In this document: one piece after another, positions 1 to 64,000 of the stretch
Layout: every line of letters begins with the position of its first letter
Numbering within the stretch: position 1 is the stretch's first letter
From: Actinomycetota bacterium
GTDB taxonomy: Bacteria; Actinomycetota; Acidimicrobiia; Acidimicrobiales; Aldehydirespiratoraceae
Assembly (NCBI GenBank): GCA_029979265.1
Contig: JAPOHW010000007.1
Span: forward strand, 57,211-121,210
Direction: 5' to 3'
DNA length: 64,000 nucleotides
Position numbers and translations under genes: made by a program
Notes under the pieces: generated by a model
The model's input: the letters and a program-made list of their open reading frames with translations, nothing else
The model's database searches: none
What the model was told of the DNA's origin: nothing

Positions 1-716
1 CCCCAGTCGAGATCGCGGGTGATCGCTCGGTCGAGCAGGCCCTCCTCATCGACCCAGCTCCGCACGAAATTCAGGACGTGGGGACGCCAGTCGGACTTTT
101 CGGCGAGGTAGGAACCGATCTCGGCCGTGAAATCGGAATAGCGGAAGTAGAAGTGTTCGGTTTTCCGGAGCACCGGGGTGGCTTGGGAAAGCTTCGACCG
201 AGGGTCGACCAGGTCGATGGGATCGAGCGTGCGGCCGCACTGGTCGCACTGATCACCGCGAGCGTCGTCATAGGAACAGTGCGGACAGGTGCCCTCGATG
301 TAGCGATCGGGCAAAAAGCGCTCGACGTCGGGATCGAAGAACTGCTCACTGGTGCGCTTGTCGATGTGCCCGTTGTGCAGTTGCTGCAGGAACATCTCCT
401 GGGTGACCCGAGCGTGATGAGGCGTGCCGGTGGTGGTGTAGTTGTCCCAGCTGATGCCGAGTGCCTTCCACTGACGAAGGAATTCCTCGTGATAGCGGTC
501 GGCGATGACTTGGGGCGTCACACCCTCGTCGTCAGCACGAACCGTGATCGGGGTTCCGTGCACGTCGGACCCGCTGACCATCAAGACCTCGTTGCCCACC
601 AGACGTTGGTGGCGAGCGAAGATGTCAGCAGGGAGGTACGCGCCCGAAACGTGCCCCAGATGCCGAGAACCCGAGGCATAGGGCCATGCAACAGCGACGA
701 GTACGGGGGTGCTCAT
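1..716 (-). CDS. metG: Methionyl-tRNA synthetase, 3' end cut by window edge
   Basis: Charges tRNA(Met) with methionine in the cytoplasm. The reading frame runs from ATG at 716 to the window edge without a stop, giving about 238 N-terminal residues of a protein usually 500-650 long. Near the start is PYASGSRHLGH, the class I 'HIGH' signature. Further on is a zinc knuckle, CPHCSYDDARGDQCDQC, typical of bacterial MetG. The KMSKS loop and anticodon-binding domain lie outside the window. It follows rmuC on the same strand with 21 bases between them, so the two are probably co-transcribed. Confidence 0.95.
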   Translation of the reverse strand, partial: MSTPVLVAVAWPYASGSRHLGHVSGAYLPADIFARHQRLVGNEVLMVSGSDVHGTPITVRADDEGVTPQVIADRYHEEFLRQWKALGISWDNYTTTGTPHHARVTQEMFLQQLHNGHIDKRTSEQFFDPDVERFLPDRYIEGTCPHCSYDDARGDQCDQCGRTLDPIDLVDPRSKLSQATPVLRKTEHFYFRYSDFTAEIGSYLAEKSDWRPHVLNFVRSWVDEEGLLDRAITRDLDW

Positions 717-737
717 TGCTGCTGAGGTTACCGGTGG

Positions 738-2060
738 CTAGCCAACGCTGCGGTCGGTGACCTCTCGCAGTATCGGAAGCGGCGCATCACCGACGACGGG
801 AGACGCTCCACCGAAACCCTGCCGGGATCGCACATCGTCGATGCGGTCGAGTTGCCGTTCGAGTTGACGGCGTCGGGGCCCGGACAGCTCACCAAAGCTC
901 CGGGAGAGGGTGTCGAGATGCCGGTCGACCTTCTCGATCTGTTCTGAGAACCTTCGCCACTGCTCGCCAAAGCCGGCGAGGCACTGGAGGATCTCTTCGC
1001 TGGCCCGTTCGACGGCGAAGGTGTCCATCGCCTGTCGGACCACGCCGAGTACGGCGAACAGCGTCGTGGGCGAACACAGCACGACCCGCTGCGTCAGCGC
1101 ATCGTCGAGCAGGGTCGAGTCGTTTTCGTGGATGAAGCCGTAGACGCTCTCGTTCGGAATGAACAGGAGGAGGTAGCCGATGGTGGAATCGCTGGCGGTA
1201 TACCCACGACCGCCGAGTTCCTTCACCCGGTCACGGACGTCACGCAGAAAGCGCTCGCGCAACTCGGCGGCCTCGATGTCCGAGGGCGCCTCGAGATAGC
1301 GGAGGTAGTTGGTCACCGGGAACTTCACGTCCATGTGGAGTTGGTTCTCGTCGGGCAAGAGGAAGGTGAAATCGGGCTTGGTCCCACCCTCGATCGTCTT
1401 TTGTTTTCGGTAGTTGACGCCCTCTCGCATCCCGGCCGATCGCAGGACGTCCTCGGCCATGCGCTCGCCCCACTGCCCGCGGGTTTGCGGACTCGCCAGC
1501 GCGTCCCGAAGGTGTCCGGTCGTCTCGGCCAACAACTTCTGCTGACGGGTTGCGGCTTCAAGCGACTCGACGAACTGTCCGTGTTGCTGCGCCCGGTCCT
1601 TCTGGAGTTGGGTGACCAGCAACCGTAGTTGGGTGAGTTCTGCACTCATGGCCGTGACCTGCTCGCCCATCTGCTTCGACATGCCACCGACCCGCTCACC
1701 GACTGTGTCGGACATGCCGGCAACCTTCTGGGCCACAAGCGTGTCGACCGATTCGACCTTCTCGGCCAGCGCAGCAAAAGCGTGCTCGAGCCGCTGCTCG
1801 ATCGCTTCACGACGCACGTCGAGTTCGGCTGTTCCTGTCTGCAGGCGACTGTCGAAGCTCTCGCCTGCGACCGTCACAACTCGTTCGACGACGCCATCAA
1901 CCTGCACCTGCTGGTGGGCGACCAACTCGGCGGCGAGCCGTTCCACAGTTCCAGCCTCGAAGCCCCGCCGCTTTCGGGCGAGCCACAGCCCCACAACGAC
2001 CCCAACGACTGCGACGACGAGCGACGAAAGGACGGATGAGATCTCGAACACAGGGTCCAT
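738..2060 (-). CDS. rmuC: DNA recombination protein RmuC family
   Basis: RmuC proteins are membrane-anchored, coiled-coil proteins with a nuclease-like fold that limit recombination at inverted repeats. The exact activity is not established. From the ATG at 2060 the protein has an N-terminal transmembrane helix (about residues 5-25), a long coiled-coil stretch to about residue 170, then the conserved core with GQWGE, KPDFTFLLPD and the DVKFP motif. The length, 440 aa, is normal. The frame is open up to 2219, but the upstream part is low-quality Arg/Ala-rich sequence, so MDPVFEIS is preferred as start. It ends in TAG just upstream of metG. Confidence 0.9.
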   Translation of the reverse strand: MDPVFEISSVLSSLVVAVVGVVVGLWLARKRRGFEAGTVERLAAELVAHQQVQVDGVVERVVTVAGESFDSRLQTGTAELDVRREAIEQRLEHAFAALAEKVESVDTLVAQKVAGMSDTVGERVGGMSKQMGEQVTAMSAELTQLRLLVTQLQKDRAQQHGQFVESLEAATRQQKLLAETTGHLRDALASPQTRGQWGERMAEDVLRSAGMREGVNYRKQKTIEGGTKPDFTFLLPDENQLHMDVKFPVTNYLRYLEAPSDIEAAELRERFLRDVRDRVKELGGRGYTASDSTIGYLLLFIPNESVYGFIHENDSTLLDDALTQRVVLCSPTTLFAVLGVVRQAMDTFAVERASEEILQCLAGFGEQWRRFSEQIEKVDRHLDTLSRSFGELSGPRRRQLERQLDRIDDVRSRQGFGGASPVVGDAPLPILREVTDRSVG

Positions 2061-2245
2061 GACGCTCACAGTACGGAGCGGATGTGACACCCCGCCTTGG
2101 GCCAATGTGCCGAGTGGAACGGCGAGGGAGCGACGCAACAACGCCTCCGGACCCAGCGCACGAGCACTGGTCGCGTTCGACACCACCAAGCCATCGCCGG
2201 ACTGGCCCTCGGGCGGCACAACTCGACTGGCTTCGGTCGACCTTC

Positions 2246-2683
2246 CTACCCAGCCAGATGTTCCCTGGCCCGACTGCTGAGGGGAGCCCCCCGAGCCTCC
2301 AAGAACCGGAGCACGCGGGGGACGTCGTCAGCCGATCGAAGATTTGCCGTGACAGCCCGTTTGCTTCCGCGTGCCGTCAACCCGATGTTGTTGGTCAACC
2401 AGCCAGTCTTCAGATCGACCGATTCCAGGTCTTCGTAGCGCACTGTGCTCATCTTCATGACCTTGATCTCCACGCGATCGTCAAAAAATCTCACCGACGG
2501 GTTCAGGTTGTTCTTCGACACGAAGAAGCCGGCGCCACTGAACGTTGCCCGGACGTCGACCTCGACGCCGTCAACGGGAAGAGGACTCGAGAGCTCATCC
2601 ATCTCGGCAGGTTCCCATACCTCGTCACCCAAGGCCATCCACCTGCGCTCGTGCGCAACCGTTGGCTGTGCTCCAGACGTCAC
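2246..2683 (-). CDS. Hypothetical protein with possible PH-like fold
   Basis: This 145-aa protein has no signal peptide or membrane segment. The C-terminal two thirds (FFVSKNNL, VKMSTVRYEDL, NNIGLTARGSK, then a final helix) resembles a small bacterial PH-like domain by eye, but I cannot name a family. The start is GTG at 2683; an internal ATG at 2638 (MALGDEVWEP) is an alternative. It lies between rsmI and rmuC on the same strand with roomy spacing, so it may be its own unit. The 185 bases downstream, to the rmuC start, hold only the presumed rmuC promoter region. Confidence 0.6.
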   Translation of the reverse strand: MTSGAQPTVAHERRWMALGDEVWEPAEMDELSSPLPVDGVEVDVRATFSGAGFFVSKNNLNPSVRFFDDRVEIKVMKMSTVRYEDLESVDLKTGWLTNNIGLTARGSKRAVTANLRSADDVPRVLRFLEARGAPLSSRAREHLAG

Positions 2684-2718
2684 TGCACGTTGCGATGGCG
2701 CGTTCGCACCGCGCTGGA

Positions 2719-3543
2719 TCAGAGACCCAGTGCAAGGTCGTAGACCCTCCGTTTCCGTGCTCCCGTTTCGGCCACGACGGCATCGACTGCCTCACGCCGA
2801 CTGGCGCCATGCGACAACGCAACCGCAAGGCGCGCAGTGATCTCCGCATCGTCGAGCTCCCCCGGACCGGAGGCACCCTCGATCACCACGACGACCTCGC
2901 CCTTCACGCCCTCACGAGCCCACTGCGCCAACTCGGCAAGGGTGCCGCGCCGAAGTTCCTCGTGCAGTTTGGTCAGCTCACGGGCGACGACGGCTCGGCG
3001 GTCAGCCCCACAGCGCTCGGCGAGCGCGTCGAGGGTGGCAGCCACCCGTTTCGGCGACTCGTACAACACGACGGTGCGCCGCTCGCTGGCGATCGCATCG
3101 ATCTGGTCGTCTCGGAGCCGGCCCTTGCGAGCAAGGAACCCTTCGAAGACGAACCGGCCGGTGGGAAGCCCCGAGGCCACCAGGGCCGAGATCGCCGCCA
3201 CCGGGCCGGGAACCGTCGTGACCTCGTGGTCCGCCGCGATCGCTGCTGCCACGAGGCGCTCCCCCGGGTCACTGATCCCCGGTGTGCCGGCGTCGCTCAC
3301 CAAGACGACCCGTTCGCCAGCGGCGAGGCGATCGAGTACGGCGGGGATGGTCTCGAACTCGGTGTGGTCGTCGACCCGCTTCAGTTCAGCAGCCCGTACG
3401 CCGGCGTGTTTGAGCAACACACCGGTACGGCGGGTGTCCTCACAACAGACCAGATCGGCACTCGCAAGGGCCTCGGTTGCCCGGGGAGACAGGTCACCGA
3501 GGTTGCCGATCGGCGTGGCGACAAGAATCAGGACGCCGCTCAT
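2719..3543 (-). CDS. rsmI: 16S rRNA (cytidine-1402-2'-O)-methyltransferase RsmI
   Basis: Methylates the 2'-OH of C1402 in the decoding centre of 16S rRNA using S-adenosylmethionine. The 274-aa protein begins MSGVLILVATPIGNLGDL, the diagnostic RsmI N-terminus, followed by CCEDTRRTG, VSDAGTPGISDPG and GFLARKG, all hallmarks of this SpoU-unrelated tetrapyrrole-methylase-fold family. A longer upstream frame exists but starts with low-complexity sequence. The ATG at 3543 overlaps the stop of the DUF192 gene (ATGA), which implies translational coupling. Confidence 0.96.
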   Translation of the reverse strand: MSGVLILVATPIGNLGDLSPRATEALASADLVCCEDTRRTGVLLKHAGVRAAELKRVDDHTEFETIPAVLDRLAAGERVVLVSDAGTPGISDPGERLVAAAIAADHEVTTVPGPVAAISALVASGLPTGRFVFEGFLARKGRLRDDQIDAIASERRTVVLYESPKRVAATLDALAERCGADRRAVVARELTKLHEELRRGTLAELAQWAREGVKGEVVVVIEGASGPGELDDAEITARLAVALSHGASRREAVDAVVAETGARKRRVYDLALGL

Positions 3544-3872
3544 TCGACGCGAATCTCGAGTTGCATGCCTCGCTCGACCCCCCACCGCCGAAAGGAGCCG
3601 GCCTCGGCTTCGAGGACCGCCCCAGCCCTCGGCGACCACCGGCCGAGACGGCCCGGAACCATTTCGGAGATGGACAGAACCCGCAAGTCGTCATCGAGGT
3701 GGGCGACGTCGAGCGCAAAGCGCATTCGGACCGTGTGCACGCTGCGGGCGGGGCGCAGGAGCAGGGCACCCTCGATCCCTTCCCGCCCCAGCAATCCACG
3801 GCGACGTGCCTTGCGGGATTCGGCGATCTCCAACGAGGCGATCACCCGCCCCTCGTGCACCAGCCAGGCCAT
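3540..3872 (-). CDS. DUF192 family protein
   Basis: A 110-aa protein with the DUF192 pattern: GLLGRE near residue 30, MRFALDVAHLDDDLRVL in the middle (family consensus MRFPIDVVFLD), then the terminal beta strands. DUF192 proteins are small, often exported domains of unknown function. No signal peptide is visible here. Its stop overlaps the rsmI start by 4 bases, so the two are coupled. Confidence 0.85.
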   Translation of the reverse strand: MAWLVHEGRVIASLEIAESRKARRRGLLGREGIEGALLLRPARSVHTVRMRFALDVAHLDDDLRVLSISEMVPGRLGRWSPRAGAVLEAEAGSFRRWGVERGMQLEIRVE

Positions 3873-3929
3873 GCCTCGACGCTAATCGCAGCGACGCCCC
3901 AGCACCGACCGCCGGTACGTGCGAACCAA

Positions 3930-4868
3930 TCAGGCCCGTACCGGTTCTCGTTCGGCCTGCATTGCGAGCCGCTTCTCGCGCCGTTCGGCCAACCGGTGCC
4001 CGAGGGTGCCGATGCGGCTGATCTGCGTCACCAGTGCCTCCCGTGCCTCCTCTGCTTGTGCAGAGAGACCTTCGATCGACTCGATCGCCCAATCCCGCAG
4101 CACCACCGGCTTCAGAATCTTGTCGTGATGGATCGCGAAGTCGTAGATGCCGGCATCGGCAATTGCTTTCGCATGCGCTGCGAAACCGGGGATACCCGTG
4201 CCGGGCATCTGGAAGTCTTGGACCTGCCGGTTCACCGCAATGACTGCCGCCGAAGGATCGATCTCGAAGATCACCTGCATGGCATCGCGGTAGAAGAGGT
4301 AGTGCAGATTCTCATCCGCGGCCACCCGTCGCATCACGGCCTTCCCGGCCGGGTCGGCGAGCATGTTGCCGGTGTTGAAATGGCTGATGCGCGTTGCGAG
4401 TTCCTGCAACGTGACGTAGGCGAGGCCCTCGGTCAATGACGGCGGCTCCGGAACCTGTCCGCTCTGCACCTGGGCCATCCGAGCCCGCTCGAGCTCGACT
4501 GGATCGATCGACCGGGTCGCCATGAGGTACCCATTGATCACGATGCCATGGCGCCCTTCTTCGGCGGTCCATCGACGAACCCACTCACCCCATGCCCCGT
4601 CGCGACCCATCATTCGCTCGATGTCGCGGAAGTAGTACGGCAGGTTGTCCTCGGTCAGCACGTTCACGTACAAGGCGCTGCGCACAGCGCTCGGCACGTT
4701 CGCCTCCTCGGGCGACCACTCGTAGTCGTCGGGGAAGTCCGCCGCTGCGCTCCACGGAATGTAGGCGTGGGGATGCCACTCCTGCGTCGTTTCGAGGTGT
4801 CGTTCGATCAGCTTCTCGGCCGTTTCAGCCAGCGCTTCGCGCAGATGAAGGTCGGGGATCGCCGTCAT
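3930..4868 (-). CDS. Acyl-[ACP] desaturase (stearoyl-ACP desaturase family)
   Basis: Soluble diiron enzyme that inserts a double bond into ACP- or CoA-bound fatty acids, related to mycobacterial DesA1/DesA2. The six diiron ligands can be read: E73, then E104 and H107 in TAEEGRHG, E156 in LQELATR, and E186 and H189 in ADENLHY. The length (312 aa) fits. The gene is monocistronic and divergent from the PhyH gene. A palindromic TetR-type operator lies 16-31 bases upstream of the ATG, so expression is probably repressed by a lipid-responsive TetR regulator not located next to it. Confidence 0.9.
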   Translation of the reverse strand: MTAIPDLHLREALAETAEKLIERHLETTQEWHPHAYIPWSAAADFPDDYEWSPEEANVPSAVRSALYVNVLTEDNLPYYFRDIERMMGRDGAWGEWVRRWTAEEGRHGIVINGYLMATRSIDPVELERARMAQVQSGQVPEPPSLTEGLAYVTLQELATRISHFNTGNMLADPAGKAVMRRVAADENLHYLFYRDAMQVIFEIDPSAAVIAVNRQVQDFQMPGTGIPGFAAHAKAIADAGIYDFAIHHDKILKPVVLRDWAIESIEGLSAQAEEAREALVTQISRIGTLGHRLAERREKRLAMQAEREPVRA

Positions 4869-4883
4869 GACCCTGCGAGCCTA

Positions 4884-4899
4884 CCTACCGGTCGGCAGG
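4884..4899. promoter_or_regulatory. TetR-type operator candidate upstream of the desaturase
   Basis: The 16-base imperfect palindrome CCTACCGGTCGGCAGG has matching arms except at position 4/13 and the centre. It sits inside a wider GCCT...AGGC frame. Its core resembles the ACCGGTCGG core seen in several TetR-family operators. It lies just before the desaturase start, where a repressor would block transcription, and within the 143-bp divergent region shared with the PhyH gene. Confidence 0.5.
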
Positions 4900-5011
4900 C
4901 TGTAAACGTGGGGAGAATGTTCGATTCCAAAACAACACACACGCTGCCTTGGACACCGCCGAGTCTCGATCGGTTACGACCCGAGCTGCACCGAGTCACT
5001 ATCGTGCGGCG

Positions 5012-5908
5012 ATGGTGCTCGTTCTGGAATCAGCGACCCTCGACCGTTACGAGACCGACGGCTTCCTCCTTCTTCCGAGCCACATCGACGCCCAGTGGCT
5101 CGGTCGACTTCGTCAGGCCATGGATCGCCTCGTCGACGAGTCACGTACTGCCGAGCCCGGCGACCAACGCTTCGACACCGAGCCCGGTCACTGCGCAGAC
5201 CGGCCGCGCCTTCGACGAATCAACGCTCCGGTCGATCTCGACCCAACGTTTGCCGCCTTTGCGCTCGATGGACCTGCCACCGACCTCGCCGAGGCACTCC
5301 TCGGGCCGAACGTCCGCTTCCACCACTCCAAGCTCAACATCAAATGGTCCGACGGTGGAGAGGAGGTCAAGTGGCATCAGGACATCCAGTTCTGGCCCCA
5401 CACCGACTTCTCGCCGCTCACGATCGGCGTGTACCTCGATGATGTCCTCGACGACGACATCGGCCCGATGGGGGTCGTACCCGGCAGCCACACCGGCGAG
5501 TTGTACGACCTCCACCATCCCGACGGCTCATGGTCGGGTGCGCTTTCGGACGCCGACACCACCCGTGCTGCAGTCGATCGTGCCGTGTATCTGAAAGGAC
5601 CGGCGGGCAGCGTCACGGTGCACAACTGCTGTTGCGTGCACGGTTCGGCCCACAACCGGTCGGACCGCTCGCGCCCCCTTCTGCTCCAGACCTATTCGCG
5701 CGCCGACTCGTACCCCCTGCTGGGCGTGGGCACGAACGGCAAGGCGGGTCGGGGGGCACACCAACTGGTGCGGGGATCGGCGCCGGCAACACTCACCATC
5801 GAGGGCCGCACGATGCCAGCTGCCCCCGACTGGTACCACGGCTCGTATCAATCGATCTTTTCGGTCCAGCAGGCTGCATCGGACGGATCGGAAGCATCGA
5901 CCCGGTGA
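5012..5908 (+). CDS. Phytanoyl-CoA dioxygenase (PhyH) family protein
   Basis: Predicted Fe(II)/2-oxoglutarate-dependent oxygenase; the substrate is unknown. The metal triad is visible: H122 and D124 in KWHQDIQFW and the distal H210 in VHGSAHNRS. R221 is placed to bind 2-oxoglutarate, and GPMGVVPGSH is the usual PhyH turn. The start chosen is ATG at 5012 (298 aa). An in-frame ATG at 4949 would add 21 poorly structured residues. It is divergent from the desaturase and convergent with ychF (9-bp gap). Confidence 0.85.
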   Translation: MVLVLESATLDRYETDGFLLLPSHIDAQWLGRLRQAMDRLVDESRTAEPGDQRFDTEPGHCADRPRLRRINAPVDLDPTFAAFALDGPATDLAEALLGPNVRFHHSKLNIKWSDGGEEVKWHQDIQFWPHTDFSPLTIGVYLDDVLDDDIGPMGVVPGSHTGELYDLHHPDGSWSGALSDADTTRAAVDRAVYLKGPAGSVTVHNCCCVHGSAHNRSDRSRPLLLQTYSRADSYPLLGVGTNGKAGRGAHQLVRGSAPATLTIEGRTMPAAPDWYHGSYQSIFSVQQAASDGSEASTR

Positions 5909-5917
5909 TGTGCGTCG

Positions 5918-6991
5918 TCAGACGTTGAACCGGAACTCCATCACGTCACCGTCCTCGACGACGTAGTCCTTGCCTTCGGAGCGGACCTTCCCCGCCTCGC
6001 GAGCAGACGCCCACGACCCAGCCTCGATGAGCTCGTTCCACTGGATCGTCTCGGCCCGAATGAAGCCCCGTTGGAAGTCGGTGTGAATCACACCGGCCGC
6101 CTCAGGCGCCGTGGATCCGGCACGGAAGGTCCACGCCCGCGACTCTTTCTCACCGGTCGTGAGGTAAGTCCGCAGTCCGAGCATGTGGTACGCCGACGTC
6201 AGGAACGCAGGTACCGCACCGTCGCCAAGACCCAGCGCCTCAAGCATCTCCTGCCGGTCCTCCGGCGCCATCATCGCGGCTTCAGCCTCGAGCTGCACCG
6301 ACAGCGGCACCACTTCCGCACCGTCGAGTTCTGACCGAACCGGTGCAGCAATCGCATCTTCGTCGCCGATCTGATCCTCACCGATGTTGAGGACGGCCAT
6401 GACCGGCTTGTTGGTGAGGAAGAAGAATTCCTTGAGCTCAGCCCGCTCCTCGGCGTCGAGCCCCGCCCGGTAGAGCGGCGTGCCCTCTCCCAGCGTGTCG
6501 ACGCACCTCGTGAGGAGTTCGACGGTGCGCTTCAACGAACTGTCACCCTTGAGCATGCGCTGCATCTTGTCGCAGGCCTTCTCGGCACTGGCGAGATCAG
6601 CGAGCGCCAACTCGATCTCGACCACCCGCAGATGCTCCAGCGGATCCTGCGGACCAGGGACGTCTTCGTCCGGAAACGCGCGCAACACGAACACGATGGC
6701 GTCGACCTCGCGAATGTGGCTCAGGAAGGCGTTCCCGAGGCCCTCCCCCTGGCTGGCTCCCTCGACCAGCCCACCGATGTCGGTGAACTGCACCGCAGCA
6801 TGGATCGTCTCCTTGCTGCGCGACATCGCGCTGAGCTTCTCGAGGCGATGGTCGGGGACCTTGGCGACGCCGATGTTGGGATCGGTGGTGGCAAAGGCGT
6901 AGGGGGCGGCGTGAGCGCCGCCACCGGCGAGCGCGTTGTAGAGCGAGGACTTGCCCGCGTTGGGCAGACCGACAAAGCCGAAACGTTCCAT
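5918..6991 (-). CDS. ychF: Redox-regulated ATPase/GTPase YchF (OBG family)
   Basis: YchF is a ribosome- and stress-associated P-loop NTPase that prefers ATP. The 357-aa protein starts MERFGFVGLPNAGKSS (P-loop), followed by DIGGLVEGAS (switch II/G3), a coiled-coil arm, NIGEDQ in the G4 position and a C-terminal TGS domain with GVIHTDFQRGFIRAE and DGDVMEFRFNV. The C-terminal sequence is nearly identical to the family consensus. The start at 6991 was chosen over a longer open frame to 7147 because the P-loop must be near the N-terminus. Confidence 0.97.
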   Translation of the reverse strand: MERFGFVGLPNAGKSSLYNALAGGGAHAAPYAFATTDPNIGVAKVPDHRLEKLSAMSRSKETIHAAVQFTDIGGLVEGASQGEGLGNAFLSHIREVDAIVFVLRAFPDEDVPGPQDPLEHLRVVEIELALADLASAEKACDKMQRMLKGDSSLKRTVELLTRCVDTLGEGTPLYRAGLDAEERAELKEFFFLTNKPVMAVLNIGEDQIGDEDAIAAPVRSELDGAEVVPLSVQLEAEAAMMAPEDRQEMLEALGLGDGAVPAFLTSAYHMLGLRTYLTTGEKESRAWTFRAGSTAPEAAGVIHTDFQRGFIRAETIQWNELIEAGSWASAREAGKVRSEGKDYVVEDGDVMEFRFNV

Positions 6992-7037
6992 GACCGGGTC
7001 GAGGCTAGCGACCCCGACACGGGTACCGTTGGGGCTC

Positions 7038-7376
7038 GTGACCGACGTCGAGACCCCTGCTCCTGCGACGAACGATGTCGCTGGTGTCGACGCCGAGAAG
7101 GCGTTCTCGACATCGGTTGTGATTTCGGCGGTGCGGTGCACCCTCACCTACGTCCTGATCCCGTTCGTCTTTCCCTTGATCGGCTTCGGCGCCGGTGTCG
7201 GTCCATGGATCGGACTCCCGATCGGCACTGCGGCGATCGTGGCGAACCTCGTCTCCATCCGGCGTTTCCACCGTGCCGATCACCGATGGAAATGGCCAAT
7301 GACCGCGATCAATGCCAGCATCATCGGTCTGCTCACCGTGCTCGTGATCCTCGACGGTGCAGAGCTGCTCGGCTGA
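7038..7376 (+). CDS. Small integral membrane protein, unknown function
   Basis: The predicted product is 112 aa from the GTG at 7038. Two or three hydrophobic segments can be seen (about residues 28-55, 57-75 and 90-108), with basic RRFHRADHRWKW between the last two, suggesting a small hairpin in the membrane. The start is divergent from ychF, 46 bases away. I do not recognise a family. The 109 bases downstream, before the convergent HD gene, show only a weak hairpin. Confidence 0.55.
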   Translation: MTDVETPAPATNDVAGVDAEKAFSTSVVISAVRCTLTYVLIPFVFPLIGFGAGVGPWIGLPIGTAAIVANLVSIRRFHRADHRWKWPMTAINASIIGLLTVLVILDGAELLG

Positions 7377-7485
7377 CCGTGCCCATCGCCGCCGTCAGCG
7401 GGTGACTGACGATGCTCGACGCCTCAGGCGCCCGACGTGAACGACGGGTCCACGGTGCCGAGGCCTGACGCTCTCGCAGTCATCC

Positions 7486-8079
7486 TCAGCCGGTGAGCGG
7501 TGCAACACCCGGCACGCTCGACGGACGGGAGAACACCTCGTCGAGCATCGGGCGAAAGTCTTCGATGTCCATGACCGGGTAGCGGGGATCGAAGCAGTTC
7601 TGGTCGTACTCGTGACAGAAGTCGACGCAGCGGTCGAAGTAGGGCGAGTCCCGATGCCGATCTCGAGCGTTGCGGTCACCGTCGTGATGGTGAAAGTAGT
7701 AGTAGCCCTGGAAGAGTCCGTGGTGCTTGACCACCCAGTGCGTCTCCGCATCGACGTAGGGTCGCAGCAGTGCCGCTGCCGCATCGGAATGGTTCTCGGG
7801 GGCGAATCCGTCGGCGATGTCGTGCAGCAGCGCTGCCACCACCATGTCGACCGACTCGTTGTTGCGGTAGGCCCGCGTCCCTGACTGAAGCGAGTGTGCA
7901 TAGCGATCGCACTGATAGCCGAGCGTCGGCCCCTTCAACAGACCAAGCAGGCCGACGAGGTTGTCGACCAGCGCACCACGAGCGTGCTGCTCGAACGCCA
8001 CCCCGAGGTGCGCGTACTCCTCGCGGGTGCCGTGCTGCATCTCGGTCCACGGGACCTGGAAGTCGGGATCGAGCGCCAT
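7486..8079 (-). CDS. HD-domain metal-dependent enzyme (phosphohydrolase or MIOX/PhnZ-like oxygenase)
   Basis: This 197-aa protein carries an HD-type metal site: H62 in RYAHSLQ, the H86-D87 pair in LLHDIAD, further histidines in ENHSD and KHHGLFQGYYY, and a late Asp in YDQNCFDPRYP. The size and the all-helical layout match both HD phosphohydrolases and the small HD-fold mixed-valent diiron oxygenases (myo-inositol oxygenase, PhnZ and TmpB types). The sequence alone does not decide between hydrolase and oxygenase. It is divergent from the epimerase gene. Confidence 0.7.
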   Translation of the reverse strand: MALDPDFQVPWTEMQHGTREEYAHLGVAFEQHARGALVDNLVGLLGLLKGPTLGYQCDRYAHSLQSGTRAYRNNESVDMVVAALLHDIADGFAPENHSDAAAALLRPYVDAETHWVVKHHGLFQGYYYFHHHDGDRNARDRHRDSPYFDRCVDFCHEYDQNCFDPRYPVMDIEDFRPMLDEVFSRPSSVPGVAPLTG

Positions 8080-8119
8080 GGGCGCAGCTTACGCGGGGCT
8101 GGCGCTACCGTCGCTTCCG

Positions 8120-8953
8120 ATGAATGACTCGCTCCCCCACGTCCTCATCGCCGGCGCCGGAGACGTCGGGCTCACCGTCGCCACGGCGCTGGTCGGGGCT
8201 GGGCTGCGGGTCTCGACCCTGAACCGTTCGGGCCGCCAAACCGACGGGGCCACGCCGATCGTCGGTGACCTGTCGAACCCAGCGACCCTCGGATCCGTCC
8301 CCGCCGCCGATGTCGTGATCTTCACCACTGCACCCCCGACCCGCGATGACATCGGCTACCGGATTGCCTACCTCGATGGCCCACAGGCCCTGCTCGACGC
8401 ACTGCCGCGCGACCCGGGGCGCGCCGTACTCACCTCGACCACCGGTGTGTACGGCGCCGACGACGGTCGCTGGATCACCGCAGCCGATGACGCTGCACCG
8501 ACCCGTTCGACGGCCGCTCTCGTCGTCGAAGGCGAAGGCAGGCTCGCAGCTCGAGTGCCGACCACCATCATTCGGTCGGCGGGCATCTATGGACCGGGCC
8601 GCCATCGCCTCATCGACCAGGTCCGCCATGGTGCCGTCGGCGTCACGCCGGGAACTCCCGCTCGGTGGACCAACCGCATTCATCGTGACGACCTTGCAGC
8701 TGCACTTGCACTGTGTGCTGTGCATCCGAGCCCTCCGGCGCTCGCCATCGCCGTCGACGGCGCCCCCACACCTCGCGACACCGTGTTGTGTTGGCTGGCC
8801 GACCAACTGGGCGTGGAACTGGGACCCGACCCTGATCCGCCCCGCCATCCCATGGGGAAGCGTTGTCGTAACAGCGAACTCCGCGACCTCGGCTGGGAGC
8901 CTGCCTACCCGAGTTACCGAGAGGGATACACCAGCGTGCTCGCTAGCCTGTGA
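8120..8953 (+). CDS. NAD(P)-dependent epimerase/dehydratase family protein
   Basis: An extended short-chain dehydrogenase of 277 aa. It has a Rossmann GAGDVG motif at residues 9-14 and a shortened fold. STTGVYGADDGRW is the catalytic Ser/Tyr region (Y at the YxxxK position but without a clear Lys). IRSAGIYGPGRH and NRIHRDDLAAAL are typical of YeeZ/SDR-a11-like epimerase-fold proteins. The substrate is unknown. The start is ATG at 8120. The bL37 gene follows 3 bases after its stop. Confidence 0.8.
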   Translation: MNDSLPHVLIAGAGDVGLTVATALVGAGLRVSTLNRSGRQTDGATPIVGDLSNPATLGSVPAADVVIFTTAPPTRDDIGYRIAYLDGPQALLDALPRDPGRAVLTSTTGVYGADDGRWITAADDAAPTRSTAALVVEGEGRLAARVPTTIIRSAGIYGPGRHRLIDQVRHGAVGVTPGTPARWTNRIHRDDLAAALALCAVHPSPPALAIAVDGAPTPRDTVLCWLADQLGVELGPDPDPPRHPMGKRCRNSELRDLGWEPAYPSYREGYTSVLASL

Positions 8954-8956
8954 GCC

Positions 8957-9046
8957 ATGTCGAAGCGCACCCAGAAGAAGAAGGCCAAGGTTCGCCGCAG
9001 CAAGGCCAACCACGGTCGCAAGCCCAATATGGGCCGCAACAGCTGA
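8957..9046 (+). CDS. 50S ribosomal protein bL37 (mini protein)
   Basis: A 29-residue, strongly basic ORF: starts MSKRTQKKK and continues RRSKANHGRKPN. bL37 was described as a tiny actinobacterial large-subunit protein in mycobacterial ribosome structures. From memory its C-terminal half reads ...KANHGKRPN, which this ORF matches closely. The gene has a clear ATG, begins 3 bases after the epimerase stop and is followed by a strong hairpin terminator at 9089-9114. It is a little longer than the mycobacterial version (about 24 aa) because of a GRNS tail. Confidence 0.75.
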   Translation: MSKRTQKKKAKVRRSKANHGRKPNMGRNS

Positions 9047-9088
9047 TCCTCTCCCGGGGCTCTCTGCGCCCGTCCATCATTGCTGACG

Positions 9089-9114
9089 ACGCCGCTGCGT
9101 GAACGTGGCGGCGT
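9089..9114 (+). terminator. Hairpin terminator after bL37
   Basis: An 11-bp stem (two G-U wobbles) closed by a TGAA loop, ACGCCGCTGCG-TGAA-CGTGGCGGCGT, with two further T residues after it. It lies between the + strand epimerase/bL37 unit and the convergent amidohydrolase gene, so it may stop transcription from both sides. Confidence 0.65.
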
Positions 9115-9144
9115 TTGCGCGTCACACCGGGCGCCTCGTGTTGA

Positions 9145-10857
9145 TCAGACCCGCACAACGCCGTGGTCGGTTGCCTTGAGTGTTCGACCCGGGCGCGCAT
9201 CGGTGATCTCGTCGTGGTCGACCACGATGACCCCGGCCTTCACGGTGGCCAGATAGCCCTGGGCCTCCTGAACGAGCCGACGACCACCGGCTGGGAGATC
9301 GTGAATCATGTGTGGCTTGCGCAACATGAGCCGTTCGTGATCGATCACGTTGACATCGGCGAGCATGCCGGGCGCAAGCACCCCACGGTCGTGCAGTCCG
9401 TAGACGCGCGCCGTGGCCTGGGTCTGCTTGTGCACCACCAACTCGATCGGCAGCTTCGGACCCCGTGAACGGTCGCGAGCCCAGTGGGTGAGCAAATAGG
9501 TGGGCATGGACGCGTCACAGATCAAGCCGCAGTGGGCGCCACCGTCACTCAACCCGAAGATCGAGGCCGGGTGTTCGATCATCGCCCGGATCGCTTCATG
9601 GTCCTGGTCGACATAACTCCCCAGCGGCATGAAGATCATCGCCGTGCCCTCTTCGGCGAGCATCCAGTCGTAGACGACCTCGTGGGGGGTTCGGCCCTCA
9701 CGCTCGGCGACCGCGGCGGCCGATGCCGACGGAGGCGGCTCGTAGTCCGTCGGCTCACCCAGCGGAAACATCTGCTGAAACGAGGTCGCCATGAAGCGAA
9801 CGAACGGATTCTTGCTGGCTGGCTCCTCGGCAAGGAGCTGCGAACGGAACCCGGCGTCGCGCATCCGGGCCACGATCTCGGCATGCGACTCGTGGGCGAT
9901 GGCCCGGAACGACGGATGCGCACGGAACGGATGCATGCTCGATTGGAGGCTGTAGAGCATGCCGGTAGGGCGGGCCGGGACCTGCGGGGCGATGGCGTGC
10001 CCGGCCTCGTTCGACGCCTGGTTGCGTTCGAGACAGGCCCGAAATCCGTCAGGTTCACGGGGCTCTTGCGCCATGGTGTAGGTGACAGGCACACCGACGT
10101 TGCCGAGATGGTCGAGCCACCGCCACTCGTCTTGTTGAAAGGTGTTGTCGCTCACGAACTGGAACAGACCACGACCCACGACGGCAAGTTCGTCGGCGAT
10201 TGCCATGAGCTCTTCGTCGAGAGCGAACGTTCCCGGTTCGAAGCCGTGCGAACTGGCATGCAACACCGTACGACTCGTCGAAACTCCGAGCGCTCCGTCA
10301 CGAACGCCGTTGGCCATCACGGCGGCAATCTGGGCGATCTCGGCGCCGGAGATGTCGTAGTCGTGGCAGCGGTCACCGAGCACGTAGGCGCGAACTGCAG
10401 CATGCGGGACCGTCGTCCCGAGATCGAGTGTTCGAGGACGTGAGGCCAACGCATCGATGTACTCGCCGAACGATTCCCAGCACCAGTCGATGCCCTCGTG
10501 CAACGCAGTGCCGGGGATGTCCTCGATCGCTTCCATGAGTTCGATCAGGAATGCTTCGCCGCCGGGGCGGACGGGCGCGAACCCGACCCCGCAGTTGCCC
10601 ATCACCGCCGTCGTGACACCGTGATCGATCGAGGGGCGCATCACCGAGTCCCAGGTCGCCTGACCGTCGTAGTGGGTGTGGACGTCGACCCAGCCAGGTG
10701 CCACCACCGCCCCGTCGGCATCGATCTCGCGTCGCCCCCGTCCGTCGACCGTTCCGACCTCGACGATGTGCTCGCCGTCGATCGCCACATCGGCGGTGAC
10801 CGGAGCTGCGCCGGTGCCATCGACGATGGTTCCGCCGCGGATCACGAGGTCATGCAT
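9145..10857 (-). CDS. N-acyl-D-amino-acid deacylase / D-aminoacylase-like amidohydrolase
   Basis: A zinc amidohydrolase of the COG3653 group that hydrolyses N-acyl-D-amino acids or related amides. The 570-aa protein begins with the composite beta-sandwich strand MHDLVIRGGTIVDGTG, then VDVHTHYDGQ (metal-binding HxH), MGNCGVG, and near the end LSDGGAHCG with the catalytic Asp region and a second beta-sandwich GMLADVNVID. Many actinobacteria carry several paralogues, so the true substrate is uncertain. The ATG at 10857 is preferred over an open upstream frame that lacks homology. It is divergent from the DCC-family gene. Confidence 0.88.
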   Translation of the reverse strand: MHDLVIRGGTIVDGTGAAPVTADVAIDGEHIVEVGTVDGRGRREIDADGAVVAPGWVDVHTHYDGQATWDSVMRPSIDHGVTTAVMGNCGVGFAPVRPGGEAFLIELMEAIEDIPGTALHEGIDWCWESFGEYIDALASRPRTLDLGTTVPHAAVRAYVLGDRCHDYDISGAEIAQIAAVMANGVRDGALGVSTSRTVLHASSHGFEPGTFALDEELMAIADELAVVGRGLFQFVSDNTFQQDEWRWLDHLGNVGVPVTYTMAQEPREPDGFRACLERNQASNEAGHAIAPQVPARPTGMLYSLQSSMHPFRAHPSFRAIAHESHAEIVARMRDAGFRSQLLAEEPASKNPFVRFMATSFQQMFPLGEPTDYEPPPSASAAAVAEREGRTPHEVVYDWMLAEEGTAMIFMPLGSYVDQDHEAIRAMIEHPASIFGLSDGGAHCGLICDASMPTYLLTHWARDRSRGPKLPIELVVHKQTQATARVYGLHDRGVLAPGMLADVNVIDHERLMLRKPHMIHDLPAGGRRLVQEAQGYLATVKAGVIVVDHDEITDARPGRTLKATDHGVVRV

Positions 10858-10900
10858 GAGTCCAGTGTCGCAAACTTCGCCACCCGTGGGACAATGGGGT

Positions 10901-11293
10901 GTGCTTTTGATCTTCGACGGCGACTGCGGATTCTGCACCTCCTCGGCCGAGTGGATCGGGCGCCGACTGCCCGACGAGGTGCGTGTCGCGCCGTGGCAGA
11001 TCCTCGATCTCGCCGAGATCGGCCTCACCGAGCATGACGTCCGGACCGCGGCGTATTGGGTCGATCCCAGCGGCAAGGCCCACCGTGGCCATCGTGGCGT
11101 CGGCCGGGCACTGATCGCCGCCGGTGGCCCATGGCGCATCATGGGGTGGTTGATCGTCACGCCACCGATCAGTTGGATCGCCAAACCGGTGTACGCCGTC
11201 ATCGCCCGCTACCGCCACCTGATGCCCGGCGCGAGCGACGCATGTCGCGTCGACCTCGGAACGACGTCGACTCGTCCCGGCAGGTCGGCGTGA
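10901..11293 (+). CDS. Thiol-disulfide oxidoreductase DCC family (DUF393)
   Basis: A 130-aa protein beginning V-L-L-I-F-DGDCGFC, the DCC signature where a C-x-x-C pair sits directly after the first beta strand, as in thioredoxin-fold proteins. The downstream pattern (W near residue 30, GHRGVGRAL, then a hydrophobic helix and a YxxIARYRHLMPG tail) is that of the family. Proposed roles are redox-related, with no defined substrate. The GTG start at 10901 puts the signature at the N-terminus. The acyl-CoA synthetase genes follow 13 bases downstream. Confidence 0.85.
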   Translation: MLLIFDGDCGFCTSSAEWIGRRLPDEVRVAPWQILDLAEIGLTEHDVRTAAYWVDPSGKAHRGHRGVGRALIAAGGPWRIMGWLIVTPPISWIAKPVYAVIARYRHLMPGASDACRVDLGTTSTRPGRSA

Positions 11294-11306
11294 TACAACC
11301 CACGGC

Positions 11307-11969
11307 GTGAGCATCACCCTTTCCGAAGCCGAGTCACGCCGTCTGATGGCCGAGTACGGCGTTCCGGTGTCGCCCTTCGTGACCGGTGCCTCCTCTGACG
11401 ACGTGCTGGCCGCCGTCGAGGCCGACGAGGGCGTCACCTATCCGGTCGTCGCCAAACTCTGTGGTCGGGCGATCGCCCACAAGACCGAACGGGGTCTCGT
11501 CCGGCTGGGTGTCGCCGATGCCGATGCCCTGCGGGCGGCGTGCGACGAACTGCTCGGGAAGGCCGTGCCCGAGGACGGCTCGGTCGAGGTGCTCGTGTCG
11601 TCGATGGTGGACGGCAACCGGGAACTCATCGCCGGGCTCAACGACGATCCGCAGTTCGGCATGACCGTGATGGTCGGTGTGGGTGGGATTCTGGCCGAGG
11701 CGATTCGTGACGTGAGCTTTCGGCTGGTGCCGATCGGCGAGGTCGACGCCGCCGAGATGCTCGACGACCTCAGCACGCAACGTCTGTTCGACGAGTTCCG
11801 CGGTGAACCGGAAGCCGATCGCAGTGCGATCGTCGATGCGCTCGTTGCGCTCAGCCGTCTCGGGGCGGCAGAAACCGGTCTTCGTTCGGCCGACCTCAAC
11901 CCACTCATTCTCGTCGACGGCAAGCCAGTGGCCGTCGACGCCCTCGTGGAGATCGATTCCGATGCCTGA
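11307..11969 (+). CDS. ADP-forming acyl-CoA synthetase, ATP-grasp (beta) subunit
   Basis: The ATP-grasp_5 half of an NDP-forming acyl-CoA synthetase (acetate-CoA ligase type), which makes acyl-CoA or, in reverse, ATP from acyl-CoA. Visible are the leading helix SEAESRRLMAEYGVPV, PVVAKLCGRAIAHKTERGLV (nucleotide-binding), VMVGVGGILAE and the closing ADLNPLILV strand. Its 220 aa match stand-alone beta subunits. It starts with GTG and overlaps the alpha-subunit gene by 8 bases, which supports a heteromeric enzyme. Confidence 0.88.
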   Translation: MSITLSEAESRRLMAEYGVPVSPFVTGASSDDVLAAVEADEGVTYPVVAKLCGRAIAHKTERGLVRLGVADADALRAACDELLGKAVPEDGSVEVLVSSMVDGNRELIAGLNDDPQFGMTVMVGVGGILAEAIRDVSFRLVPIGEVDAAEMLDDLSTQRLFDEFRGEPEADRSAIVDALVALSRLGAAETGLRSADLNPLILVDGKPVAVDALVEIDSDA

Positions 11970-13425
11970 TCTTTCCTCCCTCTTCGATCCGAAAGGGATC
12001 ATCATCACCGGCGTGTCGAACCATCCCGGCAAGTTCGGCTTCGTCACGCTCCACAACCTCCTCAGCAGCGGCTATGAGGGCCGAGTGTTCCCCGTCTCGC
12101 GCGAACCGGGTGCCGTTCTGGGGCTCGATGTCCTCGGCTCGATCGACGATGTGCCCGACGGCGCCGCTGACATGGTCTTCATCTGCACGCCGCCGGCGAT
12201 CAACGAAGAGCTGCTTCGGCAGGCCGCCGCAAAGGGGGTGACCGCCGCGTTCTGCGCAGCGGGTGGCTACCGAGAAGCCGGCCCGGAGGGTGCCGAAGCC
12301 GAAGCACGCCTCATCGACCTGTGCCGCGAACTCGGGATCGCCCTGGCCGGTCCCAACGGACAGGGCGTCGTGTCGACGCCGGCCAAGATGTGTGCGCAGA
12401 TCGTGGCGCCCTACGCGCCGAAGGGCAAGATCGCCATTGCGAGCCAATCCGGCAACTTCGTCTCGTCGTTTCTCAACCTTGCTAACCACACCGGCGTCGG
12501 TGTCTCACGTGCCGTTGCGGCCGGCAATGCTTCGGTGCTCGGAATCGCCGACTATCTCGAGTACTTCACCGACGACCCGGAGACCGCAGTGTCTCTCGTC
12601 TACATCGAGTCCGTCGAGGACGGGCGTGAGATGTTCGACCGCATGTTGCCCCTGTCGGGCCAAAAGCCGATCGTGGTGGTGAAAGGCGGAGCATCGGCTG
12701 CCGGTGCACGGGCAGCGGCCTCTCACACCGGGGCCCTGGCCTCCGACGACGCCGTGTTCGACGGCATGTGCCGTCAGGCCGGCCTGATCCGGGCGAAGGA
12801 CGTCGAGGAGGCGTTCGAAGCCGCCGCCACGTTTGCGTCCCAACCCCTGCCGAGCGGAGATCGTGTCGTCGTGGTGACCACGGTTGGTGGCTGGGGCGTC
12901 GCTGCAGTCGACGCGATGGCCGACACCCGACTCGACCCCATGCCACTTCCCGACGATCTCCTGGCGGCGATCGACGCGAAGCTCCCGCCCCGGTGGAGCA
13001 AGAACAACCCGATCGACATGGCAGGAGGTGAGACCCGTGACACGGTTCCCGAGATCCTGCAGCTCGTCGCCGAGCATCCCGACGTCGACGGTGTCGTTCT
13101 GCTCGGTACCGGGATCCAGTCCAACACCGCCGCGATGATGCGACGGGGCCCGTTCTTTCCCGAGCACGGCCTCGAGCGCATCGTGGGATTCCACGAACGC
13201 CAAGACACCCGTTACGCCGAAGCAGCCACCGAGATCAGTGCGGCCACCGGCACGCCGATCATGGTGGCAACCGAGCTCGCCACCACCGACCCGTCGAATC
13301 CAGCGCCGGCAAGCCGACGAGCGGCTGGCCAGCTGTGTCATGCGTCGGCCGGTCGGGCCGTCCGGTCGCTTCACCACCTGGCCGGCTACGCAGCGTGGCG
13401 TTCTGCCCGCGGACTCGAGGTCTGA
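11962..13425 (+). CDS. ADP-forming acyl-CoA synthetase, CoA-binding (alpha) subunit
   Basis: Partner of the preceding ATP-grasp protein. The 487-aa protein contains an N-terminal CoA_binding_2 domain (FDPKGIIITGVSNHPGKFG, VFICTPPA), then two succinyl-CoA-synthetase-like flavodoxin domains with GPNGQGV, ASQSGNF and the AAASHTGALASDD segment, where the His is the phosphorylated residue in this family, then a C-terminal ligase domain with NNPIDMAGG. Likely substrates are short-chain or aromatic acids, which cannot be read from sequence. Co-translated with the beta subunit. Confidence 0.88.
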   Translation: MPDLSSLFDPKGIIITGVSNHPGKFGFVTLHNLLSSGYEGRVFPVSREPGAVLGLDVLGSIDDVPDGAADMVFICTPPAINEELLRQAAAKGVTAAFCAAGGYREAGPEGAEAEARLIDLCRELGIALAGPNGQGVVSTPAKMCAQIVAPYAPKGKIAIASQSGNFVSSFLNLANHTGVGVSRAVAAGNASVLGIADYLEYFTDDPETAVSLVYIESVEDGREMFDRMLPLSGQKPIVVVKGGASAAGARAAASHTGALASDDAVFDGMCRQAGLIRAKDVEEAFEAAATFASQPLPSGDRVVVVTTVGGWGVAAVDAMADTRLDPMPLPDDLLAAIDAKLPPRWSKNNPIDMAGGETRDTVPEILQLVAEHPDVDGVVLLGTGIQSNTAAMMRRGPFFPEHGLERIVGFHERQDTRYAEAATEISAATGTPIMVATELATTDPSNPAPASRRAAGQLCHASAGRAVRSLHHLAGYAAWRSARGLEV

Positions 13426-13428
13426 GCC

Positions 13429-13554
13429 ATGGCAACCACGCCGGCACCCCCGTACCTGGCCACGATCTTCACCAACCGCCAGGTGCCGGGTCACCACAAC
13501 GAGTGCGAGCACGCTGCCATCGAACGAGCTCTCAACTTCGTTCATCGGCCGTGA
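13429..13554 (+). CDS. 41-residue ORF coupled to the queuosine salvage gene
   Basis: A small ORF starting at ATG 13429, three bases after the acyl-CoA synthetase stop, and ending in a TGA that overlaps the GTG of the next gene (GTGA). It contains PPYLATIFTNRQVPG and a His/Glu-rich tail. The opening faintly resembles the first strand of antibiotic-biosynthesis-monooxygenase-like domains, which would make it a remnant. The tight coupling on both sides suggests it is at least translated. No firm family assignment. Confidence 0.4.
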   Translation: MATTPAPPYLATIFTNRQVPGHHNECEHAAIERALNFVHRP

Positions 13555-14513
13555 CCCTCACGCTTTTCGACCACGTCCGGTCGTCGTGCGAGGCAGTTGC
13601 CGCTGCTGCAACCCACGTCCGGATCGACGAGTCGGCAATCGCATCGTTCGCTGCCCGACTCGACCTCGATCTTCCCCCCGACGATCCAGGCCAGCAGCCG
13701 ATCGGTGACACCGAGTCGACGGCGGCGTTCGTGTTGACGCTCGATGCCATCAACTTCGGGTCGGGCTACTTCCCCCACCTGCGAAAACGACCGGGGCATT
13801 CCGGCTATCACACGGTGGCCGCATCGCTTCGGGATTGGGTCGACGAATGCGGGACGATCACCACCGATGCCTTGCGGTTGCGCACCGTCGCCGAGTGGGC
13901 GGACGTGTTCGACCAGCGGCTGGACGGATCCCCTGCTCAGGAACTGATGGAGCTGTTCACCACTGCGCTCGTCGACCTGGCCGACTTTGTCGATGAGCGG
14001 GCCGGGGGAAGCTTCGTCGGTGTCGTCGAGCAGGCCGACGGCTCCGCCGCAGCATTGGCCGAATCGCTGACGGCCATGCCGTTCTATCGCGACGTTCACG
14101 AGCACCCGATCGTCGGTTCTGTCTCGCTCTACAAGCGTGCCCAGATCACCGTCCAGGATCTCGCAGTCACCTTCGGCGCATCCGAGTTGGGTCGTTTCGC
14201 CGACCTCGATCAGCTGACCATGTTCGCCGACAACCTCGTACCTCACGTGCTTCGGCTGAACGGCGTGCTGGTCTTCAGTGACGAACTGGTCGGCCGGATC
14301 GACGCAGCCGAGAACATTGCGATCGGTTCTCCCGAGGAGCTCGAGATACGGGCCTGCGGCGTCCACGCCGTCGAACTGCTCGCCGCCGAGGTACGCGCAA
14401 CCCGTCGCCCCGACCTGATGACCGGCAGTCTCGACAATCTGCTCTGGAACCTCGGATCCGCACCCGCCTACAAGGCGATTCCCCGACACCGATCCCGGTG
14501 TGTTTTCTACTGA
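13551..14513 (+). CDS. Queuosine-5'-phosphate N-glycosylase (Qng1/DUF2419)
   Basis: Hydrolyses queuosine 5'-phosphate to release queuine, the base later inserted into tRNA anticodons by a queuine-type TGT. The 320-aa protein has the family's ordered motifs: VLTLDAINFGSGYFP (about residues 62-76), a central helical part, the FADNLVPH segment holding the conserved Asp (about residue 225), a run of helices with EIRACGVHAVE, and the terminal DNLLWNLG. Eukaryotic relatives are C9orf64; bacterial relatives are sporadic. The GTG start at 13551 is preferred over a low-complexity upstream extension. It sits 149 bases upstream of a nucleoside-type ABC transporter operon. Confidence 0.88.
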   Translation: MTLTLFDHVRSSCEAVAAAATHVRIDESAIASFAARLDLDLPPDDPGQQPIGDTESTAAFVLTLDAINFGSGYFPHLRKRPGHSGYHTVAASLRDWVDECGTITTDALRLRTVAEWADVFDQRLDGSPAQELMELFTTALVDLADFVDERAGGSFVGVVEQADGSAAALAESLTAMPFYRDVHEHPIVGSVSLYKRAQITVQDLAVTFGASELGRFADLDQLTMFADNLVPHVLRLNGVLVFSDELVGRIDAAENIAIGSPEELEIRACGVHAVELLAAEVRATRRPDLMTGSLDNLLWNLGSAPAYKAIPRHRSRCVFY

Positions 14514-14594
14514 TCGGCAACCCGTTCGGCCTACGAGTTTTCCCCAGGCAGACCATTGCGCGAACGATCTGTGCCGCGAGTACCGTACGAGAAC

Positions 14595-14617
14595 TCCGAC
14601 ACGACTGTCGCGTCGGA
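14595..14617. promoter_or_regulatory. Imperfect 23-bp inverted repeat upstream of the BMP transporter
   Basis: The arms TCCGAC-a-CGAC and GTCG-c-GTCGGA mirror one another around a single central base, with only one mismatched pair. It ends 45 bases before the start of the binding-protein gene, within the only long non-coding gap of this region. The symmetry with an odd centre suits a protein-binding operator better than an RNA hairpin. A TATGTA hexamer starts a few bases downstream (14621), a weak candidate -10 box. Confidence 0.5.
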
Positions 14618-14662
14618 TCGTTATGTAGTGCCGCCCGCGGGCGGTCTGGAGGGAAATCCACC

Positions 14663-15832
14663 ATGCGCAAGCGTTTGCTGCTTCTGCTGGCTGTGCTCCT
14701 GTCGTTCTCACTGGTCGCTGCAGCGTGCGGTGACGACGACAGCGCAGACACCGGCTCCGACGACGCCGGTGGCGATGACATGGCCGACGACGGCGATGAC
14801 ATGGCCGACGACGGCGATGACATGGCCGACGTCTCGTCGGACACCACGGTCGGCCTTGTCTACGACATCGGTGGCCGAGGCGACCTGTCGTTCAACGATT
14901 CAGCCGCCGAAGGCCTTGAGCGCGCCAAGAGCGAACTCGGTATCGCGTTCGCCGAGGCTTCGCCCAACGACGACGGTTCGAACCGCGCTGAGCTGCTTCA
15001 GCTTGCCGCCGACGCGAACCCGATCGTGATCGGCGTCGGCTTCCTCTTCGAGGGTGATGCAGCTGCCGTCGCTGCAGAGAACCCCGACACCAACTTCGCA
15101 GTCATCGACTCGTCGATGCTCGACTTCAGCCAGGACCCGCCCGCCCCGTACGGTCCGAACGTTGCCGGCCTCGTCTTCGCCGAAGAACAGGGTTCCTACC
15201 TCGTCGGCGTTGCTGCGGCGCTCAAGACCCAGACCGGCAAGGTCGGCTTCATCGGTGGCGTCTGCTGCTTCGGGCTGATCGAGAAGTTTGAGGCCGGCTT
15301 CCGGGCCGGTGTCGCGTCGGTCGACCCGTCGATCGAGGTCGTCGCCGAGTACATCACCGATGCGCCGGACTTCGACGGCTTCAACCAGCCCGACCGCGCC
15401 CAGGTCATCGCCACCACGATGTATGAAGACGGTGCCGACATCATCTACCATGCCGCCGGCGGTGCCGGTAACGGCATGTTCCAGGCAGCCAAGGAATACT
15501 CCGAGGACAACGGCACCAAGGTCTGGGGTATCGGGGTCGACTCCGATCAGTACAACACGATCGGTGCGGTGGACGCGAGCCTCCAGGAGTACGTCCTCAC
15601 CTCGATGCTCAAGCGTGTGGACGTCGCCGTCTACGAGATCCTCAAGGCGCAGGATGAGGGAACCTTCGCCGCTGGACCGAACCTGTACGACCTCTCCGTC
15701 GATGGTGTCGGCTACTCGAGCACCGGTGGATACGTCGACGACATCGTCGATGAACTCGAAGCTGCCAAGGCTGCGATCATCGCCGGTGACGTCGTGGTCC
15801 CGACGGATCCGACCCAGGTCACCAACGGCTGA
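14663..15832 (+). CDS. BMP-family ABC transporter substrate-binding lipoprotein
   Basis: Extracytoplasmic binding protein of the basic membrane protein (Bmp/PnrA/Med) class, whose known ligands are mostly purine and pyrimidine nucleosides. The 389-aa protein has a lipoprotein signal (MRKRLLLLLAVLL..., lipobox VAAAC), an acidic linker with a 7-residue repeat (GDDMADD) up to about residue 56, then the fold: VGLVYDIGGRGDLSFND, a stretch around GVGFLFE, EEQGSYLVGVAAAL, GFIGG, and IIYHAAGGAGNGMFQAA with the ligand-proximal Gly run and VDSDQYN. A GGAGGG ribosome-binding site precedes the ATG. It is the first gene of a complete ABC operon. Confidence 0.92.
   Translation: MRKRLLLLLAVLLSFSLVAAACGDDDSADTGSDDAGGDDMADDGDDMADDGDDMADVSSDTTVGLVYDIGGRGDLSFNDSAAEGLERAKSELGIAFAEASPNDDGSNRAELLQLAADANPIVIGVGFLFEGDAAAVAAENPDTNFAVIDSSMLDFSQDPPAPYGPNVAGLVFAEEQGSYLVGVAAALKTQTGKVGFIGGVCCFGLIEKFEAGFRAGVASVDPSIEVVAEYITDAPDFDGFNQPDRAQVIATTMYEDGADIIYHAAGGAGNGMFQAAKEYSEDNGTKVWGIGVDSDQYNTIGAVDASLQEYVLTSMLKRVDVAVYEILKAQDEGTFAAGPNLYDLSVDGVGYSSTGGYVDDIVDELEAAKAAIIAGDVVVPTDPTQVTNG
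14771..14833 (+). repeat. Three 21-bp tandem repeats in the lipoprotein linker
   Basis: Two exact 21-bp units and a third matching at 18 of 21 positions (unit begins ggcgatgacatggccgac), encoding GDDMADD repeated. It lies right after the lipobox, where binding lipoproteins often have a flexible acidic tether. Such repeats can change copy number by slippage without breaking the frame. Confidence 0.85.
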
Positions 15833-15998
15833 TAGCAGCCCGGGCGGCCTCACCGCCTGAACTGCTCGTCTGCGTTCGAGCGAGGGCGGACCCACCGGAG
15901 CAAACGGTCTGTTGTGACCGAAAGCCTTCGGATAGGGTCCGGTCTCGCTCGTTTCGCGTCTGGAGATGACACGTGGGGCAGAGAACAGGAGTGACGGA

Positions 15999-17525
15999 AT
16001 GACTGCCGCGATCGAACTCACCGGGATCACGAAGCGATTCCCCGGGGTCGTCGCCAACGACGACGTCAATCTCACTGTCGAGCGCGGTGAGATCCATGCG
16101 ATCTGTGGCGAGAACGGCGCTGGCAAGTCGACGCTGATGAAGATCCTCTACGGCATGCAGGCCGCCGACGAAGGCACGATGAAGGTCAACGGTGAGATCG
16201 TCGATTTTGATTCACCGACCGATGCCATCGACTGTGGGATCGGCATGGTGCATCAGCACTTCATGCTTGCCGATCACCTGACCGTGCTCGAGAACGTCAT
16301 CCTCGGCGCCGAGCCCACCCGCGCCGGCGGTCGACTCGACTTCCACGGCGCCGAGGCACACCTTCGTGAGGTGGCCGAAGAGTACGGTTTGACCGTCGAC
16401 GTCCACCAAATGATCGAGACACTCGAGGTCGGTGAACGACAGCGGGTCGAGATCATCAAAGTGCTCTATCGAGGCGCCGAGATCCTGATCCTCGACGAGC
16501 CAACAGCGGTCCTCGTTCCCCAAGAGGTCGAAGCGCTCTTCGAGAACATGCGCGAGCTGAAGGCGGCCGGTACCACGATCCTCTTCATCGACCACAAGCT
16601 CGACGAGGTCCTCGAGATCGCCGACAGCATCACCGTGCTCCGCCACGGCAAGACCGTCGCCACGATGAAGAACACGGGTGTCACCGCACACGAGCTGGCC
16701 GAGCTGATGGTGGGCAGCGAGCTTCCCACGCCGACCACTACCGTCTCGACCGTGACCGATGAGGTTGCGCTCGAGCTCCGTGGTGTCACGGTGCTCAACG
16801 AAGACGGACGAGCTGCTGCCCGCGACATCGATCTCGTGATCCACAAAGGTGAGATCGTGGGCATCGCAGGCGTCGAGGGGAACGGCCAGGGCGCGTTGGT
16901 CGACGCCGTCGTGGGCACCGCCCATGTCTCGTCGGGCACGATCGAGTTGCTCGGCAACGACATCACCCACGACTCGGTGCGACAACGTCGGGAGGCGGGC
17001 ATTGCCTATGTGCCCGAGGACCGCCACCACGAAGGGCTCTTGCTCTCGTCGCCACTCTGGGAGAACGCGGCGCTCGGCCATCAGACCCAGATGCCATACG
17101 GATCGAGCTGGTGGATCAACCGCGAGGGTGCTCGGCGCCAGACCGAGGCCATCCGAGAGAAATTCGACGTTCGCACACCGAACATCGATGTCGCAGCCCA
17201 TGCGCTTTCAGGAGGCAACCAGCAGAAGCTGATCATCGGCCGCGAGCTCACGTCGAATCCCGACGTGTTGATCGCCGCTCACCCGACCCGAGGCATCGAT
17301 GTCGGCGCCCAGGCCGCTGTGTGGGACGACATCCGTGCCGCTCGTCGCCAGGGACTGGCGACCCTGCTGATCTCGGCCGACCTCGACGAGTTGATCGGTC
17401 TGTCCGACACCATCATCGTGATCTTGCGGGGAGAGTTCGTCGCCACCCTGTCACCTGATGAGGTGACGCCCCGGGACCTTGGTGCCTACATGACCGGCGT
17501 CGCCTTCCAGGAAGAAGCCTCCTGA
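15999..17525 (+). CDS. Nucleoside ABC transporter, double ATP-binding subunit
   Basis: Powers import by the adjoining BMP lipoprotein and permeases. The 508 aa hold two ATPase domains in tandem, as in NupA/YufO-type sugar-like importers. Domain 1 has a full Walker A GENGAGKST and MVHQHFML, and Walker B ILILDEPTAVL. Domain 2 has a degenerate P-loop (GVEGNGQGAL), a signature LSGGNQQK and AHPTRGIDVG replacing Walker B. This asymmetry is usual for the subfamily. The start is ATG at 15999, with GGAG upstream. The 166-bp gap before it has a weak GC hairpin near 15843-15857 but no clear terminator. Its stop overlaps the first permease (TGATG). Confidence 0.93.
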   Translation: MTAAIELTGITKRFPGVVANDDVNLTVERGEIHAICGENGAGKSTLMKILYGMQAADEGTMKVNGEIVDFDSPTDAIDCGIGMVHQHFMLADHLTVLENVILGAEPTRAGGRLDFHGAEAHLREVAEEYGLTVDVHQMIETLEVGERQRVEIIKVLYRGAEILILDEPTAVLVPQEVEALFENMRELKAAGTTILFIDHKLDEVLEIADSITVLRHGKTVATMKNTGVTAHELAELMVGSELPTPTTTVSTVTDEVALELRGVTVLNEDGRAAARDIDLVIHKGEIVGIAGVEGNGQGALVDAVVGTAHVSSGTIELLGNDITHDSVRQRREAGIAYVPEDRHHEGLLLSSPLWENAALGHQTQMPYGSSWWINREGARRQTEAIREKFDVRTPNIDVAAHALSGGNQQKLIIGRELTSNPDVLIAAHPTRGIDVGAQAAVWDDIRAARRQGLATLLISADLDELIGLSDTIIVILRGEFVATLSPDEVTPRDLGAYMTGVAFQEEAS

Positions 17526-18643
17526 TGCGAAAATCGGCTCTCGTCATTGCCGCACCCGTTGGCGCCTTCGTCTTGACCGTCCTCGTCTCGACCTTGGCCC
17601 TGCTCGCCTTCGGCTCGAACCCGGCAGAGGCGTACGGCGACATGCTCGGTCACGCCTCGAAGCTCGAGACGCAGGTCGACATCCTGAACCGGGCGACCCC
17701 GTTCTACCTCTCAGCAGTCGCCGCTGCGATCGGGTTCCGCATGAACCTGTTCAACATCGGGGTCGAAGGGCAGTACCTCGTGGCATTCCTGTTCGCCGCA
17801 CAGATCGGAGGCCTCATCAGCCTGCCGCAGGTGCTGCACATTCTCGTGATCATGGTGGTTGCCATGGTGGTCGGCTCGCTCTACGCAGGACTCGCCGGCA
17901 TTCTCAAGACGGCACGAGGCGTGAACGAGGTCATCTCGACGATCATGCTCAACTCGATCGCGGTCGGCGGCCTGCTCGCCTGGCTGCAACAGGAGTGGCA
18001 AGCCGAACAGGGGGAGACGTTCACGTCGACCACCCTGGGCACCGAACCGATCGACGACTCGGGCCTGCTTCCCACGATCAACGGACTCCTCGAACTCGTC
18101 ACGAGAGACGTCGGGCAGGGAAAGGAGCTGACCGGCATGCTGCTGCTCGCAATTGTCGTCGGCATCCTCTACCACGTGCTGCTGAATCGAACCCGATTCG
18201 GCTTCGACTTGCGAGCGAGCGGCATCAACCCGTTCGCCGCTCGAGCGGGCGGTGTTCCGCCCAAGCGAATGGTGCTCGCCGCAATGATGCTGTCCGGGGC
18301 GGTCGCCGGGCTGATCGGCATGGTCGAACTCGCCGATCGAGGCAAGTTCCCGCCCGACCCGATCCAGGGGCTGGGTTTTCAGGGCATCGCCGTCGCCCTG
18401 CTCGGCCGCAACAACCCCGGGGGCATGGCTTTCGCAGCCCTGTTGTTCGCGTTCCTCGACGTCTCGTCGGGCGTGCTCGACTCCAGCGGGGCTGCATCTC
18501 GTGAGATTGCCGTGATCATGCAGGGCGTCGTCCTCCTCACCGCCGTGGTGGCCTATGGCGTCGCCAACCGTCTCCGAGAACGAGACGAAGCGCGGGAAGC
18601 AGCAGAAGCACTTCTCGTCGAGCGAGCGGCGGTACCGGCATGA
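17525..18643 (+). CDS. Nucleoside ABC transporter permease 1
   Basis: Membrane subunit of the BMP-type importer (BPD_transp_2 family, NupB/YufP-like), 372 aa with roughly 9-10 hydrophobic helices. MNLFNIGVEGQYLVAFLFAA is the conserved cytoplasmic loop contacting the ATPase, and GVNEVISTIMLNSIAV the second family motif. A periplasmic stretch with TSTTLGTEPID lies mid-protein. The start overlaps the ATPase stop by 1 base and the stop overlaps permease 2 by 4 bases. Confidence 0.92.
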   Translation: MRKSALVIAAPVGAFVLTVLVSTLALLAFGSNPAEAYGDMLGHASKLETQVDILNRATPFYLSAVAAAIGFRMNLFNIGVEGQYLVAFLFAAQIGGLISLPQVLHILVIMVVAMVVGSLYAGLAGILKTARGVNEVISTIMLNSIAVGGLLAWLQQEWQAEQGETFTSTTLGTEPIDDSGLLPTINGLLELVTRDVGQGKELTGMLLLAIVVGILYHVLLNRTRFGFDLRASGINPFAARAGGVPPKRMVLAAMMLSGAVAGLIGMVELADRGKFPPDPIQGLGFQGIAVALLGRNNPGGMAFAALLFAFLDVSSGVLDSSGAASREIAVIMQGVVLLTAVVAYGVANRLRERDEAREAAEALLVERAAVPA

Positions 18644-19881
18644 GGTGGCGACTCGAGACGATGCCTGCCTGGGCCCGCTGGATGCTCTACGCGGCAGTGG
18701 GCGTGTTGCTCTTGACCATCGTGCAGAGCATCAGCGACACGGAGCGACTGACCCAGGTTTCGACGTCACGCGAGATGTTGCGCTGGGCGGTACCGATCTT
18801 CCTTGCCGGCCTCGGTGGTCTGTTCTCGGAACGAGCCGGGATCGTGAACATCGGCCTCGAGGGCATGTTGATCCTCGGTATGTGGTTCGGAGCGTGGGGA
18901 TCGATCGAGTACGGCGCCTGGTGGGGTCTGCTGATCGGTATCGCCGGCGGCATGATCGGTGGCCTGCTCCATGCCATCGCCACCGTCACGTTCCAGGTCG
19001 ACCACATCATCTCGGGTGTCGCCATCAACATTCTCGCACCCGCCATCACCCGCTATCTGTCCGAGGAGGTGTGGGGCTCACCCACCACGTCGCCCCAGAC
19101 CGCCGAGGTCGGGAAGTGGGATGTGCCGTTCCTCGCCGGTGGAACGATCTTCGGCTGGGAGTCGCCCGATTGGCTGCTGACGGTGTCCCAATGGGAGATC
19201 TGGTACGTCTCCGATCTCGCCCAACTCGTGCGCGGACTGCTGCGGAGCACCAGCTGGGTCTCCATCATCGCCCTCCTGCTGGTGCCGTTCACCGTCTGGC
19301 TGGTGTGGCGCACCCGCTTCGGGCTTCGACTCCGGATCTGCGGCGAGAAACCCGCAGCCGGCGAATCGCAGGGCATCGACATCATCCGGTACAAGTACAC
19401 CGCAGTGATCATCTCCGGTGGCCTGGCCGGACTGGGCGGCGCCTTCATCTCGACCGAGTTGTCCGGGCTGTTCCAAGGCGGAAACTCCGCCGGACGAGGA
19501 TTCATCGGGTTGGCCGCGCTCATCTTCGGCAACTGGCGCCCCGGCGGTGTCCTGCTCGGCGCTCTGTTGTTCGGCTATGTGTTCGGACTCGATCTCAAGG
19601 ATCTCGACGGCACCGCCTCGCACGCCATGCTGCTCGTCAACGCAATCATGTTGACAGGGGTCGCAGCATGGGCGTTCTCTCGCCGCCGGGTCGCCGACAC
19701 GGTGCTCGCTGTCGTCCTCGGCGTCGGCGCACTGTTCTGGTGGATCGTTGCCGACACGGTGCCGAGCTGGTGGTCGAACACGTTGCCGTATGTGATCGTG
19801 CTGTTGGTGCTGGTGTTCTTTGCGCAGCGTCTGCGCATGCCAGCCGCCATCGGGCAGCCGTACCGGAAGGGCGAGGGCTAG
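18640..19881 (+). CDS. Nucleoside ABC transporter permease 2
   Basis: Second membrane subunit of the importer (NupC/YufQ-like), 413 aa. Conserved points are GIVNIGLEGMLILGMW (ATPase contact), FQVDHIISGVAINILA, and the segment RIYG-equivalent LRICGEKPAAGESQGIDI. Several extra hydrophobic helices follow residue 335, giving a longer C-terminus than usual (most relatives are 300-330 aa). It ends in TAG, which overlaps by one base the GTG start of a dioxygenase gene, so a fifth protein is coupled to the transporter. Confidence 0.92.
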   Translation: MRWRLETMPAWARWMLYAAVGVLLLTIVQSISDTERLTQVSTSREMLRWAVPIFLAGLGGLFSERAGIVNIGLEGMLILGMWFGAWGSIEYGAWWGLLIGIAGGMIGGLLHAIATVTFQVDHIISGVAINILAPAITRYLSEEVWGSPTTSPQTAEVGKWDVPFLAGGTIFGWESPDWLLTVSQWEIWYVSDLAQLVRGLLRSTSWVSIIALLLVPFTVWLVWRTRFGLRLRICGEKPAAGESQGIDIIRYKYTAVIISGGLAGLGGAFISTELSGLFQGGNSAGRGFIGLAALIFGNWRPGGVLLGALLFGYVFGLDLKDLDGTASHAMLLVNAIMLTGVAAWAFSRRRVADTVLAVVLGVGALFWWIVADTVPSWWSNTLPYVIVLLVLVFFAQRLRMPAAIGQPYRKGEG

Positions 19882-20729
19882 TGCTCACTGCCCAGCAGCT
19901 CGAGGCATGGGAGCGCGACGGGTTCCTCGTGCTTCCCGACTTCGTGAGCAACGAGCGTTGTGCCGAACTCAAGGCCCATGTCGAGGACCTGTTGGCCGCG
20001 ATCGACCCCGACACCGAGGGTGCGATCAGTGTCTTCTCCACGACCGAGCAGAGCCATGCCCAAGACGAGTGGTTCCTCGGATCGGGCGACACGGTGCGGT
20101 GGTTCTTCGAGGACGGCGCCATCGTCGACGGTCGGTTGACCCGCCCGTTGGCGCTTGCCGTCAACAAGATCGGGCATGCCATGCACGACCTCGACCCCGT
20201 GTTCAGCGACTTCTCCCGCACCCCCGACATGGCATCGCTTGCGGCCGACGTCGGGTTCGTCGACCCGAAGCTGCTGCAGTCGATGTACATCTTCAAGCAA
20301 CCCGGCATTGGTGGGGAGGTGATCTGCCACACCGACCACACGTTCCTGTGGACCGAGCCGCAATCCGTGATCGGCTTCTGGGTAGCGATCGAGGATGCCA
20401 CCGTCGACAACGGCTGCCTCTGGGCCCTACCCGGCGGTCATCGGCTACCGGTCAAGAGTCGCTTCCGCCTCGACGGCGCAGGGGGTACCACCAACGACGT
20501 GTTCGACGAGGAGCCCTATCCCACGTCTGCGCTCGTCCCGATCGAAGCAGAAGCCGGAACCCTGGTCGTTCTGCACGGCACACTCCCTCACTGGTCCGGC
20601 CCGAACACGTCGGCGCTCAGCCGTCACGCCTACACGCTGCACGTCATCGACGGAGCGGCGGACTACCCGGCCGACAACTGGCTGCAACGGTCGCCCGACA
20701 TGCCACTGCGGGGATTCCTCGTACCTTAG
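19881..20729 (+). CDS. PHYHD1-like phytanoyl-CoA dioxygenase family protein
   Basis: An Fe(II)/2-oxoglutarate oxygenase of 282 aa starting at GTG 19881. Metal ligands H150 and D152 are in CHTDHTFLWTEP, the distal His is H232 or H237 in LHGTLPHWSG, and R248 is suited to bind 2-oxoglutarate. The segments WVAIEDATVDNGCLW and LPGGH closely match human PHYHD1. The substrate is unknown. The one-base overlap with the permease stop means its dose is tied to a nucleoside importer, so I infer a role in modifying the imported compound. Confidence 0.85.
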   Translation: MLTAQQLEAWERDGFLVLPDFVSNERCAELKAHVEDLLAAIDPDTEGAISVFSTTEQSHAQDEWFLGSGDTVRWFFEDGAIVDGRLTRPLALAVNKIGHAMHDLDPVFSDFSRTPDMASLAADVGFVDPKLLQSMYIFKQPGIGGEVICHTDHTFLWTEPQSVIGFWVAIEDATVDNGCLWALPGGHRLPVKSRFRLDGAGGTTNDVFDEEPYPTSALVPIEAEAGTLVVLHGTLPHWSGPNTSALSRHAYTLHVIDGAADYPADNWLQRSPDMPLRGFLVP

Positions 20730-21913
20730 GTGCGATCAGCTTCGGCACGTCCGACCCGAGGCGACCGCTTCACGACAACCGAAGAGACGCCGGCCAGCAC
20801 CACCGAGAGCCACCACACGAGTTCGTACGAGCCCCGTTCGTCGACGATGAAACCCGCGACCGGACCAGCGATCGTGAGTCCCATCAAGAACCCGAGGATG
20901 ATGATCCCCGTCGCACGACCGGCCTGCGCAGTGGGCACGTTGACGATCACCGCCAGGTTGATCACGGCGTTCCACGCGGTGTGACCGAGGGCGTACAGCA
21001 CCACCGCAGGCCACAGCAGCGATCGGCCGACCATCGGCGACAGGGCGAAGAGGCTCGACGAGACGGCCGCAATCAACGACAACTGCATCAGAAGCGTCGA
21101 TGGCGGCACCCGGTGCTCGGCGCGTCGCGCTGCTGCGATCCTGAATCCCATACCGAGCAGCCCCGAGAGCGCGACGGCGAAGCCCGCGGTTGTCGACGTG
21201 TAGTCGAGTGACTCCTCGGCGAACAGTGCCAGGAACCGGCCGATCGATCCCGATGCCAGTCCCATCAGCAGTGCGTACAGGCCGAGACGCCAGATGAACA
21301 CCGGCAACGGCCCGCTCGACGACGTCGTCGATGCGTGCGACGGTCCGACGACGGTGAACCCAGCGGGAAGGATGAGGTATGCCCCGCAGGCAAAGAGCGC
21401 AAAGGCGGCAGCGAACACCAGGCAGGCGGCCTGCCACGACCACAGCTGCTCGAGACCCGGCAACGTTGCACCGGCCAGAAACACTGCGAAGGTGACACCG
21501 CTCTGCTTGATCCCCGTCATGACGCCACGACCACCGGGTTCGACCAGGGCAGAAATCAGTGCGTTCGTCGCCGGGTTGCCCCAACCCTGGGGGATCCCAC
21601 CCACCACACCTGCGGCGATCAACATCCAGGCAGTCGACGACACCCCCATCAACAACAGCGAGATTGCCGAGAGCACAAGGACCGTGAGCACAGCATTTCG
21701 CGGCCCGATGCGGTCGGTGAGCTTTCCCGAATAGGGGGCACTGAGAGCGCCGACTCCGGTGTTGACCGAACCGATGACCCCGACCATCGTTCGGCTCACA
21801 CCAAGATCGTCGATGATCGCCGACGCAAGTACTGCGAGCGCAAAGATCGAAAAGGTCGAGGCGATCATCGCAGTGACCAAGACGATGGTGAGCGATCCGC
21901 GCCCGAACGGCAT
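20726..21913 (-). CDS. Major facilitator superfamily transporter
   Basis: A 395-aa protein with about 12 hydrophobic helices and the MFS loop 2-3 pattern GKLTDRIGPRNAV. GWGNPATNALIS and GVMTGIKQSGVTF suit a drug/metabolite exporter or organic-acid carrier. The substrate cannot be told. The start is ATG at 21913; the open frame continues upstream without membrane character. It is convergent with the dioxygenase (stops overlap by 4 bases) and divergent from upp with 63 bases between. Confidence 0.85.
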   Translation of the reverse strand: MPFGRGSLTIVLVTAMIASTFSIFALAVLASAIIDDLGVSRTMVGVIGSVNTGVGALSAPYSGKLTDRIGPRNAVLTVLVLSAISLLLMGVSSTAWMLIAAGVVGGIPQGWGNPATNALISALVEPGGRGVMTGIKQSGVTFAVFLAGATLPGLEQLWSWQAACLVFAAAFALFACGAYLILPAGFTVVGPSHASTTSSSGPLPVFIWRLGLYALLMGLASGSIGRFLALFAEESLDYTSTTAGFAVALSGLLGMGFRIAAARRAEHRVPPSTLLMQLSLIAAVSSSLFALSPMVGRSLLWPAVVLYALGHTAWNAVINLAVIVNVPTAQAGRATGIIILGFLMGLTIAGPVAGFIVDERGSYELVWWLSVVLAGVSSVVVKRSPRVGRAEADRT

Positions 21914-21976
21914 CGCGGGGACACTAACCGGGGGACGTGACGGCCGACGAAACAGAACGCCCGCCATCGACGTGGC

Positions 21977-22609
21977 ATGCTCACCACCGTGCTTGTCGAC
22001 GTTATCGACCATCCAGTGGTTGCCGCCCAGCTCACCGAAATGCGGGACGCGGCGACCGACCGGTCCCGATTCCGGGATCTTCTGCACCGGGTCTCGCGCA
22101 GCCTCGTCTACGAGGCTGCGCGAGGGGCCCCCACCGAGACGATCGCCCTCCACACACCGATGGGCCCCACCCAAGGGGTCGCACTCGTCGACCAGCCCGT
22201 CCTCGTTCCGATCCTGCGGTCCGGACTCGGCATGCTCGACGCTGCGCTCGAAGCACTCCCGGACTCCGAAACCGGTTTCATCGGCCTCAAACGAGACGAA
22301 GCGACGCTGCGACCCGAGGTGTACATGAACACAATCCCGCAACTCGACGAGCGGGCGGTGGTTCTGCTCGACCCGATGCTCGCAACCGGTGGATCGGCCA
22401 ACTACGCAGCGGCACAGGCGCGGGATCGAGGAGCGGGTGAGGTGACCCTCGTGGTCCTGCTTGCCGCACCGGAGGGCATCGAGGTAGTTCGGGCGGCCGG
22501 AGCGGTCGATCGAGTGGTCACTGCGTCGATCGACTCGCATCTCAACGAGATCGGGTTCATCGTGCCCGGGCTCGGCGACGCCGGTGATCGTCAATACGGG
22601 GTCGACTGA
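21977..22609 (+). CDS. upp: Uracil phosphoribosyltransferase
   Basis: Salvage enzyme: uracil plus PRPP gives UMP. The 210 aa are the normal length. The PRPP loop reads VVLLDPMLATGGSA (residues about 125-138). VPILRSGLGML and GFIGLKRDE are Upp signatures, and the C-terminal FIVPGLGDAGDRQYG contacts uracil. Its location just after a nucleoside importer fits a pyrimidine salvage role. The stop overlaps the next start (TGATG). Confidence 0.96.
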   Translation: MLTTVLVDVIDHPVVAAQLTEMRDAATDRSRFRDLLHRVSRSLVYEAARGAPTETIALHTPMGPTQGVALVDQPVLVPILRSGLGMLDAALEALPDSETGFIGLKRDEATLRPEVYMNTIPQLDERAVVLLDPMLATGGSANYAAAQARDRGAGEVTLVVLLAAPEGIEVVRAAGAVDRVVTASIDSHLNEIGFIVPGLGDAGDRQYGVD

Positions 22610-23535
22610 TGGCGGATCGACATCTCATCGCCGTCGAACCCGCAACTCGTCCCGCGATGCACGACGTCATGGTGGCGGCGGTCGAGCAGGCGGGAGGAAC
22701 GGTCGTACCCATCGAGCAGGCCAGCGCCCTGATGTTCGCCGACCCGATGGCGGCTGGGGAGTTTCGCACCATCCTCGCCGCCGGCGCAGGGGTTGAGTGG
22801 ATCCAGCTGCCCTATGCGGGCATCGAGACGTTTGCCCACAACCTCGACGCCGATCACATCTGGACCTGCGGCAAGGGTGTCTACGCAGCTCCGGTTGCAG
22901 AGTGGATCCTGACGGCGATTCTCACGTCGTTTCGAGCGATCCCCCGGTACGTTCGCTCGACGAGTTGGCAGAGTCAGGAGGGCCGGGATCTGCGGGGAGC
23001 CAAGCTCACGATCCTTGGTGCCGGTGGGATCACCGATGCGTTCATGGAATTGATCGCCCCGTTCCACTGCGACGTGACGGTCGTACGGCGAAGCAGCACG
23101 CCCTATCCCGGCGCATCGCGCACGATGTCGACCGACAACCTGCACCAGGCGATCGCGGCTGCCGATGCCGTGGTCGTCGCCTTGGCGCTCACCGAGGCGA
23201 CGACCGGGATCATCGACAGTGCTGCGCTTGCGGCGATGCGGCCCGACGCCTTCCTCGTCAACGTGGGCCGCGGTGGTCATGTCGTCACCGACGACCTCGT
23301 CACCGCCCTTGGCAGCGGTGTGATCGGCGGGGCAGTGCTCGACGTGACCGATCCCGAACCGCTTCCCGACGGGCATCCGCTCTGGGAACTCGACAACTGT
23401 GTGATCACCCCGCATGTGGGCAACACCGCCGAGATGGGTCTTCCGCTGATCGCCGATCGGGTTCGAGACAACGTCACCCGGTGGATCGCCGGAGACGATC
23501 TCCTCGGACCCGTCGACGTCGACCTCGGCTACTAG
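22609..23535 (+). CDS. D-isomer-specific 2-hydroxyacid dehydrogenase family protein
   Basis: NAD(P)-dependent oxidoreductase that reduces 2-oxo acids or oxidises D-2-hydroxyacids. The 308 aa show a Rossmann motif GAGGITDAF, the catalytic Arg in NVGRGGHV, the Glu in DVTDPEPLP and the His in ITPHVGN. The glycine motif lacks the usual third Gly (GxGxxG becomes GAGGIT), which is seen in some hydroxypyruvate-reductase-like branches. Substrate unknown. Coupled to upp by a one-base overlap, and followed by a hypothetical gene. Confidence 0.85.
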   Translation: MADRHLIAVEPATRPAMHDVMVAAVEQAGGTVVPIEQASALMFADPMAAGEFRTILAAGAGVEWIQLPYAGIETFAHNLDADHIWTCGKGVYAAPVAEWILTAILTSFRAIPRYVRSTSWQSQEGRDLRGAKLTILGAGGITDAFMELIAPFHCDVTVVRRSSTPYPGASRTMSTDNLHQAIAAADAVVVALALTEATTGIIDSAALAAMRPDAFLVNVGRGGHVVTDDLVTALGSGVIGGAVLDVTDPEPLPDGHPLWELDNCVITPHVGNTAEMGLPLIADRVRDNVTRWIAGDDLLGPVDVDLGY

Positions 23536-23545
23536 CCTCGAGCTC

Positions 23546-24127
23546 ATGCTCGACCACGTCTTCACCGATGCCATCGGCGCCCTGCGAGACGCGTTCGAGT
23601 TGGCTCGACTCGAACGCCAGGCCTTCGAGGAACGCTTCCAATCCGACGTCCTCCTCGGCGATGTCAGCTGGCAGACGTCGTACGGCCTCCCTGGGGAGGG
23701 TCTCCCGCCACGGGTCCAAGCCGACATCGCCTGTACCTGGCCGACCTGGAGTCAAGCGGCCTATCGGAGCTGGTACGTGGACGAAGCGTCCACCGAACCG
23801 CCCCGAATCGAGATCGAGATCATCTTCCGACGCCAGAGGCTCTCTGCTGCACCCGACCCCGAAGTCGTGCTCGAAGCACTCCCGCTCGAGTCACCATCGA
23901 TCGGACGAGAACCACTCACCCGATCAGGACCCACGGTCGAGTCGATCTATGGCGTCGATCTCCGTGATCCCGAGTATGCGATCGAAGTCTGTTACGAGGG
24001 TTCGTACGAACTCGACGAGGCCCGGCTGGAGGACGGGTCGAGTCTCGACGACGACTTTGGCGGTCTCGGCGGATGGATCGCGGCGACGCTGGTGCAGGTC
24101 GGCGATGTCACGCTCGCCGAGCGGTGA
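23546..24127 (+). CDS. Hypothetical protein, acidic
   Basis: A 193-aa soluble acidic protein with no signal peptide or helices of membrane type. It starts with a helical segment (ALRDAFELARLERQAFEERF), then mixed strands with VSWQTSYGLPGEG and a late EYAIEVCYEGSYELDEA. No family recognised. It begins 10 bases after the dehydrogenase stop, so it belongs to the upp unit, and is convergent with the crotonase gene. Confidence 0.7.
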   Translation: MLDHVFTDAIGALRDAFELARLERQAFEERFQSDVLLGDVSWQTSYGLPGEGLPPRVQADIACTWPTWSQAAYRSWYVDEASTEPPRIEIEIIFRRQRLSAAPDPEVVLEALPLESPSIGREPLTRSGPTVESIYGVDLRDPEYAIEVCYEGSYELDEARLEDGSSLDDDFGGLGGWIAATLVQVGDVTLAER

Positions 24128-24157
24128 CACGACCGGTGTCCACGGCTCTGGCGGTGC

Positions 24158-25021
24158 TCACAGGCCCCGTCGCTGCTCGTTGAGATCGTCGAAGACGGGG
24201 TTGCGGTTGCCCGCCTGCGCCTCGAACGACTCCATCATGTCGGCCGGGTGGAACATGCCGGTCTGCCACAGCGAAATGAAGTCGAGACTTTCCGCCACCG
24301 AGTGATCACGGGCATAGAGGATCGATTCTTTCGTGCCCTGAATGGCCAGGGGCGACTTGCGTGCGATCTGGGCGGCGATCTCGTGCACTGCGTCCAGCAT
24401 CGTTTCCTGGTCGGGGTAGACCTCGTTGACCAGGCCGACTTCTTTCGCCCGTGCCGCCGGCATCCGGGCACCCGTGTAGGCCAGCTCGCGCACGACACCA
24501 TCGGGAATCAGCTTCGGAAGTCGCTGGAGCGTGCCAACATCGGCCGTCATGCCGATGTTGATCTCCTGGATACAGAACCACGCATCGTCGGTGGCGTAAC
24601 GGCAGTCGGCCGCAGTGACCATGTCGACCGCGCCCCCGACAGCACCACCCTGGACGGCTACCAAGACCGGCATGCGCGCCTCTTCGAGGCACGAAAAGGT
24701 CCGCTGGAGGTGGAGAACATTTCTGCGCAGTACAGCCCGCCGGCGGCCGATCTCGGTGCTGTCACGCCCAGGAGCAGCTGCGTCGCTGCCAGCGATGTTC
24801 GAGCCGCCGGTGAAGACGGACAGGTCCATGCCGGCGCTGAAGTGTTTGCCGGTCGACGAGATGACCAGCACCCGGGCGCGACCAGAATCGCTGAGCTCGT
24901 CGACGATTTCGGGCAGCTCGGACCAAAAGGCCGGGATCATCGAGTTGAGTTCGTCGGGTCGCGAAAGGATGAGGTGGGCGACGCCCTCTGTCTCCTCGAT
25001 CTCGAAGCAGGTGTATCCCAT
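24158..25021 (-). CDS. Enoyl-CoA hydratase/isomerase (crotonase family)
   Basis: Acts on fatty acyl-CoA intermediates. The 287-aa protein has the crotonase motifs: LILSRPDELNSM, the oxyanion-hole segment TGKHFSAGMDLS (about residues 66-77), and VLVAVQGGAVGGAVDMVTAADCRYA. Near the active site are INIGMTADVGTLQRLP, where an Asp replaces a hydratase Glu; this arrangement is characteristic of delta(3,5)-delta(2,4)-dienoyl-CoA isomerases. So an isomerase role is more likely than hydration. It ends a TetR - diiron protein - crotonase operon (19-bp gap). Confidence 0.85.
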   Translation of the reverse strand: MGYTCFEIEETEGVAHLILSRPDELNSMIPAFWSELPEIVDELSDSGRARVLVISSTGKHFSAGMDLSVFTGGSNIAGSDAAAPGRDSTEIGRRRAVLRRNVLHLQRTFSCLEEARMPVLVAVQGGAVGGAVDMVTAADCRYATDDAWFCIQEINIGMTADVGTLQRLPKLIPDGVVRELAYTGARMPAARAKEVGLVNEVYPDQETMLDAVHEIAAQIARKSPLAIQGTKESILYARDHSVAESLDFISLWQTGMFHPADMMESFEAQAGNRNPVFDDLNEQRRGL

Positions 25022-25040
25022 GGCCTCGCAGGTTATGGGA

Positions 25041-26249
25041 TCAGTGCTCGTCGGTCCCCATCGCCGTCGCGGCCGCAGTTTCGTGCATCGCCTGCGCCTT
25101 CTCCTCGAAACGCTCCTCGTCGAGGTCGTAGTCGATGAACTCCGCACCGGTGTCGGGCAGATCCTCGAACTCGATGACACCGATCTCGGTGAACTTGTCG
25201 CGCAGCCATCCTTCGCCGGCATCGAGCAGACCCAGCTTCTTGCAGTTCGGAACGATCTTGGAGAACAGCATGCGTTGGAACAACTTGGCCTCCTCCGGCG
25301 CGTTGAGCAGCCGCTCGGTCATGACCCGGCTGTCAACACCCATGTGCTCCCACACCTCCTGCTGGAGAAAGCGGTCCCGCATGCGGAGCGCCGCTTCGAA
25401 CGCGAACTCCTGGCGATGCTGGATCTCGGCCGTGGTCATGTCCTGATACACCTCCTGCAGACTGAGCACACCGAAGGCAACATGTCGGGCCTCGTCGCTC
25501 ATCACGTAGCGAAGGAGTTTCTTGAGCAACGGTTCCTCGGTGAGATCGTGCATGAAGCCGAACGCAGCCAGTGCCAAACCTTCGACCATGATCTGCATCC
25601 CGAGGTAGGTCATGTCCCACTCGGAGTCGTTGATGATGTCGTCGAGCAGCAACCCGAGGTGGGCATTGATCTGGTAGCCACCACCGAGCTTTTCGTCGAG
25701 GTAGCGGGCGAAAACTTCGACATGACGCGCTTCGTCGACGACCTGCTGGGCTGCGTAGTACTTGGCATCGATCCACGGCACCGTCTCGACGATCTTGGCC
25801 GTGCAGAGCAGAGCACCTTGCTCGCCGTGGAGGAACTGACTGAGGCGCCACTTGGCCGACTGCAGCCCGAACTCCCGCCACTCCTTGTCCCCCCAGTTGA
25901 ACAGTGGCGACGCTGGGTCCTCCATGTTCGACGGATCGAGCTGGAGTTCGGCCTGCAGGTTGAGCGCCTCGTAGGGATCGACGTCGATGGACCAATCGAG
26001 ATCGGTGGTTGCGTTCCACTGACTCGTCTTCGACTTCTCGTAGAGCTTGTCGAGCTTGGGACGCTCACCCTTGTCGTAGTTCCAGGTGAAGATCGCTTCG
26101 GCGTTGTCTTCGACCAGATGGATCAGTTCGTCCTTGTTCTGATTCGCCTGGGCGATCTCCATGATCCGATCGACGTTGTTCGGATCGTCGTACCCGGTGA
26201 GACCGTGCATACCGGCGGAGTCGGACTGGTGATTGTCGGTGATGGCCAT
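25041..26249 (-). CDS. Ferritin-like diiron carboxylate protein, predicted oxygenase
   Basis: A 402-aa helical protein of the ferritin-like/R2-like superfamily. A complete diiron ligand set can be read: E143 in GEQGALL, E173 and H176 in VVDEARHVEV, E223 in MVEGLAL, and E253 and H256 in MSDEARHVAFG. Related families include AurF-type N-oxygenases and fatty-acid-modifying oxygenases; the substrate is not known. It sits in an operon between a TetR regulator and a crotonase, which hints at fatty-acyl oxidation. The start is ATG at 26249, 14 bases after the TetR stop. Confidence 0.82.
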   Translation of the reverse strand: MAITDNHQSDSAGMHGLTGYDDPNNVDRIMEIAQANQNKDELIHLVEDNAEAIFTWNYDKGERPKLDKLYEKSKTSQWNATTDLDWSIDVDPYEALNLQAELQLDPSNMEDPASPLFNWGDKEWREFGLQSAKWRLSQFLHGEQGALLCTAKIVETVPWIDAKYYAAQQVVDEARHVEVFARYLDEKLGGGYQINAHLGLLLDDIINDSEWDMTYLGMQIMVEGLALAAFGFMHDLTEEPLLKKLLRYVMSDEARHVAFGVLSLQEVYQDMTTAEIQHRQEFAFEAALRMRDRFLQQEVWEHMGVDSRVMTERLLNAPEEAKLFQRMLFSKIVPNCKKLGLLDAGEGWLRDKFTEIGVIEFEDLPDTGAEFIDYDLDEERFEEKAQAMHETAAATAMGTDEH

Positions 26250-26263
26250 GCTTGGAACTCCGA

Positions 26264-26890
26264 TCAGCCGCAGGCTGCGGCAGGGTTGGGGATGGGGGCG
26301 GGAAGGGCGGCACGAATGAGCCGGTGAACCACCGTGTTCCACTCCTCAGCGGGAGCAGTGGACTTCTCGATCGCTCCGAGGACGACGAACCCGAAGGAGA
26401 TCGCCTGGCAGAGCGTCACGATTGCTGCGGTCGACAACGCCGGATCGATGGTCCCGGCCTCCTTGCCGTTGTCGATCAGGGTGGCGAGATGCCCCTCTTC
26501 GTCGAGCACTCGGGCGTTGAACAGCGTCCGGAATTCCTGATCGCGACGCGCAGTCACCATCGCCTCGAGCAGAAGCGCATCCGACGCAGGCTCGCGCTCG
26601 AGCAGGTGTGTACCGAGCGACTCGAGCACGTCCGCAGCACTTGCTTCGGGTCCGGCTGCCAAGAGCCCTGCGACCTGCTGGACCAGCACGACATCGAGCG
26701 CGTCGAGCAGGAGGTCCTGCTTTCCCTGCCAACGGCTGTAAATGGCTCCGGTGGTGACACCGGCACGACGAGCGATGGCAGCAACACCGGCCTTTTCGAT
26801 CCCGCGCTCGGTGAAGACGTCGATCGCAGCCTGGAGCAGTCGGTCGGTCAGTTCGTCGCTTCCGACACGGGGACTGTCGAGATGCACCAT
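26264..26890 (-). CDS. TetR family transcriptional regulator
   Basis: A 208-aa repressor with an N-terminal DNA-binding domain: LLQAAIDVFTERGIEKAGVAAIARRAGVTTGAIYSRW is the TetR helix-turn-helix region (about residues 17-53), with a ligand domain behind it. It is the first gene of a three-gene operon with the diiron protein and the crotonase. An inverted repeat at 26899-26914, only 8 bases upstream of its ATG, is the probable self-operator. The inducer is probably an acyl-CoA or fatty acid by analogy, not proven. Confidence 0.9.
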   Translation of the reverse strand: MVHLDSPRVGSDELTDRLLQAAIDVFTERGIEKAGVAAIARRAGVTTGAIYSRWQGKQDLLLDALDVVLVQQVAGLLAAGPEASAADVLESLGTHLLEREPASDALLLEAMVTARRDQEFRTLFNARVLDEEGHLATLIDNGKEAGTIDPALSTAAIVTLCQAISFGFVVLGAIEKSTAPAEEWNTVVHRLIRAALPAPIPNPAAACG

Positions 26891-26898
26891 GCTGCGAT

Positions 26899-26914
26899 GA
26901 TAACGATCATTATC
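26899..26914. promoter_or_regulatory. Operator candidate for the TetR/diiron/crotonase operon
   Basis: The 16-bp imperfect palindrome GATAACGATCATTATC has perfectly mirrored GATAA/TTATC arms and a GATC centre. It sits 8 bases upstream of the TetR start codon, where bound repressor would block its own transcription. It is AT-rich compared with the surrounding sequence, which makes it stand out. Confidence 0.55.
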
Positions 26915-26966
26915 GGCTCGTCAAGAGGATCCGTCGGCGATGGTCTGGCCCGGGCCGACCCTCGGG

Positions 26967-27968
26967 TCAGGAATGCGGGACCCGGATCAGTTGCGCCAGT
27001 TCGACATGAGGCCGCGCTCCCACGTGCGAGATCACCTCACCAGCCGCAATGGATCCCAGTTCACCGCACCGCAGCATGTCTGCGCCGATCGAGAGGCCGT
27101 AGATGAATCCTGCTGCGTACTGATCCCCGGCACCGGTGGCGTCGACCACATGATCAGCCGGCGTGACGCCGATGTCGATCCGCTCGCCCCCGGACATCAC
27201 GACCGAACCCTTTGCCGATCGTGTGACGGCGGCGACCTCGACCAGATCGGCCAGCCCGTCCACTGCGCTGTCGAAATCGTCGGTTTCGAACATCGAACAG
27301 GCTTCAGCTTCGTTGGCGAACACGAGATCGACATGGTCGGCGATGAGATCGAGCCACTCGGCCCGGTGACGTTCGACGCAAAACGAATCGCTGAGCGTCA
27401 GCGACACGATCCGACCCGCATCGGATGCGACCTTCATGGCATGACGAATCGCGTCCTTGGCCTCGGGACGATCCCAGAGGTAGCCCTCGCAGTACGTGAT
27501 TGCAGCAGACTCGACAAGCGACTCGTCGATGTCGGTGGGGCTGAGATGCGCCGAAATCCCGAGGAACGTGTTCATGGAGCGCTCACCGTCGGGGGTTACC
27601 TGAATGAGTGATCGGGCCGTGGGCTCACCGAGCGTCGCCGCAGGGACATCGAACGCAACGCCGCCCGCCTTCGTGTCGTGGCGAAACACCTCGCCCAGTT
27701 GATCGTCTCGAACCTTGCCGATGTACGACGCTCGACCGCCGAGACTCGCAATCCCCGCCATCGTGTTGGCGGCGGAACCACCCGAGACCTCCATTCCAGG
27801 TGGCATGGCTGCGTACAACGACGTCGCCCGCTCGGCGTCGATAAGGGTCATCGCGCCCTTGACCACGCCCTGTTCGACAAGGAAATCGTCCGAGACGTTG
27901 GCGATCACGTCGACGATGGCATTGCCGACCCCCACAGCGTCGAGGGGTAGATCAGGCTTCGCTCGCAC
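26967..27968 (-). CDS. PfkB family carbohydrate kinase, adenosine-kinase-like
   Basis: Phosphorylates a sugar or nucleoside using ATP. The 333-aa protein shows GVGNAIVDVIA, SGGSAANTMAGIASLGG (signature 1) and VVDATGAGDQYAAGF (signature 2 with the catalytic Asp). The sequence from residue 1 to 70 is like the bacterial adenosine/ribokinase-like branch. The start is GTG at 27968, because GGAGG lies 5 bases upstream. A TTG at 27989 has no ribosome-binding site. With upp and the BMP importer nearby, a nucleoside substrate is plausible. It is divergent from pepN and upstream of the TetR operon. Confidence 0.87.
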   Translation of the reverse strand: MRAKPDLPLDAVGVGNAIVDVIANVSDDFLVEQGVVKGAMTLIDAERATSLYAAMPPGMEVSGGSAANTMAGIASLGGRASYIGKVRDDQLGEVFRHDTKAGGVAFDVPAATLGEPTARSLIQVTPDGERSMNTFLGISAHLSPTDIDESLVESAAITYCEGYLWDRPEAKDAIRHAMKVASDAGRIVSLTLSDSFCVERHRAEWLDLIADHVDLVFANEAEACSMFETDDFDSAVDGLADLVEVAAVTRSAKGSVVMSGGERIDIGVTPADHVVDATGAGDQYAAGFIYGLSIGADMLRCGELGSIAAGEVISHVGARPHVELAQLIRVPHS

Positions 27969-28082
27969 AGGTGCCTCCGGGCCGAACAACAGACCAGGGG
28001 ACCCTAGCGCTCAACAGCGCAGCCGGACGGTGCCGACGACGCCGTACCCCTCGTTGCTGGACCCAGCAGTACCCTTCGCACG

Positions 28083-30581
28083 ATGAGCAGTCCAGCTGAT
28101 CCTCGCCTTCCCCGCCTTGCCGTTCCTTCCGCCTACCGCATCGAGCTGGCCCCTGACCTCGCCGAGTTCACGTTCACCGGATCGGTCGAGATCGACGTGG
28201 AGATCCTCGAACGCACCGATCGACTCGTGCTCAATGCGATCGAACTCACGATCCACACAGCCACGATCAGCATCGCTGGAACCGAGCACACCGTGAGCAT
28301 CGACCTCGACGAGACGGCCGAACGACTGACCCTCAGCACCGACACGACGCTGCCCCCCGGTCCGGCCACGGTCGCGATCACCTTCGACGGTCTTCTCAAT
28401 GACCAACTCCATGGTTTCTACCGATCGAGCTACGCCGATGCTGCCGGCGTCGAGCACACCATTGCGACCACGCAGTTCCAGTCGACCGATGCCCGACGCT
28501 GCTTCCCCTGCTGGGACGAACCCGAGTACAAGGCAACCTTCGAGACCACCCTGATCGTCGACGCTGACCACCTGGCTGTCTCCAACACCGCAGAGGTGGA
28601 CCGCCGAGCCGAACCCGATGGCCGCATGCGAGTCCGCTTCGCTCCCACGATGGTCATGAGCACCTATCTCGTCGCCTTCGTGGTCGGACCGTTGGAGGCA
28701 ACCGAGCCGATCGATGCCGATGGGGTTCCCGTCCGAGTGGTGCACCGCCCCGGCCAGGCGCATCTGACCGCCTTCGCACTCGATGTGGCGGCACACGCCC
28801 TCGGATGGTTCTCCGACTACTTCGCGATCCCCTACCCCTCCGACAAGGTCGACCTCATCGCAATCCCCGACTTTGCGTTCGGAGCGATGGAAAATCTTGG
28901 CTGTGTGACCTTCCGCGAGGTACTCCTGCTCGTCGACCCCGATGAGGCGAGCCAGCCGGAACTCCAGGTCGTTGCCGACGTGATCAACCACGAACTCGCC
29001 CACATGTGGTTCGGCGACCTCGTCACCATGCAGTGGTGGGAGGGCATCTGGCTCAACGAGGCCTTCGCCACCTTCATGGAGACCAGCTGCAGCAACGCCT
29101 ACCGACCGGATTGGCGAGTGTGGGACACGTTCGCCCGTGCCCGAGCCCAGGCCTTCGACGTCGATGCCCTCTCCTCGACTCGGCCGATCGAATACCCGGT
29201 CCTCAGCCCCCAGGACGCCGAGGGCATGTTCGATCTCCTCACCTACGAAAAAGGCGCAGCGGTCGTTCGCATGCTGGAGCAGTATCTGGGCGCAGACGTG
29301 TTCCGCGATGGCGTGCGGCACTACATCGCGACCCACGCCTACAAGAACACGAGGACGACCGACCTGTGGGACGCACTCGAACTCGTGTCCGGCCAGCCAG
29401 TCCAGGCACTCATGCACGCCTGGATTTTCCAGGGGGGCCATCCGGTCGTCACCGCAACGGTCACGCCGCACGGCCTTCGACTCGAGCAACATCACTTCAC
29501 GCTCGATCCGTCCGCAGGCGACGATCGAACCTGGGCGATTCCGCTGGTGATCCGTCATTCCGGCGGCACCACATCCGTGCTCATGGACCAGCGTTCGATG
29601 CTGCTCACCGGTATCACCGATGCACCACTGACCGTGAGTGAGGGTGCGAGTGGTTTCCTCCGTACTGCGATCGCCATCGAAGCACTCCCCGATCCCGCCA
29701 AGCTCAGCCCGGCCGAGCGGCACAGTGTGGTCGACGATGCATGGGCCGCATGCGTCGCCGGTTCGCTGACAGCCACCGAGTTCCTCCAGCTGTGTCGCCA
29801 CTTCGCCGGCGAGGACGATCTCAACGTCTGGCAGGCGATCAGCGCCGGCCTCCACGGTCTCGATCGACTCGTCGACGACGACACCCGACCCACGTTCCAG
29901 GCGGCCGTACGAGAACTCGCCGAGCCGATCTTGGCAATGATCGGACCTGAACCCGCCACCGACGACAGCGACCGGACTCGCGAGCTCCGAGCCACGCTCG
30001 TGCGGGTGTTGGGCACCGTGGGTGGGTCCCCGACCGTCGTCGCTGCAGCAGCCGAGGCGCTCGATCACAACGATGCCTCACTCGCTGCGGCCGCCCTCGC
30101 CGTCGTGAGCCACAACGGCGGTGAAGACGACTACGACATGGTCCACGACCGCTGGCAATCCGCCGACGATCCGCAGAGCGAAGTCCGCAACCTTCGTGCC
30201 CTTGCAAACTTTCCGTCGGTCGAGTTGGTCGATCGGCTCCTCACCGAGATCGGCGACGGGTCGGTACGAACCCAGGACGCGCCGTATGTGCTCGCGCGAG
30301 CAATGCACAACCGGTTCGTCGATCGGTACGTCTGGGCCTACGTTCGCGACAACTGGGCCGATCTCGACAGCCGTTTTCCGAGCAACTCGATCCCACGAAT
30401 GCTCTCGGGCATCACCGCCCTCGATCAACCCGACCTCGTGAACGAGGTTGCCGACTTCCTCGCCGACCACCCGATTCCCCAGGCCGGCAAGCAGGTCGAA
30501 CAGCACCTCGAGCGTCAGGCCATCAATGCTCGTCTCCGGGGTCGAGAGCATGAGCGGTTCAACCGTTCGCTTCGCTCCTGA
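28083..30581 (+). CDS. pepN: Aminopeptidase N (M1 family metallopeptidase)
   Basis: Removes N-terminal residues from peptides in the cytoplasm. The 832 aa contain the exopeptidase signature GAMEN (residues 267-271), the zinc motif HELAH (303-307) with E326 in LNEAFATF, and the catalytic Tyr region LLTYEKGAAVVRML. The remaining C-terminal half is the helical ERAP1-like domain. The length is typical of actinobacterial PepN. It starts at ATG 28083, divergent from the kinase gene with about 115 bases between. Confidence 0.95.
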   Translation: MSSPADPRLPRLAVPSAYRIELAPDLAEFTFTGSVEIDVEILERTDRLVLNAIELTIHTATISIAGTEHTVSIDLDETAERLTLSTDTTLPPGPATVAITFDGLLNDQLHGFYRSSYADAAGVEHTIATTQFQSTDARRCFPCWDEPEYKATFETTLIVDADHLAVSNTAEVDRRAEPDGRMRVRFAPTMVMSTYLVAFVVGPLEATEPIDADGVPVRVVHRPGQAHLTAFALDVAAHALGWFSDYFAIPYPSDKVDLIAIPDFAFGAMENLGCVTFREVLLLVDPDEASQPELQVVADVINHELAHMWFGDLVTMQWWEGIWLNEAFATFMETSCSNAYRPDWRVWDTFARARAQAFDVDALSSTRPIEYPVLSPQDAEGMFDLLTYEKGAAVVRMLEQYLGADVFRDGVRHYIATHAYKNTRTTDLWDALELVSGQPVQALMHAWIFQGGHPVVTATVTPHGLRLEQHHFTLDPSAGDDRTWAIPLVIRHSGGTTSVLMDQRSMLLTGITDAPLTVSEGASGFLRTAIAIEALPDPAKLSPAERHSVVDDAWAACVAGSLTATEFLQLCRHFAGEDDLNVWQAISAGLHGLDRLVDDDTRPTFQAAVRELAEPILAMIGPEPATDDSDRTRELRATLVRVLGTVGGSPTVVAAAAEALDHNDASLAAAALAVVSHNGGEDDYDMVHDRWQSADDPQSEVRNLRALANFPSVELVDRLLTEIGDGSVRTQDAPYVLARAMHNRFVDRYVWAYVRDNWADLDSRFPSNSIPRMLSGITALDQPDLVNEVADFLADHPIPQAGKQVEQHLERQAINARLRGREHERFNRSLRS

Positions 30582-30624
30582 CGCCTGACGACGCACGAGG
30601 GGTCATTTGTCATAACGTCGACCC

Positions 30625-31845
30625 ATGGCGTCGGCCAAGAACTCTGCTCGACAGCGCGCCGCGCCGACGCTTCCATTCACTGCGCTCCCACCAACCGAGG
30701 TCTTCGCGGTGGAGGACACGGTGGTGCAGTTCACGTGGCGCAGCCTCTCCGGTGGCAGCTTGGGTTGCAAGGTGCATCATCGCAGCGGTATGGAGGCGAT
30801 CGAACTCGGCGACGTCGGTGCCTGCGGAGCGGTCGACATCGAAGGTTTCGTTGCCGGTACCGAGACGACAATCGACGTGGAGGTCGACGGCCGACCGATC
30901 GCGCAGCACGAGGTGTCCACGCTCGACGCGCTTGCCGGTCCGCCGATTGCGAAGATCGCAACGGTCAGCGACCTTCACCTCGGTGCTGACGGCTTCGGAC
31001 TGATCCGCCAGCTTCGAGAACCCAACGGGGTCGAGCCCTATCCACTTCGATGTGCCAAGGCAGCCGTTCGTGAGGCACAGGCGTGGGGTGCGGAGCTTCT
31101 CGTCATCAAGGGTGACATCACCGAACTCGGCATGCCTGACGAATGGGACCTCTTCGACGAACTGCTCGATGACGTCCATATCCCGGTCCTTGCAGTGCCC
31201 GGCAACCACGACACGGCCGCCAAGCGGGGTGCGCTCGACGCCGCCACCGAACTTCGGCGTCGCAACCTGTTCCCCGAGCCGGTCGCCGCTACCGACATCG
31301 GAGGGGTGACACTCGTCATGGCCGACTCGACCGTACCGGGCCGAAACCATGGTCGACTGGGCCGATCAGCCGAACAACTGGCACAGGCCGTCGATTGCGG
31401 GCAGCCGGCGATCATCTTCACGCACCACCATCTCGAACCCCGGACGTACCCAACCATCTGGCCCCCCGGCATTCGAAAGTCCGACACGGCCGATCTCCTG
31501 CCGGCGCTGTTCGAGGCCAACCCGGATCTGGTGATCTCCAGCGGCCACACGCACCGCAACCGGGCGTATCGCCATGCAACCGGATTGATCACCGAGGTGT
31601 CGGCAACCAAGGACTACCCCGGAGTCTGGGCCGGGTACACGATCCACACCTCTGGCCTTCGCCAAGCGGTCCGCCGGGTGGCCGAGCCGACGTGTGCAGC
31701 GTGGAACGATCGAACCCACGCCGTGGTGGGCGGGATCTGGGGCCGCTGGTCCCCAGGTCGCATCACCGACCGGAGCCTCAACCATGCCTGGACCCGTACC
31801 TACCCTTCGACGAAACCGACAGGTCAGGTCGCTGCGTCGAACTGA
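30625..31845 (+). CDS. Metallophosphoesterase (calcineurin-like)
   Basis: A 406-aa protein with an N-terminal beta-rich domain (about residues 20-105, Ig/Fn3-like) and a calcineurin-like phosphoesterase domain: SDLHLG at 115-120, GDITE at 163-167, GNHD at 193-196, HHHLEP and SGHTHRN. Two metal ions would be bound by these residues. The substrate is unknown; relatives include cyclic-nucleotide and phospholipid-type phosphodiesterases. It lies 43 bases after pepN and is convergent with ribBA (3-base gap). Confidence 0.88.
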   Translation: MASAKNSARQRAAPTLPFTALPPTEVFAVEDTVVQFTWRSLSGGSLGCKVHHRSGMEAIELGDVGACGAVDIEGFVAGTETTIDVEVDGRPIAQHEVSTLDALAGPPIAKIATVSDLHLGADGFGLIRQLREPNGVEPYPLRCAKAAVREAQAWGAELLVIKGDITELGMPDEWDLFDELLDDVHIPVLAVPGNHDTAAKRGALDAATELRRRNLFPEPVAATDIGGVTLVMADSTVPGRNHGRLGRSAEQLAQAVDCGQPAIIFTHHHLEPRTYPTIWPPGIRKSDTADLLPALFEANPDLVISSGHTHRNRAYRHATGLITEVSATKDYPGVWAGYTIHTSGLRQAVRRVAEPTCAAWNDRTHAVVGGIWGRWSPGRITDRSLNHAWTRTYPSTKPTGQVAASN

Positions 31846-31848
31846 CGA

Positions 31849-33075
31849 TCAGCCGACATCGGGCTCGGCACCGATCTGGTGGGCCATCCGGTTGCGCTTC
31901 GTCTGGAGATAACGCAGGTTTTCAGGATTTGGCGGGATCTCGATCGGCACACGCTCGACAATCTCGAGCCCGTACCCATCGAGTCCGGTGAGCTTTGCCG
32001 GATTGTTGGTCATGATCCGCATCCGAGTCACACCCAGATCGGCGAGCATGTTGGCACCGACGCCGTACTCTCGACTGTCGACGGGAAGGCCCTGCGCTGC
32101 GTTGGCATCGACGGTGTCGAGGCCCTCATCCTGCAAGGCGTAGGCGCGCATCTTGTGGCCAATGCCGATCCCCCGACCCTCATGGCCGCGCAGGTAGATC
32201 AACACGCCGCGACCCTCCTCGGCGATCTTCTGCAGCGCAGTCTGAAGCTGCGGGCCGCAGTCACAACGGGTGGAGTGGAGGATGTCTCCGGTGAGGCACT
32301 CGCTGTGAACCCGTACCAGTGGTGGCTCACCCCCCTCGACATCACCCATGACATAGGCGACGTGTTCTTCCCCATCGACCACCGATCGATAGGCGTGCGC
32401 CATGAACTCGCCGAACGTGGTGGGAAGGCGGGCCGCGGCAAAGTGCTCGACAAGGATCTCGTTTCGCCTGCGATATCGCACCAGATCAGCGATGGACACC
32501 AACGCGAGGCCGTGTTCGCGAGCAAAGGCTTGCGACGCAGCGAGGTTCATCATCTCGCCTGCGTCGGTGGCAAGGTCGGCGACCACACCAACTCGGGCAA
32601 CGCCGGCGACCGTGCAGAGATCCACCACTGCTTCGGCGTGCCCAGCCCGCTTCAGGACACCACCGGGGCGGGAACGAAGGGGGAACACGTGACCGGGACG
32701 GGCGAACTGGTCGGGCCGAAGGTCGCTCCCAGCGAGGGCAGCGATCGTCCGGGCCTGATCGGCCGGTGACGAACCGGTCGAGTTGCCCTCGATCAGGTCG
32801 ATCGACACGGTGAAGGCGCCACGTCCGGTGGCTACGTCCTCGTCGACCATCAGGTCGAGCCCGAGCGCGTTCGCTCGTTCGACGGTCATCGGGACACCCA
32901 CCAGCCCAGTCGTGCGACGGCTGAGCCATACGAGCCGTTCAGCGGTCATCGGTTCGGCTGCGCCGGCGAGCGCACCTGTGGCCTCGGGCGAGTCGTCGTC
33001 GACGAGCACCACGTACTCCCCTTCGGCAAACACCTGGGCGGCGGTGTCGACATCGGTGAAGGGAGAATTGCTCAC
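31849..33075 (-). CDS. ribBA: RibBA: GTP cyclohydrolase II fused to a degenerate DHBP synthase domain
   Basis: RibA opens GTP to start riboflavin synthesis; RibB makes the four-carbon unit from ribulose 5-phosphate. From GTG at 33075 the protein is 408 aa. The C-terminal RibA half is intact, with zinc cysteines C260, C271 and C273 in SECLTGDILHSTRCDC and the RGHEGRGIG loop. The RibB half is not. Its acidic loop reads DDDSPEATGA where active enzymes have DDEDRENEGD, GHTEA has become GHAEA, and the later Glu near CEL is missing. I infer a RibA-only enzyme, needing RibB from elsewhere. It ends the rimP-ribBA operon. Confidence 0.92.
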   Translation of the reverse strand: MSNSPFTDVDTAAQVFAEGEYVVLVDDDSPEATGALAGAAEPMTAERLVWLSRRTTGLVGVPMTVERANALGLDLMVDEDVATGRGAFTVSIDLIEGNSTGSSPADQARTIAALAGSDLRPDQFARPGHVFPLRSRPGGVLKRAGHAEAVVDLCTVAGVARVGVVADLATDAGEMMNLAASQAFAREHGLALVSIADLVRYRRRNEILVEHFAAARLPTTFGEFMAHAYRSVVDGEEHVAYVMGDVEGGEPPLVRVHSECLTGDILHSTRCDCGPQLQTALQKIAEEGRGVLIYLRGHEGRGIGIGHKMRAYALQDEGLDTVDANAAQGLPVDSREYGVGANMLADLGVTRMRIMTNNPAKLTGLDGYGLEIVERVPIEIPPNPENLRYLQTKRNRMAHQIGAEPDVG

Positions 33076-33109
33076 GAGAACCTCTCTACTGCCGCGACGC
33101 AGGATTGCA

Positions 33110-33709
<600 letters not shown>

Positions 33710-33757
33710 CTCAGCTCCTCTCCGTCCACGACCCGCTGTCGTTCGTCCGGGACCCGG

Positions 33758-34723
33758 TCAACGGCCGGGCTGCCACACCGACGCAGCCAGCAACGCGCGA
33801 GCATCGTCGACATCGGCCTTGAGTTGCTCGATCAATTGATCGATCCCGTTGAACTTTCGTTCACTCCGAAGGAACTCGACGAACGAGACGTCGACCTGTT
33901 CACCGTAGAGGTCACCCTCGAAGTCGATCACGTGCACCTCGAGAAGCGACTGCTCTGCGTGTTCGTAGAATGTCGGCCGTCGTCCAATGTTGATTGCGCA
34001 GGGATGCACGTCGCCGTTCTCTCGCCGGCACCAGCCCCCATACACAGCATCTGCGGGCCAGGCCATCATGTTCGGCACGGGAATGTTGGCGGTGGGAAAG
34101 CCGATCTTGGTTCCCCGTCGGTCACCTTCGGTGACAACACCACGAACCTCGTAGGGGCGGCCGAGCATCTCGGCCGCCCGACGAACATCGCCACCGGCCA
34201 ATGCTCGACGGATCTTGGTCGAAGACACCGGTTCTCGAGCCTCGTCGGAGTGCCGGATCAGTTCGAGGGCATGCACTTCGAATCCGGCTGACTCGCCAAA
34301 CATCGTGAGACCGTCGACGTTGCCACTGCGCCCGACCCCGAAGTGAAAATCCTCTCCCACCACGATCGCCCTGGCATGCAATGCGTCGACGAAGACCTCC
34401 TGGATGAACACGTCGGGAGGTGTCGCCGCCCGGGCCTCGTCGAAGGAGACCACATAGGCGTAATCGAGGCCCTGTGCCTCGAGGAGTTCGAGCTTCTGGT
34501 CGAGGCTGGTGAGCAACAGCGGTGCCGACTCGGGACGCACGACATGAGCTGGGTGACCGTCAAAGGTCACGACTGCGGTTTTGACGCCGAGACGATCCGC
34601 GGTGGACCGGACCTGACGGAAAACTTCTTGATGCCCAAGGTGGACGCCGTCGAACACCCCGATCGTGGACGCGACCGAGACGTCCGAGGGGAGTCGATCG
34701 AGGCGATCACGGAGAAGTTCCAT
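33758..34723 (-). CDS. ribF: Bifunctional riboflavin kinase / FAD synthetase
   Basis: Converts riboflavin to FMN and then FAD. The 321-aa protein has an N-terminal FAD synthetase domain with IGVFDGVHLGHQEV (nucleotide-binding HxGH) and SSTKIRRAL, and a C-terminal flavokinase domain with RGTKIGFPTANI (residues about 200-211) and the NIGRRPTF and LEVHVIDFEGDLYG motifs. It follows truB in the classic bacterial rbfA-truB-ribF order with a 12-bp gap. Confidence 0.96.
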   Translation of the reverse strand: MELLRDRLDRLPSDVSVASTIGVFDGVHLGHQEVFRQVRSTADRLGVKTAVVTFDGHPAHVVRPESAPLLLTSLDQKLELLEAQGLDYAYVVSFDEARAATPPDVFIQEVFVDALHARAIVVGEDFHFGVGRSGNVDGLTMFGESAGFEVHALELIRHSDEAREPVSSTKIRRALAGGDVRRAAEMLGRPYEVRGVVTEGDRRGTKIGFPTANIPVPNMMAWPADAVYGGWCRRENGDVHPCAINIGRRPTFYEHAEQSLLEVHVIDFEGDLYGEQVDVSFVEFLRSERKFNGIDQLIEQLKADVDDARALLAASVWQPGR

Positions 34724-34735
34724 GTGCAGAAAACG

Positions 34736-35623
34736 CTACCGGGGAATCACCACGGTCGGTTTCCCCCCGCCCGCATGGTGCTCGTACACCGCCAAGAGCT
34801 CCCCGTCGGTGTCGAACACAGCCCAGGGCCCGTCGCCAGACACACCCAGAGCATCGAGGGAAAGCACCCGACCGTGCCCCACCGCCACGGCCGTCGCCGC
34901 ATCGGCAACGACCGCCTCGAGGTGTGCGACCGCTGCCCCGACGGGGAGCAGCGTCGGGGCTTCGACGGAGGTCGCCTGATCGAGCTCGAAGCCACCGACT
35001 GCTGTCCGGCGCAGCGAACGGAGGTGAGCCCCGCCCCCCAGGGCCGTGCCGAGGTCTGCAGCAAGCGATCGGATATAGGTGCCTGACGAGCAGTCGACCG
35101 AACAGGCATAGACCAGCTGCTCCCCCTCCACCGGTTCGATCTCGAAGCGACCGACGTGCACGGGTCGAGGGGGTCGCTCGACCTCCTTGCCCTCGCGAGC
35201 CAGTTCGTGGAGACGCTTGCCACCGATCTTGATCGCCGACACCATCGGTGGGACCTGGAGCAGGTCTCCTGTCAACGCTTCGGCGGCAGCTCCAACCTCG
35301 TCGGCGCGAACCGAGCTCATGTCGTGCGTCGCAGTGACCTCACCGCTCGCGTCGAGCGTCGACGTCTCGGTCCCGAGCACGATCTCACCGTCGTAGCTCT
35401 TCGACAGCTCGGTCAGGAACCGCAGGAGCCGGGTAGCGCGACCCACACCCAACACGAGTACCCCGGTGGCATCAGGATCGAGTGTGCCGGAATGACCGAT
35501 CTTGCGGGTCCCGAGCACGCTGCGCGCCTTTGCGACAACATCGTGGCTGGTCCATCCCCGCGGCTTGTCGATCACGGCTACGCCATGCGGGCCGGTCTCA
35601 GTCGGAGGTTTCGCCACCGTCAT
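34736..35623 (-). CDS. truB: tRNA pseudouridine(55) synthase TruB
   Basis: Makes pseudouridine 55 in the T-loop of tRNAs. The 295-aa protein has the catalytic Asp in GHSGTLDPDATGVL (about residues 44-57), then KSYDG, the thumb PPMVSAIKIGGKRLHELAR, and a C-terminal PUA-like part. Its ATG at 35623 lies inside the last codons of rbfA (26-base overlap), which makes translational coupling likely. Confidence 0.96.
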   Translation of the reverse strand: MTVAKPPTETGPHGVAVIDKPRGWTSHDVVAKARSVLGTRKIGHSGTLDPDATGVLVLGVGRATRLLRFLTELSKSYDGEIVLGTETSTLDASGEVTATHDMSSVRADEVGAAAEALTGDLLQVPPMVSAIKIGGKRLHELAREGKEVERPPRPVHVGRFEIEPVEGEQLVYACSVDCSSGTYIRSLAADLGTALGGGAHLRSLRRTAVGGFELDQATSVEAPTLLPVGAAVAHLEAVVADAATAVAVGHGRVLSLDALGVSGDGPWAVFDTDGELLAVYEHHAGGGKPTVVIPR

Positions 35624-36020
35624 CAGCCTCCACCTCGGGTACCGAAGGTCGATCCGCTTCCTGCATCAGCAGGCGTTCGATCCGCTCGGCCGACCGCAGA
35701 GTGTCATCGGCACGAAACTCGAGCTCCGGCGCTCGACGCAACGACGTCTGCTGACTCACCGCATGCCGCAAGTTGCCTCGGTACTCCTCGAATGCTTCCA
35801 CGATCTCGGGATCATCGTCACGATCGAAGGTGGTGAAGTACACCACCGCTCGGTGGAGGTCACGGTCGACCTCGACGCCGGTGAGCGACACGAGGTCGAG
35901 TCGCTCGTCCTCGATCAGTTCGAGTTCCTCGGCCACAACGCGCCGGATCCGTTCACCAGCCTTCGCCGTTCGCGCTCCAGCCTGTCCCCGGCTGTTGTGT
36001 CGCGAGTTGCGTTGCGCCAT
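35598..36020 (-). CDS. rbfA: Ribosome-binding factor A
   Basis: Assists maturation of the 30S subunit and the 5' end of 16S rRNA. The 140-aa protein has a KH-like fold: RIRRVVAEELELI, the VEVDRDLHRAVVYFT strand, and ELEFRADDTLRSAERIERLL at the end, as in the family, plus a short acidic tail. The ATG at 36020 shares one base with the infB stop (TGATG). A longer upstream frame overlaps infB and is disregarded. Confidence 0.93.
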   Translation of the reverse strand: MAQRNSRHNSRGQAGARTAKAGERIRRVVAEELELIEDERLDLVSLTGVEVDRDLHRAVVYFTTFDRDDDPEIVEAFEEYRGNLRHAVSQQTSLRRAPELEFRADDTLRSAERIERLLMQEADRPSVPEVEADDGGETSD

Positions 36021-38794
36021 CAGCTGAGATCTTCGAGTGTGCGCTCGATCTCGCGCTCCTCGTAGGTCTCGATGATGTCGCCCTCGCGAAGATCCTGGAA
36101 GTCGGACAGGCCGATACCACATTCGAAGCCTGCAGCCACTTCGCGGACATCGTCCTTGAAGCGCTTGAGGGACTGCACGGTGCCCTTCCAGAGGATCGTC
36201 CCTTCACGAATGAACCGGACCTTCGAATTTCGAGTGATCACACCGTTGAGCACATAGCAGCCTGCGATCTTGCCGATCCGCGGCACACTGAAGATTTCCC
36301 GGACCTCGGCGTCGCCGGTGACGACCTCTTCGAATGTCGGGGCAAGAAGGCCGACCATCGCCGACTCGATATCTTCGAGCAGGTGGTAGATGATCTCGTA
36401 TGTCCGAATCTCGACCTTTTCGAGGTCGGCGAGATCGCGCGCTTTGCGGTCGGGGCGAACGCCGTAGCCGATGATGGTTGCGTTGGATGTGGCTGCGAGT
36501 TGGATGTCGTTTTCGGTGATGCCCCCAACGCCCCGGTGCACGAAACCGATCTTTACTTCGTCACGCTCCAGCTTGCGAAGGCTCTCCGTCACCGCCTCGA
36601 GCGAACCATTGACGTCGGCTTTCACGATCAAGTTGAGCGTTGCGGCCTCGCCGCGCTGGATCTGGTCGAAAATGTCCTCGAGTTTCGCTCCGCCGGCGAG
36701 AGCATGGGCCTCGCGACCGAGTGAGGACTGACGCTGCCAGTGCTCACGGGTATCGGCCACCCGACCGGCGACCTTCTCGTTTGGCGCAACGACGAACTCG
36801 CGACCCGCATCAGCCACCTCGGACAGCCCAAGGACCTGCACCGGCGTGGACGGGCCGGCTTCCTTGATCTGATCACCGTGATCGTTGATGAGGGCACGCA
36901 CGCGACCCCAGGCTGCGCCCGCGACCATGGGATCGCCGACTCGAAGGGTGCCACTCTGCACCAAGACGGTGGCGACAGGGCCCCGGCCGATGTCGAGATT
37001 CGACTCGAGGACGACGCCCTGGGCACGGCCCTCCGGTGAAGCCCGGAGGTCTTCGACCTCGGCGACGAGGAGAATCTGGTCGAGGAGTTCTTCGATGCCG
37101 ATGTTCTGGAGCGCAGAGATCCGTTGGAAGATCGTTTCGCCACCCCACTCCTCGGGCACGAGGTTGTGTTCGGCGACTCCTGCGATGGCCTTGTCCACGT
37201 CGGCGTTCTCGCGGTCGATCTTGTTCACGGCAACGATGATCGGGACCTCAGCTGCCTTGGCATGATTGATCGCCTCGATCGTCTGCGGCATGACGCCATC
37301 GTCGGCTGCGACCATGAGGATCACGACATCGGTGGATTCGGCTCCACGAGCACGCATCTGCGTGAAGGCTGCGTGCCCTGGCGTGTCGATGAAGGTGATC
37401 TTCTGACCGCCGTGCTCGACCTGGTACGCGCCGATGTGCTGCGTGATCCCGCCAGCCTCGCCGTCGGCGACGTTTGCGTTGCGAATGCGGTCGAGCAACA
37501 ACGTCTTCCCGTGATCGACGTGACCCATCACGGTGATCACCGGAGGACGGATCGGTGCCTCATCGTCGGCTTCGTCGACCTCGTCGAGATCCAGCAACTT
37601 CTGGAGTTCGACCTCTTGTTCCTCACCCGGATCGACGAGACGGACCTCTGCACCGACCTCGGCGGCGAACAGTTCGATCATGTCGTCCGACAGCGACTGC
37701 GTTGCGGTGACCATCTCGCCGGCTTGCATGAGGAAGCGGATGACATCAGCGGCAGTGCGGTTGACCTTCGGACCGAGATCAAGCGCAGTCGAGGCCCGCT
37801 CGACCACGATCTCACCCTCGGGGACCGGTGCATCCTGGGGTGTGTAGCTCGGAGCATCCATCGGCTGGAGCTCTTCGCTGTTGCGACGGCGACGCCCTTT
37901 GCGGCGGCGTGGGCGCTGCCCACCCGGACCGCCGGGACCGCCACGGCCACCCGGACCTCCGCGGCCGCCGGGACCGCCGCCGGGACCGCCACGGCCAGGC
38001 GCACCTGCGCCGGGCACACTGTCGCGTGGACCGGGTCCACGTCGAGGGCCGCCACTTGACGGCATCGGGCCGCGCGGCGCACCGCCAGGCCCGCCCGACG
38101 GACGACGTACGCCACCAGGAGGGGGTGGGATTGCACGGCCGGAGGTCGATCGCGGCGGGGGTGGAATGGGCTTGCCGGAACCGGAGGTCGGTGCCTTCTT
38201 GACGACCTTCTTGACGACCTTCTTGACGACCTTCTTGACGACCTTCTTGACCGGAGCAGCGGGGGCAGGCGGGGTGACGTCCTCGACGGCTCGCTTCGGC
38301 GGCGCAGCACTGCCGCTCGAGGAGATCACGCGGGCTGGGGCCACCGGTGCAGCAGGGACCTCGACGGGTTCGGCCTCGACGGCCGGCGTTTCGGTATCTG
38401 GCCCGGACGACTCGACTTCGACGGCTTCGGCTGTCTGCGCAGCAGCCGACTTCTTCGCGGCAGCCTTCTTCGCAGTGGCTTTCTTCGCAGTGGCCTTCTT
38501 CGCTGCAGCCTTCTTCGCAGTGGCTTTCTTCGCAGCAGCCTTCTTCGCAGTGGTCTTCTTCGCGGCAGCCTTCTTCGCAGTCGCCTTCTTCACCGGCTTC
38601 GGTTCTTCAGGCTGCTCGTCGCGGGTCAGGCCTTCGCGCTCTGCCTTGCGGCGAACACGATCGGCCTGCGCGTCTTCGATACTCGAGGAATGGCCTTTGA
38701 CCCCGATCCCCAAGGACTCGGCGAGATCGAGAGTTTCAGCATTTGTCATGCCCAACTCTCGTGCGAGTTCATAGACGCGGATCTTGGATGGCAC
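36020..38794 (-). CDS. infB: Translation initiation factor IF-2
   Basis: GTPase that places fMet-tRNA on the 30S subunit. From GTG at 38794 the product is 924 aa. The N-terminal IF2 domain (residues 1-55) is followed by a long disordered linker containing AKKA-type Lys/Ala repeats, a [11 protein letters not shown] run and a Gly/Pro/Arg-rich stretch to about residue 315. Then come the core: the G1 motif GHVDHGKT near residue 422, DTPGH, NKID, domains II and III, and the C2 fMet-binding domain. The low-complexity linker is longer than most but typical of actinobacteria. Confidence 0.97.
38194..38253 (-). repeat. 12-bp tandem repeats in infB (Val-Lys-rich)
   Basis: Five consecutive 12-base units of ccttcttgacga on the plus strand (the last slightly changed), encoding the [11 protein letters not shown] run of the IF-2 linker. 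It is coding, keeps the frame, and looks like slippage-derived low complexity. Confidence 0.9.
38451..38585 (-). repeat. 15-bp repeats in infB (Ala-Lys-rich)
   Basis: Nine 15-base units, each beginning ttcttcgc on the plus strand, with variation in the last six bases (for example cagtgg, ggcagc). They encode the AAKKA/ATAKK repeats of the disordered IF-2 linker, reminiscent of histone-H1-like tails. This is protein-coding repeat, not CRISPR or mobile DNA. Confidence 0.9.
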
Positions 38795-38854
38795 GTGGTG
38801 GTTTCGTCTTTCTGAATCAACGGTCCAGCAGCGCCTCAAACGCTACCCGTGGTG

Positions 38855-39121
38855 TCAGCCGCCCCCGTGCGGGCACGCGGGAGGCACAACTGGCCACGAA
38901 TCTTGCAGCCTAGCCAGATCGGGGGCATTCACCTCCGCTCGCAGGGCCCGGCCGAGTGCTTTCCGTTCCACAGCAAGAGCGAGACATACCGGTGACGGGC
39001 CGACGTAGGCGCCACGTCCTGGTCCATGACCTGCAGCGAGACCCTCACTGGTTGCCCGAAGGCGCACCAGATCGCCCTGTTCGAACCGCTGTCGGCAGGC
39101 GACACACGTCCGGACGGGCAC
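38855..39121 (-). CDS. YlxR family RNA-binding protein (DUF448)
   Basis: Small basic protein found between nusA and infB in many bacteria. It is an RNA-binding fold and is reported in clostridia to influence gene regulation with RnpM. The 88 aa begin MPVRTCVACR, the family signature, and continue GRGAYVGPS and ALGRALR. It starts with GTG at 39121, one base overlapping the TAG stop of nusA. The final residues HGGG run to the gap before infB. Confidence 0.92.
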   Translation of the reverse strand: MPVRTCVACRQRFEQGDLVRLRATSEGLAAGHGPGRGAYVGPSPVCLALAVERKALGRALRAEVNAPDLARLQDSWPVVPPACPHGGG

Positions 39122-40350
39122 TACTCCTCTTCGTCGCGAGCACCGACGGAATCGTCAGCGACGTCCTCGGCATCGTCATCGGTCCGATCGGCGTCGGTTG
39201 CACCCTCCTCGGTGTCAGCGTCGACACTCTCAGCAGCCGCCTCTGCTTCGGCTTGGGCGTAGTACTCCGCCTCAGAAATCGGCTCGCTGCCGTCGGCAGG
39301 TTGCCACATGTTCTGACCGGTTTCGGGGTCGCGGATCCACTCGCCATCGGCCCATTCGACCGGGCCGAACTCCTGCTCGGCGGCAAAGTCGGTCTCGGAC
39401 TTGATGTTGATGCCCCAGCCGGTGAGACGCGAGGCAAGGCGAGCGTTTTGCCCCTCCTTCCCGATGGCAAGACTCAGTTGATGGTCAGGCACGATCACAT
39501 CACAGTCGCCAGTCATCTCGTCGGGTCGAACCTCGGTGACCTTGGCCGGACTCAAGGCGCGAGTCACGAACTCTTGCAGGTCGTCATGGAACGGCACGAT
39601 GTCGATCTTCTCGCCCCGCAGTTCATTGACGACCTGACGAACCCGAGCGCCGCGAGCACCGACGCAGGCACCGACCGGGTCGACATTGGCGTCATTCGAC
39701 CACACCGCAATCTTGGTCCGATGCCCCGCTTCGCGAGCGCACGCCTTGATCTCGACGACGCCGTCGGCGATCTCGGGAACCTCCAACTCGAAGAGGCGTT
39801 TCACCAAACCAGGATGGGTGCGGCTCACCACGATCTGCGGCCCCTTGGCGGTCTTGCGGACCTCGACGATGTACGCCTTGATCCGGGTGGTGCCGTCGGG
39901 ACGTTCGAACGGCACCTGCTCGGCCTGTGGGAGCAACGCCTCGACACGACCAAGGTCGAGCAGGGTGTAGCGGGCATCGGTCTGCTGAATCATCCCGGTC
40001 ACGATGTCACCCTCACGACCGGCGTACTCCTCGTACTTGAGTTCCCGCTCGGCCTCACGGATGCGCTGCGTCATGACTTGACGAGCGGTTTGCGCTGCAA
40101 TTCTGCCGAAGTCGTCCGGAGTCACCTCAAACTCTTCGCCGATCGGTTCCCCGTCCTCGTCGAGCTCTTGAGCAAAAACCTGAAACTCCATGGTCTCCGG
40201 GTTGATGGTCACCCACGCGTACTCGTACGCGTCCGGCAGCCGCTTGTAGGCATGCTCGAGTGCATCGGCGAGCGCACCGAACAGGGCATCGACGGAGATG
40301 CCTCGTTCGACGGCCAGTGCCTGGAGCGCTTCCATCATGTCTTGGTTCAT
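39121..40350 (-). CDS. nusA: Transcription termination/antitermination factor NusA
   Basis: Binds RNA polymerase and nascent RNA to control pausing, termination and antitermination. The 409 aa hold an N-terminal RNAP-binding domain (residues 1-120), an S1 domain (GDIVTGMIQQTD...), and two KH domains with VGACVGARGARV and LAIGKEGQNARLASRLTGW. The C-terminal extension of about 75 aa is acidic (EEEG, DRTDDDAEDVADD), lacking the E. coli AR repeats, as in other actinobacteria. Coupled to rimP by an ATGA overlap. Confidence 0.96.
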   Translation of the reverse strand: MNQDMMEALQALAVERGISVDALFGALADALEHAYKRLPDAYEYAWVTINPETMEFQVFAQELDEDGEPIGEEFEVTPDDFGRIAAQTARQVMTQRIREAERELKYEEYAGREGDIVTGMIQQTDARYTLLDLGRVEALLPQAEQVPFERPDGTTRIKAYIVEVRKTAKGPQIVVSRTHPGLVKRLFELEVPEIADGVVEIKACAREAGHRTKIAVWSNDANVDPVGACVGARGARVRQVVNELRGEKIDIVPFHDDLQEFVTRALSPAKVTEVRPDEMTGDCDVIVPDHQLSLAIGKEGQNARLASRLTGWGINIKSETDFAAEQEFGPVEWADGEWIRDPETGQNMWQPADGSEPISEAEYYAQAEAEAAAESVDADTEEGATDADRTDDDAEDVADDSVGARDEEE

Positions 40351-40874
40351 CGGTTGGCCTCCTGGTTGGAGTGAGCTGGGGTGACGCGAGCACTACCTGC
40401 GTCCTTGGATCCGGAACCCGGTTTTGGAGTCGGATTCCATTCGAAAACGGTCTTGGCCTTAGTGACATCGTCGTACCCGAAGACCCGCTCGGCACCGTCG
40501 AGATCGAGTCGGAACCCGTCGAGGTCTGCACCGACCAGCGTCCCCTGGAATCGGCGCCGTCCTTCGATCTCGACATGTGTCTTGAACTTCACAACTTCGC
40601 CAATGGCACCTTCGAAGTGGTGGCGGGTTCGCAACGGACGCTCGAGGCCAGGGCTCGATACTTCGAGGGTGTAGCGCCCGGGAATCGGGTCGGCATCGTC
40701 GAGCACGCGGCTCGAACGACGCGAAATCACCTTGATCGCGTCGATGTCGATACCGCCCTCCACGTCGACCAAGATCCGGAGGATTCCACCAGTGAACTCG
40801 ACGTCGTACAGCTCAACACCGACATCGGCGACGATGGGGGCCACAAGCTCGCGAACTCGATCGACAACGGCCAT
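40347..40874 (-). CDS. rimP: Ribosome maturation factor RimP
   Basis: Needed for 30S subunit assembly. The 175-aa protein has both family domains: GVELYDVEFTGGILRILVD at the N-terminus and YTLEVSSPGLERPL in the middle, with a C-terminal SH3-like barrel (FQGTLVGADLDG). The ATG at 40874 has an AGGGAG ribosome-binding site before it and was chosen over an upstream in-frame start at 40904. It is the first gene of the nine-gene rimP-ribBA operon; its leader contains the 12-bp palindrome at 40895-40906. Confidence 0.94.
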   Translation of the reverse strand: MAVVDRVRELVAPIVADVGVELYDVEFTGGILRILVDVEGGIDIDAIKVISRRSSRVLDDADPIPGRYTLEVSSPGLERPLRTRHHFEGAIGEVVKFKTHVEIEGRRRFQGTLVGADLDGFRLDLDGAERVFGYDDVTKAKTVFEWNPTPKPGSGSKDAGSARVTPAHSNQEANR

Positions 40875-40894
40875 GGCACTCCCTTTCGAACTGT

Positions 40895-40906
40895 CGGTGT
40901 ACACCG
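40895..40906. promoter_or_regulatory. Perfect 12-bp palindrome in the rimP leader
   Basis: CGGTGTACACCG is its own reverse complement, 20 bases upstream of the rimP start codon and between that start and the terminator of the opposite-end operon. It could be a protein-binding site or the base of a small leader hairpin near the ribosome-binding site. No regulator is evident. Confidence 0.4.
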
Positions 40907-40907
40907 G

Positions 40908-40939
40908 AATTAAGAAAGGCGTGGCCAGTGGCCACGCCT
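40908..40939 (-). terminator. Rho-independent terminator of the rpsB-ispG operon
   Basis: On the minus strand a perfect 10-bp stem AGGCGTGGCC/GGCCACGCCT with a 3-base loop is followed by TTCTTAATT, a fair U-rich tract. It lies 36 bases after the stop of the membrane protein gene and upstream of rimP, separating the two large minus-strand operons. The rimP promoter must lie in or just after it; I could not identify a convincing -35/-10 pair. Confidence 0.75.
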
Positions 40940-40975
40940 CGTCCGCAACCGGTAAAGAACGTTGTCCAAACGATA

Positions 40976-41383
40976 TCAGGATTTGTCACGGACAGCGGCC
41001 GCAAAGCGGTCATGCACGCGGACCATACGGATCTGGCTGCCGACCACCTCCATCGACGGCAGATACGTCTTGAGGGTGAGCCAGATCAGGCCCCACAACA
41101 GCGCCGAAAGAAGAGCGATCCCGATCGCAAGGGGAAGCATCAACGGAAACCGGGCCATCGCAGCACCGAACACCAGACATCCGAGCCCGCCCCACGCCGA
41201 CCACCGCTGCCGATGCCGGAGCGTGTGGACGCGTTCGAACTCGACTTGGGTCAGCGGCAGGAAGATCGTGTGGTTGGCGACGGTGATCGGCGCAAAGCCA
41301 TCGGCCGGCCGGCCGCTTCTGACCGAGACATCCGGCAACGACCGGGCAGTCGCTGCCGCCATGCTGACGATCGCCTTCGCCAA
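40976..41383 (-). CDS. Small membrane protein, unknown function
   Basis: The product is 135 aa starting with TTG at 41383 or with ATG at 41362 (128 aa). It has two adjacent hydrophobic helices (about residues 67-85 and 87-103) preceded by a basic stretch (RHRQRWSAW), and soluble ends. No family recognised. It begins 3 bases after the ispG stop and is the last gene of the operon, before the terminator. Confidence 0.6.
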   Translation of the reverse strand: MAKAIVSMAAATARSLPDVSVRSGRPADGFAPITVANHTIFLPLTQVEFERVHTLRHRQRWSAWGGLGCLVFGAAMARFPLMLPLAIGIALLSALLWGLIWLTLKTYLPSMEVVGSQIRMVRVHDRFAAAVRDKS

Positions 41384-41386
41384 GGT

Positions 41387-42619
41387 TCAGCCCTTGCTGC
41401 GCCGGATTTCGGCGATGACAGCCTCGGACTCGTTCGCATCGGCGCCACGCTCGTCGAGGTTGCGATTCCGGTCCTCCTCTGCCGCTCTCTTCGCTGCATC
41501 TCTCGTGGCCTTCGCCTTGTCGAGTGCTGCGTCAGCGCCGTGCTCATGGATGAACTCAGCCCATTCGACCAAGGTGTCCACCATCTCGTCCTCGGGGACG
41601 ACCATGACATTCTGACCCTTGACGAAAAGATGCCCGCGCTTGTTGCCAGCGGCGATACCGAGATCGGCATCGCGCGCTTCTCCCGGCCCGTTGACCACGC
41701 AACCCATGACCGCGACCTGGAGCGGTATCTCGCGCTCGCCAAACGCCGCCATGGCGTCTTGGGCAACGGTGAAGACATCGACCTCGGCCCGTCCACACGA
41801 CGGACAGGCGATCAGGTCGACGTTCTTGCGTTCACGAAGGCCCAGTGCCTCGAGCAGTTGGCGGCCGGCTCTCGCCTCCTCGACAGGATCAGCCGTGAGC
41901 GAATAGCGAATCGTGTCACCAATCCCCTCGGCGAGGAGGGTGGCAATGCCAGCCGTGGCCTTCAGCGTGCCGATCGGCGGGGGACCCGCCTCGGTCACGC
42001 CCAGGTGCAACGGATGGTCGGTCACGTCGCTGAGTTGGCGATATGCCTCGATCATCAATGGCACCGAAGATGCCTTCACCGAGATCTTGATGAGGTCGAA
42101 GTCGACCTCCTCGAAATAGGCGATCTCCTGCAGCGCCGATTCGACCATCGCCTCCGGCGTCACCTTGCCGCCGTACTTGTCGTACAACTTCGGGTCGAGC
42201 GATCCGCCGTTGACGCCGATACGGATCGGCACGTTTCGATCCTTGGCCTCCGCAGCCACAGCCTTGATGTGCTCGGGTTTGCGGATGTTGCCGGGATTGA
42301 GTCGCAGGCAGTGCACTCCGGCTTCGAGTGCCTCCAGCGCCCGCCGGTACTGGTGATGAATGTCGGCGACGATCGGGAGCGGCGAGCGGGGCACGATGCG
42401 AGCGAGACCTTCGGCGGCCTCGGGCTCGTTGCAGGTGGCTCGAACGATGTCGCAGCCGGCAGCTGCCAACGAGTAGATCTGCTAGAGGGTCGCCTCGTGA
42501 TCGGCCGTCTTCGTGATCGTCATCGATTGAACGGTGACGGGAGCTCCTCCACCGACCGCTACATCGCCAACCATGATCTGGCGAGTCTTCCGACGAGGAA
42601 AGCTCTGGGTGAACTCCAC
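41387..42619 (-). pseudogene. ispG: ispG (HMBPP synthase) interrupted by an in-frame amber codon
   Basis: IspG makes HMBPP, the next-to-last intermediate of the MEP isoprenoid pathway, using a [4Fe-4S] cluster. The coding frame from GTG 42619 reads [20 protein letters not shown] and [13 protein letters not shown] as in IspG. Codon 46 is then TAG (complement of 42482-42484) exactly where relatives have Gln (ATLQQIY). Past it the frame continues uninterrupted for 364 codons with all expected features: the cluster cysteines in CPSCG and GCVVNGPGE, plus RLNPGN and HLGVTEAG. One C-to-T change explains the stop. A TTG at 42469 could restart translation but would lose the first barrel elements. I cannot tell a real nonsense mutation from a sequencing error. 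Confidence 0.9.
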
Positions 42620-42676
42620 AGGCCGAATCTACCGCTCGCAGTGCAGTGAACGGTGTGCGGCGAGCCGGTGCGGCCC

Positions 42677-44170
42677 TCAGCCGAGATCGATGGGGTCGAC
42701 GATGTCGCGGAAGAGCGCGAGGAGTCCAATGGTGACGAGTACACCAAACACCGCGTAGGTGAGGGGCAGAACCCGCGCGTAGTCGACTTCGTACCGACGA
42801 CCCCCGATCGAGCGGAGTCGCTCGTAGGCGGCCACAACGACATGGCCGCCGTCGAGTGGTGGAAGCGGCAACATGTTGAAGACCCCGACGAACACATTGA
42901 GCATGACGAGCAGGCCGAGTTGACGTTCGAAATCGATGTTGGCGCCCACCCGAGCGGCGCCATAGATCGAGAGGATTCGATCTTCGTCAGGGTTTCGGGT
43001 GTCGAGGGCGCGACTCGCGATCTCGCGCTCCTCGGCACTGGAGACCTCGATGGTCGGGGGGTTGTCGCCCCCACCCAAGGTGTCGCTGACGAACCTGCCG
43101 AGCGTGCTCGGCGTGAAAAATCGGGCAAGACCTTCCACGGACAGACCAACGAGTTCGATGAACTCGGACCCGGCTCGCTGGGTCGCAGCGATCGGGCCCA
43201 GGGTCTCGCGGATCGGTTCTGCGCTGATACCGAAGAAGCCGAAGGTCGCTTCACCGGGATCGGTGGGAACATCACCGATCGTCACATCGAACATGACCCG
43301 AGGGAACCGTTCGCCGACCGGGTCGACGATCATGTCGACCCGATCACCCTCTCGATCTGCCGTCGCTGCCACGACGTCCTCCCACGAGAAGACGTCGGTT
43401 CCGTCGATGCTCAGAATGCGGTCGAAGGGCAACAGGCCCCCGAACCCGGCCGCGCCGACCTCTGAGAGCCGGGCGCCCAGCGTCACCGTGTCTGTTCTGA
43501 CCTCGCCGTCTCGTTCCCACACGATCTCGACACGCTGGCCTCCGCGAGCTTCGACAACATCGCCGAACGAACCGAAATCGGTGACTTCTTCGCCGTCGAG
43601 TCGAATGATGCGGTCGCCAACGTCCAGGTCGAGCGCAAGTGCAGCGCTGGCATCGGAGACCGAGCCGACCTCCCAGCTCCCGTCATCGGCATTGACGCCG
43701 TACGCCACCAAAAGCGCAACCAGCAAGACGAACGCCATGAGGAAGTGCATGATCGATCCAGCGCTCACGACCAGGAGCTTCCGGGGAAACGATTTCACCC
43801 GGTACGAGCGGTCCTCATCACCAGGATCGACCGGATCGAGGTTGTTCATTCCGATGATGCGTACGTACGCACCCGCCGGAATACCTTTCACGCCGTACTC
43901 GGTTTCACCCTTGCGAATCGACCACAGCCGGGGACCGAACCCGATGAAGAACTCCGTGACTTTCATGCCGGTGGCGCGAGCCGTGAGGTAGTGGCCCAGT
44001 TCGTGCATGAAGATCATGAAGATGATCGCCGAAACGACGAATGCCCAACCCCAGCCTGCAAGGAACCCGAGGGCAAGAATCGCACCGATCAACAGGACCA
44101 GGCCGGTGAAGTCGTTGCGGGGCTCCGACGCACGCTCGGGCATCGCCTCAGTTGGGGACTCGGTCTGCAT
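42677..44170 (-). CDS. rseP: Site-2 intramembrane zinc metalloprotease (RseP/Rip1 type)
   Basis: Cleaves transmembrane anti-sigma factors and other single-pass proteins. The 497-aa protein carries HELGH (residues 56-60) in the first long helix, GFGPRLWS, two PDZ-like domains roughly between 150 and 340, and the second metal-site motif NMLPLPPLDGGHV near residue 440, where the Asp is the third zinc ligand. The ATG at 44170 overlaps the dxr stop by one base. In mycobacteria the same place holds Rip1, between dxr and ispG. The second PDZ domain makes it longer than Rip1. Confidence 0.92.
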   Translation of the reverse strand: MQTESPTEAMPERASEPRNDFTGLVLLIGAILALGFLAGWGWAFVVSAIIFMIFMHELGHYLTARATGMKVTEFFIGFGPRLWSIRKGETEYGVKGIPAGAYVRIIGMNNLDPVDPGDEDRSYRVKSFPRKLLVVSAGSIMHFLMAFVLLVALLVAYGVNADDGSWEVGSVSDASAALALDLDVGDRIIRLDGEEVTDFGSFGDVVEARGGQRVEIVWERDGEVRTDTVTLGARLSEVGAAGFGGLLPFDRILSIDGTDVFSWEDVVAATADREGDRVDMIVDPVGERFPRVMFDVTIGDVPTDPGEATFGFFGISAEPIRETLGPIAATQRAGSEFIELVGLSVEGLARFFTPSTLGRFVSDTLGGGDNPPTIEVSSAEEREIASRALDTRNPDEDRILSIYGAARVGANIDFERQLGLLVMLNVFVGVFNMLPLPPLDGGHVVVAAYERLRSIGGRRYEVDYARVLPLTYAVFGVLVTIGLLALFRDIVDPIDLG

Positions 44171-45342
44171 CACGCCATTCTCTCCGCGATGAGCGTGCTT
44201 GCGGTATCGCGCGCCTGCCGATCGGCCAGCAGCACTGCATCGACGCTCTCCGCCGCACTGCCCGGCCAGCGCTGGAGCGATTGATCCACGACATCTGCGA
44301 TGTCGACCCACGCAATCATCCCCTCGAGGAATGCCTCGACTGCTACCTCGTTCGCCGCACTGAGCCAGGCCGGGGCGGTCTCACCGGCTCGACCCGCTTC
44401 ATAGGCCAGTCGCAGACAGGGAAATGCGTCGAGATCGGGGGGTTGGAAATCGAGCCGACCCATCGCAGTCCAATCGATCGGGCCGAACGGAGCAGCCAAC
44501 CGGTCGGGATACGCCAACGCATAGCCGATACACAGCCGCATGTCGGGCATCGACAGCTGCGCGATGGTCGCGCCGTCGGTGTAGGTGACCATCGAGTGGA
44601 CCACTGATTGGGGGTGCACCACGACCTCGATGTCATCGAACGACACGCCGAAGAGCTCATGCGCCTCGATGACCTCGAGGCCTTTGTTCATGAGTGTCGA
44701 CGAGTCGATCGTGATCTTCGGTCCCATCGACCATGTGGGGTGGGCCAAGGCATCATCGATCGTCACCGATTCGAGATCGCGCAGGGTCCGGCCCCGGAAC
44801 GGTCCCCCGCTGGCGGTGAGGACGATCGTCGACACGCGATCGTCGACTCCCACCTTTCCCGTGATCTCATTCGCCCGAAGGCACTGATGGACTGCGCAGT
44901 GTTCACTGTCGACAGGCACGATCTCGGCACCGGGCGTCTGCCATGCCCGTTGCACCACGGGGCCCGCTGCGATCAGCGATTCCTTGTTGGCCAGACCGAG
45001 TCGCTTGCCTGCTTCGAGCGTTGCCAGCGTGACCGACAGGCCTGCGAACCCGACAACCCCATTGATCACGGTGTCTGCGGTTCGGGCTGCATCGGCCATC
45101 GACTGCTCGCCGACGAGGAGTTCGGTACCGGCGGGCAGGCGGGGACCGATCTCGGCAGCCGCATCGACGTCTGCAACTGCGACGACGGCAGGACGGAACT
45201 CCTCCGCCTGCGCAACGACAAGATCGGATCGGCCCACGCCAAGCGCCGTGACTCGGTAGCGCTCGGGATCGGCGCGGATGATCTCGAGCGTTTGGGTGCC
45301 GATCGAGCCGGACGACCCGAGAACCGCGACCGGCGTGGTCAT
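44170..45342 (-). CDS. dxr: 1-deoxy-D-xylulose 5-phosphate reductoisomerase
   Basis: Second step of the MEP pathway (DXP to MEP, NADPH-dependent). The 390 aa contain VAVLGSSGSIGTQTLEII (NADPH loop), ANKESLIAAG and VPVDSEHCAV (metal-binding Asp and Glu), the flexible loop ASGGPFRG, and TWSMGPKITIDSSTLMNKGLEVIEAHELF with HPQSVVHSMV. All are diagnostic. The ATG at 45342 is near the P-loop, so the longer upstream frame is dismissed. Its presence with ispG shows that this organism makes isoprenoids by the MEP route. Confidence 0.96.
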   Translation of the reverse strand: MTTPVAVLGSSGSIGTQTLEIIRADPERYRVTALGVGRSDLVVAQAEEFRPAVVAVADVDAAAEIGPRLPAGTELLVGEQSMADAARTADTVINGVVGFAGLSVTLATLEAGKRLGLANKESLIAAGPVVQRAWQTPGAEIVPVDSEHCAVHQCLRANEITGKVGVDDRVSTIVLTASGGPFRGRTLRDLESVTIDDALAHPTWSMGPKITIDSSTLMNKGLEVIEAHELFGVSFDDIEVVVHPQSVVHSMVTYTDGATIAQLSMPDMRLCIGYALAYPDRLAAPFGPIDWTAMGRLDFQPPDLDAFPCLRLAYEAGRAGETAPAWLSAANEVAVEAFLEGMIAWVDIADVVDQSLQRWPGSAAESVDAVLLADRQARDTASTLIAERMA

Positions 45343-45349
45343 CGTGGGC

Positions 45350-46672
45350 TCAGGTGAAGAGCAGCACGTTGGCCACGTAGTAGGTGGTGGGCAACGCAAA
45401 CAGCAAGCCGTCGAATCGATCGAAGAGGCCACCGTGACCCGGGAGGATCGAGCCCATGTCCTTGATGCCGATGTCACGCTTGAGTTGCGACTCGGCGAGG
45501 TCCCCAATCGGTGCAACGACCGCAACGACGATGCCGAGCAGCAACGCCGTGCCGAGACCGCTTCCCTCGATGGCAGAACCGGCGATCGGCGCCGGCATGG
45601 CGAGCAGACCCATGACGACCGCAGCGATCACGGTCACGATCATGCCGCCGACAAGCCCTTCTCTGGTCTTGTTGGGACTCGCATGCGAAAGCGGATTTCG
45701 CCCCATCACCCTGCCAATGGCGAGTCCACCGACGTCGTAGGCAACGGTCAACAAGATCGCGGCAGTGAGCAGCCCGGTGCCATAGGTTTCGACCGCCAAC
45801 ATCAACGCAGCGAACGATCCGAGCACACCGAGATGCACGATGCCGAGCATCGTGACACCCAGGCCTCGCAGGGCTCCGCCCGTGCCTACGCCCATGAGGT
45901 ACCACAGCGAACCGAAGACGAGCGCCAGGACGAGCACGAGCGCGATCGCAGCCTCCCCTCGCCAGTAGACCGCCAGGGGCAACATCACGATCGCCGTGAG
46001 ACCGAGCAGCACGGCTGGCTGATAGCCGGCGACACGAACTGCGTTGAAGAACTCGACCGCACCGAGTCCGAGCGCAACCGTCACGACGACCAGGGCGACC
46101 GCAGGGCCGACCCACATTGCGGCGAGGATCGTCGCTGCCAGCGCCAAGCCCACCACGATTGCCATCGGCATGTCTCGCTCACCGGTCGGGACACTGGCGA
46201 TGCCGCCCAGTTGGGCGGCGAGTGACTGCTCGTCTGCTCCGGCACCAGGAGCTGCGGCGGTGCCGAACTGTCCAACGCCAGCGGTGTCATCGTGATCCGA
46301 GAAGAAGGCATCGGCCGTCGGCGTCGACACGTCGCCGACCACTGCAGGCTGAACCGACTCGTGATCGGATTGCGGGTCTGCCCAGCCTGGCGAGGAAGAA
46401 GCCTTGGACCACGCAGCCAACTCACTCGGGTCGGCTTCTTGCAAGACGGGCTCGTCAGCAGGCTCGAAGATCACGCTGCCCGAGGGCGAACCTCCCACCT
46501 GGGGAACGGTGCCGGTGGGCTTCTCCTTCCAATGCGGAACGACGTCGTCGTCGCCTTCGAACGAGACATCGTCACCGAACACCGAACGTCCCGGAGTGGC
46601 GAAGTCGTCGTCGGCAAGCTTGCCGCCGTCGACGACGCCGAACCGCTCGAAGTCTTTTGAATCATCACTCAC
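45350..46672 (-). CDS. cdsA: Phosphatidate cytidylyltransferase with long acidic N-terminal extension
   Basis: Makes CDP-diacylglycerol for phospholipid synthesis. The 440-aa protein has a normal C-terminal core: 7-8 membrane helices from about residue 170, then the CDS signature near the end, SQLKRDIGIKDMGSILPGHGGLFDRFDGL. The first 165 residues are instead disordered and acidic (GDDVSFEGDDDVV, SPGWADPQSDHES), with no family match. CdsA usually has about 270-300 aa, so this extension is unusual. The start is GTG at 46672, 30 bases after the frr stop. Confidence 0.9.
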   Translation of the reverse strand: MSDDSKDFERFGVVDGGKLADDDFATPGRSVFGDDVSFEGDDDVVPHWKEKPTGTVPQVGGSPSGSVIFEPADEPVLQEADPSELAAWSKASSSPGWADPQSDHESVQPAVVGDVSTPTADAFFSDHDDTAGVGQFGTAAAPGAGADEQSLAAQLGGIASVPTGERDMPMAIVVGLALAATILAAMWVGPAVALVVVTVALGLGAVEFFNAVRVAGYQPAVLLGLTAIVMLPLAVYWRGEAAIALVLVLALVFGSLWYLMGVGTGGALRGLGVTMLGIVHLGVLGSFAALMLAVETYGTGLLTAAILLTVAYDVGGLAIGRVMGRNPLSHASPNKTREGLVGGMIVTVIAAVVMGLLAMPAPIAGSAIEGSGLGTALLLGIVVAVVAPIGDLAESQLKRDIGIKDMGSILPGHGGLFDRFDGLLFALPTTYYVANVLLFT

Positions 46673-46702
46673 CGGTGTCGCCCCTCCAACCCTGCTGTCG
46701 GC

Positions 46703-47263
46703 TCAAACCTCGAGCAGCTCTTCTTCTTTTTGGGCCTGCGCTGCATCAATCATGCCAATGAACTCGTCCTTCATGGAGTCAAGCGCCGTCTCGGCCCCGC
46801 GAACATCGTCTTCTGACACGCTGTCGAGGTCCTCGAGTTCCTTGCGGGCTTGCCTTCGCACCCCATTGACGCGTTGCTTCGCTTCTTCTGCCATCCCGCC
46901 CACAACCCTGGCCAGGTCACGGCGTCGTTCCTCGGTCAGCATCGGAAAGCTCAGGCGAATGATGCGGCCGTCATTGGACGGGCTCAGGCCCATGTTCGAG
47001 TTGATGATGGCCTTCTCGATCGCATCGAGGTTGCCGATATCGTGCGGAGTGACAATGAGTTGGCGCGCCTCGGGAACCGAGAAACTGGCGACTTCCTGAA
47101 GCTTCATCTCGACACCGTACGCCTCGACGGTGAGGCGCTCGAACAGCGCCGACGATGCCCGTCCAGTTCGGACCGTGGAAAATTCACGGCGTGCGTGCGC
47201 GACCGCCGCCTCCATCTTTTCGCCTGCGTCGAGCAGGATCAGTTCGATCTCGTCGTCGCTCAC
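46703..47263 (-). CDS. frr: Ribosome recycling factor
   Basis: Splits the post-termination ribosome together with EF-G. The 186 aa are standard length: AVAHARREFSTVRTGRASSALFERL (domain I), IDN-type NLDAIEKAI, PSNDGRIIRLSFPMLTEERRRDL, then the long helix VRRQARKELEDL. The start is GTG at 47263 immediately after pyrH (1-base gap). A 15-residue upstream extension overlapping pyrH is unlikely. Confidence 0.97.
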   Translation of the reverse strand: MSDDEIELILLDAGEKMEAAVAHARREFSTVRTGRASSALFERLTVEAYGVEMKLQEVASFSVPEARQLIVTPHDIGNLDAIEKAIINSNMGLSPSNDGRIIRLSFPMLTEERRRDLARVVGGMAEEAKQRVNGVRRQARKELEDLDSVSEDDVRGAETALDSMKDEFIGMIDAAQAQKEEELLEV

Positions 47264-47264
47264 G

Positions 47265-48819
<1,555 letters not shown>

Positions 48820-48856
48820 GTCGATTTTCCTTGCAAGTGAGTCGGGGTGGATTCGT

Positions 48857-49792
48857 TCAGGCCTCGGGCGTGCCTTCGGCGTCGGCCGCAGGAGTGTCGT
48901 CGTCGACCGTTGCGACGGCGGCTTCTTCATCGGTCACGCCAGCATCCTCATCGGTCGCATCAGCAACGGCGGCGACCACGCGGGCCTCACGCTCGGCCGC
49001 CTCTGCTTCGGCCGCAGCCCGTGCCTCGGCTTGCTGTTCGGCAATCTCGGCCTCCTGCAGGGCATTCCGCTCCACGGGAGAATCACCCGCTGCCTCAGCT
49101 TTCTTCGACCGGATGAAACGGCCCTCGAGCACGGCGTCGGAGATCACCCGGCTCATGAGCTCACCGGCACGAATGGCGTCGTCGTTGCCGGGAATGGCGT
49201 AATCGACCAGATCCGGATCACAGTTGGTGTCGACGACCGCAACGATGGGGATACCGATCTTGCGAGCCTCGGTGACGGCGATGTACTCCTTCTTGGTGTC
49301 GAGCACGAAGACGGCGTCGGGAAGCTTCTGCATGTCGCGGATCCCGCCGAGGTTTCGCTCGAGCTTGGCCAGCTCCCGTCCGATGAGGAGGGCTTCCTTT
49401 TTGGGCATGGCCTCGAACTCGCCGGAGTCGCGCATACGGCGGTACTCCTGCATCTTCCCGACACGCTTGGAGATGGTCTGGAAGTTGGTGAGCATGCCAC
49501 CGAGCCAGCGCTCGTTGATGTACGGCATGTTGCAGCGCTCGGCGTACGACTGGATGGAGTCCTGGGCCTGCTTCTTGGTGCCGATGAACAACACGGTGCC
49601 GCCGTTGGCGACGAGATCGCGGACGAAAACGTACGACGCCTCGAGATGGTTCAGCGTCTGATGGAGGTCGACGATGTGGATGCCGGACCGCTCGCCGTGG
49701 ATGAACCGCTTCATCTTGGGGTTCCAACGGCGGGTCTGGTGACCGAAGTGAACGCCGGCCTCCAGGAGCTGCTTCATGGAGATGACTGCCAT
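48857..49792 (-). CDS. rpsB: 30S ribosomal protein S2
   Basis: Component of the small subunit, last to join. The 311-aa protein starts [31 protein letters not shown], then [29 protein letters not shown] and [27 protein letters not shown]. After residue 230 there is an 80-residue Ala/Glu-rich tail ([11 protein letters not shown]...) that is longer than E. coli S2 (241 aa) but seen in actinobacteria. The gene has its own promoter candidate at 49918. Confidence 0.97.
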
Positions 49793-49917
49793 GGTGATGT
49801 CTTTCCCGGTTGTGAACTCGAGCCGGACGAACGAAACGACCGGGACTGGCACGAGTACCGAATAGTCCACCGACACCCGTGCGGTGTCGCGTGGGATCTG
49901 GCTACAGACCGCTGCGC

Positions 49918-49923
49918 ATCATA
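49918..49923 (-). promoter_or_regulatory. -10 box candidate for the rpsB operon
   Basis: On the minus strand the hexamer TATGAT (5/6 to TATAAT) lies about 125 bases upstream of the rpsB start and after the stop of the lipase gene. No good -35 hexamer is seen at 17-18 bases upstream. Between it and the gene is a hairpin, CGACACC/GGTGTCG with a 5-base loop (49871-49889), which could be a leader structure. Confidence 0.4.
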
Positions 49924-49939
49924 GCGGGGCCGAGCAGGA

Positions 49940-51589
49940 TCAGGACGGGAGAACATCGCGTACGAGTACGCCGGCAGCGAGTGCGGTCTCTGCAAATGCA
50001 ATGGACTCGGGCACCACCAAGTCGAGCATCGCATCGGCGGCCCCACTGCATGCCGGAGGGAGACCTGCCAGAGCGAGTCGGACCTCTCGCTCTACCTCGG
50101 GCAAACCCACGATGTCACGGTGCGCGCCAACGGGATCCAGACCACCGACAACGACATGGCGCGCACCGGGTGCACCGGCGTGGGTTGCGGGAACAACCAC
50201 GTCGGCTCGCGATCCGATCGTCACGGCGTGGACCGACTCGGGGAACGCCACGTGCCTGGTGTCGCCGGCAAAGCCCGTTGCCGACAGATCTTCGACCACC
50301 GGGGCAACGAGCGCCATGTCGTGCCAACCGACGTCTTCGACGACCTCGGCCACGTACGAGCCCGCCATGGTGACCTCGAGTGCCTCGACGAGGTCGGCGA
50401 GCGGTGCGCCGGCGTGCGGCGACGCCAACGTGACGGCGATCCCGTAGGGAACGTCCTGCGCTGTTGCAGCGATCGCATGTCGAGCGATCAGTCCACCGAG
50501 ACTGTGGCCGAAGACATCGATCGGCACCCCTGGGTTGGCGGTGGACACTGCTCGCAAGGTTCGTGCGACCTGATCGATCTGCGGTTCGACATCACCCCGA
50601 GTGGTCGAGGCGTCGTACTCGGATCGCTGGATCGGCCAGTCACCGCCGCTGCCGGGTACCAGCCCACCGGCATAGCTGATGCGCCCGACGTCGTCGGGCC
50701 CGTAGCCGAGATCTCCGAGGTCGAGATCTGCCATGGCACTCGAGTCCGACGACGAGTCGAGCCCATCGATGACGATTGCGATGCGGCGCCCCAGCGGTCG
50801 AGCGGGAATGCCCGCCACCGCCGCGGAGGCAACCGTGCACTCGTCGGGGTCGAGAATCGACGCGAGTCCATTGATCATCCGGGCGGTGATGGTTGCCCTG
50901 TCGAGTCCTTCGGAGAGCGTGTCGCCGAGGTCGACGAGGTGAACGATCCCCTCCATGTGCTCGGTGAAGCTGTGCTCGATCCCGAAGAACGGCGAGATCG
51001 CTCCGACCGCTCCCCCAAGGGCACGGTCGACAAGGCCCCAGAACCCACTTCCGTCCGACACATGGTCGGCCAGGTGACGGCGCTCCTGTCGTTCGAGGAG
51101 TCTCAGCCACCGCCCGTCATCGTCGGTTTCGTGGGCCACGAGTCGCACCTCGAGTGTGCGCACTCCGAGGAGGGTGGTGGGGTCGACGTAGTCGCCATCG
51201 ACACGGGTACTGAAATGGAGTGGACCAGCGGTCGACCCGATCCGATCACCGACCTCCACCGGGTCACCGGTGGCGACAGCAACCAAGGACAACGGACCAT
51301 AGGAGGTTCGGAGACCGCCCTGGTGGAGGATCGTTACCCACGCTCGACCGGCAACCGGGCCTGCGAACACCACGAGACCCGGGCCAGCGGCGTCAACCCC
51401 GACTCCTGCCGTCGTGTCGTACTCGATCCCTCGATTCCCCTGGCCGTAGGTGGTCTCGGGCGCTCGGAACGGGTCGATGATCGGTGCATCAACCGGCGGA
51501 CGCAGCACCACTGTCTGCGCTGCAGCGGCAGGTGCGAGCGCCGTTGCGATCGCACCCATGGACACCAACAAGACGACGAACCGGCCCAC
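49940..51589 (-). CDS. Secreted fusion: degenerate M23 (LytM-like) domain plus alpha/beta-hydrolase
   Basis: A 549-aa exported protein with a signal peptide (cleavage likely after AAAA, residue 24). Residues 30-142 fold like an M23 peptidase (DPFRAPETTYGQGNRGIEYD, GDPVEVGDRIG, GPLHFSTRVDGDYVDP). However the metal ligand H of HxxxD is N52, its Asp is E56, and the HxH pair has become P-L-H125, so it should not be an active metalloprotease. From about residue 265 there is an alpha/beta-hydrolase with nucleophile S363 in GHSLGG and plausible D463 and H490. I infer a cell-wall-binding esterase or lipase. Mycobacteria carry an active-looking M23 gene at this locus. Confidence 0.82.
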   Translation of the reverse strand: MGRFVVLLVSMGAIATALAPAAAAQTVVLRPPVDAPIIDPFRAPETTYGQGNRGIEYDTTAGVGVDAAGPGLVVFAGPVAGRAWVTILHQGGLRTSYGPLSLVAVATGDPVEVGDRIGSTAGPLHFSTRVDGDYVDPTTLLGVRTLEVRLVAHETDDDGRWLRLLERQERRHLADHVSDGSGFWGLVDRALGGAVGAISPFFGIEHSFTEHMEGIVHLVDLGDTLSEGLDRATITARMINGLASILDPDECTVASAAVAGIPARPLGRRIAIVIDGLDSSSDSSAMADLDLGDLGYGPDDVGRISYAGGLVPGSGGDWPIQRSEYDASTTRGDVEPQIDQVARTLRAVSTANPGVPIDVFGHSLGGLIARHAIAATAQDVPYGIAVTLASPHAGAPLADLVEALEVTMAGSYVAEVVEDVGWHDMALVAPVVEDLSATGFAGDTRHVAFPESVHAVTIGSRADVVVPATHAGAPGARHVVVGGLDPVGAHRDIVGLPEVEREVRLALAGLPPACSGAADAMLDLVVPESIAFAETALAAGVLVRDVLPS

Positions 51590-51660
51590 GCACGTTCCCG
51601 ATCACGAGAGACTCGTGGGGGAAGTGGCGCGTCCGACGGGGACACCCCGATCGTAGCGAC

Positions 51661-52437
51661 TTAGGCGACGTCGCGTTCGGCGGCCAGCATCTTCGACCGA
51701 AGGTGCAGAACAGCCTTGGTGTGGATCTGACAGACCCGGCTCTCGGTCACGCCGAGAACTCGGCCGATCTCGGCGAGGGTCAGACCTTCGTAGTAGTAGA
51801 GCGTGAGCACGATCTTCTCTCGCTCGGGCATGCGGTTGATCGAGGCTGCGAGGATCTGTCGCATCTCCTCGACCTCGAAGGCGTCGGTTGGGCCGGCCCG
51901 TTGATCGGCGACGGTGTCACCAAGGGAGATGCCCTCACCCTGATCGCCGACCGACAGCATCTCGTCGAGCGCCGCCACGCCGACAAAACTGATCTGGCTG
52001 AGCATGGTTCGGAGTTGCTTCTCGGTGATCCCCATCTCCTCGGCCAACTCGGCGTCGGTTGCGGCACGGGAATGCTCCGCCTCGAGCTTGGCCATCGCCT
52101 GCTCGAGCTTGCGCGCCTTGGAACGTACCGAGCGGGGCACCCAATCGATCGAACGCAGTTCATCGAGGATTGCGCCTTTGATTCGGGCGATCGCGTAGGT
52201 CTCGAACTTGAAGCCACGCTCAGGATCGAACTTCTCGATCGCGTCGATCAGGCCGAACACACCGAAGCTGGCCAGGTCGGCTTGTTCAACGTTGCGAGGC
52301 AGGCCGACCCCGACTCGACCGGCCACGTACTTGACGAGCGGTGAATACTGCACGATCAGCCGATCGCGGGCGGTTTGCGAACGCGTTCGTATGAAGTCTG
52401 CCCAGAGGCTGTCGACGTCAACGGTTCGCTCGGGCAC
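51661..52437 (-). CDS. whiG: Sigma factor of the FliA/WhiG type (sigma-28 family)
   Basis: Group 3 sigma factor of 258 aa with all core regions: region 2 LIVQYSPLVKYVAGRVG, VEQADLASFGVFGLIDAIEKFDPERGFKFETYAIARIKGAILDELRS; region 3 with TDAELAEEMGI; region 4 MPEREKIVLTLYYYEGLTLAEIGRVLGVTESRVCQIHTKA. WhiG controls spore development in Streptomyces, FliA flagella in proteobacteria; here the target is unknown. The GTG start at 52437 matches the family length. In Streptomyces whiG also lies close to rpsB, so the context agrees. Confidence 0.88.
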   Translation of the reverse strand: MPERTVDVDSLWADFIRTRSQTARDRLIVQYSPLVKYVAGRVGVGLPRNVEQADLASFGVFGLIDAIEKFDPERGFKFETYAIARIKGAILDELRSIDWVPRSVRSKARKLEQAMAKLEAEHSRAATDAELAEEMGITEKQLRTMLSQISFVGVAALDEMLSVGDQGEGISLGDTVADQRAGPTDAFEVEEMRQILAASINRMPEREKIVLTLYYYEGLTLAEIGRVLGVTESRVCQIHTKAVLHLRSKMLAAERDVA

Positions 52438-52445
52438 GGTCGTTC

Positions 52446-53354
52446 CTAGGCGCGGGGGTGGGTCGATCGATGAACGTCTCGCAGGCGATCTCGGCTCACA
52501 CGGGTGTAGATCTGCGTCGTGGCGAGGTCGGCATGTCCGAGCATTTCCTGCACAGAGCGCAAATCGGCGCCACCATCCAAAAGATGAGTCGCAAACGTAT
52601 GTCGCAACGCATGAGGGTGCGTCGGCGCGACCGCCCGGCGGTCGATGATTCGCCTCACGTCGCGCGGCGAAAGTGGCCTCCCTGCGCGGTTGACGAAGAG
52701 CGCATCGCCCACATCTCGATCGATGGCGAGCAGTGGCCGGCCCTCGTGCAGCCAGCGATCTACTGCGAGCCGTGCGGCTTCGGAAACCGGCACGAGCCGC
52801 TCCTTGGCACCTTTCCCCCAGACCGAGACCGTGTCGGACGCGGTGGTGAAGCTGGCGGTCGTGAGGCCGCAAAGTTCGGAGACCCGCATCCCGCTTCCGT
52901 ACAGCAGTTCGACAACAGCTCGGTCACGGAGCTGAATCTCGGTGGGATCGGCCGCAACCTTGGCGTTGCCGCTGACAAGACCGTCGAGTTCGGCGGCGGT
53001 GAGCACTCGGGGCAATGTCGACGTGCCGCGAGGGGCGCTGAGGGTGGCACTCGGGTCGGTGTCGATGATGCCAACCCGGCGACACCAGTCGAAATACCGT
53101 CGGGTGACCGATGCCTTTCGAGCGATCGTGCGTTTCGCATAGCCGCGCTGATCGAGTTCGGCGAGGTAGCGGCGCAGGGTCCGCCGATCGACTGCGCGAG
53201 GACGGTCGACGCCACACTCGCCGAGCCAGCCGACCAACGCAGCGATGTCTCGGCGGTAGACCTCTCTGGTCGAGTTGGCGACACGAGTGAGCTGCGCAAT
53301 CCAGTCGTCGACTTGCCACCCGGCATCAGTGGCCGCCATGGGTACTTCGGCCAT
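52446..53354 (-). CDS. xerC: Tyrosine recombinase XerC-like
   Basis: Site-specific recombinase that resolves chromosome dimers at dif. The 302-aa protein has a SAM-like N-terminal core-binding domain ([30 protein letters not shown]) and a catalytic domain with R in [14 protein letters not shown] in [25 protein letters not shown] and [14 protein letters not shown] containing the H/H/Y set. It is in the standard position between dprA and whiG. The start is ATG 53354, with a second in-frame ATG five codons on. Confidence 0.93.
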
Positions 53355-53416
53355 GGCGTCACTCTAGCCCTCCGCGATCGTGAGATCAGCAAACCGAACG
53401 AGCACCGAACGCTCGG

Positions 53417-54517
53417 TCATGCTCGCCGAACACGTGCACCGTCGTCGACAACTGCGCCGGCGACCAGAAGTTCACTGACTGCAGCAAGCACCTCGCCGAC
53501 CGCAAGACCGCTGCGAGCGGAAAGTCGATCGATCGACGCCGGGCCGTCGTCACACGCCGACAGGACCCGTGCCGCTGCAGCCGACGGTGCAGGCGGCACC
53601 TCGACCCGATCTCGCCGAGTCTCCCGTTCGACCTGACTCAGCCCGAGGGCGGTGAGGACATCGTCGACAGCCAGAACGGGAGCACATCCATCTGCCAGCA
53701 AGCTGTTGGTTCCGGCCGCAGCCGGGTTGCGCAACGAGCCTGGCACCGCCATCACCTGACGATCGCGCCGGATTGCTTCGTCGACGGTGAGCAACGATCC
53801 GCCTGCCGCCCGCGACTCGACGACGACCACGATGTCAGCCGCTGCGGCGATGAGACGATTTCGGGCCGGGAAACGCCATGGTGCCGGAGGCGCAGCCGGC
53901 GGTGCTTCTCCGGCAACGGTGCCGGCATCGACCATCCGGTCCCAGAGGCCGAGATGGCGCTTCGGATACACCACATCGGTCCCTCCTCCGACAAACGCAA
54001 CCGGCGGCGCAGCATCGGCCAGGAGTGCACCCTCGTGCGCAGCACCGTCGATGCCAAGTGCAAGGCCCGAGACGACGGTCACTCCCGCCTCGGCGAGTCC
54101 GAGTCCGAGTTCGCGGGCGATCTCTCGCCCGGTACCCGATGGTCGCCGAGTGCCGACGATGGCGACGGCGGGAGCTGCTTCATCGATCGGACGGCCGCGA
54201 CGAAACAGCACCGGCGCAGGCACCACATCGTCGGTGAGGAAGGTCGGGTGGGTCGGAAGAGCACTCCACGTGACCTTCGTTCCTGACTCGCGCAGCTGCG
54301 TGCGGGCAGCGTCCGGGTCGAAGCAGTGCAGACGTGCACGCCACGCAGCCCCGAGCGGCGCCGGAACCCCGTCGGGGAGTCCCCCAGCACCAACCCACTC
54401 GACGGCCCCGATCGGCGTCCGGTCGCTCAGAAGGTTCCGGAGGCGGCGTGGCCCCATCCTTGCCAGACCTGCGAGCGCGACAACGGCGGCGGAGTCGGAC
54501 CATCGATGATCACCCAT
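53417..54517 (-). CDS. dprA: DNA processing protein DprA
   Basis: Loads RecA on incoming single-stranded DNA during transformation. The 366-aa protein has a SAM-like N-terminal part, the Rossmann core with GTRRPSGTGREIARELGLGLAEAGVTVVSGLALGIDGAAHEGAL, GGGTDVVYPKRH and FPARNRLIAAAADIVVVVE, and a C-terminal winged-helix module (VLSACDDGPASIDRLSARSGLAVGEVLAAV). The ATG at 54517 overlaps the comM stop by 8 bases. Its presence with comM suggests natural transformation or DNA uptake capability, but no uptake machinery genes are in the window. Confidence 0.93.
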   Translation of the reverse strand: MGDHRWSDSAAVVALAGLARMGPRRLRNLLSDRTPIGAVEWVGAGGLPDGVPAPLGAAWRARLHCFDPDAARTQLRESGTKVTWSALPTHPTFLTDDVVPAPVLFRRGRPIDEAAPAVAIVGTRRPSGTGREIARELGLGLAEAGVTVVSGLALGIDGAAHEGALLADAAPPVAFVGGGTDVVYPKRHLGLWDRMVDAGTVAGEAPPAAPPAPWRFPARNRLIAAAADIVVVVESRAAGGSLLTVDEAIRRDRQVMAVPGSLRNPAAAGTNSLLADGCAPVLAVDDVLTALGLSQVERETRRDRVEVPPAPSAAAARVLSACDDGPASIDRLSARSGLAVGEVLAAVSELLVAGAVVDDGARVRRA

Positions 54518-56006
54518 CGGAACCACCGAGTGGGACACGGGCGCGAAAGCCGATGGCCCGCAGCACATCGGCAGGGCGGAGCGAAGGCCCGCCGTCGTCG
54601 AGATCGCGGATCGTTCGTGCGACGCACAGAGTCCGTCGCAAGCCCCGGCCACTGAGCTGACCGTTGAGCAGGGCTTGTTCGAGCACGTCGCGTGCGTCGG
54701 GTTCGAGCGGCGCAGCCTGCTCGAGGCGCTCACCGTGCAGTTCGGCGTTGCAACGCACCCCGCGCTCGCGTGCAAGGCTTCGAACCATTGCAACCCGTTC
54801 GGCAACAGCACTGGACGGCTCGGCTGCGCCACCGAGAAGGTCACCGGCCTGAGGGCGATCGACGTGGACCATGAGGTCGATGCGGTCGAGCAATGGCCCG
54901 GAAACCCGGCGGGCATAGCGGGCACGGGTATGGGGCGGACAGCGGCACCCGATCTCCCCTCCGACGCCGCAGGGGCACGGGTTCATGGCGGCCACCAGCA
55001 ACACTCTGGCGGGTTGCTCGGTGGTACCACCGGCCCGGGCAACCCGTACGACTCCTTCCTCGAGGGGCTGACGGAGTGCGTCGAGCACCGACGGTGCAAA
55101 CTCGCCGAGTTCGTCCAGGAAGAGCACGCCGTTCGAAGCGGCGCTGACTTCACCCGGTCGTGCACTGCCCGAGCCTCCACCGACCAGAGCGGCCATGGAT
55201 GCCGAATGATGCGGTGCCCGAAAAGGTGGCTGCCAGACGAGTCCGTGCGGGAGGGACAGGCCTGCCGCACTGTGGACACGCGTGACCTCCATCGCCTGAT
55301 CGGGATCGAGGGCCGGAAGCAGGCCCGGAAGGCGCCTGGCCAACATCGTCTTTCCGGCCCCCGGAGGCCCGACGAGCAGCAGATGGTGCCCGCCGGCGGC
55401 AGCGTACTCGAGCGCAAGGCGAGCAGCCGGCTGGCCGCGGACGTCAGCCATGTCGGGCCCCTCGGGCATCGCAGGCGCAACCGGTGAGGGTGGAGGGTCA
55501 GGCCACGGGCAGTGGTCTGCCAGTGAGGCGACGACGTCGGTCAGCGCGCGAACGGGGCAGGCCCGAGCGCCGATCACGAGGCCGACGACGTGCGCATCGA
55601 TCGCTGGCACGAGCACCCGGTCGGCCGGGATTGCGTCGGCGAGGGGCAGCGCTCCGGGCACGGCTCGCACCGAACCGTCGAGACCGAGTTCGCCGAACGC
55701 GCCGAGATCGGAGGTAGCCGGGATCTGGCCGGATGCCATCAACACGCCGATGGCAATCGGCAGGTCGAGACCCGCACCGATCTTGGGCATCGAACCGGGT
55801 GCAAGATTCACAGTGATGCGCTTGACCGGCCATGTACGACCGGAGGAAACGAGGGCGGCCCGGACGCGGTCGCGCGCCTCGCGGCACGAGGCATCGGGCA
55901 GGCCGACGATGGTGAAGCCCGGGAGTCCGTCGGCCACATGGACCTCGACCGAGACGGGACGGCCGTCGACCCCTACCAGGGTCGCCGACGAGATGGTGGC
56001 GAGCAT
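54510..56006 (-). CDS. comM: YifB/ComM family Mg-chelatase-like AAA ATPase
   Basis: Hexameric helicase that extends branch migration during recombination of transforming DNA. The 498 aa contain an N-terminal Lon-like domain (VSVEVHVADGLPGFTIVGLPD, NLAPGSMPKIGAGLDLPIAIGVL), the AAA core with GPPGAGKTMLARRLPGLLP (Walker A) and VLFLDELGEF (Walker B), PCPCGVGG with Cys residues, and the sensor RVSGPLLDRIDLMV. The C-terminal Mg-chelatase lid has SGRGLRRTLCVARTIRDLD. The ATG at 56006 is preferred; 11 residues upstream show no conservation. Confidence 0.93.
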   Translation of the reverse strand: MLATISSATLVGVDGRPVSVEVHVADGLPGFTIVGLPDASCREARDRVRAALVSSGRTWPVKRITVNLAPGSMPKIGAGLDLPIAIGVLMASGQIPATSDLGAFGELGLDGSVRAVPGALPLADAIPADRVLVPAIDAHVVGLVIGARACPVRALTDVVASLADHCPWPDPPPSPVAPAMPEGPDMADVRGQPAARLALEYAAAGGHHLLLVGPPGAGKTMLARRLPGLLPALDPDQAMEVTRVHSAAGLSLPHGLVWQPPFRAPHHSASMAALVGGGSGSARPGEVSAASNGVLFLDELGEFAPSVLDALRQPLEEGVVRVARAGGTTEQPARVLLVAAMNPCPCGVGGEIGCRCPPHTRARYARRVSGPLLDRIDLMVHVDRPQAGDLLGGAAEPSSAVAERVAMVRSLARERGVRCNAELHGERLEQAAPLEPDARDVLEQALLNGQLSGRGLRRTLCVARTIRDLDDGGPSLRPADVLRAIGFRARVPLGGSDG

Positions 56007-56102
56007 GGCGCAACCTCCACACGAGACGGTGAACGGCACCGGTCAGGCCACGGCACGAGCCACGATTCGACACTATCGACCGGGTCCGACAACCCTGATG
56101 CG

Positions 56103-56465
56103 TCAGTCGAGCACCTCGCGGGTGTAGCGAACCACCGCATCGATCTCACCCGACGTCAGGCGACCGTCGAACGACGGCATCGCGTTGCGCCCGTCGACGA
56201 TGAGCGCTCGCTGGTCGGCAGGATCGGGGTACTGCTCGACGACGCTGCCGTCGGCGAGCTTCGGCCCGGTGCCACCACCACCATCGGCCCCATGGCAGTT
56301 CGCGCACCGACGCTCATAGATGTCACGCCCGAGCACCAGTTCGGCGTCGAGAGTGCCGCCCGGACCGACTGGCACCTCCGGCACATCGCCGGCGCAGGCA
56401 ACGGGCAGTCCCACGACGACACAGAGCACAGCGAAGAGTGATCGACAAGAGGTGGGCGCTCGCAC
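56103..56465 (-). CDS. Cytochrome c, class I, predicted lipoprotein
   Basis: Predicted membrane-attached electron carrier of 120 aa. The N-terminal signal ends in LPVAC (lipobox, Cys24), followed by a heme-c motif CANCH (residues 54-58) with GADGGGGTGPKLADG. A distal Met in RNAMPSFDGRL is the axial ligand, and EIDAVVRYTREVL the closing helix. It resembles small caa3/bc1-associated cytochromes, but no oxidase genes are nearby. It starts with GTG at 56465 and is divergent from a two-gene unit that begins 23 bases away. Confidence 0.88.
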   Translation of the reverse strand: MRAPTSCRSLFAVLCVVVGLPVACAGDVPEVPVGPGGTLDAELVLGRDIYERRCANCHGADGGGGTGPKLADGSVVEQYPDPADQRALIVDGRNAMPSFDGRLTSGEIDAVVRYTREVLD

Positions 56466-56487
56466 GGCCCTGCACGATACTGAGCAG

Positions 56488-56604
56488 ATGGGAATGGACC
56501 CGACTCGGCCGCACCGCAGACGGCCGACCGACTACCTGTACGTCGCTGCCGGTTGCGTTGCGGCCCTGCTGTTGGTGCTCTGGGTCGTCTTCGGGAGTGT
56601 CTGA
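56488..56604 (+). CDS. Very small membrane protein (38 aa)
   Basis: A short ORF with one hydrophobic helix (DYLYVAAGCVAALLLVLWVVFGSV) after a basic PTRPHRRRP stretch. The ATG at 56488 has GAGCAG just upstream. Its TGA overlaps the ATG of the zinc-ribbon gene by one base (TGATG), which supports both being translated. No family recognised. Confidence 0.5.
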   Translation: MGMDPTRPHRRRPTDYLYVAAGCVAALLLVLWVVFGSV

Positions 56605-56813
56605 TGCTCGACCCCGAAAAGCTCGGCGAACTCGAGATCCGGTTCCTGCAGCCGTATCAGGCCACGAAGACCTACCTCTGCCCCAACTGCAACCGAGACA
56701 TTCCCCCCGGAACCGGCCACTACGCCGTTGTCCCTGTCGAAGCTCCGGACCTGCGTCGGCACTGGCATCGCGGCTGTTGGGACGGCCGCAAGACCCGCAA
56801 GGCAACGCGTTGA
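56604..56813 (+). CDS. Small zinc-ribbon-like protein
   Basis: A 69-aa protein with CPNC (residues 25-28), RDIPPGTGHYAVVPVEAPD and HWHRGCW, an arrangement of two Cys plus His/Cys that could hold one zinc. The pattern is common in actinobacteria, where such proteins are often annotated only as ATP/GTP-binding or hypothetical. The start at 56604 is fixed by coupling with the upstream micro-membrane protein. Confidence 0.7.
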   Translation: MLDPEKLGELEIRFLQPYQATKTYLCPNCNRDIPPGTGHYAVVPVEAPDLRRHWHRGCWDGRKTRKATR

Positions 56814-56816
56814 GCG

Positions 56817-58025
56817 TCAGCGCAGCCGAACGATTGACGGACGCCAGCTGAGCGAGATCGATATCGCAACGGTGCACAACCCGACCACGGTCATCGTCTC
56901 GGCTGGATCGAACGACAACGCCAACACGCTCGAGGCTGCGGCACCGATCGGGAGACCGCCCATGAAGCCGGTCATCATCAGTCCCATGACGCGGCCCATC
57001 ATCTCTGGCGCCGTCGCCTTCTGGAGGATCGTGCGGTGGCTGGCCATCGCAAGACCGGCATTGACGCCCCACAGCAGCATCACGATCAGAGCGCTCCGCC
57101 AACTCGGGGCCAGACTCAGCGCAAACTGTCCCCCGCCGAGACCGACACCGATGAAGACGGCCACGTTCAGTCCGTGGCGGCCGACCGGTCGGTTCGCGAC
57201 ATAGAGCGAACTGAGCATCATCCCGATCCCGAACGCCCCCATGACGGCACCTGCGCTTGCAGCTTCTCGACCGAAGTCGCTCTCGACGACGCGTGGGACG
57301 TTGATCTGGATCACCGAAAACGAACTCCCGAGCACGAGGGAGAGCAGCACCATGGTGCGAACCGGTTCGGTCGACCAGGTATACCGAAGTCCGGTACGAA
57401 GCGCGGCCATGAAACGCTCGGTCGGTGCGGTGTTCTCCGACACCGGAAGGACAACCGGACGCATGAAGACGATCGCCAGGGAGGCGAGCACGGTCAGCAG
57501 CGCAAACCCTCCGGCATCGCCGAACAACTCGATGGCAATCCCGGCGAAGATCACAGCACCGACGTTTGCGGCATTCATCGCGCCGTTCTGCAGCGCGATC
57601 GCGTTGACCAATCGGCCCGGATCGACGAGCAGCGGAACCATGGCGTTCACGTTCGGCGGGTTGATCATGACGGCGGTGCCGACCACCACTGCAGCAATAC
57701 CGGTGACAAGGGGCGTCGCCCAGCCAGCAGCGATCACGACGGTGAACACGGCGAGCAGCACGACGGTGACCGTCGTCCAGGTGGTGAACAGCCGCTTGCG
57801 GTCGGCTCGGTCGGACCATGTTCCGGCGGCGGCCGAGAACAACATGGCCGGAAGTCCGAGCAGGCCTGCGACGATGCCTTCGGCGGCCGTCCAGTCGGTG
57901 AGGGTGACGACCAGCCACACGAAGGCGAATCGCATGGTGCCGCCGATACCGGCCAGACAGGTCTGCGCCAGCCAGAACCCGCGGAAGTGGCGGTCGGCCA
58001 ACAGTGCTCGGGACGGACTGGACAC
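56817..58025 (-). CDS. MFS transporter (enterobactin-exporter-like, MFS_3)
   Basis: A 402-aa permease with about 12 helices. The loop 2-3 motif is GTWSDRADRKRLF, with LVNAIALQNGAMNAANVGAVIFAGIAI and the loop RTGLRYTW after helix 6, typical of EntS/MdtH-like MFS_3 efflux proteins. The substrate is unknown. It lies 18 bases downstream of yraN on the same strand, where other actinobacteria keep rnhB and lepB, so it is an insertion in the conserved order. Confidence 0.85.
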   Translation of the reverse strand: MSSPSRALLADRHFRGFWLAQTCLAGIGGTMRFAFVWLVVTLTDWTAAEGIVAGLLGLPAMLFSAAAGTWSDRADRKRLFTTWTTVTVVLLAVFTVVIAAGWATPLVTGIAAVVVGTAVMINPPNVNAMVPLLVDPGRLVNAIALQNGAMNAANVGAVIFAGIAIELFGDAGGFALLTVLASLAIVFMRPVVLPVSENTAPTERFMAALRTGLRYTWSTEPVRTMVLLSLVLGSSFSVIQINVPRVVESDFGREAASAGAVMGAFGIGMMLSSLYVANRPVGRHGLNVAVFIGVGLGGGQFALSLAPSWRSALIVMLLWGVNAGLAMASHRTILQKATAPEMMGRVMGLMMTGFMGGLPIGAAASSVLALSFDPAETMTVVGLCTVAISISLSWRPSIVRLR

Positions 58026-58043
58026 GCCCCCCGACCTTACGAC

Positions 58044-58400
58044 CTAGAAGGCTGCCTCGATGATCTCGATCGATCCTCCGTTGACGGTCGCCACGTCGAA
58101 GCGGAGTCGGCCTCGTCGGTCGTGGCTGTCCAGCCACGACATCGCGGTTCGGCGCACGAACTGCTGTTTGCGAGCGTCGACCGCCTCGAAACCGGAACCG
58201 AACCGATCGCTCGAACGAGTCTTGACCTCACAGAACACGATCTGATCGCCCTTCGCAACGACGAGATCGAGTTCGCCTCCGCGTACCCTCCAGTTCTGGT
58301 CGAGCACGACATATCCAGCCGCCTCGTACCAGCGCGCGACGCGGCGCTCGCCCCACCGGCCGAGCGCCACCCGGGATTGCCCGTCATGTCGTCTGGTCAT
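58044..58400 (-). CDS. yraN: UPF0102 family protein YraN
   Basis: Putative endonuclease-fold protein of unknown physiological function. The 118 aa include ALGRWGERRVARWYEAAGYVVLDQNWR, GGELDLVVAKGDQIVFCEVKTRSSDRFG (D, E and K of the restriction-nuclease-like site) and RRRIRFD-like RGRLRFDVATV. The start is ATG at 58400; the extra upstream frame contains no matching residues. It is transcribed after rplS, separated by a hairpin. Confidence 0.93.
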   Translation of the reverse strand: MTRRHDGQSRVALGRWGERRVARWYEAAGYVVLDQNWRVRGGELDLVVAKGDQIVFCEVKTRSSDRFGSGFEAVDARKQQFVRRTAMSWLDSHDRRGRLRFDVATVNGGSIEIIEAAF

Positions 58401-58487
58401 GAGCGCGACCGTAGGGACAGCCTGTGACACGACGTAGTGGCCTGTCGTTCGATGGCACGACCGCACCAACCGGTGCACGACCACGCG

Positions 58488-58513
58488 CTCGGCTCACCCG
58501 GTGGTGAGCCGAG
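58488..58513 (-). terminator. Hairpin terminator downstream of rplS
   Basis: A perfect 11-bp inverted repeat CTCGGCTCACC/GGTGAGCCGAG with a 4-base loop, eight bases after the rplS stop on the minus strand. There is no U-tract, which is common for high-GC actinobacteria. It probably ends the rpsP-rplS operon before yraN. Confidence 0.65.
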
Positions 58514-58521
58514 CCGGTCGA

Positions 58522-58869
58522 TCAGTTGAAGCGCTTTTCCTTGACCTTCGCAGCCTTGCCGATGCGGTCACGCAGGTAGTAGAGCTTGGCGCGTCGGACG
58601 TCGCCACGAGCGCCCACTTCGATCTTCTCGACGATCGGGGTGTGCAACGGGAAGGTGCGCTCCACCCCGACACCGAAGCTGAGCTTGCGAACGGTGAACG
58701 TTTCGCGAACACCGGCCCCTTGACGGCGGATCACGACGCCTTCGAAGACCTGCGTGCGCTGACGATTCCCCTCGATCACGCGCACGTGCACCTTGAGCGT
58801 GTCGCCTGGTGCGAAATCAGGGATGTCGTCCCGAAGGCTGAGGTTGTCGACGAGATCGGTGGGCTGCAT
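58522..58869 (-). CDS. rplS: 50S ribosomal protein L19
   Basis: Located at the subunit interface. The 115-aa protein contains [59 protein letters not shown] and [18 protein letters not shown], all standard. The start is ATG at 58869. A GC-rich hairpin (58903-58920) precedes it and may modulate readthrough from trmD. Confidence 0.97.
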
Positions 58870-58902
58870 GGCTGCCTCGAAGTGGTGGTGCGAAGGTACA
58901 AG

Positions 58903-58920
58903 CCGGGGGCCTGGCCCCGG
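58903..58920 (-). promoter_or_regulatory. GC hairpin between trmD and rplS
   Basis: Six perfect G-C pairs CCGGGG/CCCCGG around a 6-base loop, 34 bases upstream of rplS. It has no U-tract, so it could be a weak terminator, an attenuator or an mRNA-processing site in the ribosomal operon. Confidence 0.35.
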
Positions 58921-58968
58921 ACCGCACGAGTTTACGGCGACAACACCAGACTCCCACCCACCCGTCGG

Positions 58969-59697
58969 TTACGGAAGTTCGATGTCGAACTCGGCAAGTG
59001 CCGCCTGCTCGTCGGCACTCACACCGCCTCGGGCGGCGAGGAGGTCGGGGCGTTCTCGTGCCGTGCGTTCGATCGCCTTGGCGAGACGCCATCGGTCGAC
59101 CTTGCCATGATCACCGGATCGCAAGACGTCGGGAATCTGCCAGCCGCGAAAATCGGCGGGGCGGGTGTAGTGCGGATACTCGAGCAAACCGTTCGAGAAC
59201 GACTCCTCCTCGGTGGAGGTCTCGTTGCCGAGCACGCCGGGAACAAGCCGACCAACCGCTTCGATGACGAGGGCTGCAGCCACCTCTCCACCGGCGAGCA
59301 CCACGTCGCCCACCGAGATCTCGCCGTCGCAGAGATGCTCCCGTACCCGTTCGTCGATGCCCTCGTAACGCCCACACAAGAGCGAGAAGCCATCGAGAGC
59401 CGCCAACTCGTGCGCCATGCCCTGGTCGAAGCGCCGACCCGCCGGTGAGAGCGAAAAGAGTGGTCGCGGCGGATCGATAGCCTCCACTGCGCCAAACAAC
59501 GGCTCGGGCTTCATGACCATCCCTGCGCCACCGCCGAACGGAGCATCGTCGACGGTCTGATGGACGTCGGTCGTTGCCATACGAAGATCATGGACGCGTA
59601 TGTCGAGGTGGCCGCCACGTCGACCTCGTCCGATCACCGACTGATCGACGATGTGATCGACCATCTCCGGCAGGATCGAGAACACGTCGATTCGCAT
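58969..59697 (-). CDS. trmD: tRNA (guanine-37-N1)-methyltransferase TrmD
   Basis: Methylates G37 next to the anticodon, preventing frameshifts. The 242 aa begin MRIDVFSILPEMV and contain DDAPFGGGAGMVMKPEPLF, LCGRYEGIDERV and ISVGDVVLAGGEVAALV (knot region with SAM site), then NETSTEEESFSNGLLEYPHYTRPADFRGWQIPDVL. All are diagnostic. The start at 59697 is 37 bases after the rimM stop. Confidence 0.97.
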   Translation of the reverse strand: MRIDVFSILPEMVDHIVDQSVIGRGRRGGHLDIRVHDLRMATTDVHQTVDDAPFGGGAGMVMKPEPLFGAVEAIDPPRPLFSLSPAGRRFDQGMAHELAALDGFSLLCGRYEGIDERVREHLCDGEISVGDVVLAGGEVAAALVIEAVGRLVPGVLGNETSTEEESFSNGLLEYPHYTRPADFRGWQIPDVLRSGDHGKVDRWRLAKAIERTARERPDLLAARGGVSADEQAALAEFDIELP

Positions 59698-59734
59698 CAG
59701 GCCGGCCTCTCGCGGCGCAGCGGGTGACCCAGCA

Positions 59735-60223
59735 TCACTGGCCACCTCCTTCCGGGACATCAGCGTCGAGGTCGAAGAGGCCGGCGGGCACGTCGACCCG
59801 GATCTCCGTTCCGGCGACATGCGAGACGATGAACCGCGCCGGGACGAGCGATCCCGAGTCGAGTTCGAGCAGGTCGGAGGCAGGGTTGTCGAGGACCTGC
59901 ACAACCGTGCCTCGGGCGACGCCGTCCTGGTCGACCACGACCGCCCCGATCAGTTCGTGGACCCACAATTCATCGGGATCGTCGATCGGCGCAGCCGACA
60001 GAACCGTGTTGCGGAGCGCCTCGGCCTGGTCGCGGTGATCGACGCCGACAAAGTGCACGAGCCAGCCGCCCTTGTGCGGACGTGCAGATCGAACCTCGAG
60101 AGGCCCTCGTGTGGACTCGAGTACCGAGCCCGGCGCAAGGCGCTCGACTCGGTTGGAGATGAGCAGCACGCTCACCTCGCCTCGCACGCCATGCGGACGG
60201 GTGATGCGGCCGACCTCGAGCAC
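59735..60223 (-). CDS. rimM: Ribosome maturation factor RimM
   Basis: Assists assembly of the 30S head, binding S19. The 162 aa include VLEVGRITRPHGVRGEVSVLLIS at the N-terminus, a PRC-barrel C-terminal domain with DDPDELWVHELIGAVVVDQDG, and EIRVDVPAGLFDL. The GTG at 60223 is 1 base after khpA. A 58-residue upstream frame, Arg/Ser-rich, overlaps khpA and is discounted. Confidence 0.94.
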   Translation of the reverse strand: MLEVGRITRPHGVRGEVSVLLISNRVERLAPGSVLESTRGPLEVRSARPHKGGWLVHFVGVDHRDQAEALRNTVLSAAPIDDPDELWVHELIGAVVVDQDGVARGTVVQVLDNPASDLLELDSGSLVPARFIVSHVAGTEIRVDVPAGLFDLDADVPEGGGQ

Positions 60224-60224
60224 G

Positions 60225-60473
60225 TCAGTCGACGAACTCGACCTCGATCGAGGTGACCTCGTCATCGACACCGGCGGCACGCACGACGGTGCGGATCGCA
60301 CCGGCAACACGGCCACGCTTGCCGATGACGCGACCCATGTCGCCGTCGCCAACCGTGACGTCGAGGCGGAGGCCGCCGTCGGTCTCGGACCGTGCAACGC
60401 TCACCGCGTCGGGGTTGTCGACCAGCTGTTTCACAACATACTCACAGACCGCAACTGCGGTGTCGGCACTCAC
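60225..60473 (-). CDS. khpA: KH-domain RNA-binding protein KhpA
   Basis: An 82-aa KH protein (YlqC family), which in Gram-positive bacteria pairs with KhpB and acts on RNAs related to cell division and translation. [21 protein letters not shown] is the GxxG motif. It lies between rpsP and rimM as usual. The ATG overlaps the rpsP stop (ATGA). Confidence 0.94.
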
Positions 60474-60877
60474 TCGTCGCCCTCGCCGACTTCGTCGTCG
60501 CTCGCCTCGTCGGCATCGCCGTCATGTGCTGCCGAGGCTTCTGCGGCTGCGTCGGCCTCCTTCTCGACCTGCTTCTTGGATTTCCGGGGAGCGCGCTCCG
60601 GCACAGAGGAGTCGACCGCCTCACCGGTGTGCTCGGTCCAGGCGCCGGAAATCTTCAGGAGTTTCTCCACGCGGTCGGTCGGCTGGGCACCGTGGGAAAG
60701 CCAGTGCACGGCCCGTTCGTTGTCGATGTTGATGACCGACGGATCTTGGCGGGGCTCGTAGGTGCCAATGATCTCGATGAACCGGCCATTGCGCGGGGAG
60801 CGCGAATCGGCGGCGACAACACGGTAGGTGGGCTGCTTTTTCTTGCCCATCCGCATGAGGCGGAGCTTGACGGCCAT
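60470..60877 (-). CDS. rpsP: 30S ribosomal protein S16
   Basis: The 135-aa protein starts [44 protein letters not shown], the fixed S16 sequence. Residues 85-135 are an acidic tail ([25 protein letters not shown]) longer than in E. coli (82 aa). The start at 60877 is set by the conserved beginning. The 169-bp gap upstream to ffh should hold the promoter of the rpsP operon, but I see no convincing hexamers there. Confidence 0.97.
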
Positions 60878-61046
60878 GAGGTGAATCTCTTTTTCTGGGA
60901 TCGCTGAGTGAAACTTCGTCGCGCCACGGCGGGCCGAGACAACCCGACTATTCAATCCGAAGCAGCGGCCCGAACCAACCTGCTGCGAGGGACGGCTGAC
61001 CTGGCCGGCTCTACCAGTCGCCCGATTGCGCCGGCGAGACGTCGGC

Positions 61047-62522
61047 CTACCCTCGGCCGAACAAGTCGGAGAGGTCCGGGGGTCCGTCTCCTTCGAGGCC
61101 GGGAAGCGTGAGGGCATCCTTCGGGATCTTCGCCGGACCACGTTCGGTCACGCGCCCACCCTGGGCCTTGCGGCGTCCACCCTTTTGCTTGCCCTTCTTG
61201 GCCTTGCCCTTCCGGTTCGACGAGTTCTGCTTCTTGCTGCCGAAGCCGGCGAACTGCTTCATCATCTTGCGCATCTGCCCGAACTGGTCCAGGAGCTGTT
61301 TGACGTCGGTGGGCTGCATGCCCGATCCGGTCGCAATGCGTGTTCGACGGCTGCCATCGATGATCTCGGGGTTGATCCGTTCCTCGGGGGTCATCGAACG
61401 GATGATCCCTTCGAGGCGGGCAATGTGCCGATCATCGATTTCGACGTCACGGGCTTCCTTCGGAAGACCCGGCATCATTCCCATCAGGTTCCCGATCGGA
61501 CCCATTTTCTTGATCTGCTGCATCTGTTCGAGAAAGTCCTCGAGCGTGAAGGTGCCGTCCAACAGACGGGCGGCAGCCTCCTCGGCCTCCTCTTTCTCGA
61601 ACGCTTCCTCCGCCTTCTCGATGAGCGTCTCGACGTCGCCCATGCCGAGAATGCGGCTGGCGAGCCGGTCAGGGTGGAACGTCTCGAACTCGTCGAGTTT
61701 CTCACCGTTGGACGCGAAGGCGATCGGCTTCCCGACGACCTCCTTGACGGAGAGCGCAGCACCGCCGCGAGCATCGCCGTCGAGTTTGGTGATGATGACA
61801 CCGTCGAGTTCGAGCGTCTCGTTGAAGGCGCGGGCTGTGTTGACCGCGTCCTGACCGGTCATCGCGTCGATGACGAGGAAGGTGTAGTCAGGGGTGACCG
61901 CATCGCTGATCCGATGGAGCTGATCCATCAGTTCTTCATCGATGGCGAGACGACCCGCCGTGTCGACGATCACGACATCGCGACCCGTGCGGGTCGCCTC
62001 GGCGATGGCTCGGCCCGCAACGTCCACCGGATCGGTCGGCTCGGAAAAGACCGGCACGCCCACTTGCGCGCCGAGGGTTCGCAGCTGTTCGACCGCAGCT
62101 GGGCGCTGCAGGTCGGCGCCCACGAGCAGCGGGTTGCGACCCTGCCGCCGGAACCACTGCGCAAGCTTGCCGGTCGTGGTGGTCTTTCCTGCACCCTGCA
62201 GGCCGGCCATGAGCACAACCGTCGGAGGCTTCGAGGCATAGGTGATCTTCATCGCCTCGCCGCCCAGGCTTGTGGTCAGCTCTTCGAGAACGATCTTCAC
62301 GACCTGCTGAGCCGGATTGAGGGCCCTGCTCAGCTCTTCACCCACCGCCCGCTCGCGGATACGCCCCACCAGGTTCTTGGCAACGTCGAGGTTCACGTCG
62401 GCCTCGAGGAGGGCCAACCGAATCTCCCGCAAGACGTCGTCGACGTCATCCTCGGTGAGCTTTCCGCGCCCACGAATGCGACTGAAGATCCCGTCGAAGC
62501 GATCGGAGAGTGTCTCGAACAT
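61047..62522 (-). CDS. ffh: Signal recognition particle protein Ffh
   Basis: Binds signal sequences on nascent chains with 4.5S RNA and delivers ribosomes to FtsY. The 491 aa contain the N domain, the G domain with [15 protein letters not shown] (about residues 108-122), DTAGRLAID and [14 protein letters not shown], and the Met-rich M domain ([45 protein letters not shown]). The C-terminal tail is basic ([19 protein letters not shown]). It precedes rpsP. Confidence 0.97.
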
Positions 62523-62584
62523 GGTTCGGTCAGGGTATCGGCCCGACCCTGCTCGAACCGCCCGGCGTGACTAGCGTCGCGGCG

Positions 62585-63040
62585 GTGAACTTCACACTTC
62601 GTCAGTGGGCGGTCATCGTCGTGCTCGCCGCAGGTTTCATCGTCGCAGCAATCCTCGTCAGCTCGAGCGCAGAGCCCGTCGCCGACGAGGCCCTCGCCGA
62701 CTTCGACAACATCGTCTGGTGCGAGGCGGCAAACGCAATCCGACAATGGTCGAGCATCCTCGATGGATCGGCCGACGGAGATTCCATCGATGACGTCCGC
62801 AACTTGCGTCGAGCCCTCGCCGATGGCCGTGTCGTCGCTCCACTCGAACTGGGTTTCGAAATCGCCCGACTCCAGGACTTTGCGATGCTCGTCGAGCAGG
62901 GTGACGAGGTCGAAGGTGATCTGGTCGCCGGCCTCGACAGCGCGCAGAACAACGTCGACCGCGAGCGGGTTGCACAGGCGGTGGCGGCACTCGACGACGC
63001 ACTGAGCGCGTGCGGTCTTGCCGGGATCTCGACCGGCTGA
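62585..63040 (+). CDS. Membrane-anchored or exported protein, unknown
   Basis: The product is 151 aa from GTG at 62585. It begins with a hydrophobic helix (WAVIVVLAAGFIVAAILV) that is either a signal anchor or a cleavable signal, followed by a mostly helical soluble part with two Cys (IVWCEAAN and LSACGLAG) that could form a disulfide. No known family. It is divergent from ffh (62 bases) and convergent with ftsY (33 bases). Upstream GTGs in frame are possible starts. Confidence 0.6.
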   Translation: MNFTLRQWAVIVVLAAGFIVAAILVSSSAEPVADEALADFDNIVWCEAANAIRQWSSILDGSADGDSIDDVRNLRRALADGRVVAPLELGFEIARLQDFAMLVEQGDEVEGDLVAGLDSAQNNVDRERVAQAVAALDDALSACGLAGISTG

Positions 63041-63073
63041 CCACGTCTGCAGCTCGGTCGGGTCGAGTCTGCG

Positions 63074-64000
63074 CTACTCGAAGAGGGCGCCGACGAACTC
63101 CGTTTCATCGAACTCGACGAGGTCGTTGATCCCCTCGCCGAGGCCGACGAGCTTGACCGGTACGCCGAGCTCGTCATGGATCGCCACTACGATGCCACCC
63201 TTGGCCGAGCCGTCGAGCTTGGTGAGCACAACACCGGTCACGTCGACTGCCTCGGCGAACTGCTTAGCCTGGCTCAGACCGTTCTGGCCGGTGGTGGCAT
63301 CGATGACCAGCAGCGTCTCGGTGACGGTACCCGCACCCTTCTCGGCGACGCGTCGAACCTTAGACAACTCCTCCATGAGATTCGTCTTGGTCTGCAACCG
63401 CCCGGCCGTGTCGGCGAGCACGATGTCGGCGTCACGCGCCGCAGCAGCCTCGACGGCGTCGAACACGACCGACGACGGATCGGCCCCATCGGCGCCCCGG
63501 ACGAGGTGCACCGCACAACGTTCGGCCCACATGGCGAGCTGCTCGGCCGCTGCGGCACGAAACGTGTCCCCGGCTGCCATCACGATCTTGCGGCCGCTGT
63601 CGGTTTCGCGCTTCGCAAGTTTGCCGATCGTGGTCGTCTTGCCGACACCGTTGACCCCGACGAAGAGCCAGACAGCCGGACCCTCGTCACCACCCGCCGC
63701 AACGACATCGGTGGACAGCGAGCGATCGAAACCGGCGAGCCGGTCGACCATCTCGGCCTGCACCAGCGCAGGGATGTCGGCCGCATCATCGATGCCGTCG
63801 GCTTCGACCTTCGACTTCACCGCTTCCATGATCGATGTCGACGTTGCAACGCCGACGTCGGCTCGGATGAGGGCTTCTTCCAGGGCATCCCAGGTGTTTC
63901 GATCGATCCCTCCGGAGAAGATGCTGCCGAAGAACCCTGTGAGCGACGCACGAGCGCCGGCGAGTCGTTCGCGAACGCTGGGTGGCGAAGGTTCGGCCGT
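63074..64000 (-). CDS. ftsY: SRP receptor FtsY, N-terminal part beyond window
   Basis: Receptor for the SRP-ribosome complex at the membrane. The frame is open to the window edge: 309 codons seen, including part of the N domain (FFGSIFSGGIDRNTWDALEEALIRADVG), then the G domain GVNGVGKTTTIGKLAK, GDTFRAAAAEQL, DTAGRLQTKTNLMEEL, TKLDGSAKGG and GEGINDLVEFDETEFVGALF at the C-terminus. The start and the acidic A-domain (if present) are outside the window. ffh lies 0.5 kb away with one small ORF between. Confidence 0.96.
   Translation of the reverse strand, partial: TAEPSPPSVRERLAGARASLTGFFGSIFSGGIDRNTWDALEEALIRADVGVATSTSIMEAVKSKVEADGIDDAADIPALVQAEMVDRLAGFDRSLSTDVVAAGGDEGPAVWLFVGVNGVGKTTTIGKLAKRETDSGRKIVMAAGDTFRAAAAEQLAMWAERCAVHLVRGADGADPSSVVFDAVEAAAARDADIVLADTAGRLQTKTNLMEELSKVRRVAEKGAGTVTETLLVIDATTGQNGLSQAKQFAEAVDVTGVVLTKLDGSAKGGIVVAIHDELGVPVKLVGLGEGINDLVEFDETEFVGALFE

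Follow-up and report, generated by a model that had tools for sequence, protein, structure and literature searches.

Results

Features of the locus

The DNA analysed here, referred to as the window, is a stretch of 64,000 nucleotides from a genome of the order Acidimicrobiales. An open reading frame (ORF) of 90 nt, stop codon included, lies at positions 8957-9046 of its forward strand and is translated as MSKRTQKKKAKVRRSKANHGRKPNMGRNS. The following features were recorded at this locus and upstream of it.

5918-6991, minus strand: ychF, of a ribosome-associated ATPase family (TIGR00092, 362 bits, cut-off 279)
7486-8079, minus strand: HD-domain gene (Pfam PF01966), between ychF and the epimerase gene
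8120-8953, plus strand: NAD-dependent epimerase/dehydratase-like gene (Pfam PF01370), with its TGA stop codon at 8951-8953
8944-8949, plus strand: predicted -10 element TAGCCT with CGC before it (CGNTANNNT form), based on conserved position and a published motif
8957, plus strand: predicted start of transcription, on the A of the ATG or directly beside it, based on the spacing from the -10 element
8957-9046, plus strand: bL37 gene (29 amino acids, ATG to TGA), encoding a mini large-subunit ribosomal protein, based on the ORF, the NF047428.1 match, PDB matches and relatives
9089-9114, plus strand: 11-bp hairpin, a probable terminator with a weak T-tract, based on stem pairing across family loci

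Downstream, an amidohydrolase-like gene convergent with bL37 ends at position 9145. On the other side ychF is divergent from bL37 and, in the lineage of the window, is separated from it by the HD-domain and epimerase genes. An ectoine-hydroxylase-like gene was observed between rsmI and ychF at 4949-5908 on the plus strand (TIGR02408, 62 bits against a cut-off of 336.5). Across the whole window there was no match to Rfam, and no tRNAs were found.

Identification of the ORF as a bL37 gene

A preliminary description of this DNA had taken the short frame for the actinobacterial ribosomal protein bL37, and this identity was borne out by family, structure and core-motif comparisons. The only family that matched the window protein at E≤1 was NF047428.1 (NCBIfam, 50S ribosomal protein bL37), with a score of 26.3 bits; this falls below the curated cut-off of 30 of a model that is named for mycobacteria (ribo_Myco_bL37). 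When the single protein was used to search the PDB (phmmer, E≤10), bL37 chains were the sole matches (E 0.025 to 0.25), the weakness of even the best of these being expected since the protein has only 29 residues. A search with a home-made profile of relatives, A1, again returned bL37 chains as the sole matches at E≤0.1 (E 0.00083 to 0.024). Some of these chains were deposited unnamed or under other names; they include bL37 of Mycobacterium smegmatis, M. tuberculosis and Cutibacterium acnes. All 20 members of A1 matched NF047428 at E≤0.01, and orthologues in other genomes of the class exceeded the NCBI cut-off (for example G053, 31.6 bits; G313, 36.9 bits). The genes of these examples are divergent from ychF and within 70 nt of it (L066, L114). 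Searched at E≤10 against the complete 3.3-Mb assembly, the window protein matched only itself (E 3.4e-13).

The protein also has the traits by which bL37 is recognised, being short and basic with an ANHG[KR][KR]PN core (the mycobacterial form has 24 amino acids). It is collinear over residues 1-24 with the bL37 proteins of M. smegmatis and M. tuberculosis (PDB 5o60, 5xym and 7kgb; UniProt A0QTP4 for M. smegmatis), with which it has the SKANHG[KR][KR]PN core and a basic N-terminal part in common. Compared to the M. smegmatis protein it has one extra residue ahead of the core, while MGRNS replaces the terminal A. The best PDB match of profile A1 was C. acnes bL37 (PDB 8crx; PMC10085706), which has the ANHG[KR][KR]PN core but only 24 residues, without the GR tail of the 29-residue window protein. 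The assignment of this ORF as an orthologue of actinobacterial bL37 is therefore well supported by sequence comparison, despite the missed curated threshold; the gene is real, ordinary in kind and easily overlooked.

A basic peptide this small might instead act as a free, antimicrobial-like molecule away from the ribosome, and growth-inhibiting activity has been reported for C. acnes bL37, which inhibits some Gram-positive bacteria in disk assays according to PMC10085706. That same source, however, also models the C. acnes protein as part of the ribosome, no hydrophobic signal stretch was seen by eye in the window sequence, and the gene has a single match in its genome and lies near translation genes. 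A non-ribosomal peptide is accordingly a very improbable reading, and a ribosomal bL37 is the one followed here.

Conservation and distribution of the bL37 gene

Close relatives were the place where the preliminary description had expected its reading to fail if it were wrong, through absence of a conserved ORF. The gene was present there: among 41 genomes (the 40 nearest and the window's own), 36 gave a bL37 match at E 0.005 or better, three of the other five gave chance-level matches only (E 0.18 to 0.43) and two gave none. Twenty of the proteins were aligned without internal gaps, and 14 columns were invariant (M1, S2, K3, T5, R13, K16, A17, N18, H19, G20, P23, N24, G26 and R27). In eight near relatives (L002-L009) pS was 0.11 to 0.45 and pN 0 to 0.058, with substitutions mostly at third positions; over 21 family loci there were 133 synonymous and 119 nonsynonymous changes, for 17.7 and 69.3 sites, respectively. 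Judged by these substitutions, the pattern in near relatives is a purifying one.

These data also bear on whether the frame arose by chance, or runs antisense to or out of frame with a real gene. The ORF is short and basic, lies in high-G+C DNA and is overlapped by ORFs in other frames, all of which would fit such an origin. Set against this are the conservation of start, core and length in the class, the concentration of near-relative changes at third positions, and the finding of no frame-breaking change in the loci that were read, so that the likelihood of a spurious frame is next to nil.

For comparisons across loci, 116 were kept (80 from the same order, 22 from other orders of the class and 14 from elsewhere in the phylum). 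The class loci were chosen rather than random, consisting of all loci supplied and 40 fetched places; duplicates (L032-L034) were dropped, as were three loci that did not fit the extraction pattern (L097, L111 and L117). A further set of named loci comprised the best 80 of at least 249 confirmed, 12 of which were common to the first set. As the loci are related and partly shared, the counts given below do not represent independent events. The ANHG motif was present in 102/102 extracted class loci, the extraction pattern itself requiring [NS]HG, which 3 of the 105 class loci fetched did not fit.

Of 296 genomes sampled from the class, 184 had a match to profile A1 at E≤0.01, including 152 of the 210 best assemblies. 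The absence of an A1 match at this threshold from the other 112 genomes (58 of them among the best assemblies) implies that bL37 is dispensable or has diverged in some lineages. In the wider phylum an A1 match was found in at least 33 of 198 sampled genomes, a lower bound since the profile was tuned to the window's class. Among the matches listed, the closest named genomes were Acidimicrobiales, Acidimicrobiaceae and 'Candidatus Microthrix' MAGs, which points to Acidimicrobiia as the class of the window.

Gene callers commonly have a minimum length of about 90 nt. With an ORF of only 90 nt, both gene callers and the naming model would therefore tend to miss bL37. In the same 296 genomes NF047428 gave 135 matches at E≤0.05, of which only 33 exceeded its cut-off, compared to the 184 found with A1; these figures agree with the earlier expectation that the gene is probably omitted from most annotations.

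The C-terminal tail

In all 102 class loci that were read (105 fetched), the protein continued past the PN core with a tail of GR, or GK or SR, usually in the form GRNS, GRG, GRR, GRN or GR. A GR tail was also found in 80/80 named loci (the best 80 of at least 249) and in 9/14 loci outside the class. In contrast, the bL37 proteins of M. smegmatis and C. acnes end at PNA and lack it. The preliminary description was thus right that the GRNS end extends beyond the mycobacterial protein; it is the local version of a tail carried by all class loci read. Such a tail is accordingly general to bL37 in this part of the phylum, and its invariance suggests a fixed contact with rRNA.

A predicted -10 element at the start codon

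The sequence upstream of the bL37 gene reads CGC-TAGCCT (8941-8949), then GTGAGCC, then the ATG, so that the predicted -10 element ends 7 nt 5' of the start codon and overlaps the last epimerase codons. The first T of TAGCCT is 13 nt upstream of the ATG, in agreement with the TA-led mark of bacterial leaderless genes described by Zheng et al., a TANNNT situated some 12 nt before the start codon (PMC3160421). In the window, the bL37 ATG has no Shine-Dalgarno core in front of it, no -35 consensus was seen at the promoter, and a consensus promoter scan was negative.

The position of the element was conserved. A TANNNT hexamer with its end 5-10 nt upstream of the start codon was present in 73/80 same-order loci, compared to 0-3/80 in eight shifted windows, and in 72/80 of the named loci (the best 80 of at least 249), compared to 0-8/80 in seven shifted windows. 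When one locus was taken per anonymous family, the element was present in 22/26 (24/26 if 11 nt was allowed), against a background of 18/1113 windows (1.6%). The triplet SRN preceded 56 of the 73 hexamers of the first set; an SRN extension before the -10 has been described for M. tuberculosis promoters (PMC3898074). As a control, 146 candidate start codons of 41 frames in the window were examined and the signature was found at nine, which showed that it is no general property of start codons here.

Shine-Dalgarno cores showed the opposite distribution. In the same-order loci they were present in 5/7 loci without the -10 element and 4/73 with it; the corresponding figures for the named loci (the best 80 of at least 249) were 8/8 and 5/72. 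In other orders of the class, 8/22 loci had the -10 element and 13/22 a Shine-Dalgarno core, and in loci of the same phylum outside the class the counts were 2/14 and 9/14, respectively; outside the window's order the -10 signature is therefore in the minority. Four same-order loci from families f25 and f31 (L035, L036, L040 and L088) had a Shine-Dalgarno core and no -10 element at the bL37 ATG, an apparent switch, on the sequences compared, between leaderless and leadered initiation. Since the -10 element is kept at the ATG in 73/80 same-order loci, the bL37 gene is probably monocistronic and leaderless.

Neighbouring genes

The preliminary description had placed bL37 in one unit with the epimerase gene. 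The two genes are co-directional and abut (epimerase stop codon at 8951-8953, ATG at 8957), and transcriptional readthrough from upstream into bL37 is compatible with the sequence; bL37 might thus be the last gene of an epimerase operon, with translation coupled at the 3-nt junction. When the window's neighbours were searched for by tblastn, the epimerase gene abutted bL37 in 7/80 named loci (the best 80 of at least 249) and 10/102 other class loci, a total of 17/182. After removal of the 12 shared loci, this amounted to 12 of 170 distinct loci, all of them close relatives; the epimerase gene was not found there in the other 158, three of which had less than 300 nt of upstream sequence. The -10 element at the ATG, in contrast, was retained where the upstream gene was a divergent ychF or another gene. 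Coupling is further opposed by the missing Shine-Dalgarno core in the window and by a junction that is 2 nt longer in loci L004-L007, so that the frame relation differs. The proposed shared unit was consequently unsupported and an epimerase operon is unlikely; a separately transcribed bL37 gene remains the preferred reading. A fusion of the two products by stop-codon readthrough was also considered, as the epimerase TGA (8951-8953) shares its frame with the bL37 ATG in the window, but was rejected because of the longer junction in L004-L007.

Across the class, the usual neighbour of bL37 is ychF. Of the named loci (the best 80 of at least 249), 72/80 had it in the flanking sequence fetched, which reached up to 4 kb: in 33 it was divergent at no more than 300 nt, in 15 it lay downstream at no more than 400 nt, and in 24 it was more distant or arranged differently. 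Among the loci fetched with flanks of 1.5 kb, 24/102 had ychF divergent within 300 nt, and in 56/102 it was not found. A DCC-type gene followed bL37 within 650 nt in 17/80 named loci (again the best 80 of at least 249) and 14/102 other class loci.

In eight loci of a family outside the class (f66; L072-L074, L078-L080, L082 and L083), bL37 was divergent from a gene whose protein sequence, judged by eye, is probably rimP, with a probable nusA behind it in most and an ispG-like gene on the opposite side in several. This arrangement would be another translation-related neighbourhood of bL37. Two loci from MAGs titled 'Bifidobacterium breve' (L148 and L155) had a ychF-bL37 spacing like that of Actinomycetota MAGs (L149, L153 and L157); these two records are probably misnamed.

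The hairpin downstream of bL37

The hairpin at 9089-9114 consists of ACGCCGCTGCG-TGAA-CGTGGCGGCGT and has 11 pairs, two of them G-T; a 45-nt stretch starting with its stem gave a folding energy of -23.8 kcal/mol, a second small stem included. After the stem come only TTT and then GCG, and scanning 8800-9300 for consensus terminators gave no hit. Of the 22 family loci, 10 had a recognisable counterpart of this hairpin; the following counts are based on these ten, anchored on the right arm. Eight stem positions were paired in 10/10, one of these being G-C in eight loci and A-T in two, and two inner positions were paired in 9/10, one of them occurring in C-G and G-C forms. Other loci among the 30 that were folded had different or weak hairpins.

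What had been called a strong terminator is therefore a real 11-bp hairpin, conserved in near relatives, and the word strong is not borne out by its weak T-tract and the negative consensus scan. It is a probable transcription terminator. Because the next gene runs toward bL37, the hairpin could act for both and is possibly used by that gene too. A convergent gene alone does not account for it, however, since in L008 and L010 the gene that follows it is a DCC gene with the same orientation as bL37.

Linkage with the bS22 gene

The gene for bS22, the other mini ribosomal protein of Actinomycetota, was located on the same contig at 52107-52190 (1108-1191 of L124), some 5 kb before the window begins and 14 kb upstream of bL37. 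It is the sole COX24_C (PF08213) match in the genome, reads GSLIKKRRKRMRKKKHKKMLRRTRHQRK after a GTG start, has a TAGCGT ending 8 nt before the GTG, and is convergent with an ispE-like gene. Like bL37, bS22 is short and basic, with the same leaderless signature and often the same chromosomal neighbourhood; unlike bL37, it is a 30S protein near the decoding centre, and the sequences are unrelated. In the order, 84/89 genomes had bS22 at E≤0.01, 77 of them above the Pfam cut-off. Among 31 bS22 loci that were read (the window genome's own and the 30 best-scoring from the 84 genomes), the -10 signature was present in 27, compared to 0-2/31 in seven shifted windows.

Linkage was assessed in 41 of the 84 genomes with bS22, those in which both gene places were known; G027, with a chance-level bL37 match, was excluded. 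The two genes were on one contig in 29/41, a count biased toward near pairs because most assemblies are fragmented; bS22 was 5-25 kb upstream of bL37 in 28 and on the same strand in 26. Linkage was thus observed in 28/41 genomes and was clearly lacking in three. In one of these, G026, a single contig carries the genes at a distance of 1.5 Mb; the others (G218 and G317) have them on separate contigs, with more than 50 kb of contig upstream of bL37. G040 had no bS22 within 25 kb upstream of bL37, and in nine further genomes the genes were on different contigs and linkage could not be judged. Four genomes had both genes on one contig longer than 1 Mb; G030, G035 and G053 were linked and G026 was not.

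Between bS22 and bL37, the genome of the window has ispE-like, rsmA (ksgA), Rpf-like, tatD, metG (a partial frame), rmuC-like, rsmI and ychF genes, those called "-like" being below NCBIfam cut-offs; the gene content is known from this genome, and elsewhere from ychF only.

uL30 in genomes with and without bL37

In Borrelia, an N-terminal extension of uL30 fills the rRNA pocket of bL37 and works like it, according to PMC10618245; that extension is no separate gene, unlike bL37 of the window. In the window's genome the uL30 start codon lies 1-2 codons before the conserved domain, and there is no Borrelia-like extension. Seventeen genomes without a bL37 match were searched by tblastn; in 15 of them uL30 starts within 13 codons of the domain, with no long extension evident. 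A uL30 extension as a general replacement for bL37 was not seen among these 17 genomes.

In-frame basic stretches of about 15-24 residues were present before the uL30 domain in two of the four f39 genomes tested (G056 and G064). In L229 and L230 (f39, genomes of about 1.1 Mb without a bL37 match), basic in-frame stretches precede the usual uL30 start. By its sequence, the L229/L230 stretch could be a Borrelia-like extension standing in for bL37.

Discussion

We consider it highly probable that the ORF at 8957-9046 is a bL37 gene that forms an autonomous monocistronic unit, with its own promoter, a leaderless mRNA and a hairpin-ended transcript. With a -10 element just 5' of the ATG, the mRNA most likely has its 5' end on the start codon or directly beside it, and it would be translated without a leader or a Shine-Dalgarno sequence, and the hairpin, about 40 nt past the stop codon, would end the transcript. 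The product, 29 residues long and very basic, is expected to bind the ribosome, where it would fill and stabilise a pocket of 50S rRNA near the peptidyl transferase centre. By homology with Mycobacterium and Cutibacterium, this pocket would comprise H39-H42, H72, H89 and the tip of 5S rRNA. The protein was described as actinobacterial from M. smegmatis cryo-EM (PMC5876184), and the authors of PMC6133939 regarded its precise role as an open question.

In Acidimicrobiia, bS22 and bL37 may be viewed as a dispersed pair, each expressed as a leaderless mRNA from its own promoter with a -10 element at the start codon; in most genomes that allow a judgement, the two bracket a stretch of 5-25 kb. Ribosomes carrying both proteins could then favour the leaderless mRNAs that encode them. 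The linkage and the -10 signatures were observed, but such feedback through leaderless translation of the bS22 and bL37 mRNAs is speculation, and we think this reading as a whole quite improbable.

In the literature searched, no paper was found on this arrangement of bL37 with ychF, bS22 and leaderless expression in Acidimicrobiia, which does not prove absence from print. The kind of protein was already known; what the present analysis adds is the promoter signature at the ATG, a corrected operon assignment and the frequent linkage with bS22.

According to these results, bL37 occurs in the Acidimicrobiia part of the phylum in a form whose C-terminus is longer, and the NCBI naming model misses most of these proteins. 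As bL37 genes have, almost exclusively, one or the other of a -10 element at the ATG and a Shine-Dalgarno core, they offer a compact case for studying moves between leaderless and leadered initiation. Tiny genes such as this one could be found through a promoter element at the start codon, together with a neighbourhood held in common with ychF and often with bS22.

Follow-up and report, generated by a model that had tools for sequence, protein, structure and literature searches.

Gene and genomic context

The window analysed here is a stretch of 64,000 nucleotides from a member of the order Acidimicrobiales (Actinomycetota). Its reverse strand carries a gene of 549 codons with a GTG start, whose product is predicted to be a secreted fusion of a degenerate M23 (LytM-type) peptidase domain and an alpha/beta hydrolase. 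For comparison we used a set of 129 loci from 36 families (100 loci of the order plus 29 of the window's own family, together called order loci below), 30 aligned natural fusions (alignment A2) and 30 aligned hydrolase domains (alignment A3). The features of the locus are:

48857-49792, minus strand: rpsB (ribosomal protein S2; PF00318, E 7e-99), the next gene on the 3' side, 147 bp away
49940-51589, minus strand: whole gene, 549 aa, predicted secreted fusion of a degenerate M23 domain and an alpha/beta hydrolase (open reading frame, Pfam, structure model)
50048-50800, minus strand: lipase-type alpha/beta hydrolase domain, residues 264-514 (DUF676; lipase folds at Z 17-19)
50120-50122, minus strand: triad His490, invariant in both 30-member alignments
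50201-50203, minus strand: triad Asp463, invariant in both 30-member alignments
50501-50503, minus strand: nucleophile Ser363 (GHSLGG), invariant in both 30-member alignments
50810-51163, minus strand: helical linker, residues 143-260, poorly conserved (alignment, AlphaFold model)
51164-51502, minus strand: degenerate M23/LytM-fold domain, residues 30-142 (PF01551, E 8e-12; structural matches)
51215-51223, minus strand: P123-L124-H125 in place of HxH, catalytic first His gone, zinc-ligand His retained (alignment)
51422-51436, minus strand: N52-R-G-I-E56 in place of HxGxD, zinc ligands 1 and 2 (alignment; N in 127 of 129 order loci)
51515-51589, minus strand: predicted Sec signal peptide, residues 1-25 (by eye, from the sequence and the secondary structure of the model)
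51661-52422, minus strand: WhiG-type sigma factor gene, immediately upstream (NCBIfam WhiG equivalog)

The signal peptide comprises a hydrophobic helix (residues 2-17) followed by APAAAAQ, as read from the sequence and the AlphaFold model, in agreement with the secreted fusion proposed in the original prediction, and the protein is presumably exported. The upstream sigma factor scores 363 bits against a cut-off of 343 for the NCBIfam WhiG equivalog; the start of its gene is approximate, the mechanical open reading frame beginning at 52872. A promoter scan by consensus found no sigma-70-like site between 49700 and 51800, the one terminator-like site in the same region was not above chance level, and Rfam had no match anywhere in the window. 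Two long open reading frames on the plus strand (50120-51664, 514 aa, and 48392-49924, 510 aa) overlie the fusion gene and rpsB/tsf; neither has a Pfam match, and both look like artefacts of high GC content rather than genes.

A LytM fold with a degenerate peptidase site

Residues 52-137 match Peptidase_M23 (PF01551) with 45.6 bits (cut-off 28.7, E 8e-12). In an AlphaFold model built from the 30 natural fusions (mean pLDDT 82, both domains mostly about 90-98), residues 25-144 resemble LytM domains with Z scores of 17-20.5, the closest being Csd3 (Z 20.5), DipM (19.6) and EnvC (about 19), along with active M23 enzymes; structure prediction had been suggested as a check of this domain, and it returned the expected fold. 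The substitutions N52-x-x-x-E56 and P123-L124-H125 are present as originally quoted, and in addition the YxHL motif reads Y97-GPL with P99 at the His position, so that the third catalytic His is also absent. Of the residues found in active M23 enzymes only H125 is left, the other positions being occupied by N52, E56, P99 and P123. As far as can be read from these residues, the N-terminal LytM fold cannot work as a normal zinc endopeptidase. Its site nevertheless appears degenerate rather than erased, because H125 is retained and E56 is a conservative change, and weak metal binding through these two residues may persist.

The zinc ligands are lost throughout the order, not just in the window protein. 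Across the 129 order loci, ligand 1 is Asn in 127 and ligand 2 is Glu in 98 and Asp in 25; 126 loci lack the YxHL His, 126 lack the first HxH His and 117 retain the second. The columns G-N-R-G and Y57 are invariant in the 30 aligned fusions, and G-N-R-G is among the most conserved in the order-wide alignment. Between the window protein and a relative of 79% identity, dN/dS is about 0.16 for the M23 domain; because of this low ratio, the domain is under purifying selection, for something other than ordinary peptidase activity. Two further M23 proteins, encoded elsewhere in the same genome (L001, L002), retain every catalytic residue.

A lipase-type hydrolase with few free-standing relatives

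The linker is mostly modelled at pLDDT <55 over residues of about 144-210. Beyond it, Pfam detects a DUF676 serine esterase at residues 339-395 (23.5 bits, cut-off 20.3), and residues 264-516 of the model, whose fold had likewise been marked for checking, resemble lipases with Z scores of 17-19, the closest being Lip_vut1 (18.9), a Streptomyces lipase (18.6), B. subtilis LipA and CALB. The domain has the layout of lipase-type enzymes, a nucleophile elbow followed by Asp and then His on an alpha/beta hydrolase fold, and the full Ser/Asp/His set first noticed in the window protein (S363, D463, H490) is invariant in the 30 aligned fusions. Its dN/dS in the same pairwise comparison is about 0.14. 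The C-terminal domain is presumably an active hydrolase.

A profile of this domain gave 20 matches in 149 genomes of the phylum, nearly all within M23 fusions. The hydrolase is of a distinct subfamily that, in the genomes searched, is found almost only fused to an M23 domain. In a comparison with phage lysis esterases of the mycobacteriophage LysB kind, PHROGs contained no match to the hydrolase part at E values up to 1, an absence that is weak evidence, and the rest of the protein gave only weak matches to metallo-endopeptidases and tape-measure proteins.

Distribution and gene order in the Acidimicrobiales

Some part of the protein is matched in 50 of 51 genomes of the window's family, and of 198 genomes sampled across the order, 115 match the N-terminal domain strongly. 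A profile search of contigs with alignment A1 recovered 80 loci, a single-protein query none. Judged by the named records, the carriers are Acidimicrobiales that have not been cultured, among them Candidatus Microthrix and Ilumatobacteraceae MAGs. The place beside rpsB that had been proposed as conserved is indeed so: in 109 of the 129 order loci rpsB lies at most about 600 bp downstream on the same strand, and in ten others 1.2-2.2 kb downstream; the remaining 10 have no rpsB within the stretch covered, which in some cases is due to a contig end. Upstream, xerC and the WhiG-type sigma gene usually precede the M23 gene, giving a conserved order xerC - WhiG-type sigma - M23 gene - rpsB - tsf. 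In three loci of genera g5 and g7 (L012, L015, L023) the M23 reading frame continues beyond its usual end and overlaps the 5' end of rpsB, in a different frame, over ~100-420 nt; either the overlap is real or stop codons are scarce in this high-GC DNA.

A search for other proteins of the same architecture, as had been proposed, returned 56 hydrolase fusions among the order loci and more elsewhere in the phylum; the other 73 order loci encode the dead domain alone. These single-domain forms show that the dead domain has a function independent of the hydrolase. We also considered that the two parts might have been split between separate genes, and rejected this idea: the single-domain genomes of the family encode no separate close hydrolase. 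One locus (L019, genome G022) represents a visible intermediate, in which the dead M23 domain and the linker are joined to the extreme C-terminus and the hydrolase has been excised.

Relatives in other Actinomycetota and evolutionary history

The M23 gene Rv2891 of M. tuberculosis adjoins rpsB. It encodes one of three M23-domain proteins of this species, of which the study in question pursued only Rv0950c (PMC8594824). The original prediction had referred to a typical M23 gene beside rpsB in mycobacteria; an M23 gene with zinc ligands at rpsB is what we found outside the order, but "typical" holds only in part, as the catalytic His is mostly lost. In other families the rpsB-linked relatives retain GHRG[IV]D and the zinc ligands H, D, H, have W, F or P in place of the YxHL His, and often lack the first HxH His as well. 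The sampled genes that are divergent from rpsB, the arrangement of mycobacteria, read GHRGVDLA...LHWG, mostly with the YxHL His changed to P and the first HxH His to C. The domain of the order has lost a segment that the relatives bearing zinc ligands possess before HxH.

Fusions to the same hydrolase subfamily occur at rpsB in family f75 (L309, L311, L313-L317, L324) and in one f123 genome (L312). Further fusions, from family f67 (L178, L179, L182, L183, L185, L192, L305, L307, L308, L310), have intact zinc ligands H, D, H, and the stretches covered contain neither rpsB nor xerC nor a sigma gene; two Cys residues that bracket the hydrolase are common to them and to the group of the window protein. 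In nearly all fusions outside the order the zinc ligands are intact. L174, a relative with N at zinc ligand 1, is an exception. Site changes of other kinds are seen in four rpsB-linked loci of families f104 and f90 (L194, L339, L188, L327), with D as ligand 3 in two, A as ligand 2, and R as ligands 1 and 2; these changes suggest independent degeneration.

In the hydrolase tree the 56 sequences of the order group in one clade, next to but separate from M23-fused hydrolases of other families, and in the M23-domain tree, which is less resolved, the order again forms one clade (SH-aLRT 97). Both trees are unrooted, and counts of changes on them do not tell gain from loss. Because the hydrolase subfamily sits on M23 domains with zinc ligands in other families, the fusion probably predates the loss of the zinc site, and the simplest history would start from an old fusion; the ancestor of the order would then have lost the zinc site, and its descendants, repeatedly, the hydrolase.

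Gene loss within the genus

Five genomes of the window's own genus lack the fusion gene. Two of them (G037, locus L366, and G038, locus L370) share one junction directly after the sigma gene and keep a C-terminal remnant of ~60 codons, in G039 (L368) the first sigma-gene codons are joined directly to the last codons of the fusion gene, and in G042 (L365) and G044 (L367) the sigma gene and the fusion are both gone, with other breakpoints. This pattern suggests at least three separate deletions in the genus. Because close relatives have deleted it several times, the gene is dispensable and its function not essential. The upstream WhiG-type sigma gene was also lost in three of the five genomes. 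The last 25-60 codons of the fusion gene often remain beside rpsB in the deletion genomes, and this retained 3' end probably carries the promoter or leader of rpsB. A second rpsB, 53% identical, is found in G039 (L371, on contig C107), either a paralogue or a contaminating contig.

Possible function

We favour, with moderate confidence, a scheme in which the non-catalytic LytM module binds the cell wall or a partner and tethers an esterase to the envelope; wall binding and positioning of an esterase had also been put forward in the original prediction. The LytM-fold domain would use its old substrate groove to bind cell wall or a partner protein, the hydrolase of the fusions would be held at the envelope by this module, and the substrate of the tethered serine hydrolase would be a lipid or wall component that carries an ester. 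This explanation rests on the domains themselves, the lost peptidase residues, the invariant substituted site and triad, purifying selection, and the order-wide conservation beside rpsB. In E. coli the LytM groove of EnvC binds a helix of AmiB and frees the AmiB active site (PMC10268282), and other wall hydrolases are under the control of inactive LytM factors (PMC8416486); by analogy with these, the ligand of the conserved pocket is probably a wall element or a partner.

The same analogy yields the main rival, a regulator of the EnvC/NlpD/ActS kind whose LytM groove binds and activates a peptidoglycan amidase or gates the fused hydrolase, with that hydrolase as an often-lost accessory. Degenerate LytM domains of E. 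coli act as amidase activators, as EnvC does for AmiB (PMC10268282), the LytM domains of EnvC and DipM rank near the top of the structural matches, 73 loci conserve the dead domain without a hydrolase, and the window's own genome encodes one Amidase_3. However, EnvC/NlpD-type coiled coils or LysM domains were not found in the Pfam scan or the model, only a signal peptide preceding the domain, and 14 of 16 genomes of genus g2 have no Amidase_3 match even though every g2 genome carries the single-domain form. We regard this rival as doubtful, and a strict role as Amidase_3 activator for all members is unlikely given the g2 genomes. It also seems improbable that the reshaped N-R-G-x-E...H pocket is a new and conserved recognition site, which would respond to a signal from the wall or the divisome and so control the fused esterase, in a manner analogous to EnvC and its amidase.

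The original prediction itself had offered another scenario, namely that peptidase activity was lost at a conserved locus and an esterase recruited in its place. The conserved position, the lost M23 residues and the intact hydrolase of the window protein agree with such a replacement, but the wider comparison does not: the zinc site was lost throughout the order, 73 of the 129 order loci have the dead domain alone, and the same hydrolase sits on M23 domains with zinc ligands elsewhere, in some cases at rpsB itself (L309, L311-L317, L324). We therefore consider recruitment quite improbable and do not maintain that activity was replaced at this locus.

A domain that is still a metalloenzyme, in which N52, E56 and H125 would support altered chemistry, is very improbable. 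Glu or Asp at position 56 (123 of 129), His125 (117 of 129) and the nearly invariant N52 would suit this reading; both catalytic His are gone, however, the segment before HxH is deleted, and position 56 can also be A, T, K or Q and position 125 F, Y or Q. Least probable of all is a decaying leftover without function, for which the repeated gene deletion in the genus might be cited, but which is at odds with the dN/dS of the M23 domain, the order-wide invariance of G-N-R-G and the conservation of the domain on its own.

Significance and comparison with known systems

In this family a peptidase fold has probably lost its zinc site a single time, before the order diversified, and yet the substituted pocket has stayed nearly invariant with or without a lipase-like partner. 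The rpsB-linked genes offer a natural series for the passage from LytM peptidase to non-catalytic wall factor, from domains with zinc ligands and the catalytic His, through those with zinc ligands and without the catalytic His, to the Asn/Glu site. The host lineage consists mostly of Actinomycetota that have not been cultured, and little is known about their envelope biology.

Neither dead LytM domains nor secreted lipases are new in themselves. In the literature searched, which leaves most subscription journals outside, we found no paper on LytM pseudoenzymes, degenerate actinobacterial LytM domains or rpsB-whiG-peptidase loci, no description of a LytM-controlled lipid-ester hydrolase, and no account of the dedicated M23-hydrolase fusion, the order-wide N-R-G site or the rpsB-linked series of partial losses.

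With the M23 family (PF01551; LytM, ShyA, Csd3, lysostaphin) the N-terminal domain shares the profile, the fold and the second His of HxH, whereas ligands 1 and 2 are N and E, both catalytic His are lost and the loop before HxH is short. The LytM fold without catalytic residues is shared with EnvC, NlpD, ActS and DipM, the export of our protein being predicted; unlike these, it has no coiled coil or LysM domain, carries a fused hydrolase and is encoded next to rpsB in an actinobacterial order. The hydrolase has the fold (Z 17-19) and the Ser-Asp-His triad of bacterial lipases and DUF676/palmitoyl-thioesterase-like alpha/beta hydrolases (Lip_vut1, Streptomyces 5h6g, LipA, CALB), but is only about 14-22% identical to them in structural alignment. 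The rpsB-linked M23 proteins of other Actinomycetota have the same fold and neighbourhood as the gene in the window; in contrast to it, they keep H, D, H, are often divergent from rpsB and are mostly without the hydrolase.
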